Source of the DNA: Amnibacterium sp.
GTDB taxonomy: Bacteria; Actinomycetota; Actinomycetes; Actinomycetales; Microbacteriaceae
Direction of reading: 5' to 3'
DNA length: 36,889 bases
Assembly (NCBI GenBank): GCA_025936735.1
Contig: JAICSU010000005.1
Coordinates: forward strand, 1-36,889
How positions within the stretch are numbered: position 1 is the stretch's first letter; every line of letters begins with the position of its first letter. Below are positions 1 through 36,889 of the stretch, piece after piece. The notes beneath the pieces were generated by a model. That model saw nothing but the letters and a program-made list of their open reading frames with translations, was not told the origin of the DNA and did no database searches. Made by a program: the position numbers and the translations under genes.

Positions 1-96
1 GCCCTCGGGCCCGGGGCCCGCCGTGGGGAACCCGCGCCTTGTTCGGCGGGGTATGGGGGGGGGGGCCGGGCGGCGGCGGCCCCCCCCCGCTGCGAC
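1..96. other. Intergenic end of window, GC tracts
   Basis: This is non-coding as far as can be seen. It lies downstream of the minus-strand HAD gene. It holds a GC palindrome near 6-20 and the G11 and C9 runs described as a separate hairpin. No gene start is supported. Confidence 0.5.
57..88 (-). terminator. Possible terminator hairpin after the HAD gene
   Basis: Bases 57-67 (nine G then CC) can pair with 78-88 (GG then nine C), giving an 11-bp stem with a 10-nt loop, 9 nt beyond the stop of the minus-strand HAD gene. There is no U-tract, which is common in high-GC actinobacteria. Homopolymer runs of this length are also places where sequencing errors occur. Confidence 0.45.
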
Positions 97-921
97 TCAC
101 GAAGCGACGAGCGACTCCAGCACATCCGCCAGGCCGTCGTCCGCCACGGAGCCCGCGACGGAGCCGGCCGCCTCCCGCACGTCCGCAGGCGCCTGGCCCA
201 TGGCGACGCCCCAGCCCTCCCGGGCCGCCCACTCCAGCATCTCGATGTCGTTGCGGCCGTCGCCGACGGCAACCACGCGGTCGCGCGGCACCCCGAGCCG
301 TTCGCGCACGCGCTCCAGGGCGGTCGCCTTGTTCACGCCGTCGGGCGCGATGTCGAGCCACGCGGTCCAGCCGACCGCATAACTCACGCGGTGCAGGCCC
401 ATCCGCTCGACGACGCCCAGGAACTCCTCGGTGCCATGGTTCGGCGAGATGACGACGACACGAGTCGCCTCGACGTGCAGCAGCTCCTCGAACGTCACCT
501 GGCGGCTCGCGAGACCGACCGCACCCTGGGGGAATGACTCGGTGTAGCGGAAGAACCCGGTCTCGTCCTCCACGGCGTAGCGGGCGTCCGACAGGGCGCC
601 CCTGATCGTCGTCAGCACCTCCGCCGGGTCGAACGTCTCCACGATCTCGCGTCGATAGCCGTACGGGGCCGCAGGATCCGACCGCAGCGTGATCGCGCCG
701 TTCGAGCAGACGACGTACTCGGGCGTGAGACCGAGCAGCTCCAGGATCGGCAGAGTCGTCGCGGCGGAACGCCCGGTCGCGAGCATCACCTCGTGGCCGG
801 CGTCGACGGCCGCCCGCACCGCCCGCCGCACCCGCCGCGATGCCCCGCCGTCCTCGTGGAGCAGGGTGCCGTCGATGTCGAGCGCGATCAGGCGGGAGGA
901 CCCGTCGTTGCCCGCGATCAC
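97..921 (-). CDS. HAD-superfamily (Cof-type) hydrolase
   Basis: 274 aa, a likely cytosolic phosphatase acting on small phosphorylated metabolites; the substrate cannot be told from sequence. Motif I is LDIDGTLL near residues 13-20 (nucleophile and acid/base Asp). Motif II is the ATGRS stretch near residue 50. Motif III/IV is the conserved Lys in GVNKATAL with [10 protein letters not shown], where the Asp residues bind Mg2+. The large insert between motifs II and III is a type IIB cap, as in the Cof/YidA group. The GTG start is chosen because it overlaps the serS stop by 4 nt (GTGA) and sits just before the HAD domain; the open frame runs much further upstream but only as a shadow of serS. It is very probably translated from the serS transcript. 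Family call firm, substrate unknown. Confidence 0.88.
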
Positions 922-2189
922 CGTGCCGTCGCCGGTTCGAGCACCTCGAGACCGCCGAGGAACGGCCGCAGCACCGCCGGAACCGTCACCGAGCCGTCCT
1001 CGCGCTGATGAGTCTCGAGCAGCGCCACGATCCACCGCGTCGTCGCGAGCGTGCCGTTCAGCGTCGCGACCGGCGCCGTGCGTCCGCTCTCCGTGCGGTA
1101 GCGGATGTTCAGGCGGCGGGCCTGGTAGGTGGTGCAGTTGGACGTCGACGTGAGCTCGCGGTAGGCGCCCTGCGTGGGCACCCACGCCTCCACGTCGTAC
1201 TTCCGGGCCGCCGACGTGCCGAGGTCGCCCGCGGCGGTGTCGATGACCCGGTAGGCGAGCCCGAGGTCGGTCAGCATCGCCTCCTGCATGGCGAGCAGGC
1301 GGGCGTGCTCCGCCTCGGCGGATGCCGGATCGATGTAGCTGAACATCTCGAGCTTGTCGAACTGGTGCACCCGGATGATGCCGCGGGTGTCCTTGCCGTG
1401 GCTGCCCGCCTCCCGGCGGTAGCAGGTGGACCAGCCGGCGTACCGGAGCGGGCCGTCCGCCACGTCGATGATCTCGTCGGTGTGGTAGCCGGCGAGCGCC
1501 ACCTCGCTCGTGCCCGTGAGGTACAGGTCGTCCGCCTCGAGCCGGTAGACCTCCTCCGCGTGCTCGCCGAGGAAGCCCGTGCCGGCCATGATCTCGGGCT
1601 TCACGAGCGTCGGCGTGATCAGCGGCACGAACCCAGCGGCGAGCGCCCGGTCGAGCGCCAGGTTCATGAGTGCGAGCTCGAGCCGCGCCCCGATGCCCCG
1701 GAGGTAGTAGAACCGAGCGCCGGACACCTTCGCCCCGCGGGTCATGTCGATCGCGCCGAGCAGCTCGCCGAGGGCGAGGTGGTCGCGGGGCTCGAAGTCG
1801 AACGCCGGCCGCTCGCCCACCTCGCGGAGCACGACGTAGTCGTCCTCGCCGCCCGGCGGGACGTCGTCGAGCACGACGTTCGGGATGGCGCCGAGCAGCC
1901 GGTCCGCCTCGGCCTCGGCAGCGGCGGACCTCTCGCTCGCGGCCTTCACGTCGGCGGCCAGCTGCTTCACCTCCTGCAGCAGGGCGGGCTTGTCGTCCTT
2001 GGAGGCTGCGGCGACGCGCTTGCCGAACGCGTTCTGAGCCGCGCGCAACCGCTCGAACTCGGCGATGGCCTCGCGCCGCTCGGCGTCCGCGGCGGTGGCC
2101 TCCGCGACGAGGTCCACGGGCGCGCCACGCATCCGCTGCGACCGCTCGACGACCTCCGGCGCAGCGCGGAGCAGCTGCACGTCGATCAC
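918..2189 (-). CDS. serS: Seryl-tRNA synthetase
   Basis: 423 aa, the normal length for a class IIa SerRS. It charges tRNA-Ser with serine in the cytosol, using ATP. An N-terminal helical arm (about residues 30-100, Ala/Glu/Arg rich coiled coil) grips the long variable arm of tRNA-Ser. The catalytic core shows TGTSEVAL (about 225), the motif 2 region [15 protein letters not shown] (about 256-270) followed by HQFDKLEMF, and motif 3 with [10 protein letters not shown] near residue 385. The GTG start lies 6 nt after a TAGGCT -10 box, suggesting a leaderless mRNA. The HAD gene downstream overlaps its stop by 4 nt. Divergent from the lipid kinase at 2267. Nothing unusual in the catalytic residues. 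Confidence 0.97.
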
Positions 2190-2195
2190 GACCCC

Positions 2196-2201
2196 AGCCT
2201 A
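2196..2201 (-). promoter_or_regulatory. -10 box of serS (leaderless)
   Basis: TAGGCT on the minus strand ends 6 nt before the serS GTG. This spacing would put the transcription start on or next to the start codon. Confidence 0.55.
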
Positions 2202-2253
2202 TTCGCGCGGAACGGCCCTCCTTCGCGCTCCCGGGCTCCCCCGGACCGCTGGC

Positions 2254-2259
2254 TAAGGT
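2254..2259 (+). promoter_or_regulatory. -10 box of lipid kinase gene (leaderless)
   Basis: TAAGGT followed by 7 nt and the ATG at 2267. No Shine-Dalgarno sequence lies between. Confidence 0.55.
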
Positions 2260-2266
2260 GAGCCCC

Positions 2267-3310
2267 ATGCCGCAGGATGCGACCCCGGAGCCGCAGCGTC
2301 ATGCCGCCGTGGTCTACAACCCGATCAAGGTCGACCTCGACGGGCTGCGGGAGGTCGTGACCGGCGCCGCCCGGCGGGCCGGCTGGGGTGAGACCCGCTG
2401 GTACGAGACATCCGAGGCCGATCCGGGCACCGGTCAGGCGAAGCGGGCGGTCGACGACGGTGCGGAGGTCGTGCTCGCCGCCGGCGGCGACGGAACCATC
2501 CGGGCCGTCGCGGAAGGGCTCCGGGGGTCCTCCGTCCCGATCGCGCTGCTGCCGGCCGGGACCGGGAACCTCCTCGCGCGCAACATGAGGCTCACGCTCG
2601 ACCGGCTCGAGGAGTCCGTGTCGACGGCCTTCACCGGCACCGATCGCCGCATCGACCTCGGCATCGTCGAGATGGAGCGGGAGGACGGGAGGCGCGAGAC
2701 CCACGCGTTCCTCGTCATGGCCGGCCTCGGCATCGACGCCGCGATGATCGAGAACACCGATCCCGACCTGAAGAAGAAGGTCGGCTGGCTCGCCTACGTG
2801 GGCGGGATCGCCCGGAGCCTGGGCGGCGCGAACTACATCCGCCTCCGGTTCAAGCTCGACGACCAACCGGCGCGGAACCTCCGCGTGAACACCATCCTCA
2901 TCGGCAACTGCGGGCTGCTGACCGGCAATATCCTCCTGCTGCCGGACGCCGCCGTGGACGACGGCGTGTTCGACATCGTCGCGCTGCGGCCCGAGGGCTT
3001 CTTCGGCTGGGTCCAGATCATCGTGAAGGTCGTGTGGGAGAACGGCGTCCTGCGCCGCAGCAGCCTCGGCCGGAAGATCCTCGCGAACACCAAGGAGGTG
3101 CGGACCCTCCGGTACCTCCGCGGCAAGGAGATCGTGATCCGGCCCGACGACGCCCGCCCCGTCCAGCTCGACGGGGACACGTTCGGGCAGGTCGTCGCGA
3201 TCCGCGCGAGGGTCGAGGACCTCGCCCTCGCGGTACGGATCCCCCGCGAGGAGTCGGGCCAGCTTCCGGCGTCCGACAAGGCCAGGACCGAGGAGGCCGT
3301 GCCCGCATGA
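2267..3310 (+). CDS. Diacylglycerol/sphingosine kinase-family lipid kinase
   Basis: 347 aa. Members of the DAGK catalytic domain family (DgkB/YegS-like) phosphorylate lipid substrates with ATP at the inner face of the membrane. The nucleotide-binding motif GGDGT is at about residues 73-77, followed by the second signature PAGTGNLLARN (about 96-106). The C-terminal half has the expected beta-sandwich pattern, ending with VQLDGDTFG (about 300), the usual final conserved element in this family. There is no transmembrane segment, so membrane association would be peripheral. ATG 2267 is chosen over the much longer upstream open frame because it begins just before the domain and follows a -10 box at leaderless spacing. 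The exact lipid (diacylglycerol or other) is inferred, not shown. Confidence 0.9.
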   Translation: MPQDATPEPQRHAAVVYNPIKVDLDGLREVVTGAARRAGWGETRWYETSEADPGTGQAKRAVDDGAEVVLAAGGDGTIRAVAEGLRGSSVPIALLPAGTGNLLARNMRLTLDRLEESVSTAFTGTDRRIDLGIVEMEREDGRRETHAFLVMAGLGIDAAMIENTDPDLKKKVGWLAYVGGIARSLGGANYIRLRFKLDDQPARNLRVNTILIGNCGLLTGNILLLPDAAVDDGVFDIVALRPEGFFGWVQIIVKVVWENGVLRRSSLGRKILANTKEVRTLRYLRGKEIVIRPDDARPVQLDGDTFGQVVAIRARVEDLALAVRIPREESGQLPASDKARTEEAVPA

Positions 3311-3354
3311 ACCGGCACGCGGGCCGCCTGCCCGTCGTTCCGGAGCTCTCCGCT

Positions 3355-3360
3355 TAGCCT
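3355..3360 (+). promoter_or_regulatory. -10 box of the amidase lipoprotein gene
   Basis: TAGCCT ends 6 nt before ATG 3367. The intervening GGAGGC also looks like a Shine-Dalgarno sequence, so either a leaderless or a leadered message is possible. Confidence 0.5.
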
Positions 3361-3366
3361 GGAGGC

Positions 3367-4245
3367 ATGCCTCGGGGGAAGGGCGCGCTCCAGCGCGCCG
3401 GTCGAGCGGCCGCGGTCGCCGCCATGGTGGTCGTCGGGCTCTCGGCCTGCTCGCTGGGCACGAGCGACGCCGGCGGCACGGCCGCGGTCGGCGGCGACAC
3501 GGGCGCCCCGTCGACGGCGAGCGTCCGGGCGGTCTCCCCCGCGTCCGGCTCCGTGAAGGGCGGCACCTCGGTCACGCTGTCGGGCACCGGCCTGTCCCAG
3601 GTCCGCTCGGTCCGCATCGGCGGCACCGTCGTGACCGCGAGCGCGCATGCCGATTCCGTGACCTTCACGACACCGTCCGCCGCGGCGTTCGTCCCCGCCA
3701 CGGACGCGGTCGTGCTCCGCAACGGATCCGGCGCGGCTGTCGGGCGGACCACCTACCGGTACCGGACGGTGGACGGCGTCGACCGCGAGCTGGCCTACGT
3801 GCTCAAGTACTGGAAGCACTACAACCCCGCCTACGAGGCGCTCACCGACAACGACTGCGTCGACTTCACGAGCCAGGCGCTGCTGCAGCGGGGGTGGCAC
3901 CAGCAGGGCGACTGGACGCACGCCGACGCCGTGCTCGACTCCGGACTCGCGTGGCGCAGCTCGACCGCCTTCCGCGACTTCATGGAGGAGCACCCCGAGC
4001 TCGGCACCGCCCTGACCGACCAGCAGCGGTCGAAGGTGAAGCTCGGCGACGTCGTGCAGTTCGACTGGGACCGCTCCGGCGACCGCGACCACACGGGTGT
4101 GGTGACGAGGATCACGAGGTCGAGGAGCGGCCACATCGAGATCTATTTCGCGGGGCACACGAACGACTCCGACTACCGCAGCGTCGACACGGCGATCACC
4201 AAGGACCACCCGGGCGGGCTCGCCTACTACTGGTCGCTCAAGTAG
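3367..4245 (+). CDS. Lipoprotein with IPT/TIG and amidase_6 domains
   Basis: 292 aa, probably anchored outside the membrane. An N-terminal signal with a lipobox (LSAC, Cys28) follows Arg/Lys-rich residues 3-13. Residues about 52-133 form an IPT/TIG immunoglobulin-like domain, with the phrase SPASGSVKGGTSVTLSGTGL typical of these domains. Residues about 138-292 match the putative amidase domain family (amidase_6, NlpC/P60-like fold): Cys164 in DNDCVDFTSQ is the likely nucleophile, and His242 in DHTGVV the likely general base. The role would be cleavage of a peptide or amide bond in the cell wall; substrate unknown. It ends 21 bases before a perfect 25-bp hairpin and converges on pheA. Domain calls are by pattern recognition, the function is inference. 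Confidence 0.85.
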   Translation: MPRGKGALQRAGRAAAVAAMVVVGLSACSLGTSDAGGTAAVGGDTGAPSTASVRAVSPASGSVKGGTSVTLSGTGLSQVRSVRIGGTVVTASAHADSVTFTTPSAAAFVPATDAVVLRNGSGAAVGRTTYRYRTVDGVDRELAYVLKYWKHYNPAYEALTDNDCVDFTSQALLQRGWHQQGDWTHADAVLDSGLAWRSSTAFRDFMEEHPELGTALTDQQRSKVKLGDVVQFDWDRSGDRDHTGVVTRITRSRSGHIEIYFAGHTNDSDYRSVDTAITKDHPGGLAYYWSLK

Positions 4246-4266
4246 CGACTCCCCGTCCCGTCGACG

Positions 4267-4317
4267 GTTGCCACTTTCTGCGGTCTTGAGGGCCTCAAGA
4301 CCGCAGAAAGTGGCAAC
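4267..4317. terminator. Perfect 25-bp hairpin (copy A of a dispersed palindrome)
   Basis: Bases 4267-4291 pair without mismatch with 4293-4317 around a single central base. Arm start: GTTGCCACTTTCTGCGG. It lies between the stops of the convergent amidase gene (4245) and pheA (4346), so it probably acts as a bidirectional terminator. A near-identical arm occurs at 29765-29817, so the element also behaves as a repeat. Confidence 0.85.
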
Positions 4318-4345
4318 ACCCACGGGAGGGGTCGGCGAGGGGGGG

Positions 4346-5287
4346 TCAGCGGGAGCGGAGGCTCTCCAGCCACGTGCGGGCCTCGGCGTACACCTCGTCG
4401 TCGTGCTCCTCGGCCGCCGCCACCGGCCGGCCGTCGGCGCGCGGGTACGAGCCGAGGAACAGCACCCGCGGGCTGAAGCGCCGCACGCCGAGCAGCGCGT
4501 CGGCCACCCGCTCGTCGTCGAGGTGCCCGTCGAGATCGATGACGAAGCGGTACCGGCCGAGCTCGTCGCCGATGGGCCGGGAGTGCAGCAACGACAGGTT
4601 GACGCCCCGGGTCGCGAACTGCTCCAGCAGCTCCAGCAGGGCCCCCGGCCGGTCCGAGGGGAGGTCCGCGACGATGCTGGTCTTGTCCGAGCCGGTGGAT
4701 GCCGGTAGCGGCATGGATCCCGCGCGGGCGACGAGCACGAATCGGGTCATCGCGTTCGGGTTGTCGCCGATGTCGGTCGCGAGCGTCGCCAGCCCGAACC
4801 GCTCCCCCGCGGTCGGTGTCGCGATCGCCGCCTGCGCGAGGTCGCCCTCGTGCTCGGCGAGGAAGCGGGCGGCCTGCACGTTCGACGCGGCGGGCAGCTG
4901 GGTGTGCGACGGCAGGTGGGCATGGAGCCAGACCCGGCACTGCGCGTACGCGACGGGATGCGCCGCCACCGAGCGGACCGACCCGAGCTCCACGCCGGGC
5001 CGGGCGACGAGCGCGAACCGTACGGGCACGAGGTACTCGCCGACGATCCGCAGGTCCGGGATGGAGGCGAGGGCGTCGAGCACGGCGGCGACCCCGCCCT
5101 CGACGGTGTTCTCGATGGCGAGCATCGCGGCGATGGACGTCCCGCCGACGACGTCGTCGAGCGCCTCGCCGATGTTGTTCACCGGCCGCCACTCGGCGCC
5201 CCGGGCGGCCGTGACCTGCGCGAGCGCAGCCTCGGTGAAGGTCCCCGCCGGACCCAGGTAGGAGTACGCGCCTGCGCCGTCGGGCAT
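4346..5287 (-). CDS. pheA: Prephenate dehydratase
   Basis: 313 aa monofunctional enzyme converting prephenate to phenylpyruvate in phenylalanine synthesis. The N-terminal catalytic domain (about 1-190) begins YSYLGPAGTFTEAA and includes AIENTVEGG (about 57-65) and the catalytic T-R-F of AMTRFVLV (about 178-185). The C-terminal ACT domain (about 200-285) carries DRPGALLELLEQFATRG and NLSLLHSRP, the conserved segments that bind phenylalanine for feedback control. There is no chorismate mutase domain. The ATG is 7 nt downstream of a TAGTCT -10 box. The gene is divergent from pgm, with 40 nt between starts, and converges on the lipoprotein gene across the hairpin. Confidence 0.95.
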   Translation of the reverse strand: MPDGAGAYSYLGPAGTFTEAALAQVTAARGAEWRPVNNIGEALDDVVGGTSIAAMLAIENTVEGGVAAVLDALASIPDLRIVGEYLVPVRFALVARPGVELGSVRSVAAHPVAYAQCRVWLHAHLPSHTQLPAASNVQAARFLAEHEGDLAQAAIATPTAGERFGLATLATDIGDNPNAMTRFVLVARAGSMPLPASTGSDKTSIVADLPSDRPGALLELLEQFATRGVNLSLLHSRPIGDELGRYRFVIDLDGHLDDERVADALLGVRRFSPRVLFLGSYPRADGRPVAAAEEHDDEVYAEARTWLESLRSR

Positions 5288-5294
5288 GGCCTAG

Positions 5295-5300
5295 AGACTA
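5295..5300 (-). promoter_or_regulatory. -10 box of pheA (leaderless)
   Basis: TAGTCT on the minus strand, 7 nt before the pheA ATG. It lies inside the 40-nt divergent spacer shared with pgm. Confidence 0.5.
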
Positions 5301-5327
5301 TCCAGCACTCCGCGCCAGGATGAGGGC

Positions 5328-6953
<1,626 letters not shown>

Positions 6954-6957
6954 CGTG

Positions 6958-6998
6958 GGATGTGGCCGAGCCCCGCGTCCCGGGGCCCGGCCACATCC
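6958..6998. terminator. 18-bp hairpin between pgm and the ABM gene
   Basis: Bases 6958-6975 pair with 6981-6998 with one mismatch (6969/6987) and a 5-nt loop. It sits 5 nt after the pgm stop and 6 nt before the stop of the convergent minus-strand gene. Probably a bidirectional terminator without U-tract. Confidence 0.8.
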
Positions 6999-7003
6999 GC
7001 GGG

Positions 7004-7312
7004 TCAGAACCGGTCGTCCGTCGGGAGGATCCGGTAGGAGATGGTCTCCGGCGGGCTGGTGACGCCGGCATCGGCCATCATCTCGCGGATCTCGGTGTTG
7101 TCGTCGAAGAACGCGTGGAACGCGTCCTCGCTCTCCCATTCGTCGACCACCAGGAGGTTGCCGTCGGCGTCCTCGGCGAACTCGTGGTGGATCGCTCCCT
7201 TCGACTTCCCCTCCTGGGAGACGTGTTCCAGCGTCTCCCGGTGCTTCCCCTTCGCCAGCTCGTCCATCGTGGACGCGGGCGCATCGAACTTCGTGATGAC
7301 CATGACGCTCAT
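7004..7312 (-). CDS. Antibiotic-biosynthesis-monooxygenase (ABM) fold protein
   Basis: 102 aa. Short single-domain protein with the ferredoxin-like ABM pattern: an initial strand VMVITKFDA, a helix with the conserved His in KGKHRETLEHV, a strand around HHEFAEDADGNLLVVDEWES, then helix AFHAFFDDNTEIREMM. Such proteins are often cofactor-free monooxygenases or small-molecule binding dimers. No substrate can be inferred. The ATG has an AGGAG Shine-Dalgarno sequence about 7 nt upstream and a recognisable -35/-10 promoter. It is a lone gene convergent with pgm. Confidence 0.75.
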   Translation of the reverse strand: MSVMVITKFDAPASTMDELAKGKHRETLEHVSQEGKSKGAIHHEFAEDADGNLLVVDEWESEDAFHAFFDDNTEIREMMADAGVTSPPETISYRILPTDDRF

Positions 7313-7445
7313 GAGTTCTCCTTCGAAACCGGTGAGGCGTCTCGGCGGCGGCCGCCGCCGCTGGCGCGCAAGGTAGACCCGCCGCGCATCAGGAGCAATA
7401 CGTGGAACCCCCCATCTTCGGCTCCGAGCGGCGCCGCAGCAGGGG
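7313..7445. other. 133-nt spacer between ABM and VanY genes
   Basis: Holds the ABM promoter (7370-7398) and, in its leader, the 16-nt self-complementary stretch GGCGGCGGCCGCCGCC at 7344-7359. The rest, next to the VanY stop, shows a 10-nt palindrome (GCGGCGCCGC) near 7426-7435 but no strong terminator. Confidence 0.5.
7370..7398 (-). promoter_or_regulatory. Promoter of the ABM gene
   Basis: Minus-strand -35 TTGCTC (7393-7398), 17-nt spacer, -10 TACCTT (7370-7375). This would give a leader of about 50 nt before ATG 7312. Confidence 0.5.
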
Positions 7446-8222
7446 TCAGCGGTACGCGGGCGAAGGGGGCAACCCGAAGAACGCCTCCAGGCTCGTGGCG
7501 CGCTCGTCGTGGTACTCCGTCGCGAGCGCCGACCCGACGTAGCGGTAGTGCCACGGCTCGAACTCGATGCCGGTCACCTGCTCCTGCCCGTCGGGGTAGC
7601 GCAGGACGAAGCCGTACCGCCATGCGTTCGCTGCGAGCCAGCGTCCCTCCGGCGTCGTCGCGAAGCACGGGTCGAGGTCGCAGTGGCCGCTCACGGTGCC
7701 GATGTCGATCGCCAGCCCGGTCTGGTGCTCGCTGTAACCAGGGCGGGCCGTCAGCCGGTCGGCCCCCGCCGGCCCGAGCCGCTGCCGGTCCGCGGCGTAG
7801 ATCCGCTGCTGGTCCGTGAAGGGCCGGTACGTGCTGTTCGACGCGAGGTGGACGCCGGCCGCCGCCCCGGCCGCGAACAGGCGCTCGGTCGCGCTCGCGG
7901 CGGCGCGGCGGAGGATCGGCGGGTTCGTGTGCGGAACGTGGACCGCGACGAGATCCGGGGGCACGAAGGACGGCGGGTGCAGCGGACGCAGCTTGTCGAC
8001 GATCACCCAGAGGCTGGCGGGGTCGTCGATCGACTGCGCCGACCGGTCGAAGGTGGGCGTGGGGGACGGGGACGGCGTCACGACCGGGCTCGGGGACGGA
8101 ATCGGGGTGCGCGGCGGCGCCGTCGCGCGGGCGGGCGCGGGGGTCGCAGAGCATGCCGAGAGCGCGACGAGAAGGCCGAGCGCGGCGAGGCCGGCCGCGA
8201 TCCGAGCCCTGCTGCTGGCCAT
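7446..8222 (-). CDS. VanY-type D-alanyl-D-alanine carboxypeptidase lipoprotein
   Basis: 258 aa. Signal peptide with lipobox LSAC (Cys24), then a Pro/Ser/Thr-rich spacer (about 27-58) that would carry the domain into the wall, then a peptidase M15B/VanY domain. Zn2+ ligands are visible: His166 and Asp173 in SEHQTGLAIDIG, and His225 in EPWHYRYVG with Glu222 as catalytic base. SNSTYRPF (128-135) is the substrate-binding segment. It should trim the terminal D-Ala of peptidoglycan stem peptides. The ATG lies 6 nt after a TATGCT -10 box. Two cysteines (181, 186) near the active site could form a disulfide. True vancomycin-resistance function is not implied; this is a housekeeping-type homologue. 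Confidence 0.9.
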   Translation of the reverse strand: MASSRARIAAGLAALGLLVALSACSATPAPARATAPPRTPIPSPSPVVTPSPSPTPTFDRSAQSIDDPASLWVIVDKLRPLHPPSFVPPDLVAVHVPHTNPPILRRAAASATERLFAAGAAAGVHLASNSTYRPFTDQQRIYAADRQRLGPAGADRLTARPGYSEHQTGLAIDIGTVSGHCDLDPCFATTPEGRWLAANAWRYGFVLRYPDGQEQVTGIEFEPWHYRYVGSALATEYHDERATSLEAFFGLPPSPAYR

Positions 8223-8228
8223 GGGCGG

Positions 8229-8234
8229 AGCATA
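8229..8234 (-). promoter_or_regulatory. -10 box of the VanY-type gene (leaderless)
   Basis: TATGCT on the minus strand, 6 nt before the ATG. Confidence 0.55.
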
Positions 8235-8259
8235 GGACCGGGGGACCGCCGCGCTGCCC

Positions 8260-9324
8260 TCACGGCACCCGGTTCAGCCACTCCTCGGTGGCGAACTTGG
8301 TACGGACCAGCTCCTCCGCCGCGGCGAGCTCGGCGGCCGTCAGCTCCCCGCGGGCCGCACCCGTGAGCCGCACGAACGTCTCCTCCATCCGCTCGATGAT
8401 CGCGGCGCGCGGCACGCCCGACTGCTTCCGCAACGGGTCGACCCGCTTCGCCGCGCTGACGGTGCCCTTGTCGCTCATCTTCTCCCGACCGATGCGGAGC
8501 ACCTGGACCATCTTCTCGCCGTCCATGTCGTAGCTCATGGTCACGTGGTGGAGCACCGCGCCCCCGCCCAGGCGCTTCTGGGCGGCCCCGCCGATCTTGC
8601 CCAGCGGTGAGGAGATGTCGTTCAGGGGCTGGTAGGTCGCCTCGATGCCGAGCGAGCGCAGCGCCTGAAGCACCCAGTCGTCGAGGTACGCGTACGACTC
8701 CGCGAAGGACATGCCGGCGACGAGCTCGCCGGGTGCGTAGAGCGAGTAGGTGACGACGCTCCCCGCCTCCATGAACATCGCGCCGCCGCCGGAGATGCGG
8801 CGCACGACGTCGACGCCGAACCGCTTCGCGTTCTCCAGGTCGACCTCGTTGCGCAGCGACTGGAAGCTGCCGATCACGACCGCCGGCTCGTCCCATTCCC
8901 AGATGCGCAGGGTGGGCCGCCGCCGGCCCGCCCCGACCTCCTCGGTCAGCACCTGGTCGAGGGCGAGGTGCACGGCGGGCCGCACGGCCGGTGGATGAAG
9001 CAGCTCCCACGAGAAGTCGCGCCAGTCGGCGGCGCGGCCGATCGCTCGCCGCACGGCGGTGCCGACGGAGTCCGGGGTGAAGCCGAGCAGCACCGCGCCG
9101 TCGGGGAGCGCCGCGCGGACCGCGGCGGCGATGTCCGTCGCCGTGGACTCCACCGGGAGGCCGGTGACGGCGGCGTCCACCTGCTCGAGGGCGTCGTCGG
9201 GCTCGAGGAAGAAGTCCCCCGCGAGCCGGAACCGGGCGATCCGGCCGTCCTCCACATCGAAGTCGACGACGACGAGCTTGCCGCCCGGCACCTTGTATTC
9301 GCCGTGCAGAGCCTCGCCGTGCAT
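8260..9324 (-). CDS. lplA: Lipoate-protein ligase A-family protein, accessory domain N-terminal
   Basis: 354 aa. Activates free lipoate with ATP and attaches it to E2/H-protein lipoyl domains. The catalytic BPL/LplA domain (about 105-320) shows RRISGGGAMFMEAG (175-188), the counterpart of the RRxSGGGAV loop, and Lys243 in GKIGGAAQKR, the expected lipoyl-AMP-binding lysine. Residues about 8-95 look like the LplA accessory (C-terminal-type) domain: GGKLVVVDFDVEDGRI then LAGDFFLEP. That domain follows the catalytic domain in E. coli LplA, so the order here is swapped. The ATG shares one base with the stop of the upstream hydrolase (TGATG), implying coupling. With lipB-lipA at 13930-15590 the cell would have both salvage and synthesis routes. 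Confidence 0.85.
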   Translation of the reverse strand: MHGEALHGEYKVPGGKLVVVDFDVEDGRIARFRLAGDFFLEPDDALEQVDAAVTGLPVESTATDIAAAVRAALPDGAVLLGFTPDSVGTAVRRAIGRAADWRDFSWELLHPPAVRPAVHLALDQVLTEEVGAGRRRPTLRIWEWDEPAVVIGSFQSLRNEVDLENAKRFGVDVVRRISGGGAMFMEAGSVVTYSLYAPGELVAGMSFAESYAYLDDWVLQALRSLGIEATYQPLNDISSPLGKIGGAAQKRLGGGAVLHHVTMSYDMDGEKMVQVLRIGREKMSDKGTVSAAKRVDPLRKQSGVPRAAIIERMEETFVRLTGAARGELTAAELAAAEELVRTKFATEEWLNRVP

Positions 9325-10175
9325 CAGCGCTCCTTCCGATTCAGGACGTGAAGCTCGATCCAGGCGACCAGGTCGGCGACGACCTCGTCCCGGTTCGTCT
9401 CGTTGTAGACCTCGTGGCGCGCTCCGTCGTAGACGATCACCGTGACGTCGGTGATGCCCGAGCGCTCCCGGTACGCGCGCGCCAGCCGCTCCACGCTGCG
9501 CCGGCCGCCGAGCGTGTCGTCGCCCCCCACCTGGAGCAGCACCGGCAGGGACGAGGAGAGCCGCCGTGCCGGCCGGCCGATCAGCCGCAGCGTGTCCCGC
9601 AGGCCGAGGAGCTTCCGTGTCTCGGCGGGGAACGTCAGGGGGTCCTCGACCCAGCGCCGCGCCACCTCGGGGTCGCGGCTCAACCACTCCGCGCCGGTCG
9701 ATCCGAAGGAGGTGTGCTTGCGGTTCAGGTCCCCGGCGTCCATGAAGCCCGGCAGGCGGTACGCCGTGCCCGACAGGACGAGCCCGTCGCAGTCGACGAG
9801 GCCGCGGTTCAGCGCGATCTGAGCCATCAGGGAGCCCCAGCTGTGCGCCAGCAGCACGAGCGGCACGCCGGGGTATGCCGCGCGGGTCATACGACTGAAG
9901 GCGGCGATGGCGTCGATGGTCGCGTCGAGGCCGCCGGGGCCGAGGCGGCCCATCCGTGACGGGTCGCCCGCCCACTGCCCCTGCCCGGTGCGCCCGTGTC
10001 CCCGATGGTCGTCCGCCACGACGGCGAAGCCCGCCGCGTTCAGGTCTGCCGCGAGCGCCGCGTACCGGCCGGCGTGCTCGCCGATGCCGTGGGAGATCTG
10101 CACGATCGCGCGCGGCTCGGGCACGAGCCACTCGTGCGTCTCGATCCGGATGCCGTGCGCGTCGACGAAGGCCAC
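9324..10175 (-). CDS. Alpha/beta hydrolase, monoacylglycerol-lipase-like
   Basis: 283 aa, serine hydrolase fold. The oxyanion region is ISHGIGEHAGRY (about 27-38), followed by DDHRGHGRT. The nucleophile elbow AHSWGS has Ser112; the likely acid is in GGDDTLGG and the His in GARHEVYNE near the C-terminus. This arrangement matches the lysophospholipase/monoacylglycerol lipase (hydrolase_4) group. The GTG start is chosen because a CAGAAT -10-like hexamer ends 6 nt before it and the protein family begins here; the open frame extends 46 codons further without homology-like sequence. The stop overlaps the lplA start by 1 nt. The substrate is unknown, and the pairing with a lipoate ligase may only reflect operon packing. 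Confidence 0.82.
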   Translation of the reverse strand: MAFVDAHGIRIETHEWLVPEPRAIVQISHGIGEHAGRYAALAADLNAAGFAVVADDHRGHGRTGQGQWAGDPSRMGRLGPGGLDATIDAIAAFSRMTRAAYPGVPLVLLAHSWGSLMAQIALNRGLVDCDGLVLSGTAYRLPGFMDAGDLNRKHTSFGSTGAEWLSRDPEVARRWVEDPLTFPAETRKLLGLRDTLRLIGRPARRLSSSLPVLLQVGGDDTLGGRRSVERLARAYRERSGITDVTVIVYDGARHEVYNETNRDEVVADLVAWIELHVLNRKER

Positions 10176-10262
10176 GGGAGCATTCTGACGGTCCCGCGAC
10201 CGGGGGGCGCCCATGTGCACCGGCTCCGAGTTCGAACGGCGCGGACGGGGGCGGTCCGCCCT

Positions 10263-10283
10263 TTGCATACGATGGTTATGCAA
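10263..10283. promoter_or_regulatory. Inverted-repeat operator TTGCATA-N7-TATGCAA
   Basis: Perfect 7-bp inverted repeat at 10263-10269 and 10277-10283, 11 nt before the GTG of the MFS exporter. It overlaps the TACGAT -10-like hexamer (10268-10273), so a bound repressor would block transcription. No regulator gene is adjacent. The shape fits a dimeric MarR- or TetR-like regulator (inference). Confidence 0.6.
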
Positions 10284-10294
10284 TCGGAGGCGCG

Positions 10295-11551
10295 GTGAGC
10301 TCGAGTTCGACATCGACGAGAGTCGGCATGTTCCGCTCCCTCGCCATCCGCGACTACCGGATCTGGGCCGCCGGGGCGATCGTCTCGAACGTCGGCACCT
10401 GGATGCAGCGCACCGCCCAGGACTGGATCGTCCTCACCCAGCTCACGCACAACGACGCGTTCGCCGTGGGGATCACGATGGCGCTGCAGTTCGGGCCGCA
10501 GCTGCTGCTGCTGCCGGTGACGGGCCTCGCCGCCGACCGCATCCCGAAGCGCACCCTGATGATGCTGACCCAGGCCGCGATGGGCCTGCTGGCGCTCGGC
10601 CTCGGCGTGCTCGCCGTGCTCCACATCATCACGCTGACGGAGGTGTACGGCTTCGCGTTCCTGCTCGGCTGCACGGCGGCCTTCGACGCCCCGGCGCGGC
10701 AGAGCTTCGTGTCCGAGCTCGTGCCCCCAGAGCACGTGACGAACGCGGTCGCGCTCAACTCGGCGTCGTTCAACTCGGCCCGGCTGATCGGGCCGAGCGT
10801 CGCCGGCCTCCTCACGGAGGTGGTGGGGCCGGGGTGGGTCTTCCTGATCAACGCCGCCAGCTTCGTCGGCGTGCTGACGTCGCTGTTCCTCATCCGCCCG
10901 CTGCCGGCCGGCGCCGGCACCTCCGTCGCCGGCCGTTCGGTGCGGGACTTCTCGGCGGGGTTCACCTACGTCGCCTCGCGCCGGGACCTCGTGGTCGTGT
11001 TCTCGATGATCTTCCTCATGGGCACCTTCGGCATGAACTTCCCGATCTACGCCTCGACCATGGCGGTGCTGTTCCACCAGGGCGCCGCCGGGTACGGACT
11101 GCTGTCCACCGCTCTCGCCGTCGGTGCGGTGGCCGGGGCGCTGCTCGCCGCCCGACGGGCCGAGCCGCGGTTCGGCCTGATGGTCGTCGCGGGGGTCCTG
11201 TTCGGCGTCGGCCTCATGATCGGCGCGCTCGCGCCGGACTACCTGGTGCTGGCGGTCGCGCTCCCGCTCGTCGGCGTGGCGTCGCAGACGTTCATGACCA
11301 CGGCCAACGGCACCGTGCAGCTGAGCGTCGAACGCTGGGTGCGCGGTCGGGTGATGGCGATCTACATGGCGATCTTCATGGGCGGGACGGTGGTCGGCGC
11401 CCCCGTCATCGGCTGGATCGCCAACACCCTCGGGCCCCGCGACGGCCTCGTCGCCGGCGGCCTGGCAGGCATCGCGGCCGCGGCCGTCGGCACCGGGTGG
11501 ATGGCGCGGGGACGCCGGGCTGCCGCCCGGCCACCGGCGCCGCAGGACTGA
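10295..11551 (+). CDS. MFS transporter of the EntS/DHA3 type
   Basis: 418 aa integral membrane protein, about 12 predicted helices. The N-terminus (FRSLAIRDYRIWAAGAIVSN then GTWMQRTAQDW) is the hallmark of the MFS_3/EntS-like exporters; the loop after helix 2 reads LAADRIPKRTLMM, a motif A variant. Members export siderophores, macrolides or other small hydrophobic compounds by proton antiport. GTG 10295 is chosen for its GGAGG Shine-Dalgarno sequence 4 nt upstream. A clean inverted repeat over the -10 region suggests repression by a dedicated regulator that is not encoded next door. Converges on the ROK kinase gene with only 7 nt between stops, so termination must occur inside coding sequence. 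Substrate unknown. Confidence 0.88.
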   Translation: MSSSSTSTRVGMFRSLAIRDYRIWAAGAIVSNVGTWMQRTAQDWIVLTQLTHNDAFAVGITMALQFGPQLLLLPVTGLAADRIPKRTLMMLTQAAMGLLALGLGVLAVLHIITLTEVYGFAFLLGCTAAFDAPARQSFVSELVPPEHVTNAVALNSASFNSARLIGPSVAGLLTEVVGPGWVFLINAASFVGVLTSLFLIRPLPAGAGTSVAGRSVRDFSAGFTYVASRRDLVVVFSMIFLMGTFGMNFPIYASTMAVLFHQGAAGYGLLSTALAVGAVAGALLAARRAEPRFGLMVVAGVLFGVGLMIGALAPDYLVLAVALPLVGVASQTFMTTANGTVQLSVERWVRGRVMAIYMAIFMGGTVVGAPVIGWIANTLGPRDGLVAGGLAGIAAAAVGTGWMARGRRAAARPPAPQD

Positions 11552-11558
11552 TCCCGCG

Positions 11559-12449
11559 TCAGCGGAGCAGATCCGCCGCCGAGGCGAGAGCGCCGACGAG
11601 GCCGGCGTCCTGGAGCACGGGCGGCACGAGGAACGCCCCGATCGCCTCGGCGTCCGCGTCGCCGAGCGTGTAGCCGCCGTCGAGCAGGGGCAGCAGCCGC
11701 CGAGCCTCGTCGAGCAGCCCCGGCGCCTTCAGCACTCCCCCGCCCACGACCATCCGGTCGGCGCCGACCGTCATCCGCACCACGCCCACCAGCTGCGCGA
11801 CGTAGGAGCCGAGGATCTCGAACGCTTCGGCGCGGACCTCCTCCGGCAGGGACGAGGAGTCCGCCCCCCACCGGGCGAGCACGGCGGGTCCCGACGCGAG
11901 GCCTTCGAGGCAGTCGCCGTGGAAGGGGCAGGTGCCGGCGAAGCCGTCGGCGGGGTGACGCCTGACCAGCAGGTGCCCGAGCTCCGGGAAGCCGTTGCCG
12001 TGCACCAGCCGGCCCTGCACGGCGAGCCCGACCCCGACCCCGGTGCCGAAGGTGGCGTAGGCGGTGGTCCGGGCGCCGCGGCCCGCGCCGTGGCGATGCT
12101 CGCCGAGCGCGGCCGCGCCGACATCGCTCAGGACGACCCGGGGGACGCGCGCGGCGAGCGGGATGCGGCCGAGCAGGTCCGTGTCCGCCCAGCCCGCCTT
12201 CGGAGTGCCGGTGACCCACCCGTAGCGATCCCGGTCCGGTTCGACGTTGACGGGGCCGAAGGAGGCGATGCCGAGCGCGTCCAGCGGGCCGGCCGACGCG
12301 GCCTCGTCGAGGTAGGCGTTGATCCGGGCGGTGGTCTCGTCCGGGCTGGTGGTGGGGAAGCGACGCACCTCCAGGGGAACGCCGGGGGAGTCGGCGGCGG
12401 CGACCGCGCAGATCACCTTCGTGCCGCCGGTCTCGACGCCCGCGATCAT
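11559..12449 (-). CDS. ROK-family sugar kinase, fructokinase-like
   Basis: 296 aa. The first ATP-binding loop is GVETGGTK (4-11); Asp109 in LSDVGAAALGE is the likely catalytic base; FGTGVGVG (134-141) is the second phosphate loop. The ROK zinc motif GHLLVRRHPADGF..CPFHGDCLEGLASGPA (about 158-189) contributes His159, Cys174, His177 and Cys180. The HGDCLEGLASGPA form matches bacterial ROK fructokinases (ScrK/GmuE type) more than glucokinases, so fructose-6-phosphate formation is the best guess. The start overlaps the ParA-like stop by 4 nt (ATGA), so the two are co-translated; the functional reason is unclear. Confidence 0.85.
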   Translation of the reverse strand: MIAGVETGGTKVICAVAAADSPGVPLEVRRFPTTSPDETTARINAYLDEAASAGPLDALGIASFGPVNVEPDRDRYGWVTGTPKAGWADTDLLGRIPLAARVPRVVLSDVGAAALGEHRHGAGRGARTTAYATFGTGVGVGLAVQGRLVHGNGFPELGHLLVRRHPADGFAGTCPFHGDCLEGLASGPAVLARWGADSSSLPEEVRAEAFEILGSYVAQLVGVVRMTVGADRMVVGGGVLKAPGLLDEARRLLPLLDGGYTLGDADAEAIGAFLVPPVLQDAGLVGALASAADLLR

Positions 12450-13759
12450 CCTCCCTGCGCCGTCCGGTCGAGGCCCTCGGCCACCGCGGCTGCCGCACGG
12501 AGCCAGGCCCGCTGCGTGCGCGGAGCGAGCGCGGAGTAGCGGATGCGGCCGCTGTGCAGGGCGTCGTCGAAGGGGATCGTCACGGCGGCGCGGGCGATGC
12601 TGCGGAACCGCTCGGCGACCTCCCGCGCATCCCCGTGGCCGAGGTCGGGATCGGACTGCGAGACGACCACCGTCGCCTCAGCGGCGAGCACCGCCGAGCG
12701 CGGGTCGCGCACGGCGAGCTGCTCGAGCAGCAGCGCCCCGGCCTCGGCGTGCTCGCCGAGCGCGGTGGTGGCGATGACGAGCGCGTCGGCCCGCTCGATC
12801 ATCTGCTGCCAGCGATCCGCCGACTCGTCGTTGCCGGAATCGAGGAAGAGCAGCCGGTAGTACTTGCGCGCCACCTGGTGCAGGGCGTCGAACTCGGCCC
12901 GCGTGAGCCGCTGCCGGTCGGCGAGCACGAGCGGGTTCGAGCGCAGGACGTCGTACTTGTCCTCGTGCTGGTGATGCACGAAGCGGAGCAGGTCGGATGC
13001 GGATGCGGCGGGGGCGAGGAGCGCCTGCGCGTGCGGCAGCAGATCGTGCACGGTCGCCTCGTGATCGCCCTGCTCGGTGCGCCAGCCGAGCGTGCCGCGC
13101 GTCTCGTTGTTGTCCCACGCGAGCACGCCCGCGCCGCCGTACCGGGCGAAGACCGCCGCGAGAAGGGCGGTCGTCGGGGTCTTGTTCGCCCCGCCCTTGC
13201 CGTTCACGATCGCGATCGTGCGAGGGCCGGTGAAGTGGCGGCTCACGGAGCGGGCGTCGGCCCGCTCGGCCCGTTCCTCCGCGGAGGGCTGCACCCGGAA
13301 GCCGAGGGACGTGGCGGTCCGGCGCCAGCCGCGCGTCGGCGGGCTGTGGTCGTCGTCGGCGGCCAGGAACGACTCCCGGGACGGCCGCGGCTCCTTCTCC
13401 TGCTCCGGTGGCGCTTCGGTCGGCCGGGCATCGGCGCCCTCGTCCGGTGCCGGGGCCGGGGCCGGCGCCGCGGTCTCCGCCGGCGGGACCGTCGGCCTCG
13501 ACTCCACCGGTGCGGCGGGCACGATCCTGGTCGGCGCCGTCGGCGGCCCGGGGAGCGCGGAGTGCCCCTCCTCGGCGGGAGCGGGCGGGGAGGCACGAGG
13601 GCGCTGCACCGGCGACGGCTGGGTGTTGAGGCTCGGGCGAGGCGCGGAGCGCTTGTGGCGTCCCGGCCGGAACGCCTCCGGCGTCCCGCTCGCCCCGTCG
13701 GCATCGGTCGCGTCGGCCGGGAGCGCGCCCTCGGCGCCCTCGGGACTCGTGTCGGACAT
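12446..13759 (-). CDS. ParA/MinD-like ATPase with long Pro-rich N-terminus
   Basis: 437 aa. Residues 1-150 are low-complexity (Pro/Ala/Glu), probably disordered. Residues about 178-430 form a ParA/MinD-like P-loop domain. The deviant Walker A reads NGKGGANKTPTT (186-197): both Lys residues (188, 193) are kept, but the usual Gly before the second Lys is Asn192. The switch I counterpart is WDNNETRG and the Walker B region LLFLDSGNDES. Relatives position chromosomes, plasmids or secretion (ESX-associated EspI-like) complexes; none of those partners is nearby. ATG 13759 is chosen for the GGAGG Shine-Dalgarno sequence 7-11 nt upstream, although the frame is open further. It overlaps the ROK kinase start by 4 nt. 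Role unknown. Confidence 0.8.
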   Translation of the reverse strand: MSDTSPEGAEGALPADATDADGASGTPEAFRPGRHKRSAPRPSLNTQPSPVQRPRASPPAPAEEGHSALPGPPTAPTRIVPAAPVESRPTVPPAETAAPAPAPAPDEGADARPTEAPPEQEKEPRPSRESFLAADDDHSPPTRGWRRTATSLGFRVQPSAEERAERADARSVSRHFTGPRTIAIVNGKGGANKTPTTALLAAVFARYGGAGVLAWDNNETRGTLGWRTEQGDHEATVHDLLPHAQALLAPAASASDLLRFVHHQHEDKYDVLRSNPLVLADRQRLTRAEFDALHQVARKYYRLLFLDSGNDESADRWQQMIERADALVIATTALGEHAEAGALLLEQLAVRDPRSAVLAAEATVVVSQSDPDLGHGDAREVAERFRSIARAAVTIPFDDALHSGRIRYSALAPRTQRAWLRAAAAVAEGLDRTAQGG

Positions 13760-13873
13760 GCTCGCCTCCCGCCGTCCTGCCTTCGTGCGTCGCGGATCGA
13801 CGCGCGCCCCAGTATTCCGCGGGAGGGCGGAGCCGTCCCACCCGACGCGAGCGGGGTGCGCGTTCGGAGGACG

Positions 13874-13879
13874 TACGCT
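13874..13879 (+). promoter_or_regulatory. Possible -10 box of lipBA
   Basis: TACGCT about 50 nt upstream of the lipB ATG, with no clear -35. The leader would contain two CTGGAGG copies, the second (13918-13924) being the Shine-Dalgarno sequence. Confidence 0.35.
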
Positions 13880-13929
13880 CGTTCCGGCCGGCGCCGCTGG
13901 AGGCACGGGCCCGACCCCTGGAGGACGCG

Positions 13930-14568
13930 ATGCTCGAGGTGCGCACCCGCCTCGCCCCGGACCTGCTCGACTACCACGAGGGCTGGGCCCTGCAGCGCGA
14001 GCTCCACTCCGCTGTCGTCGCCGGCGCCCCCGACGCCCTGGTCCTGTGCGAGCACGAGCCGGTGTTCACGGCGGGTAAGCGGACCGTCGACGACGAGCGC
14101 CCGGTCGACGGGACGCCGGTGGTCGACGTCGACCGCGGCGGCAAGATCACGTGGCACGGCCCCGGACAGTTGACCGGGTACCCCATCGTGCGGCTGCGGG
14201 AACCGGTGGATGTGGTGGCGTTCGTGCGCGACCTGGAGGCGATGATGATCGCGGTCGCCGCCGACGTCGGCGTCGTGGGCGAACGCGTCGATGGCCGCAG
14301 CGGCGTCTGGGTGCGGACGGCGAGCGGCTTCGACAAGATCGGCGCCATCGGCCTCCGGGTGCAGGAGGGGGTGACGATGCACGGGTTCGCGCTGAACTGC
14401 TCGAACGATCTGTCGCCCTACGCCACGATCGTGCCCTGCGGCATCCGCGACGCCGGAGTCACCTCGCTCTCGATGCTCACCGGCCGCACCATCACGCCGG
14501 CGGATGTCGTGCCCTCCGTGCTGCAGCACCTCCACGAGGTCCTCGCGGCCCCGGTGGTCGCCGCGTGA
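13930..14568 (+). CDS. lipB: Octanoyl-[ACP]:protein octanoyltransferase
   Basis: 212 aa. Moves the octanoyl chain from acyl carrier protein to lipoyl domains, the first step of lipoate synthesis. The substrate loop [17 protein letters not shown] (69-85) is complete. Catalytic Lys136 (FDKIGAIG) and Cys170 (VPCGI) form the Cys/Lys dyad known from this family. The ATG is preceded by GGAGG with 5-nt spacing. The stop overlaps the lipA GTG by 4 nt (GTGA), so both proteins should be made in step. Confidence 0.96.
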
Positions 14569-15590
14569 GCCGGCCGGTCGCGCTGCCGTCGACGGGCGCG
14601 GACCCGCGTACCGGGGAGGGGCGCAAGCTGCTGCGCATCGAGGCGAGGAACGCGAGCGTGCCCATCGAGCGCAAGCCGGAGTGGATCCGGACGCGAGCGA
14701 ACCTCGGCCCGGAGTACCGGGAGCTGCAGGGCCTCGTGAAGGAGGAGGGCCTCCACACGGTCTGCCAGGAGGCGGGCTGCCCCAACATCTACGAGTGCTG
14801 GGAGGACCGCGAGGCCACGTTCCTCATCGGAGGGTCCCAGTGCACCAGGCGCTGCGACTTCTGCCAGATCGACACCGGCAAGCCCGCGGACTACGACACC
14901 GACGAGCCGCGACGCGTCGCCGAGTCCGTCGCGCGCATGCGGCTGCGCTACGCGACCGTCACGGGCGTCGCCCGCGACGACCTGCCGGACGAGGGCGCGT
15001 GGCTGCACGCGGAGACCGTGCGGGAGATCCACCGGCAGAACCCGGGTACGGGGGTCGAGATCCTCGCCACCGACTTCTCGGGCGATCCCGGCCTGCTCGG
15101 CGAGGTGTTCGCGTCCCGCCCGGAGGTGTTCGCCCACAACGTCGAGACCGTGCCGCGGATCTTCAAGCGGATCCGCCCCGCGTTCCGCTACGAGCGCTCC
15201 CTGGGCGTGCTCACGCAGGCGCGCGACGCGGGCCTCGTCACGAAGTCGAACCTCATCCTGGGGATGGGGGAGGAGCCGCACGAGGTGCTCCAGGCGCTCG
15301 AGCACCTGCACGACGCGGGCTGCGACATCATCACGCTGACGCAGTACCTGCGGCCGACCCCGCGGCACCTGCCGGTGGCCCGCTGGGTGACGCCGGCCGA
15401 GTTCGTCGACTTCAAGACCGCGGCCGAGGAGATCGGGTTCCTCGGCGTGCTCGCCGGTCCACTCGTGCGGTCCTCGTACCGCGCCGGCCGGCTCTGGGCG
15501 CAGTCGATGGTCGCGAAGGGGCGCACGATCCCCGAGCCGCTCCAGCACCTCGCGGATGCGGCCCTCGGCTTCGCGCAGGCGGTCGGCTGA
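14565..15590 (+). CDS. lipA: Lipoyl synthase
   Basis: 341 aa radical SAM enzyme that inserts two sulfurs into protein-bound octanoate, giving lipoate. The auxiliary [4Fe-4S] cluster ligands are Cys67, Cys72 and Cys78 ([14 protein letters not shown]). The radical SAM cluster motif CTRRCDFC gives Cys93, Cys97 and Cys100. The Ser of the C-terminal RSSYRA motif, the fourth ligand of the auxiliary cluster, is present. NLILGMGE and TLTQYLRP are further conserved LipA segments. The GTG start overlaps the lipB stop. Followed by two hairpins (15626-15646 and 15682-15762). Confidence 0.97.
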
Positions 15591-15625
15591 CCGCAGGAGC
15601 GGTCGGGAGCGCGCTGGCGCACCGG

Positions 15626-15646
15626 CGACCGCCTCCGCGGCGGTCG
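15626..15646 (+). terminator. 8-bp GC hairpin after lipA
   Basis: CGACCGCC (15626-15633) pairs with GGCGGTCG (15639-15646), 5-nt loop, 35 nt after the lipA stop. No U-tract; a plausible terminator. Confidence 0.45.
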
Positions 15647-15681
15647 ACCGTCGCCGGGCCGGCCGACGGCGGCTGGGCTCG

Positions 15682-15762
15682 GCGCAACGACGGCGATCCG
15701 ACCGAACGACGGCGATCCGGGCCGGATCCCTCCGTCATTGCGTCGGATCACCGTCGTTCGGC
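15682..15762. repeat. Long imperfect palindrome with duplicated units in each arm
   Basis: Bases 15682-15720 pair with 15722-15762 with a few mismatches and one small internal loop. Each arm holds two copies of a unit: AACGACGGCGATCCG at 15686-15700 and 15705-15719 on the left, and inverted, slightly diverged versions at about 15724-15739 and 15744-15758 on the right. It could terminate lipA transcription, but it is longer than needed and its internal duplication is unusual. Confidence 0.7.
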
Positions 15763-15839
15763 GTTCACCGGCTGCAGGACGTTATCGTCCTGGGACCTGC
15801 GCGGCGGGCGCGGGGGAAGCGCCGGGACGGACCGCCACG

Positions 15840-15845
15840 TAGCAT
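15840..15845 (+). promoter_or_regulatory. -10 box of the kinase-like gene (leaderless)
   Basis: TAGCAT followed by 7 nt and ATG 15853. Confidence 0.5.
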
Positions 15846-15852
15846 CCCCGCC

Positions 15853-17058
15853 ATGCAGCCCGGGCCCGACCGATACGCGCGGGCCCTGGCGGCCGGTCTG
15901 CGCAGCGGCGCGCTCTGGTACGCCACGATCACCCTGGCCATGGCCACCGTGGCGGAGGCCGAGGCGCTGCTGCCCCAGGTCGGCCTCGCCGCGGCGCTGC
16001 CGCCGCTGATCGGCACCGTCGTGGCGGCCGCCGCCGGCCTGGTCCTCGGGATCCGGATGCCGCGGCCCCTTCGGAGGATCGTCGCGGTCGGCGCCTTCCT
16101 GGTGATGGAGGCCGGCTTCGCGTTCTACCTGGCCACGCTGCACGCCGCTCCCCTGATCGACGACACGACGGCGTCGTTCGGTCTCTCGCTGTTCAAGGCG
16201 GCACTCATCGCCTACTGCGTGAACGCGGGCAGGCGGTGGGCCCCCGCCGTCTTCAGCATCGGCGTGGTGGCGGTCTCGGAGGTGCTTTGCGCGCTGCTCG
16301 GTCCCCGCTTCGGGTACCGCTGGGCGTTCGACGGGGCGGAGCTCGCAGCGCTGGCCATCGTCGTGCTCGCGAGCGTCGGGTTCGCCGTCTCCCGCCACCG
16401 GGCGGAGGCGCCGAGGCGGGTCCTCGTCCGGGCGGCCGACGAGGACGCGCTGCTGCACACCCGCTCCATCGCGAGGTCCAGGGCGGCGCGGGTCGTGCAC
16501 GACACCGTGCTGAACGACCTCGCGGTCCTCGCCACCAGCGAGCCGGGGCCGCTGTCCCCCGCGCTCGCGGCCCGGCTCTCCGCCACGCTCGAGCTGCTCG
16601 CCTCACCCGACTGGGATGCGGAGTCCGAGTCGGCTGTCGCGGCGGCCCCCGGCCCGGCCGAGGCGGCCGTCGACAGGGCCGCGGCAGCCGGGCTGCGGGT
16701 GCAGGTGGACGGTGAGCTCGCCGCGCTGCGCGACCTCGACCCGAGGGTGCGGCAGGCGCTCGGGGGCGCCGTCGACCAGTGCCTGACGAACATCCTGCGG
16801 CACGCGGGCACGGACGCGGCCGAGCTCACGGTCCTGGCCGAATCGGAGGGGGTCTCGGTCATGATCACCGACGCGGGCGCCGGCTTCGACGTCGAGGACG
16901 TGGGTGCCGACCGGATCGGCCTCGCGGGATCCGTGCGAGCCCGGATCGAGGAGGCCGGAGGATCCGTCCGGGTCTTCGCCCGTCCCGGCGTCGGCACGAC
17001 GATCCTGCTCACGGTGCCGTTCTCCCCGGCCGACGGCCTCATCGGATCGGGCGCCTGA
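15853..17058 (+). CDS. Membrane histidine-kinase-like protein (HisKA_3/HATPase type)
   Basis: 401 aa. Residues about 18-180 contain some six hydrophobic helices and no obvious extracytoplasmic sensor domain, so the membrane part itself is likely the sensor. The dimerisation segment has His216 in ARVVHDTVLNDL, resembling the NarL/DesK-type phospho-acceptor. The ATPase domain (about 295-390) keeps an N-box (DQCLTNILRHAG, Asn313), G1 box DAGAGF (340-345), a G2-like IGLAGSV, and the closing GVGTTILLTVPF. No response regulator is adjacent. The next gene begins on the last base of this stop (TGATG) and encodes a similarly shaped protein without these motifs, suggesting a heteromeric complex. Kinase activity is inferred from motifs. 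Confidence 0.82.
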   Translation: MQPGPDRYARALAAGLRSGALWYATITLAMATVAEAEALLPQVGLAAALPPLIGTVVAAAAGLVLGIRMPRPLRRIVAVGAFLVMEAGFAFYLATLHAAPLIDDTTASFGLSLFKAALIAYCVNAGRRWAPAVFSIGVVAVSEVLCALLGPRFGYRWAFDGAELAALAIVVLASVGFAVSRHRAEAPRRVLVRAADEDALLHTRSIARSRAARVVHDTVLNDLAVLATSEPGPLSPALAARLSATLELLASPDWDAESESAVAAAPGPAEAAVDRAAAAGLRVQVDGELAALRDLDPRVRQALGGAVDQCLTNILRHAGTDAAELTVLAESEGVSVMITDAGAGFDVEDVGADRIGLAGSVRARIEEAGGSVRVFARPGVGTTILLTVPFSPADGLIGSGA

Positions 17059-18152
17059 TGCGGCTCGAGGACACCCTCCAGCAGCAGGATCCGATCGACG
17101 CGGGGGAGTCGGCACGCCTCTTCGCGGTCGGCGGCGCCTGCCTCGCGCTGCTCGCGGCCGTCGGCATGACCGCGGTCTCCGCGCGGGAGGTCGCGAGCTG
17201 GCCGCTCGAGATCGGGGCGATCGTGGTCGTCGCGCTCACCGGCACGGTCGTGACGGTGGCCGCGAGCCCGTTCCGGAGTCCGTTCCGCCTGCGGAGCCAC
17301 GTGCTCGTGCTCGGCCTCTCCCTGCTCGCCTTCCTGCTCGACGAGCTGGCGCAGCTCGGCTCGAACGGGCTCGTGCACGACGACTGGGGCCTCGTCACGG
17401 TCCCGATCTTCCTGTTCGTCGTGTCCATCATGCGGCCGCCGCAGGAGGTGCTGGTCGGCGGGCTCGTCGCCGCGCTCGTCGTCGGCGCCACGGCCGCGCT
17501 GGTCTCCCCCTTCATCGCCCTGCAGATCTCGCCCTTCACCCGCGCCTCCGTCGCGATGACCTCCGTCGTCGCCCCCGCCTGCGCCGCGGCGGCATTCGCC
17601 CGTGTGGCGCTGGCTCGCCTGCAGCGCACGACGGCGAAGCGGAACGGGATCAACACCGTCGACGAGGTCGTCCGGCTCTCCGTGCAGCAGGAGACGATCG
17701 CGCGGCTGGAGGCGGAGGTCGTCCCGCTGATCAGCGACATCCTCGCCGACGACGTGCTCACGGAGGGCGACGGGCGACGGGCACGGGCCATCGCCACCGG
17801 CCTGCGCACCGCCCTGCTCGCCGACCTGCGACGGGACTGGCTGAGCGAGGCGGGCTTCGTCGTCACCGATCGCCAGTCCTACGTCGAGCGGATGAGCCCC
17901 GACCAGCGCACGGCCGTCCGCGGGCTGCTCGGCGCCCTCCCCCTGCTCGACCCCGCGCGGCCCGGCACGGCGGTCGTCGTGGGCCAGGACCGGGAGGCGG
18001 TGCTCGAGCTCACGGTGCCCGTACGGTCGCGGCCCCCGCGGTCCGTCCTGGCGCCGCTGCTCCCGGTGCTGCGCTCCGTGTTCGCGCACGTGGACCTGCG
18101 CAGCGACGAGCACGCGGTGGTGCTCGTCGCCGAGGTCCCGGTCGCCCGCTGA
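17058..18152 (+). CDS. Membrane partner protein, kinase-shaped but without kinase motifs
   Basis: 364 aa, not recognised as a named family. Residues about 21-187 hold about six hydrophobic helices, as in the preceding protein. Residues about 200-262 form an amphipathic helical stretch (VDEVVRLSVQQETIARLEAE and following), where a dimerisation helix pair would be in a DesK-type kinase, but it contains no His. Residues about 265-364 occupy the ATPase position but show no N, G1 or G2 box. The 1-nt stop/start overlap with the kinase-like gene means coupled translation and probably a complex with it. It may be a degenerate, regulatory half of a heterodimeric sensor. Function unknown. Confidence 0.75.
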   Translation: MRLEDTLQQQDPIDAGESARLFAVGGACLALLAAVGMTAVSAREVASWPLEIGAIVVVALTGTVVTVAASPFRSPFRLRSHVLVLGLSLLAFLLDELAQLGSNGLVHDDWGLVTVPIFLFVVSIMRPPQEVLVGGLVAALVVGATAALVSPFIALQISPFTRASVAMTSVVAPACAAAAFARVALARLQRTTAKRNGINTVDEVVRLSVQQETIARLEAEVVPLISDILADDVLTEGDGRRARAIATGLRTALLADLRRDWLSEAGFVVTDRQSYVERMSPDQRTAVRGLLGALPLLDPARPGTAVVVGQDREAVLELTVPVRSRPPRSVLAPLLPVLRSVFAHVDLRSDEHAVVLVAEVPVAR

Positions 18153-18216
18153 CGGGGCACACAGCGCTTTCGGCCGGGCATGGGGCATGCTCGGCACTCC
18201 CGACGCGAGGAGCAGA

Positions 18217-19041
18217 GTGAGCGACAGCGCGACACCGCCGGCCGATGAGGCCGGCGTCACCGGCGAGCTGCGCCACGACACCGCCGTCGGCGCCACGTCG
18301 CTCACCGCGTGGACGACGCCCCCGGGCCGTCGCGCCGCGGCGGTCACGACGCAGGCCGCGCGACGCGTCGGCGCCCACGGCGCGCTCGCGCTGACGCTGG
18401 GGATCGGTGTCGTCGCCGTCTTCCTGCTCGCGTTCCTCGCCTCGCGGGTCTACGACGGGGTCACGGAGCGCGACGGCGTCGCGGGGTTGGACGTCCCCGT
18501 GCTGCATGCCGCCATGGGAATGCGTTCGCCCGTGCCCGACACGATCGCCGCCGTCGTCGCCGTCGTCTTCGGTCCGGTCGGGATGCCCGTCCTCGCCCTC
18601 GCGGCGATCCTGCTGCTCGCTCTCCGCCGGCGCTCCTGGACGCCCGTTCTCCTCGTGGCGGCCGCCGGCCTCGGATCGCTGGCGATGACGATCGCCGGCA
18701 AGGACATCATCGACCGGCATCGCCCGCTGCGCATCGACGCGATCCCGCCGTTCGAGACCTCCCCCTCGTTCCCGAGCGGGCACACGCTGAACGCCACCGT
18801 CATCGCCGGCGTCGTCGCCTACCTGATCCTCCTGCGCCGCCGGTCGGCCGCCGGACGGACCGTCACGATCGTGGCCGCGGTGGTCATAGCGATCGTGGTG
18901 GGACTCACTCGCATCCTGCTCGGCGCCCACTGGTTCACCGACGTGCTCGCCGGGTGGCTGCTCGGCGCCGCCTGGCTGGCCCTGGTCATCACCGCGCACC
19001 GGCTGTACCTGACGGCGCGCGTCCGGGGCGCGCCGGCCTGA
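18217..19041 (+). CDS. PAP2-family membrane phosphatase
   Basis: 274 aa, about six membrane helices after a cytoplasmic N-terminal stretch of some 50 residues. The three PAP2 signatures are present in order: GKDIIDRHRP (KxxxxxxRP), PSFPSGHTLN (PSGH) and RILLGAHWFTDVLAGW (SRxxxxxHxxxD type, with Arg and His kept). Such enzymes remove phosphate from lipid phosphates, for example undecaprenyl-pyrophosphate or phosphatidic acid. The start is placed at GTG 18217, which has GAGGAG 3 nt upstream of the spacer AGA; ATG 18187, 10 codons earlier, is the alternative. It lies 64 nt after the kinase-partner gene and may or may not share its transcript. Confidence 0.88.
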   Translation: MSDSATPPADEAGVTGELRHDTAVGATSLTAWTTPPGRRAAAVTTQAARRVGAHGALALTLGIGVVAVFLLAFLASRVYDGVTERDGVAGLDVPVLHAAMGMRSPVPDTIAAVVAVVFGPVGMPVLALAAILLLALRRRSWTPVLLVAAAGLGSLAMTIAGKDIIDRHRPLRIDAIPPFETSPSFPSGHTLNATVIAGVVAYLILLRRRSAAGRTVTIVAAVVIAIVVGLTRILLGAHWFTDVLAGWLLGAAWLALVITAHRLYLTARVRGAPA

Positions 19042-19123
19042 CCCGCTGAGCCCTTCCTCCGACCGGTCTGCCGATCCCCCGAACGCCGGGAAGCCGCCCA
19101 GCCGGGCGCGGGACCATTGCCCC

Positions 19124-20071
19124 ATGACAACGTTCCAGCCGGCGCCGCGAGGGGCGTTCCAGGACGCGCCCGAGGTCACGCGTCGGCACGGGTGGTGGTG
19201 GAAGGCGCTTCTCACCGGGCTGCTGCTGTGGGGGCTGAGCATCCTCGTCACGGTCGTGACGCTGAACGCCAACCTCGTGCCCACACTCATCCTCATCGGC
19301 AGCTTCCTCGTGCCGTTCGCCGTCGTGCTGTTCGCCGCCGAGCGCATCAGCCGGAGCATCTCCGTCACGCACCTGCTCGTCGCGTTCTTCGTCAGCGGCG
19401 TGCTGGGCGTCCTCGGTGCCTCGCTCCTCGAGTCGCGGCTGCAACCGACCCCCCTGCTGTACTTCGCCGTCGGCCTGATCGAGGAGGCCGTCAAGGCCGT
19501 CCTCGTGATCGTGGTCGGTCGCGCGCTCGTGCCGAAGACCGCGCGGCAGGGCGCGCTGCTCGGGGCCACCGTTGGAGCCGGCTTCGCGGCGTTCGAGTCC
19601 GCCGGCTACGCGTTCAACTCGGCGATCACCGCGCACGGCATCAGCCTCGCGAGCCTGCTCGAGACCGAGGCCGTTCGTGCGCTGCTGACGCCGCTCGGTC
19701 ACGTGCTCTGGACCGCCGTCTTCGGCGCTGCGCTGTTCGCCGCCGCCCGGGACGGCCGCCGGTACCGCTTCACGATCGGCGTGCTCGTCACCTTCGTCAT
19801 CGTCGCCGTGCTGCACGCCTTCTGGGATTCGATGAGCACGATCGCGGGCATCCTCGCCGTGATCCTCACCGGCAACGTGATCCCGGCGTTCGAGTACGGC
19901 GTGCTGCGGCCCGGCACGGTCTCCCGGGTGCAGGAGCTCTCGATGGTCTTCTACATCGTCGGACTCGCGGTGCTCTCCGTCATCGGCATCGCCGTGCTGA
20001 TCGGCCTGGTCCGGCGCAGGCGGAACCGCGACGCCGAGGTCGTGGCGCGGCACTACGCGACCAGCGCCTGA
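19124..20071 (+). CDS. PrsW-family intramembrane metalloprotease
   Basis: 315 aa, about eight to nine membrane helices. The family motifs are all visible: EEAVK at residues 120-124, FAAFE ending at Glu158, His193 in PLGHVLW, and His231 in VLHAFWD, the expected metal-binding and catalytic residues. In Bacillus subtilis PrsW cuts the anti-sigma factor RsiW; no anti-sigma factor is encoded here, so the target is unknown. No Shine-Dalgarno sequence or TAnnnT box lies immediately upstream of ATG 19124. Last gene of a run of four plus-strand membrane genes; converges on the aminotransferase gene with 22 nt between stops and no convincing terminator. Confidence 0.88.
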   Translation: MTTFQPAPRGAFQDAPEVTRRHGWWWKALLTGLLLWGLSILVTVVTLNANLVPTLILIGSFLVPFAVVLFAAERISRSISVTHLLVAFFVSGVLGVLGASLLESRLQPTPLLYFAVGLIEEAVKAVLVIVVGRALVPKTARQGALLGATVGAGFAAFESAGYAFNSAITAHGISLASLLETEAVRALLTPLGHVLWTAVFGAALFAAARDGRRYRFTIGVLVTFVIVAVLHAFWDSMSTIAGILAVILTGNVIPAFEYGVLRPGTVSRVQELSMVFYIVGLAVLSVIGIAVLIGLVRRRRNRDAEVVARHYATSA

Positions 20072-20093
20072 GGGCGGCCGGCGGGAAGGCAGG

Positions 20094-21290
20094 TCAGGCG
20101 GGCTGCGCCGCCGTGGTGAGCACGCGCTCGAACACGTCGATGGCGTGCTCGAGGTCGGCCTCGTCGATGACGATCGGCGGAGCGAACCGCACGGTCTGAC
20201 CATGGGTGTCCTTCGCGAGCACACCCTCGGCCATCATCCGCTCGCACACCTCGCGGGCCGTGCCCACCGCCGGGTCGATGTCGACGCCGGCCCACAGGCC
20301 CCGCACCCGCACCGCCGTCACGCCGTGCCCGACGAGGGCCTGCAGGCGGCGGTCGAGCACCGCGCCGAGGTCGCGCGCGCGGGCCTGCGGCTCGCCGGTG
20401 GCGAGCATCCGCACGACCGCACGGCCGACGGCCGCGGCCAGCGGGTTGCCACCGAAGGTGGAGCCGTGCTCGCCGGGGCGCAGGACGCCGAGCACGTCCC
20501 GGTTCCCGACCACGGCCGAGACGGGCACGATGCCGCCGCCCAGGGCCTTGCCGAGCAGGTAGAGGTCGGGCACGACGCCCACGAGGTCGCAGGCGAAGGT
20601 GGCGCCGACCCGGCCGAGCCCCGACTGGATCTCGTCGGCGATGAACAGCACGTCGTGCTCGTCGCAGATGCGCCGCACGGCGGGCAGGTAGTCCTCGGGA
20701 GGCACGATGATGCCGGCCTCGCCCTGCACCGGCTCGAGGAGCACGGCGACCGTGGTCTCGTCGATCGCGGCCTCCAGCGCCTCCGCGCTGCCGTAGGGCA
20801 CGATGCGGAACCCCGGCGTGTAGGGGCCGAAGTCGTCGTGGGCGGTCGGGTCGTCGCTGAACGAGACGATGGTCGTGGTGCGGCCGTGGAAGTTGCCGGA
20901 GGCCACGACGATCGTCGCGCGGTCGCGCTCGACGCCCTTCACCCGGTAGCCCCAGGCGCGGGCGACCTTGATGCCCGACTCGACCGCCTCGGCCCCCGTG
21001 TTCATCGGCAGGACCATCTCCTTGCCGGCGAGCGCCGCGAGCTCGGTGGCGAACGGCTCGAGCTGGTCGTTCTCGAAGGCGCGCGAGACGAGCGTGACGC
21101 GGTCGAGCTGCTCCTTCGCCGCGGCGATCAGGGCGGGGTGGCCGTGCCCGAAGTTCACCGCGGAGTAGGCGGCGAGCAGGTCCAGGTACCGCTTGCCCTC
21201 CACGTCGGTGACCCAGGCGCCCTCGCCGCTCGCCACCTCGACGGGGAGCGGGTGGTAGTTGTTCGCGAGGGCGCTGCCGCTGCGGCTCAT
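20094..21290 (-). CDS. rocD: Ornithine-oxoacid transaminase
   Basis: 398 aa class III PLP aminotransferase. It would transfer the delta-amino group of ornithine to 2-oxoglutarate, giving glutamate semialdehyde. The order of conserved segments fits RocD: NYHPLPV near the start, MNTGAEAVE (96-104), NFHGRTT, the PLP phosphate and ring contacts FIADEIQSGLGR (216-227), and Lys248 in LLGKALGGG forming the Schiff base. STFGGNPLA follows. The start overlaps the stop of the ddaH-like gene by 4 nt, so the two belong to one arginine/ornithine route. Acetylornithine aminotransferase (argD) is the alternative but fits the NYHPLPV start and context less well. Confidence 0.92.
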   Translation of the reverse strand: MSRSGSALANNYHPLPVEVASGEGAWVTDVEGKRYLDLLAAYSAVNFGHGHPALIAAAKEQLDRVTLVSRAFENDQLEPFATELAALAGKEMVLPMNTGAEAVESGIKVARAWGYRVKGVERDRATIVVASGNFHGRTTTIVSFSDDPTAHDDFGPYTPGFRIVPYGSAEALEAAIDETTVAVLLEPVQGEAGIIVPPEDYLPAVRRICDEHDVLFIADEIQSGLGRVGATFACDLVGVVPDLYLLGKALGGGIVPVSAVVGNRDVLGVLRPGEHGSTFGGNPLAAAVGRAVVRMLATGEPQARARDLGAVLDRRLQALVGHGVTAVRVRGLWAGVDIDPAVGTAREVCERMMAEGVLAKDTHGQTVRFAPPIVIDEADLEHAIDVFERVLTTAAQPA

Positions 21291-22144
21291 CGCGCGATCC
21301 GGAGCTCGAGGGTGCAGCACTTCACGCCGCCGCCGCCGCGCAGCAGCTCGGAGAGGTCGAGGCCGATCGGGATGTAGCCGCGCTCCCGCAGCGACGCCTC
21401 GAACCCCTTCGCCTTCGCCGCGATGACCACGTCGCGCCCGTCGGAGATGGAGTTGAGGCCGAGCCACTGCGCGTCCTCGGCGCTCACCTCGACGGCATCC
21501 GGGTAGCGGCGCTCGAGCTCCGCCCGGCTCGCCTCGTCGAACGCCTCCGGCAGGTAGGCGATGTTGGCGTCGGGCCCCTCGGGATCGAGCACGGCGATCG
21601 CGGTGTCGAGGTGGTAGAAGCGGTCGTCGACGAGCCTCAGGGTCACGACCTCACGGTCGAACACCCGGCCGATCTCCGCGTGGCTCTCGATGCTCGTGCG
21701 GAAGCCGGTGCCCGCGAGGATGACGTCGCCGACGAGGAGGAAGTCGCCCTCCCCCTCGTTGATCTCGCGGGCTTCGTGCACCTCGAAGCCGCGGGCGCGG
21801 AACCAGTCGCCGTACGCGGGACCCTCGGCCTGACGCTCCGGGTAGGTGAACTTCGCGGTGTACGCCTTGCCGTCCAGGGTGAAGCCGCCGTTGGCGCTGT
21901 AGACCATGTCGGGCAGGCCCGCGATCGGGTCGATGAGCTCGATGGTGTGGCCGAGGCGCTCGTAGGTGTCGTACAGCGACTGCCACTGCTGGAGGGCCAG
22001 CGCGGTGTCGGTCGGCACCTGCGGATGCATCCACGGGTTGATGCGGTAGACCACGGTGAAGTGCTCGGGACGGCACATCAGGTAGTGGCGCGAGAGCGCC
22101 GAGCGGTCGGCCACGGCCGTGGCGGCCGGGAGGGTCTGGGACAC
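21287..22144 (-). CDS. ddaH: Dimethylargininase / amidinotransferase-fold guanidine hydrolase
   Basis: 285 aa, arginine-modifying pentein fold. The catalytic triad region is visible: GEGDFLLVGD (131-140), His178 in FYHLDTAIAVLD, and the nucleophile Cys276 (or 277) in GGGVKCCTLEL. DDAH hydrolyses methylated arginines to citrulline; related enzymes act on arginine or ornithine, so the substrate is not certain. The GTG start has GAAGGGG about 9 nt upstream; an in-frame GTG 19 codons earlier is possible. It is co-translated with rocD (4-nt overlap) and divergent from an AsnC regulator, suggesting arginine-derived nitrogen use under AsnC control. Confidence 0.85.
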   Translation of the reverse strand: MSQTLPAATAVADRSALSRHYLMCRPEHFTVVYRINPWMHPQVPTDTALALQQWQSLYDTYERLGHTIELIDPIAGLPDMVYSANGGFTLDGKAYTAKFTYPERQAEGPAYGDWFRARGFEVHEAREINEGEGDFLLVGDVILAGTGFRTSIESHAEIGRVFDREVVTLRLVDDRFYHLDTAIAVLDPEGPDANIAYLPEAFDEASRAELERRYPDAVEVSAEDAQWLGLNSISDGRDVVIAAKAKGFEASLRERGYIPIGLDLSELLRGGGGVKCCTLELRIAR

Positions 22145-22196
22145 GAGGAACCCCTTCGGTTCAAGACGGAGAGACTTCTGGCCGGACCGGGTCGAC

Positions 22197-22214
22197 GGCA
22201 CCTTCCAGTGTGCC
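22197..22214. promoter_or_regulatory. Inverted repeat upstream of ddaH, CACACT core
   Basis: On the minus strand GGCAC-ACTGGAAG-GTGCC, with CACACT as a possible -10 about 60 nt before the ddaH GTG. Nearly the same sequence occurs upstream of hemQ at 35803-35823. Confidence 0.35.
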
Positions 22215-22287
22215 AGCGGATCGGGGCAAGGAAGGCGATCGCCGCGCATCAGCCGTGCGCCGGATGGCGCCTTCACGCAACGATTGC

Positions 22288-22293
22288 TAGCCT
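22288..22293 (+). promoter_or_regulatory. -10 box of the AsnC gene (leaderless)
   Basis: TAGCCT followed by 6 nt and GTG 22300. Confidence 0.55.
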
Positions 22294-22299
22294 GACGGC

Positions 22300-22737
22300 G
22301 TGGATTCCATCGACTCCCGCATCCTGGACCTGCTCAAGCGCAACGCGCGCTCGGCCTACGGCGACATCGGTTCGGTGGTCGGGCTGTCCGCGTCGGCCGT
22401 GAAGCGCCGGGTCGACCGGTTGCTCGCCGAGGGCGTGATCCGGTCCTTCACGATCCAGGTCGACCCGGCCACGGAGGGCATGAGCACCGAGGCGTGGGTC
22501 GAGCTGTTCTGCCGGGGCACGGTCTCCCCCACCGAGCTGCGCCGCATCCTCTCCGCCGTGCCCGAGGTGGTCTACGCCGGCACGGTCACCGGAAGCGCCG
22601 ATGCGATCGTGCACATGCGCAGCCGCGACATCCCGAGCCTCGAGCTCGCGCTCGAACGGGTCCGCGTGGCGCCGAACGTCGACCACACGCGGAGCGCGAT
22701 CGTGCTGTCCCGCCTCGTGAACCGCATCGGCAGCTGA
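22300..22737 (+). CDS. Lrp/AsnC-family regulator (next to ddaH-rocD)
   Basis: 145 aa. The N-terminal winged helix-turn-helix (about 4-50) starts IDSRILDLLKRNARSAYGDI and has recognition helix SASAVKRRVDRLL. The C-terminal RAM (ligand-binding, oligomerisation) domain spans about 60-140, with VPEVVYAGTVTGSADAIVHM the usual central part. These proteins form dimers to octamers, sense amino acids and bind their own divergent promoter region. It faces ddaH-rocD across 155 nt, so arginine/ornithine genes are the likely targets; the class V aminotransferase starts 2 nt after its stop and is probably on the same transcript. Confidence 0.9.
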   Translation: MDSIDSRILDLLKRNARSAYGDIGSVVGLSASAVKRRVDRLLAEGVIRSFTIQVDPATEGMSTEAWVELFCRGTVSPTELRRILSAVPEVVYAGTVTGSADAIVHMRSRDIPSLELALERVRVAPNVDHTRSAIVLSRLVNRIGS

Positions 22738-22739
22738 GC

Positions 22740-23951
22740 GTGGCCTTCGACGTGGCGGCGCTCCGCGCCCTCTTCCCCTCCCTGACGTCGGGGATCGCGC
22801 ACTTCGACGGCCCCGGCGGCACCCAGACGCCGCAGCCGGTGGCGGATGCGGTCGCCCGCACGCTCGCCGGACCGCTCTCGAACCGGGGGCGTGCGACCGT
22901 GTCGGAGCGGAACGCCGACGATGCGGTGGCCGCGTTCCGGGCGGCTGTGGCAGACCTCACCGGCGGCGATCCGCGCGGTGTCGTGTTCGGCCGGAGCGCG
23001 ACGCAGCTCGCCTACGACTTCGCCCGGCACCTCGGGCGCGGCTGGGGCCCGGCCGACGAGGTGGTCGTCACGCGGCTGGACCACGACTCGAACGTGCGCC
23101 CCTGGGTCCAGGCCGCCGGACGGGCCGGGGCGACCGTGCGCTGGATCGACTTCGATCCCTCGACCGGCGAGCTCGACCTCGACAGCGCCCGCGCGGCGAT
23201 CACGGCCGCGACCCGCCTGGTGGCGGTCACCGGGGCCTCCAACCTGATCGGCACCCGGCCCCCGGTGCGCACCCTCGCCGACATCGCCCACGCCGCCGGG
23301 GCCCTCGTCTGGGTCGACGGCGTCCACCTCGCGGCGCACGCCCTCGTCGACGTGGAGGCGCTCGGCGCCGACTTCTTCGTGTGCTCCCCGTACAAGTTCC
23401 TGGGCCCGCACTGCGCGGCGCTCGTCGCGGATCCTCGGCTGCTCGAGTCCATCGAGATCGAGAAGCTCGCGCCCTCGACGGACGCCGTGCCCGAGCGGTT
23501 CGAGTACGGCACCCTTCCCTACGAGCTGATGGCGGGGGTCACGGCGGCGGTCGACGTCCTGGCCGCACTGGGCGGCGCGGACGCCGGTCTCCCGCGCCGC
23601 GAGCGGCTGGGCGTCTCGTACGCCGCTCTGCACGAGCACGAGACCCGGCTGCTCGAGCGCCTCGAATCGGGGCTCCGGACCCACGGCGACGCCGTGGTGC
23701 TCCACGCCCGCGCCGCGGAGCGCACCCCGACGCAGACGATCACGTTCCGCGACCGGTCGACGGCCGACGCCGCCGCGTTCCTCACCGATCGCGGCGTCGC
23801 GGTCGGCTCGAGCGACTTCTACGCGTACGAGGCCGCGATCCGGCTCGGCCTGCCCGACCACGCCGGCCTGCGGATGGGCATCGCGCCCTACACGACGGAA
23901 GCGGAGGTCGACCGCCTGCTGGCGGGCATCCGCGACTTCCTGACGTCCTGA
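22740..23951 (+). CDS. Class V aminotransferase, cysteine-desulfurase-like
   Basis: 403 aa PLP enzyme resembling the cysteine desulfurase-like family TIGR01976. Conserved points: HFDGPGGTQTP (21-31), FGRSATQLAYDF (83-94), VDGVHLAAH (192-200), and Lys219 in SPYKFLGPH, which binds PLP. The closing segment is LRMGIAPYTT. The mobile-loop cysteine needed for persulfide formation in IscS/SufS is not evident where expected, so true cysteine desulfurase activity is doubtful; the substrate is unknown. The GTG start lies 2 nt after the AsnC stop. Ends before a long palindrome at 23981-24067 and converges on ald. Confidence 0.85.
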   Translation: MAFDVAALRALFPSLTSGIAHFDGPGGTQTPQPVADAVARTLAGPLSNRGRATVSERNADDAVAAFRAAVADLTGGDPRGVVFGRSATQLAYDFARHLGRGWGPADEVVVTRLDHDSNVRPWVQAAGRAGATVRWIDFDPSTGELDLDSARAAITAATRLVAVTGASNLIGTRPPVRTLADIAHAAGALVWVDGVHLAAHALVDVEALGADFFVCSPYKFLGPHCAALVADPRLLESIEIEKLAPSTDAVPERFEYGTLPYELMAGVTAAVDVLAALGGADAGLPRRERLGVSYAALHEHETRLLERLESGLRTHGDAVVLHARAAERTPTQTITFRDRSTADAAAFLTDRGVAVGSSDFYAYEAAIRLGLPDHAGLRMGIAPYTTEAEVDRLLAGIRDFLTS

Positions 23952-23980
23952 CGCCCCGCCGGCTCAGCACCCCACCACCC

Positions 23981-24067
23981 GAGCACGTCGGCAGGACGGA
24001 TTCGCTTCAGCAGGACGATTCCGGCTCGTTCGTCCTGCCGAAGCGAATATGTCCTGCTGAGGTGCTC
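23981..24067. repeat. 38-bp imperfect palindrome with four GCAGGAC units
   Basis: Bases 23981-24018 pair with 24030-24067, 33 of 38 positions matching, 11-nt loop; two mismatches become G-U pairs in RNA. Each arm carries two copies of GCAGGAC 19 nt apart (23991 and 24010; inverted at 24032 and 24051) flanking ATTCGCTTC. It sits between convergent stops at 23951 and 24087. It may be a bidirectional terminator, but four symmetrically spaced units also look like a protein-binding array. Confidence 0.8.
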
Positions 24068-24086
24068 CCGCCGGGGAGCCCGCGGG

Positions 24087-25187
24087 TCAGGCCTGGGCGA
24101 CCGCGAGGCCGTGAGCGGATCCCACGGCGGCGTTGTGCAGGCGACCCGCGGCGACGTTGACGCCCGCCCGGAGCGCCGGGTCGGCCGCGATCGCGGCCTC
24201 CCAGCCGCGGTCCGCGAGCGCCAGCACGTAGGGCAGCGTCGCGTTCGTGAGCGCGATGGTCGACGTCTGCGGGACGGCGCCCGGCATGTTCGCCACGCAG
24301 TAGAACCGGGAGCCGTGCACCGCGAAGGTCGGCTCGTCGTAGGTGGTGGGGCGGGACCCCTCGAAGCAGCCGCCCTGGTCGATGGCGATGTCGACGAGCA
24401 CGGAGCCCGCCCGCATGTCCGCCACCATCGCGTCCGTCACGAGCTTCGGCGCCGCGGCGCCGGGGATGAGCACGCTGCCGATCACGAGATCCGCGTCGCG
24501 CAGGCGCGCGGCGATCTCGTACGGGCTCGAGCGGAGGGTCTGCACCCGGCCGCCGAAACGGGCGTCGAGCGCCTTCAGCTTCGGCAGGCTGATGTCGAAG
24601 ACGGTCACGTCCGCCTGCATGCCGACCGCGATGGTCGCCGCGTTCTCGCCCGCGACGCCGCCGCCCAGGATCACGACCTTGCCGCGCGGGGTGCCGGTCA
24701 CACCCCCGAGCAGGACGCCGCGTCCGCCGTGCGGGCGCATGAGCTGCTCGGCCCCCGCCTGCACCGCGAGGCGCCCGGCGATCTCGCTCATCGGCGCGAG
24801 CAGCGGGAGCGAGCGGTCGGGGAGCTGCACCGTCTCGTACGCGATGGCGGTGGTGCCGGAGCCGAGGAGTGCCTCGGTGAGCGGGCGATCGGCGGCGAGG
24901 TGCAGGTAGGTGAAGAGGACCTGGTCCTCCCGCAGGAAGCCGTACTCGGACGAGACCGGCTCCTTCACCTTGAGCAGCAGCTCCGCCCTGCCCCACACGT
25001 CGGCTGCGGAGTCGCCGAGCTCCGCTCCCGCCACCTCGTACTCGGCGTCGCTGTAGCCGGAGCCCTCGCCCGCGCCCCGCTGCACGAGCACACGGTGGCC
25101 GTGGCCCACGAGCTCGTGCGCGCCGGACGGCGTGACGGCGACGCGCGACTCGTTGCTCTTCACCTCGGTGGGCACGCCGATCAGCAT
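24087..25187 (-). CDS. ald: Alanine dehydrogenase
   Basis: 366 aa, NAD-dependent, interconverting alanine with pyruvate and ammonia. The start MLIGVPTEVKSNESRVAVTP is diagnostic. Lys75 (LLKVKEP) and His96 (TYLHLA) are the expected substrate contacts, the Rossmann loop is VVILGGGVAGENAA (171-184), and IAIDQGGCFE carries the catalytic Asp. FYCVANMPGAVPQTST is a further Ald hallmark. ATG 25187 is preceded by GAAGAGG; an earlier in-frame start at 25256 would add 23 atypical residues. Divergent from an Lrp-type gene, the arrangement known for ald and its activator in other actinobacteria and rhizobia. Confidence 0.95.
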   Translation of the reverse strand: MLIGVPTEVKSNESRVAVTPSGAHELVGHGHRVLVQRGAGEGSGYSDAEYEVAGAELGDSAADVWGRAELLLKVKEPVSSEYGFLREDQVLFTYLHLAADRPLTEALLGSGTTAIAYETVQLPDRSLPLLAPMSEIAGRLAVQAGAEQLMRPHGGRGVLLGGVTGTPRGKVVILGGGVAGENAATIAVGMQADVTVFDISLPKLKALDARFGGRVQTLRSSPYEIAARLRDADLVIGSVLIPGAAAPKLVTDAMVADMRAGSVLVDIAIDQGGCFEGSRPTTYDEPTFAVHGSRFYCVANMPGAVPQTSTIALTNATLPYVLALADRGWEAAIAADPALRAGVNVAAGRLHNAAVGSAHGLAVAQA

Positions 25188-25271
25188 GGGAGACCTCTTC
25201 CTCGCGCGATCCGCTCGCGGTTCCCCCTGGATTACTCCTGCTGTTCGGGGTTGCACTAGATGCGCCGAATT

Positions 25272-25284
25272 TCCACATGGTGGA
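25272..25284. promoter_or_regulatory. TCCAC-N3-GTGGA inverted repeat between ald and lrp
   Basis: Perfect 5-bp inverted repeat, with another GTGGA at 25292-25296 in direct orientation 12 nt on. It lies 28 nt before the lrp -10 and 85 nt before the ald start. A candidate binding site of the adjacent Lrp regulator; the short arms make this tentative. Confidence 0.4.
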
Positions 25285-25311
25285 TAGCCCTGTGGACGAA
25301 TGATGTTCGGC

Positions 25312-25317
25312 TAGGGT
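25312..25317 (+). promoter_or_regulatory. -10 box of the Lrp gene (leaderless)
   Basis: TAGGGT, then 7 nt, then GTG 25325. This spacing decides the start: the GTG at 25316 overlaps the box itself. Confidence 0.5.
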
Positions 25318-25324
25318 GACCGTT

Positions 25325-25804
25325 GTGGCCGCCGAGCCGAACGAGCCCCCCGCGCGCCTCGACGACGTCGACCGCCGCATCCTCGAGGCGCTGCGGGCCA
25401 ACGCCCGCATCCCGAACAACCGCCTCGCCGAGCTCGCCGGCGTCGCACCGTCGACCTGCTTGCAGCGGGTGCGGGCGCTGCAGGACAGCGGCGTCATCCG
25501 ACGGTTCACCGTCGACCTCGACCCCCGCCGGCTCGGCTACGGGCTGCACGCGCTCGTCTCGATCCGCATCACGCCGGGAGCGCGCGGGCAGCTCGCGGCG
25601 TTCGCCGACCAGCTGCGGTCGTTGCCGGAGGTGACCCAGTTCTTCTACCTGGCGGGAGCCGCCGACTTCATCGTCCACTTCCAGGCCCGGACGACCGAGG
25701 ACCTCCGCGACTTCGTCACCGAGCAGCTCTCGACCAACCCGATCGTCGCGTCGACCAACACGAGCCTGATCTTCGAGCACGACATCGGCGCGCTGCGGAT
25801 CTGA
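25325..25804 (+). CDS. Lrp/AsnC-family regulator (next to ald)
   Basis: 159 aa. Winged helix-turn-helix near the N-terminus (LDDVDRRILEALRANARIP, then recognition region VAPSTCLQRVRAL), then a RAM domain with LPEVTQFFYLAGAADFIVHF. Divergent from ald, so the natural prediction is alanine-responsive control of ald and of itself, as known for AldR-type regulators. GTG 25325 is preferred for the leaderless spacing; GTG 25316 is in frame and would add three residues. Its stop is 4 nt from the stop of the convergent glycosylase gene. Confidence 0.9.
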   Translation: MAAEPNEPPARLDDVDRRILEALRANARIPNNRLAELAGVAPSTCLQRVRALQDSGVIRRFTVDLDPRRLGYGLHALVSIRITPGARGQLAAFADQLRSLPEVTQFFYLAGAADFIVHFQARTTEDLRDFVTEQLSTNPIVASTNTSLIFEHDIGALRI

Positions 25805-25808
25805 GCGG

Positions 25809-26753
25809 TCAGTGGGAGCGGTGGTCCTGGATCGTGATCCGCGGCCCTCGCCGCGGCGGCCGCACGGCGGCCCGGTAGATCAGCCGGACGACCCGCTGCC
25901 GGTGCCCGCGCCACGGCTCGAGCAGCTCGAGCATGCCGTCGTCGTCGACCGCCGTGCCGACGAGCGCGGTGCCGACGAGCGTCGAGAGGTGCAGGTCGCC
26001 GATGCTCGGCGCATCCGGGTCGCCGTGCGCCCGCTGGCTCGTCTCGGCGGCGGTCCAGATGCCGACGCCCGGCACGGTGCGCAGCCGCTTCGCGACCTCC
26101 GCGCCGCCGCGGCCGAGGTCGAGCGTCCGCTCCAGCCCGGCAGCGACACGGGTCGCCTCGATCGCGGCCCGGGACCGCTTCGGATCCACGCCGGCCCGGT
26201 GCCAGTCCCAGGACGGGATGCGCCGCCATCCCTCGGCATCCGGGGGGACCGTCATGCCGGCCGGCGCCGGTCCCGGCGCGGGAGTGCCGTGCCGCCGCAC
26301 GAGCCAGGCCCACGAGCGGTGCGCCTCGACGACGGTGATCTTCTGCTCGAGGATCGCGGCCACCATCATCTCGACGACCTGCCGGCAGCGGGTGAGGCGC
26401 AGGCCGGCGTTGCGGCGCCGCGCGTCGGCCAGGAGCGGCACCGCCGACACGTCGAGCCCCGACCAGTCGTCACCCGCGCCGAGCAGCTCGGGCACGCCGT
26501 CGATCGCCCATTCCGCTCCGGCACCCCACGCCTGCGCGCGGACCGTCCCGTCGGCCCGCTGCACGAGCCTCAGCGTCGCCGGGCCGAGCGGCGTGGTGCT
26601 CGTGCGCCAGACGGCGACGCCGTCGTTCCGGAACGTCGGATCACCCGGCCCGCGGCGGAGCGGGGCGATGGTCGCCGCGAGGTCGACCGGCTGCGCGGGC
26701 GCGTACAGCGTGCTCGCCTCCGACACCCGTTCGGGGGCCATGACGCCGATCAC
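25809..26753 (-). CDS. HhH-GPD DNA glycosylase (AlkA-like)
   Basis: 314 aa. Would flip out and excise alkylated purines in base-excision repair. A helix-hairpin-helix is seen at about 224-238 (LRTVPGVGIWTAAET) and the following Asp253 in SIGDLHLSTLVG sits where the catalytic Asp of AlkA is expected. The N-terminal part (about 15-100) could be the AlkA-type beta domain. The helical segment AAILEQKITVVEA precedes the HhH as in the family. The GTG start lies 6 nt after a TACGCT -10 box; ATG 26741 is four codons further in. No methyltransferase (Ada) module is fused. Exact lesion specificity unknown. Confidence 0.83.
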   Translation of the reverse strand: MIGVMAPERVSEASTLYAPAQPVDLAATIAPLRRGPGDPTFRNDGVAVWRTSTTPLGPATLRLVQRADGTVRAQAWGAGAEWAIDGVPELLGAGDDWSGLDVSAVPLLADARRRNAGLRLTRCRQVVEMMVAAILEQKITVVEAHRSWAWLVRRHGTPAPGPAPAGMTVPPDAEGWRRIPSWDWHRAGVDPKRSRAAIEATRVAAGLERTLDLGRGGAEVAKRLRTVPGVGIWTAAETSQRAHGDPDAPSIGDLHLSTLVGTALVGTAVDDDGMLELLEPWRGHRQRVVRLIYRAAVRPPRRGPRITIQDHRSH

Positions 26754-26759
26754 CGGCAC

Positions 26760-26765
26760 AGCGTA
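26760..26765 (-). promoter_or_regulatory. -10 box of the glycosylase gene (leaderless)
   Basis: TACGCT on the minus strand, 6 nt before GTG 26753. Confidence 0.5.
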
Positions 26766-26851
26766 GGAAGGGCGGGCGACGCCCGCGAACCGACACGCCC
26801 GCCCGGTCCATGCGGGCCCGTCGGACACGGTCCGTACACGGGCACGCTGGC

Positions 26852-26857
26852 TAGCCT
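26852..26857 (+). promoter_or_regulatory. -10 box of the PNPOx-fold gene (leaderless)
   Basis: TAGCCT followed by 7 nt and ATG 26865. Confidence 0.55.
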
Positions 26858-26864
26858 CCCGCCC

Positions 26865-27365
26865 ATGACCACCACCACTCCCACCGACGAGGAGCGCGAG
26901 ACGCTCGCCAAGCTGCTGAAGAAGGCGAGGATCGCCCTCATCACGACGGTGAGCGCCGACAACCAGCTCGTGAGCCGGCCCATGGCCGTGAAGGAACGGG
27001 ACTTCGACGGGGACCTCTGGTTCTTCACCGAGGATCCGTCGCACAAGACCGACGAGGTGCGCTCGAACCCCGAGGTCAACGTCGCCCTCGAGTCGGGATC
27101 CGGATGGGTGTCGATCGCCGGCGTCGCGGAGATCGTGAAGGACGCCGGGAAGATCGACGAGCTCTGGGACACGAGCGCGGAGGCGTGGTTCCAGAACGGC
27201 CGCGACGACCCCAAGGTGGCGCTGCTGAAGGTGACCGCCCGGACCGCGGAGTACTGGGCGACCGACGAGCCGAAGCCGCTGCTGCTCTTCAAGTACGCGA
27301 AGGCCGCCGTCACCGGCGGGCAGCCGAAGGTCGGCGAGTCGCACACCGTCGACCTCGGGTCCTGA
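26865..27365 (+). CDS. Pyridoxamine-5'-phosphate-oxidase-fold protein (general stress protein 26 type)
   Basis: 166 aa, split-barrel flavin-binding fold. ARIALITTVSADNQLVSRPM (about 21-40) is the first strand pair, followed by WFFTEDPSHKTDEV and NVALESGSGWVSIAG, the pattern of the GSP26/YzzA-like subgroup of the PNPOx superfamily. These proteins bind FMN or F420 and reduce or sequester small molecules; many are stress-induced. True PdxH activity is unlikely because of the short length. The oxidoreductase gene starts 2 nt after its stop and is probably co-transcribed. Confidence 0.8.
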   Translation: MTTTTPTDEERETLAKLLKKARIALITTVSADNQLVSRPMAVKERDFDGDLWFFTEDPSHKTDEVRSNPEVNVALESGSGWVSIAGVAEIVKDAGKIDELWDTSAEAWFQNGRDDPKVALLKVTARTAEYWATDEPKPLLLFKYAKAAVTGGQPKVGESHTVDLGS

Positions 27366-27367
27366 CC

Positions 27368-28321
27368 GTGCGGGCGGTCGTCGTCGCCGACCGGCAGGGA
27401 GGGACGGCCGGGGCGGTCACCGACGTCCCGGACCCGCAAGCCGGTCCCGGCGAGGTGCTGCTCGACGTCGAGCTCTCCTCGCTCAACTACAAGGACGCGA
27501 TGGCCGTCGCCGGGCGGCCCGGCATCCTTCGCGGGCTGCCGAAGACGGCGGGCATCGACGCGGTCGGGCGCACACCGGACGGGCGCACGGTCGTCGTCAC
27601 CGGCGCCGGGCTCGGCGAGCGGCGGGACGGCGGCCTGGCGGAACGGGTCGCCGTCGACCCCTCCTGGGCCGTCGACGTGCCGATGCCCTTCACGCCCCGG
27701 CACGCGGCCGCGATCGGGACCGCCGGCGTCACCGCGGCGCTCTCCGTGCTGCGGCTGCAGCGGCTCGCACCCCCACCGGGACCCGTGCTCGTCACGGGTG
27801 CGGGAGGCGGGGTCGGCGGCTTCGCCGTCGCGCTGCTCGCCGCATCCGGCTTCGAGGTCGTCGCCTCGACGGGACGCCAGGACCGGCTCGGCGACCACCT
27901 GCGCCGCCTCGGTGCCGCCGAGGTGGTGCCTCGGCTCGACGCCGAGGTGGGCAAGCCGTTGCAGTCGCAGCGCTGGGCGGCCGTCGTCGACTCCGTCGGC
28001 GGCGGGCCCCTGGTGAACGCGATCGCCCAGACCGTGCCGGGCGGGGTCGTCGCCGCCTGCGGACTGGCCGCGTCGGCCGACCTGCCCGGGACGGTGCTCC
28101 CCTTCATCCTCCGCGGCGTCACCCTGACGGGCATCGACTCGGTGGCGATCTCGGCCGAGACACGGCTGGCGGCGTGGGCGCTCCTGGCCGAGCACTGCTC
28201 CCCGGACCTGGTGGACGTCATGACCGAGCGGGTCATCGGCATGGCGGAGGTGCCTGCCGCGGCCGATGAGGTGCTCGCGGGCCGGGTGCGCGGCCGGATC
28301 GTGGTCGACGTCCGCCGCTGA
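27368..28321 (+). CDS. acuI: Acryloyl-CoA reductase / YhdH-type quinone oxidoreductase
   Basis: 317 aa medium-chain dehydrogenase/reductase without zinc-ligand cysteines. SSLNYKDAMAV (about 38-48) is the signature of the YhdH/YhfP/AcuI subgroup, followed by GIDAVG. The NADPH Rossmann loop is VTGAGGGVGGFAV (about 141-153), and GVTLTGIDSV near the C-terminus is also typical. These enzymes reduce acryloyl-CoA to propionyl-CoA with NADPH, or other enones. The GTG is 2 nt from the upstream stop with no clear Shine-Dalgarno sequence of its own, so translational coupling is likely. The gene symbol rests on family resemblance only. Confidence 0.78.
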   Translation: MRAVVVADRQGGTAGAVTDVPDPQAGPGEVLLDVELSSLNYKDAMAVAGRPGILRGLPKTAGIDAVGRTPDGRTVVVTGAGLGERRDGGLAERVAVDPSWAVDVPMPFTPRHAAAIGTAGVTAALSVLRLQRLAPPPGPVLVTGAGGGVGGFAVALLAASGFEVVASTGRQDRLGDHLRRLGAAEVVPRLDAEVGKPLQSQRWAAVVDSVGGGPLVNAIAQTVPGGVVAACGLAASADLPGTVLPFILRGVTLTGIDSVAISAETRLAAWALLAEHCSPDLVDVMTERVIGMAEVPAAADEVLAGRVRGRIVVDVRR

Positions 28322-28423
28322 CCCGTCCGCCCCCGCTCACCCCGCTGGGCCGGGGGCTGGCAAGGCTCTGGATGTTCGTTGCGCTCCCCTGCAAATGAAC
28401 GGCGCGGCGGAGGCCCGACCCCA

Positions 28424-28429
28424 TAGCCT
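28424..28429 (+). promoter_or_regulatory. Possible -10 box of the Bcr/CflA-type gene
   Basis: TAGCCT with no clear -35. The transcript would start near 28436 and have a leader of about 88 nt, beginning with the 28443-28461 hairpin. Confidence 0.35.
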
Positions 28430-28442
28430 TGTGGACGTCACC

Positions 28443-28461
28443 CGCGCCGTCGAACGGCGCG
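28443..28461 (+). promoter_or_regulatory. Perfect 8-bp hairpin in the leader of the exporter gene
   Basis: CGCGCCGT and ACGGCGCG pair exactly across a CGA loop. It lies just downstream of a -10-like box and 63 nt before ATG 28524, so it could be an operator or a leader RNA structure. Confidence 0.4.
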
Positions 28462-28523
28462 TGAGGTGAGTGCGGCGCGAGGGCGCGTCGGTCCGTCCGT
28501 CCGCCCCGTCCTCGTGGAGCTCC

Positions 28524-29750
28524 ATGACCGCCGCCGTCGTCCATCCCGGCGACGCCCTGCACCCCAGCAGGCGTCTCGCCACCGTCGTCATCCTCGGCGT
28601 GCTCGTCGCGCTCGGCCCGTTCACGATCGACCTCTACCTGCCCGCCTTCCCGGCCGTCCGCTCGTCGTTCGGCGTCTCCGACGTCGCGATCCAGCTGACG
28701 CTCTCCGGCACGGTGGTCGGCTTCGCGGTCGGCCAGCTGCTCGTCGGCCCGTGGAGCGACCGGGTCGGCCGGCGGGTGCCGCTGCTCGTCACCACGATCG
28801 TGCACGTGACGGCGTGCCTGCTCGCCGCCGTCGCGCCGAACGTGGCCGTGCTGGGGGTGCTCCGCGTGCTGCAGGGCGCGGGTGCCGCCGGCGGTGGCGT
28901 GGTGGCCCAGGCCATGATCCGGGACCTGTTCGGCGGCCGTCCCCTCGTGAAGATGCTCGCGCGGATGGGGCTGGTCTCCGGCGCCGCGCCGGTGCTCGCG
29001 CCCCTGATCGGCTCGCAGCTGCTGCGGGTGCTCGACTGGCGCGGGCTCTTCGTGTCGCTCGCGATCTACGGCGTCGCCGGCCTCGCGGCGGCCGCGGTCG
29101 GCATCGGCGAGACCCGGCACACCGGAGGGTCGGGCGCCGTCCGCAGCGTCCGTTCGCGCTACCGCGCGGTGCTCACCGACCGGGTCTTCCTCGGCGCCGC
29201 GGCCGTGGGGGCGATGCAGTTCAGCGGCCTCTTCGCGTACCTGTCGACGTCGTCGTTCCTCTTCCAGGAGGTCTACCGCTTCACCCCGCAGCAGTACGGG
29301 ATCCTCTTCGCGATCAACTCGATCGGCGTGATCGGCGGATCGCAGGCGGCCGCGCGGGTGATGCGCCGGGTGGGGCCGCAGTGGATCCTCGCCGTCACGA
29401 CCGCGGTGCAGGCGGCCAGCGGCCTCGCGATCCTCGCCCTCGGCGGCGCGGATGCCCCCCTGCCGCTCGTGCTCGTGCCGCTCTGGCTCTTCGTCGCCGC
29501 GTGCGGCTTCGGGTTCCCGAGTGTGCAGGTGCTCGCGCTCGCGCACCACGGCGAGGAGGCGGGCACCGCCGCGAGCCTGCTCGGCGCGGTGAACTTCGGG
29601 CTCGCCGGGCTGCTGTCGCCGCTCGTCGGGCTGCTCGGCATCGCCTCTGGGCGTCCCATGGGCCTCGTCATGGCGGTCACCGCCGTGCTCGGCATCACCG
29701 GGCTGTGGCTGCTCGTCCGGCCGCGCACGGTCCCGTCGATCGGCTCCTGA
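28524..29750 (+). CDS. Bcr/CflA-family multidrug MFS exporter
   Basis: 408 aa, 12 predicted helices. FTIDLYLPAFPAV in the first helix and loop is characteristic of the Bcr/CflA (DHA1) drug-efflux group. Motif A is QLLVGPWSDRVGRRVPLL (about 71-88) and the motif C-like region RMGLVSGAAPVLAPLIGS (about 150-167) is the antiporter signature. It would export drugs or amino acids such as cysteine by proton antiport. ATG 28524 has GGAG 5 nt upstream; an in-frame GTG at 28470 would add 18 Ser/Arg-rich residues and is less likely. Ends before the second copy of the dispersed palindrome and converges on hemL. Confidence 0.9.
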   Translation: MTAAVVHPGDALHPSRRLATVVILGVLVALGPFTIDLYLPAFPAVRSSFGVSDVAIQLTLSGTVVGFAVGQLLVGPWSDRVGRRVPLLVTTIVHVTACLLAAVAPNVAVLGVLRVLQGAGAAGGGVVAQAMIRDLFGGRPLVKMLARMGLVSGAAPVLAPLIGSQLLRVLDWRGLFVSLAIYGVAGLAAAAVGIGETRHTGGSGAVRSVRSRYRAVLTDRVFLGAAAVGAMQFSGLFAYLSTSSFLFQEVYRFTPQQYGILFAINSIGVIGGSQAAARVMRRVGPQWILAVTTAVQAASGLAILALGGADAPLPLVLVPLWLFVAACGFGFPSVQVLALAHHGEEAGTAASLLGAVNFGLAGLLSPLVGLLGIASGRPMGLVMAVTAVLGITGLWLLVRPRTVPSIGS

Positions 29751-29764
29751 CCGCCCCCTCCGAC

Positions 29765-29817
29765 GGTTGCCACTTCTTGCGGTCTTGACGCCCTCAAGAC
29801 CGCAAGAAGTGGCAACC
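29765..29817. terminator. Perfect 24-bp hairpin (copy B of the dispersed palindrome)
   Basis: Bases 29765-29788 pair exactly with 29794-29817 around a 5-nt loop. The arm reads like copy A at 4267 apart from two adjacent positions, and both changes are compensated in the opposite arm. It begins 15 nt after the exporter stop and ends 2 nt before the hemL stop, so it should terminate both. Confidence 0.87.
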
Positions 29818-29818
29818 C

Positions 29819-31144
29819 TCAGGCGGGTGGGGACGCGGAGGCGGCGGCGCGGGCCGCGGCCGGGAGCGCCTCCTCGATGCGGGACAGCGCCTCGTCGTCG
29901 TGCGCCGCCGTGAGGAACCACGCCTCGTACACGGACGGCGGCAGGCTCACGCCCGCGTCGAGCATCGCGTGGAAGAACGGCGGATACCGCCAGGCCTCCT
30001 GCGTCCGCACCTCGTCGTAGTCCTTCGGCGTCTCGGTCGTGCCGAGAACGACGCTGAACAGGTTGCCGGCGCGCGGGATCGCGTGGGGCAGGCCCGCCTC
30101 GCTGAGCGCCCGGTCGACGGCGGTCATCACGCGCTCGGCCGCGGCGTCGATCCGCGCGTAGACCTCGGCGTCGGCGGCACGCAGCGTCGCGATGCCGGCC
30201 GCGACCGCGACGGGATTCCCCGACAGCGTCCCCGCCTGGTAGACGGGTCCCTCGGGCGCGAGCCGCTCCATGACCGCGGCACCGCCGCCGAGCGCGGCGA
30301 GCGGCATCCCCCCGCCGATGACCTTGCCGAAGGTGATCAGGTCCACGTCGACGGGGCCGCCGGGCTCGACCGCCCACCAGCCGCCGGCGGAGACGCGGAA
30401 GCCGGTGAGCACCTCGTCCGAGACGAGCAGCGCGCCGTCGGCATGCGCGATCTCGGCGAGGAACCGGTTGAACCCCGGCTCCGGCGCGACGACGCCCATG
30501 TTCGCGGCGGCGGCCTCCGTGATGACGGCGGCGATGCGTCCCGGATGGGCCTCGAACGCCAGCCGCACCGCCGCCTCGTCGTTGTAGGGCAGCACGAGCG
30601 TCTGGCCCGCGACGGCCGCGGGCACGCCGGCCGACGCCGGCAGGGCGAGGGTGGCGACGCCGGAGCCCGCCTCGGCGAGCAGCCCGTCGGAGTGGCCGTG
30701 GTAGTGCCCGGCGAACTTCACGACCAGGTCCCGCCCGGTGAAGCCCCGGGCGAGGCGGATCGCGGTCATCGTCGCCTCGGTGCCGGTCGAGACGAGGCGC
30801 AACCGCTCGATCGGGGCGCGCCCGTCCCGCACGACGCGTCCGTGCACGAGCTCCGCCAGCTCGACCTCGCCCTCGGTCGGCGCACCGAAGGAGAGGCCCC
30901 GCTCCGCCGCCCGCTGCACCGCGTCGACGACGCCCGGATGGGCGTGGCCGAGGATCGCCGGTCCCCAGCTCGCGACGAGGTCGACGTACTCGCGCCCCGC
31001 GGCGTCGATCACGTGCGGTCCCCGGGCGGCGGTGATGAACAGCGGCGTCCCGCCGACCGATCCGTACGCCCGCACGGGGGAGTTCACGCCACCGGGGATC
31101 ACGCGGCGGGCGCGCGCGAAGAGCTCGCCGTTGGTCGGCGTCAT
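29819..31144 (-). CDS. hemL: Glutamate-1-semialdehyde 2,1-aminomutase
   Basis: 441 aa PLP enzyme making 5-aminolevulinate from glutamate-1-semialdehyde (C5 pathway). The start [18 protein letters not shown] is diagnostic; [20 protein letters not shown] (119-138) binds PLP phosphate; [12 protein letters not shown] (239-250) holds the ring-contact Asp; Lys274 in [11 protein letters not shown] is the Schiff-base lysine. It is the last gene of the haem operon, start overlapping the hemB stop by 4 nt. Glutamyl-tRNA reductase (hemA), its usual partner, is not in the window. Confidence 0.96.
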
Positions 31145-32121
31145 CGCGTCCGCAGCCATCCGGCCACCTCGACGGCCCAGTAGGTGAGGACCGCGTCGGC
31201 CCCGGCCCGGCGGATGCCGGTGATCGTCTCGAGCACCGCGCGGTCCCGGTCGATCCAGCCGTTCGCCGCGGCCGCCTCGACCATCGCGTACTCGCCGGAC
31301 ACCTGGTAGGCCCACACCGGAACGGGGCTCGTCGCCGCGACGTCGGCGAGCACGTCGAGGTAGCTCATCGCTGGCTTCACCATCACGACGTCGGCGCCCT
31401 GCTCGATGTCGAGCACCGCCTCGCGGCGGCCCTCGCGCCGGTTCGCGGGGTCGAGCTGGTAGGTGCGCCGGTCGCCCTGCAGCGCGGACTCGACCGCGTC
31501 GCGGAAGGGGCCGTAGAAGGCGGAGGCGTACTTGGCCGCGTAACCGAGCAGGAGCACGTCGCTGCGTCCCGCGGCGTCGAGCGCCTCCCGCACCGCGGCG
31601 ACCTGGCCGTCCATCATCCCGGACAGGCCGAGCAGGGCGGATCCGGCGTCCGCCTGGGCGATGGCCATCTCGCGGTACCGCTCGAGGGTCGCGTCGTTGT
31701 CGACGGAGCCGTCGGAGGCGAGGACGCCGCAGTGCCCGTGGTCGGTGAACTCGTCCAGGCAGAGGTCCGTCTGCACGACGAGCGCTTCGCCGACCTCCTC
31801 AGCGACGACGCGGGTCGCGACGTTGAGGATCCCGTCGGGGTCCGTCGCGCCGGACCCGACCGCGTCCCGCTGCTCCGGGATGCCGAACAGCATGATGCCG
31901 CCGAGACCGGCCTCGGCGGCCTGGACGGCGGCGGCGCGGAGGCTGCCGAGGCTGTGGTGGACGACGCCCGGCATCGAGACGATCGGCCTCGGCTCGTCGA
32001 TGCCCTCCTTCACGAACACGGGCAGCACGAGCTGGGCCGGATCGAGGCGGGTCTCCGCCATGAGGCGGCGGACGGCCGCGGACTGCCGAAGCCTGCGCGG
32101 GCGGATGGTCAGCGAGGTCAT
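31141..32121 (-). CDS. hemB: Porphobilinogen synthase (5-aminolevulinate dehydratase)
   Basis: 326 aa. Condenses two 5-aminolevulinates to porphobilinogen. The two active-site lysines are Lys197 ([14 protein letters not shown]) and Lys249 ([11 protein letters not shown]). [15 protein letters not shown] is the conserved stretch after the barrel strand. The metal region reads [14 protein letters not shown] (119-132): Cys121 and Cys131 are kept but the middle position is Asp123 instead of Cys, a mixed form between zinc-type (three Cys) and Asp-type enzymes. It overlaps hemD (upstream) and hemL (downstream) by 4 nt each. Confidence 0.96.
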
Positions 32122-32918
32122 ACGGGACGTCCCTGCTCCTGGATCTGGTCCTTGCGGTGCGCGGCGAGCTCCTCCAGGGTTCGGATGAGCGACGCGCTCG
32201 ATCGCTCGCGCGCGACGAGATCGACGCGCAGGCCGGCGGCCTCCGCGTCCGCGGCCGTGCGCGGCCCGATGCACGCGAGGACGGTGCGGGACGGCACGAG
32301 GCCGATCTGGAGCGCGATCTGGTTCGCCACGCTGCCCGAGGTGACGAGGATCGCATCGAAGCGGCCGGCCGCGACATCGGCGATGATCTCCGGCGCGATG
32401 GGCACCCCGACCGTCCGGTAGGCGACCACGGACTCGACCTCGTGCCCCGAGGCGCGCAGCCCGTCGGTGAGCACGGGCTTCGCGATGTCGCTGCGCAGCG
32501 CGAGGATCCGGAGGTGCTCGGCGCCGCCGGTCGCGTCCGCCCACTCGGCGAGCAGGCCGGCGGCGGAGTTGTCCCGGCGGGGGGTGAAGTCCACCCGGTA
32601 CCCCGCCGCGGTGAGCGCGGCGGCGGTCGTCTCCCCCACCGCGGCAACGCGGGTCCGGTCCGGGATGCGGACTCCGTGAGCGGAGAGCACGTCGACGGTC
32701 GTGGCGCTCGTGACGCTCATCCAGTCGAACTCGCCCGCCGCGAGCCGTTCGAGGGCGCCGGCCAGCGCCGTGGAGTCCTCGGTGCCCGCGAAGTTGATCG
32801 ACGGGGCGACGGCGGGGGACGCCCCTCGCGTCCGGAGCTCGGCGGCGACGGCGTCGCCCCAGGGCCCGCCCCGGGGGACGAGGACCGTCCAGCCGCGCAG
32901 CGGCTTCTCCGTCGTCAT
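32118..32918 (-). CDS. hemD: Uroporphyrinogen-III synthase
   Basis: 266 aa. Closes hydroxymethylbilane with ring-D inversion to uroporphyrinogen III. The sequence is poorly conserved in this family, but the two-lobed pattern is recognisable: [19 protein letters not shown] at the start, [13 protein letters not shown] and [12 protein letters not shown] in lobe one, then [11 protein letters not shown] (about 200-210) and [18 protein letters not shown] near the end, the latter two being the best-conserved motifs. The ATG overlaps the hemC stop by 4 nt and its own stop overlaps hemB by 4 nt. No methyltransferase or response-regulator domain is fused, unlike some actinobacterial versions. Confidence 0.93.
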
Positions 32919-33871
32919 GCGGCACCTCCCAGGGGGGCGAGCGCGGCGGCGCCCGCCTCGAGCAGCTCGTCGGCGAGCCGATCCGCGGCGGACGCCAGCA
33001 CGGCGGCGCGCTCCGCGGCGCCCGCGGCGCGCTCGACGCGGCGGTCCAGCCGGCGCCCGCCGCCCGGCTCGTGCACGCTCGCCCACAGGACGACCCGGTC
33101 CGCCTCGATCGCGCTCGCGACGCCGATCGGCGCGACGCAACCGGCCTCGAGGCGGGCGAGCACGGTGCGTTCGGCGCCGGCGGCGGCCATGGCGACCGGA
33201 TCCGTCAGTCGCTGCACCGCGAGCGCGACGGGGGCCGGCGCGGCGCCGTCGAGGGACGCCGCGTCGTCGGCGCGGATCTCGAGCCCGAGGGCGCCCTGCC
33301 CGGCCGCGGTCGGCCAGGACTCGAGCGGAAGGACCTCGGTGACCGCCTCGGTGCGGCCGAGCCGCGTCAGGCCGGCGAGCGAGAGCACCACCGCGTCGAG
33401 GCGACCCTCGGTGACGTGGGCCAGGCGGGTGTCGACGTTGCCGCGGAGGTCCCGGACGTCGAGATCGGGACGGCGCTCGACCAGCTGGGCCCGGCGTCGA
33501 GGCGACCCGGTGCCGACGACGGCGCCTTCGGGGAGCGTGTCGAGGGTCAGGCCGTCCCGGGCGCAGAGCGCGTCCCTGGCATCCTCCCTCGTCGGCACCC
33601 CGGCGACGACGAGCCCGGGCACGGGCAGCACGGGCAGGTCCTTCAGGGAGTGGACGACGAGGTCGCAGCCGCCCGCGGCGAGGCTCCGCCGGAGCGCGCC
33701 GGCGAAGACCCCCGTGCCCCCGATCTGCGCCAGCGACGCGGCGGAGACGTCACCCTCGGTGCGCACGACGACGAGCTCGCAGGCCTCGCCCTGCGCCTCG
33801 ATGGCCGCCGCGACCCAACCCGCCTGGGCGAGCGCGAGCGCGCTGCCCCGGGTGCCGATGCGGATGGTCAC
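32915..33871 (-). CDS. hemC: Hydroxymethylbilane synthase (porphobilinogen deaminase)
   Basis: 318 aa. Polymerises four porphobilinogens on a covalently bound dipyrromethane. The start [15 protein letters not shown] is diagnostic; HSLKDLP holds catalytic Asp78; [11 protein letters not shown] (120-130) and [11 protein letters not shown] (140-150) bind substrate carboxylates; Cys245 in EAGCVAPIG carries the cofactor. GTG 33871 is chosen because it overlaps the hemH stop by 4 nt and begins exactly at the conserved N-terminus; an upstream ATG in frame lies inside hemH. Overlaps hemD by 4 nt. Confidence 0.97.
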
Positions 33872-35034
33872 GGTGCCAGGCCGGCCACCACCGGCCGGAA
33901 GCCGAGCCGCACGTTCTCGCAGCATCCCGGGCGGCACACGTCGTACCAGGGGCCGAGGTCCGTCTCGGCGGGCCGCTGGTCGGCGGGCACGCCGTCACGA
34001 CGCTCGAGCACGAGGTCGACCAGGGCCGACACGTAGGCGGGATCGACGCCGGGCGTCGGTGTGCGCACGGCCACGATGCCGACCTCCTCGGCGGTCTCCA
34101 TCGCCTCCGTGTCGAGGTCCCACTTGACCTCCATGTGGTCGGAGACGAAGCCGAGCGGCACGATCACGACGCCGCGGACGCCGTCGCCGGCGAGGCGACG
34201 GAGGACGTCGTTCACGTCGGGCTCGAGCCAGGGCTGGCTGGGCGGGCCGCTGCGGGACTGGAAGACGAGCTCCCAGGGCACGCCGCGGCCGGCCCGCGCC
34301 ATCACCACGTCCGCGACGGCCCGGTGCTGCGCCTCGTAGGCGCCGCCGGGCCCGAAGCCCCGGGAGGCCGGTCCGCTGCGCTCCGCGTCGGCGGAGGGGA
34401 TCGAGTGGGTCGAGAACAGCACCCGCGTCTCGTCGGCCAGGTCGACGCCGGGCAGCCGCTCCTCGAGCTCGGCGAGCCCTCGCTCGACCCCGGCCACGAA
34501 CGGGGCGACGAAGCCCGGATGGTCGAAGTACTGCCGCACCTTGTCGAGCACGAGCCGGCCCTCGAGTCCGGTCTCGTCCAGGGCGCGCGCGAAGTCCTCG
34601 CGGTACTGCCGGCACGACGAGTACGAGCTGTAGGCGCTCGTCGCGATCGCGATGAGGGTGCGGTGGCCGTCCGCGGCGGCCTGCTGCAGCGCGCCGGTCA
34701 GGTACGGGTCCCAGTTGCGGTTGCCCCAGTACACGGGCAGGTCGAGGCCCCGGCGCGCGAGCTCCGCCTCGAGCGCCGCCTTCAGCTCGCGGTTCTGCTG
34801 GTTGATCGGGCTCACGCCGCCGAACGCTCGGTAGTGGTGCGCGACCTCCTCGAGGCGCTCGTCGGGGATGCCGCGGCCGCGGGTCACGTTGCGCAGGAAC
34901 GGGATGACGTCGTCCTGACCCTCGGGGCCGCCGAAGCTGGCGAGGAGCACGGCGTCGTAGGCGACGGGGCGATCGGTGTGCTCCGGCCCGTGCTCCGCGG
35001 CGGCGCTGGCGGCTCGGACGAGCTCCGACACCAT
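33868..35034 (-). CDS. hemH: Coproporphyrin III ferrochelatase
   Basis: 388 aa (also called cpfC). In actinobacteria this enzyme inserts Fe2+ into coproporphyrin III. ASFGGPEG (32-39), the Fe-site His210 in LFSTHSIP and Glu302 in FVSDHMEVKWDLD are the core residues. Four cysteines fit a [2Fe-2S] cluster as described for actinobacterial ferrochelatases: Cys141 (YSSCRQY) and the C-terminal Cys367, Cys371 and Cys372 (VCRPGCCENVR). The start shares one base with the hemQ stop (TGATG) and the stop overlaps hemC by 4 nt. The pairing with hemQ identifies the coproporphyrin-dependent route. Confidence 0.95.
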   Translation of the reverse strand: MVSELVRAASAAAEHGPEHTDRPVAYDAVLLASFGGPEGQDDVIPFLRNVTRGRGIPDERLEEVAHHYRAFGGVSPINQQNRELKAALEAELARRGLDLPVYWGNRNWDPYLTGALQQAAADGHRTLIAIATSAYSSYSSCRQYREDFARALDETGLEGRLVLDKVRQYFDHPGFVAPFVAGVERGLAELEERLPGVDLADETRVLFSTHSIPSADAERSGPASRGFGPGGAYEAQHRAVADVVMARAGRGVPWELVFQSRSGPPSQPWLEPDVNDVLRRLAGDGVRGVVIVPLGFVSDHMEVKWDLDTEAMETAEEVGIVAVRTPTPGVDPAYVSALVDLVLERRDGVPADQRPAETDLGPWYDVCRPGCCENVRLGFRPVVAGLAP

Positions 35035-35696
35035 CAGCGCAGCACCTCGGGCACCTCGGCCGTGGCGATGCGGCGGCCCGTGAAGAACGGGACCTCCTCA
35101 CGCACGTGCAGCCGGGCGTCCGTCGCGCGAAGGTCCCGCATCATGTCCACGAGGTCGGTGAGCGAGTCGGACTCCATCGGCAGGATCCACTCGTAGTCGC
35201 CGAGAGCGAAGGCGGCGACGGTGTTGGCGACGACGGAGCGGTAGGCGGCCCCCTTGCGCCCGTGGTCGGCGAGCATCCGGGAGCGCTCGGCGTCGGGCAG
35301 CACGTACCAGTCGTAGGACCGGACGAACGGATAGACGACGAGCCAGCCGCGCGCCGTCTCGCCGCGGAGGAAGCCGGGCACGTGGTCGCTGTTGAACTCG
35401 GCGCCGCGGTGCACGCCCATCGCGTTCCACCGGGGCAGCAGCCCCGCGAGCAGCGCGGTGCGGCGGAGCCGGCGGAGGGCGGCCTGCAGGCCGGCCGGGT
35501 CGTCCCCGTGCAGCCACAGCATGAGGTCCGCGTCCGCGCGCAGGCCGGAGACGTCGTAGACGCCGCGCAGCGTCGCCCCCCCGGCGGTGACCTCCTCGAC
35601 CGCCGCGTCGAACTCGGCGACGTCGTCGGGGCCCGGACCGCCTGCCGACGGATCGCGGCGCAGCACCGCCCACAGCGTGTACCCGGAATCGGTCAT
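35034..35696 (-). CDS. hemQ: Coproheme decarboxylase (HemQ/ChdC)
   Basis: 220 aa, chlorite-dismutase-like fold. It oxidatively decarboxylates coproheme to haem b, the last step of the coproporphyrin pathway. VYPFVRSYDWYVLP (121-134) contains the expected catalytic Tyr, followed by ERSRMLADHGRKG. ANTVAAFALGDYEW (157-170) and the ending DLRATDARLHVREEVPFFTG are in the form usual for actinobacterial ChdC. ATG 35696 has AGAGGA about 8 nt upstream; the frame stays open to 35879 but that extension is Pro/Arg-rich and unlikely. First gene of the six-gene haem operon. Confidence 0.95.
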   Translation of the reverse strand: MTDSGYTLWAVLRRDPSAGGPGPDDVAEFDAAVEEVTAGGATLRGVYDVSGLRADADLMLWLHGDDPAGLQAALRRLRRTALLAGLLPRWNAMGVHRGAEFNSDHVPGFLRGETARGWLVVYPFVRSYDWYVLPDAERSRMLADHGRKGAAYRSVVANTVAAFALGDYEWILPMESDSLTDLVDMMRDLRATDARLHVREEVPFFTGRRIATAEVPEVLR

Positions 35697-35802
35697 GTGC
35701 GTAGGTCCTCTTTCCGGCGTCGCGGATGGCGCGGACACCGATCGGCGGAATCGAGGGCGGAGGACGGCAACGCGGCCCCCGCCCGCCACCGCGGCGGTGC
35801 GG

Positions 35803-35823
35803 GGGGCACGTCCAGTGTGCCCC
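35803..35823. promoter_or_regulatory. Inverted repeat GGGGCAC-N7-GTGCCCC upstream of hemQ
   Basis: Perfect 7-bp arms (35803-35809, 35817-35823), about 107 nt before the hemQ ATG. On the minus strand it contains CACACTGGA, shared with the element upstream of ddaH. Could be an operator or an unusual -10 region for the haem operon. Confidence 0.4.
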
Positions 35824-35845
35824 ACCGGAAGCGGGGGCCCGCGCA

Positions 35846-35877
35846 GAACGAGGGCGCCCCGGGGGGCGCCCTCGTTC
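35846..35877 (-). terminator. 15-bp terminator hairpin after the DUF3618 gene
   Basis: Bases 35846-35860 (GAACGAGGGCGCCCC) pair perfectly with 35863-35877. It starts 15 nt beyond the stop of the minus-strand DUF3618 gene and isolates that cluster from the haem operon. Confidence 0.85.
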
Positions 35878-35892
35878 ATCCGGATCAGGAGA

Positions 35893-36162
35893 TCAGCGGC
35901 GGGCTCCGCGGATCAGAAGGGCGCCGACGCCGACGACCACGGCCGCCGCACCGCCCAGGACTCCGTAGACGAGCGCCGGGTTGTCCTCGCGCATCGCCTC
36001 GAATCGTTCCCGGCCCTCGGCCACGGCCTTCCGCACGCGCTTCGGCACGTCGAGACGCTCCTCGATCTCGTCGAGGGTCTGCGCGAGGCGCTGCCGCGTC
36101 ACCTCGATGTCGGAGCGGATCTCCGAGAGTGCGCGGTCCTTGTCGCTGCCGTCAGCGGTCAT
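35893..36162 (-). CDS. DUF3618 small membrane protein
   Basis: 89 aa. The N-terminal half, with the phrase SDIEVTRQRLAQTLDEIEER then LDVPKRV, matches DUF3618: an amphipathic helix of about 40 residues. One C-terminal transmembrane helix (about 65-85, rich in Ala/Val/Gly) ends with the positively charged IRGARR. Function unknown. It overlaps the stop of the holin-like gene by 11 nt. ATG 36162 is preferred because AAGGGGG lies 9 nt upstream; a TTG three codons earlier is the alternative. Usually found with the two genes upstream, presumably forming an envelope-associated set. Confidence 0.82.
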   Translation of the reverse strand: MTADGSDKDRALSEIRSDIEVTRQRLAQTLDEIEERLDVPKRVRKAVAEGRERFEAMREDNPALVYGVLGGAAAVVVGVGALLIRGARR

Positions 36163-36601
36163 AGTGCCCAACCCCCTTGAATGCCTTCACGTCGTCCTTC
36201 ACGCTGTCGACCGCCTCCTTCGGCACGGGCGGCACCCCGCGCTTGACGCGCGAGAGTCCGAGCAGGCCGAGCACGACGGCCACCAGCAGCAGCGCGACGC
36301 CGACGATCAGCGCCGAGAGCCACGCCGGCAGCGCGGTCGCGATGCCGAGGATCGCCGTGGCGATCAGCACCCAGAGCGCGAAGTAGGCGAACACGGCGGC
36401 GCCCACGAAGAGGCCGACGCCGATCCCCGCGGTCTTCAGGCGGGTGACCGCCTCCCGTTTGATCTGCTCGATCTCGTCACGGATCAGCGTGGTGACGAGG
36501 TTCGGCAGCTCGCCGATCAGCGTGAAGACGGACTTCTTCTCGTCCGCGCCGTTCCGACCTGGTCGAGCGGCACGCACGGGGTCGGGTCGGGTCGTGCTCA
36601 T
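36152..36601 (-). CDS. Phage-holin superfamily III-like (DUF1469) membrane protein
   Basis: 149 aa. N-terminal cytoplasmic segment with SVFTLIGELPNLVTTLIRDE (about 24-43) and IKREAVTRLKTAGIGVG, typical of the actinobacterial holin-like/DUF1469 family, then two hydrophobic segments (about 58-85 and 90-117) and a charged tail. Despite the family name nothing here indicates a phage: there are no lysis or structural genes. It starts 10 nt after the YtxH-like gene, with GAGGCGGG upstream, and its end overlaps the DUF3618 gene. Probable role in envelope organisation, unproven. Confidence 0.82.
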   Translation of the reverse strand: MSTTRPDPVRAARPGRNGADEKKSVFTLIGELPNLVTTLIRDEIEQIKREAVTRLKTAGIGVGLFVGAAVFAYFALWVLIATAILGIATALPAWLSALIVGVALLLVAVVLGLLGLSRVKRGVPPVPKEAVDSVKDDVKAFKGVGHYDR

Positions 36602-36611
36602 CCGACCCGCC

Positions 36612-36881
36612 TCAAGCCGCGTTGGCGTCGCTCTTGCGCTTCGTCACCTGCGACACCACCTTCTTCGCTCCGCCGACGACCGCGTCCTGGACGTCGGGCG
36701 CCTTGTCCTTCACGAAGCCTTGCACGGTGCCGACCACCTGGTCGACCGTGCTCTGCACCTTCTGGTCGTTCCAGAGGCGCTCGCCCGCGGCCTTGATCTG
36801 CTCGTAGCGGCGCCGACCGGCGCGAGCGCCGAGGACGTACCCGATCGCCGCACCGGTGAGAAACACAATCCGTCCCTGCAT
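36612..36881 (-). CDS. YtxH-like small membrane-anchored protein
   Basis: 89 aa. A single N-terminal transmembrane helix (about 4-20, FLTGAAIGYVLGARAG) followed by a basic RRRYEQIK stretch and an amphipathic helical tail (DQVVGTVQGFVKDKAPDVQD), the layout of YtxH-domain proteins. Function unknown. ATG 36881 is 8 nt from the right edge of the window, so its promoter cannot be assessed. First visible gene of the three-gene set ending at 35893. Confidence 0.75.
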   Translation of the reverse strand: MQGRIVFLTGAAIGYVLGARAGRRRYEQIKAAGERLWNDQKVQSTVDQVVGTVQGFVKDKAPDVQDAVVGGAKKVVSQVTKRKSDANAA

Positions 36882-36889
36882 GCTGTCCA

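Follow-up and report, generated by a model that had tools for sequence, protein, structure and literature searches.

Two intergenic hairpins in the window, the whole 36,889-nt stretch of Amnibacterium sp. DNA analysed here, belong to a dispersed family of 51-nt palindromes that is best explained, with a probability of roughly 0.6, as a REPIN-like satellite whose partner is a Vsr-like nuclease and not a tyrosine transposase. The palindromes would be the dispersed, gene-less copies of a two-part element. They keep their arms and length, lie at the 3' ends of genes and occupy the same junctions in the species pairs compared, and in several genera nuclease genes are bracketed by palindromes specific to each gene. 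The nuclease is the candidate for recognising, cutting and mobilising them, and some copies may terminate transcription.

Two palindromes in the window

Copy A (4267-4317) and copy B (29766-29816) are each 51 nt long, are assigned to no strand and share the form GTTGCCACTT-N31-AAGTGGCAAC, so the two hairpins with nearly the same arm that the earlier note described are real. The note had drawn copy B at 29765-29817; a palindrome is there, but its true bounds lie one base further in at each end. The compensated two-base difference between the copies is as first read (TC/GA in A, CT/AG in B, adjoining the constant GTTGCCACTT), and so are the differing loops. All 25 positions of each arm are paired in copy A, with a single base left at the centre; in copy B 24 of the 25 are paired, and its fold shows a 5-nt loop. 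CGACG precedes both copies, as the note had also seen (4262-4266 and 29761-29765, no strand), and this left flank tag is conserved in part across copies.

Both copies stand between convergent stops, another point on which the first reading holds. Copy A follows by 21 nt the stop of a gene with Amidase_6 and TIG domains (3367-4245, + strand), and the stop of a converging prephenate dehydratase gene (4346-5287, - strand) lies 28 nt after it. At copy B, an MFS transporter gene (28470-29750, + strand) stops 15 nt before the palindrome, and a class-III aminotransferase gene, hemL by reading (29819-31159, - strand), stops 2 nt after it. Another convergent junction of the window (23951/24087) holds a 38-bp inverted repeat (23981-24067, 87% complementary) unrelated in sequence to the family.

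The likeness of A and B is not chance, because GTTGCCACTT with at most one mismatch occurs at four sites in the window, all within the two copies, against 0.43 expected, and their RNA folds are strong (-55.6 to -66.5 kcal/mol, z -10 to -13). In an Rfam search of copy A only (window 3800-4800), no match reached its gathering score; the microRNA hairpins listed at the palindrome fell below that score and were taken as chance. A copy-specific extension of the stem into the flanks, suggested by eye at both copies, was rejected. Each copy's own flank pairs matched no better than permuted ones, so the apparent extension reflects base composition, C-rich before the palindrome and G-rich after it.

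A family of fixed length and constant arms

The genome of origin (G000) is a draft of 2,943,590 bases in 322 contigs, 84% complete. It holds 25 exact GTTGCCACTT-N-AAGTGGCAAC palindromes, all with N31 and hence 51 nt long though N15-40 was allowed, and 45 with at most three mismatches at a fixed N31; the reversed control gave 0 in either search. These counts rule out the possibility that the genome has only two copies. Three of the 45 (C48:8826, C195:10079 and C271:5782; L040, L045 and L046) were set aside, which leaves a family of 42. The three have in common an interior and flank that differ from those of the main family, and form a second palindrome family, likewise at gene ends, TGCCACTTCTCGCC..GGCGAGAAG[TC]GGCA. 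With 25 exact and 42 family copies, the earlier note was right to suggest an element that is REP-like, multicopy and constrained in sequence, lies at gene 3' ends and is unlike an ordinary terminator.

Half-sites are almost confined to palindromes. The 10-mer GTTGCCACTT has 66 sites in the genome, 65 of them inside the 45 palindrome places and the last on contig C91 (reversed control 0). In stretches of the copy-rich sister species G073 and G197, 120 of 120 half-site 10-mers have a partner at spacing 31 with at most four mismatches. Exact core pairs TGCCACTT/AAGTGGCA are 31 apart in 85 of 85 cases (42 in G073, 16 in G197 and 27 in the own genome), with spacings of 10-60 allowed. The arm GTTGCCAC is nearly invariant across the 42 own copies; the bases after GTTGCCACTT vary, often with a matching change. 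Most copies keep TGCGG, and the centre is variable. The flanks vary as well (CGA[CG][GT]-like on the left, [ACG][CG]TCG-like on the right), with CGTC in some copies only. Among 45 sampled G073 copies there are 36 sequences, one of which occurs six times.

Covariation of the arms, as the earlier note expected, is real but modest. Over the 42 copies it scores 0.129. Shuffles score 0.111, with 4 of 500 reaching the observed value, and sliding the partner position gives 0.045-0.068; on the stated structure, 84.9% of cells pair, compared with 84.0% in shuffles.

Placement at gene ends

Called genes lie on both sides of 39 of the 42 own copies, by a simple codon-usage script, and these copies divide into 15 convergent, 19 codirectional and 5 divergent. 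Convergent regions make up 11.5% of intergenic bases, so the 15 of 39 are an excess (p 1.4e-5); divergent regions make up 31%, and the 5 of 39 are a deficit (p 0.0065). The base rates come from 393 kb of the own genome, namely the window plus the contigs that hold at least one copy. Of the same 39 copies, 33 lie at most 33 nt after a facing stop codon, nine of these exactly 2 nt after it. The 45 sampled G073 copies are 21 convergent, 17 codirectional and 4 divergent, with 3 inside a called ORF.

By position, a role as bidirectional terminators is plausible for the copies at convergent ends. As in intrinsic terminators, a stable hairpin stands right after the stop codon; no U-tract or T-run terminator-like site is listed at copy A or copy B. 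Transcript strand, sought through an excess of G.U over A.C pairs, left no signal (20 G.U, 14 A.C, p 0.2). In codirectional copies of G073 and G197 an inner asymmetric motif is oriented 15 to 6, a count not used as evidence. The placement after stops and between convergent genes could reflect retention of harmless insertions or use as terminators.

Conservation at orthologous junctions

G073 and G197 are 87-96% identical in aligned stretches of more than 300 bases, except for one 378-base piece at 69%. Each of the 13 G073 copies in the compared stretches has a G197 copy at the same junction. In the other direction, 11 of 17 G197 copies could be placed in G073 stretches, all 11 with a G073 copy, and six could not be placed. 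Most G197 stretches were fetched around that genome's own listed copies, one (for L115) being used by synteny alone, so the 13 of 13 describes positional conservation and not an unbiased rate. Transposition is evidently not frequent, since sister species keep copies at the same places in the pairs compared, and no movement of copies was seen there.

The 10-nt arms of the 13 pairs agree at 256 of 260 positions (98%), and the CGCGA/TCGCG tags, which flank G073 copies symmetrically, at 128 of 130. The 10 bases outside the tags on either side, aligned without gaps, agree at 141 of 260, and the interiors at 10 to 30 of 31; one interior is clearly inverted (L118/L254, 16/31 direct and 25/31 reversed). 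Across the 11 inner pairs examined per copy, 97 of 143 are unchanged, 27 carry a one-sided change that breaks pairing, 5 a one-sided change that keeps it, 8 two-sided changes that keep it, and 6 two-sided changes that leave the bases unpaired. Since pair-breaking changes outnumber compensated ones 27 to 8, the compensated difference between A and B is by itself no proof of selection on the hairpin. Near-identical arms, drifting interiors and broken pairs indicate that arms and length are under stronger selection or homogenisation than interior pairing.

Past insertion is suggested by one G073 copy (L269:10696) that lies in frame inside hrpA and codes for about 19 residues of a 30-residue insert. 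The HrpA product aligns with a solved HrpA (9ggr) on both sides of the insert, and nothing in 9ggr corresponds to residues 438-467, within which the palindrome-coded stretch lies; the comparison points to an insertion event.

Unrelated hairpins at homologous loci, which the earlier note had named as counting against its reading, were found in part. At the hemL/MFS junction, read in five congeners, G004 has an eroded family member and the other four (G001, G003, G005 and G006) have hairpins of other sequence. The G004 junction (contig C176) was recognised by its MFS neighbour, 92% identical to the window's, and its hemL is 79% identical; a second hemL of G004, on C105 and 89% identical, has a different neighbour and lacks the element. 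The pheA junction, read in two congeners, has no element in G004 and another repeat in G006. At the greA junction of the G073 genus, read at 12 of 15 loci (230 nt each), four loci have the family, six have neither palindrome type, and two (G771 and G775) have a shifted-end palindrome, GAGACGCCACCT, of shorter span.

Other repeats were met at such places. A long repeat, TCCGCGGCGTTGTCGTCGGGCGCGATACCGCCGGTATCGC or close to it, lies at the greA junction in five species, in tandem in some (L170, L172-L175). G006 has a different paired repeat with GTGTAGGTACTTCG at both its pheA and its hemL junction (L138, L145, L179-L198), and a 12-mer search over 400 kb of that genome found no 12-mer in six or more intergenic regions. 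In G405 the 12-mer search found another family, made up of CTGGTCGAGTAG..CGTATCGAGACC repeats scattered over 400 kb; about 24 of the 253 intergenic regions there have them, and 14 of those regions are convergent (L199-L218, also L110 and L171).

Distribution among relatives

Searched with at most two mismatches, 398 Microbacteriaceae genomes gave matches in 25 genomes from 10 of 85 genera, at 1 to 88 per genome; the reversed control gave one match each in three genomes. With fitting ends (GATGCC..GGCATC), the count rises to 97 copies in G073 and 93 in G197, and the copy number within the genus of G073 differs by species, from 0 to 97. The exact core occurs in 2 of 396 genomes drawn from the order, the own genome and G730. 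A covariance model of the 42 copies (E 0.01, both strands counted, 150 candidates scored per genome) gave 96 matches in G000, 53 in G004, 29 in G001, 11 in G003, 8 in G002, 2 in G006 and none in G005.

A scan of 84,980 species, in which the arms were exact by construction and the length was left free at 48-54, returned 24 stretches. Twenty are in Amnibacterium, Naasia, Frigoribacterium, Microbacterium, Arthrobacter and Haematomicrobium; the four in unrelated bacteria were taken as chance. The actinobacterial stretches are 51 nt long except for one of 50 and one of 52. Core arms and length are shared by some relatives in the Microbacteriaceae and Micrococcaceae, whose interiors are different and vary from genus to genus. 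In most of the stretches outside Amnibacterium the flanks lengthen the palindrome as CGA..TCG. In G321 (C2:1058402-1059187, L129) an array of family-like 51-mers repeats with a period of about 184 bases.

Phages, plasmids and viral contigs were considered as carriers of this palindrome and rejected. BLAST with copy A matched nothing in phages, BLAST with copy B matched nothing in plasmids, and viral contigs held no exact match of the GATGCC form; three viral contigs sharing one AT-rich sequence were judged unrelated to it.

A nuclease gene between palindromes

The congener G001 has a 301-aa gene with palindrome doublets on both sides, whose product weakly matches MTES_1575 and DUF559 at its C-terminus. 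A homologue search over all called genes and ORFs in 2.54 Mb of partly redundant stretches found 10 distinct homologues in 10 genomes, each near a palindrome in stretches fetched because they bear palindromes: G000, G001, G002, G003, G073, G197, G143, G137, Naasia sp. SYSU D00057 (G297) and Arthrobacter sp. H35-MC1. The own gene (G000 L034, contig C145, about 7196-8125) lies between two palindrome copies; its reading frame continues upstream, giving a longer N-terminus that resembles those of its relatives. In G143, the sole copy found with at most two mismatches is one of two beside the nuclease gene.

An automated test found matching hairpins in both 350-nt flanks of 8 of these 10 genes, compared with 8 of 1498 control genes, 7 of which sit in palindrome-bearing genomes. 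The nuclease genes of G137 and G002 fail it, having palindromes on one side only. As in MITEs, the gene-less copies share their ends with a gene-bearing element, in G000 and seven other genomes, the gene here being the nuclease in a putative transposase role. Copies also stand on both sides of other genes in copy-rich G073. No nuclease gene was located in the stretches read, part of each genome, of G004, G246, G324, G331, G321, G344 and G386.

Between G073 and G197 the nuclease is 80% identical and nine neighbours are 90-100% identical, one truncated neighbour without a counterpart having been dropped. The palindromes beside this one gene (L116, L126) share an interior type, GGGTAC in G073 and ATGAGC in G197, that is uncommon among sampled copies.

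The bracketed gene is predicted to encode a Vsr-like (DUF559/MTES_1575) nuclease with an AbiEi-like N-terminal region. At E 0.01 or better, MTES_1575 matches 11 of 11 aligned proteins, DUF559 10 of 11, and AbiEi models at least 7 of 11 (own protein, E 0.0054). Of six proteins, four score above the DUF559 cut-off; that of the own genome falls below the curated Pfam cut-offs for both MTES_1575 and DUF559, with 18.1 against 20.6 bits for the latter. Invariant residues of its nuclease part include E185, D218, H235 and D244, which we take to be of the catalytic kind. Profiles matched PDB 3hrl, an endonuclease-like protein, at E 3.8e-5, and weakly 3r3p, a 'mobile intron protein', at E 0.93. AlphaFold models of two sequences had a mean pLDDT of 41.5 and were left out of the conclusions.

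Palindromes found from the protein

A search from protein alone, tblastn of two nuclease proteins and one hit against plasmid and phage records, found eight distinct homologues. Matching palindromic ends flank six of the eight by reading and four of the eight by automated criteria: L293, L295 and L297 pass a first bracketing test, and L293, L294 and L295 pass the 350-nt flank test. Reading the sequences shows matching palindromes at L296 and, at either end of L298, a 16-nt arm with a small hairpin, the two ends forming an inverted repeat. No palindromes were seen beside the homologues in L299 (Nonomuraea) and L300 (a phage contig), and viral contigs yielded no relative of the nuclease. Overall, 9 of 16 nuclease genes pass the first bracketing test. 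Among the controls 8 of 1510 genes do so, but these include the G073 nuclease under another locus id, and without it the figure is 7 of 1509. For L294, L296, L299 and L300, both tests used estimated gene bounds.

The palindromes at the nuclease ends differ. They read TTGAGGGCCC.. in Arthrobacter ERGS1:01; those of StoSoilB13-2 read CGAGATGRCA.., are 57 nt long and are visibly like CGAGATGCCACTT. Each of three Tsukamurella paralogues (p12, p22 and p9) has an end sequence of its own. The two searched for are themselves dispersed, the p12 palindrome at 20 places in eight Tsukamurella records and the p22 palindrome at 12 places in nine, with strands partly counted twice. Because end sequences differ per nuclease, even among these paralogues, palindrome sequence goes with the nuclease and not with the genome.

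Proposed mechanism and alternatives

The nuclease gene, bracketed by two copies of the same palindrome, would be the other part of the element. Its product would recognise two inverted arms held 31 nt apart and cut or nick at them, and repair would copy the palindrome to new sites and between existing copies. Such break-and-copy would account for lineage-specific amplification and for constant arms and length around drifting or flipped interiors. It would also explain identical copies in one genome, the likeness of neighbouring copies and the change of palindrome with nuclease. Insertions would survive mainly just after stop codons, and a hairpin at a convergent junction could then serve both genes as terminator.

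The palindromes might instead be host-maintained hairpins for termination or 3'-end processing, with arms that bind a host factor, spread by gene conversion and duplication beside a nuclease that is an incidental neighbour. Enrichment at 3' ends and convergent junctions, strong folds, and arms and positions conserved in sister species all fit such a role, as do the hairpins that congeners have at the same junction, most of which differ in sequence. A terminator, however, needs neither a constant 31-nt spacing nor constant arms, interior pairing is often broken, neither A nor B has a T-run site, and one copy lies inside hrpA. Nuclease genes bracketed by gene-specific palindromes in unrelated records also speak against host maintenance, which is considered unlikely.

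AbiEi binds inverted repeats, and the palindromes could be operators or self-marks of the nuclease, its AbiEi-like part repressing or guarding and the dispersed copies being decoys or immunity marks and not mobile DNA. The AbiEi similarity, the copies that flank the nuclease gene on its promoter side too, and the half-sites that never stand alone in the G073 and G197 stretches accord with that idea. It is nonetheless judged improbable, for copies follow the stops of ordinary genes and not promoters, divergent regions are depleted, and the G073 genus ranges from no copies to 97.

Ordinary REP or REPIN elements moved by a Y1 tyrosine transposase (RAYT) resemble the family as dispersed, multicopy intergenic palindromes, in their doublets and in 3'-end location. 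The RAYT-type gene that the earlier note proposed looking for did not appear: PF01797 at E 0.001 matched in none of 18 genomes, which include copy-rich G000 (84% complete), G073, G197, G246 and G331, and the same search gave matches in 5 of 14 control genomes. Own and G073 copies also lack a constant GTAG or CGTC tag at one end, and this origin is very improbable.

DNA uptake sequences, which in Neisseria and Pasteurellaceae occur as inverted pairs, share the short constant motif, the inverted pairing and the gene-end location, but uptake motifs mostly occur singly, and with abundant single motifs absent from this family (palindromes contain 65 of 66 own half-sites, and 120 of 120 are paired in the G073 and G197 stretches), a fixed spacing and a low copy number they are scarcely a credible source.

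Relation to known elements and significance

The REPIN/RAYT system is a close parallel in the available part of its description (Bertels & Rainey, 2011, PMC3116915): inverted short arms and a spacer make a hairpin unit dispersed between genes, with an associated enzyme gene and several sequence groups that each have their own enzyme. By comparison with that text, the present family has a Vsr-like nuclease with an AbiEi-like region instead of a Y1 transposase, a rigid spacing of 31 and tens of copies. CGTC-tagged REPs, as set out in the available text, are likewise short palindromes for which no transposase is known, and most lie after genes, between unidirectional or convergent neighbours (Di Nocera, 2013, PMC3733652). 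They have 8-9 bp stems and CGTC tags and occur in five phyla, Proteobacteria above all, and 'Actinobacteria' is absent from the main text as available (PMC3733652). The palindromes here differ from that account in being 51-57 nt long, not uniformly tagged and accompanied by a nuclease partner.

The C-terminal nuclease domain of the bracketed gene is of the MTES_1575/DUF559 type, and MTES_1575 is described, in the part of the source available, as a restriction endonuclease of Vsr fold, a domain of a large fused conflict protein; that part states no link to palindromic repeats (Anantharaman, 2013, PMC3710099). Among the open-licence papers listed by the searches, none, so far as its text was available, links DUF559, MTES_1575 or Vsr nucleases to dispersed palindromes.

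A possible model for the proposed mechanism exists in the Vsr-like (EDxHD) homing endonucleases of group I introns, in which a related nuclease fold spreads DNA by break repair. The present case differs in that no intron or intein was seen and the DNA spread would be a palindrome without the gene.

A wider claim is more tentative, at a little under even odds. The family may represent a new class of selfish two-part element in Actinomycetota, in which an AbiEi-like reader joined to a Vsr-like nuclease spreads and homogenises palindromes by break-and-copy, each nuclease lineage, even each paralogue, having its own palindrome code and hosts receiving ready-made bidirectional terminators. If true, it would be a functional counterpart of RAYT/REPIN built on an unrelated enzyme.

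The available account of CGTC REPs states that families of short palindromic repeats with no known enzyme to mobilise them are an open case (PMC3733652). The repeat-bracketed nuclease, with matched sequences across genera and paralogues, offers a concrete candidate enzyme for one such family, and the question of nuclease and palindrome becomes testable with one protein and one 60-bp substrate. The finding also gives a handle on actinobacterial DUF559-type genes and on the shared hairpins at convergent gene ends.
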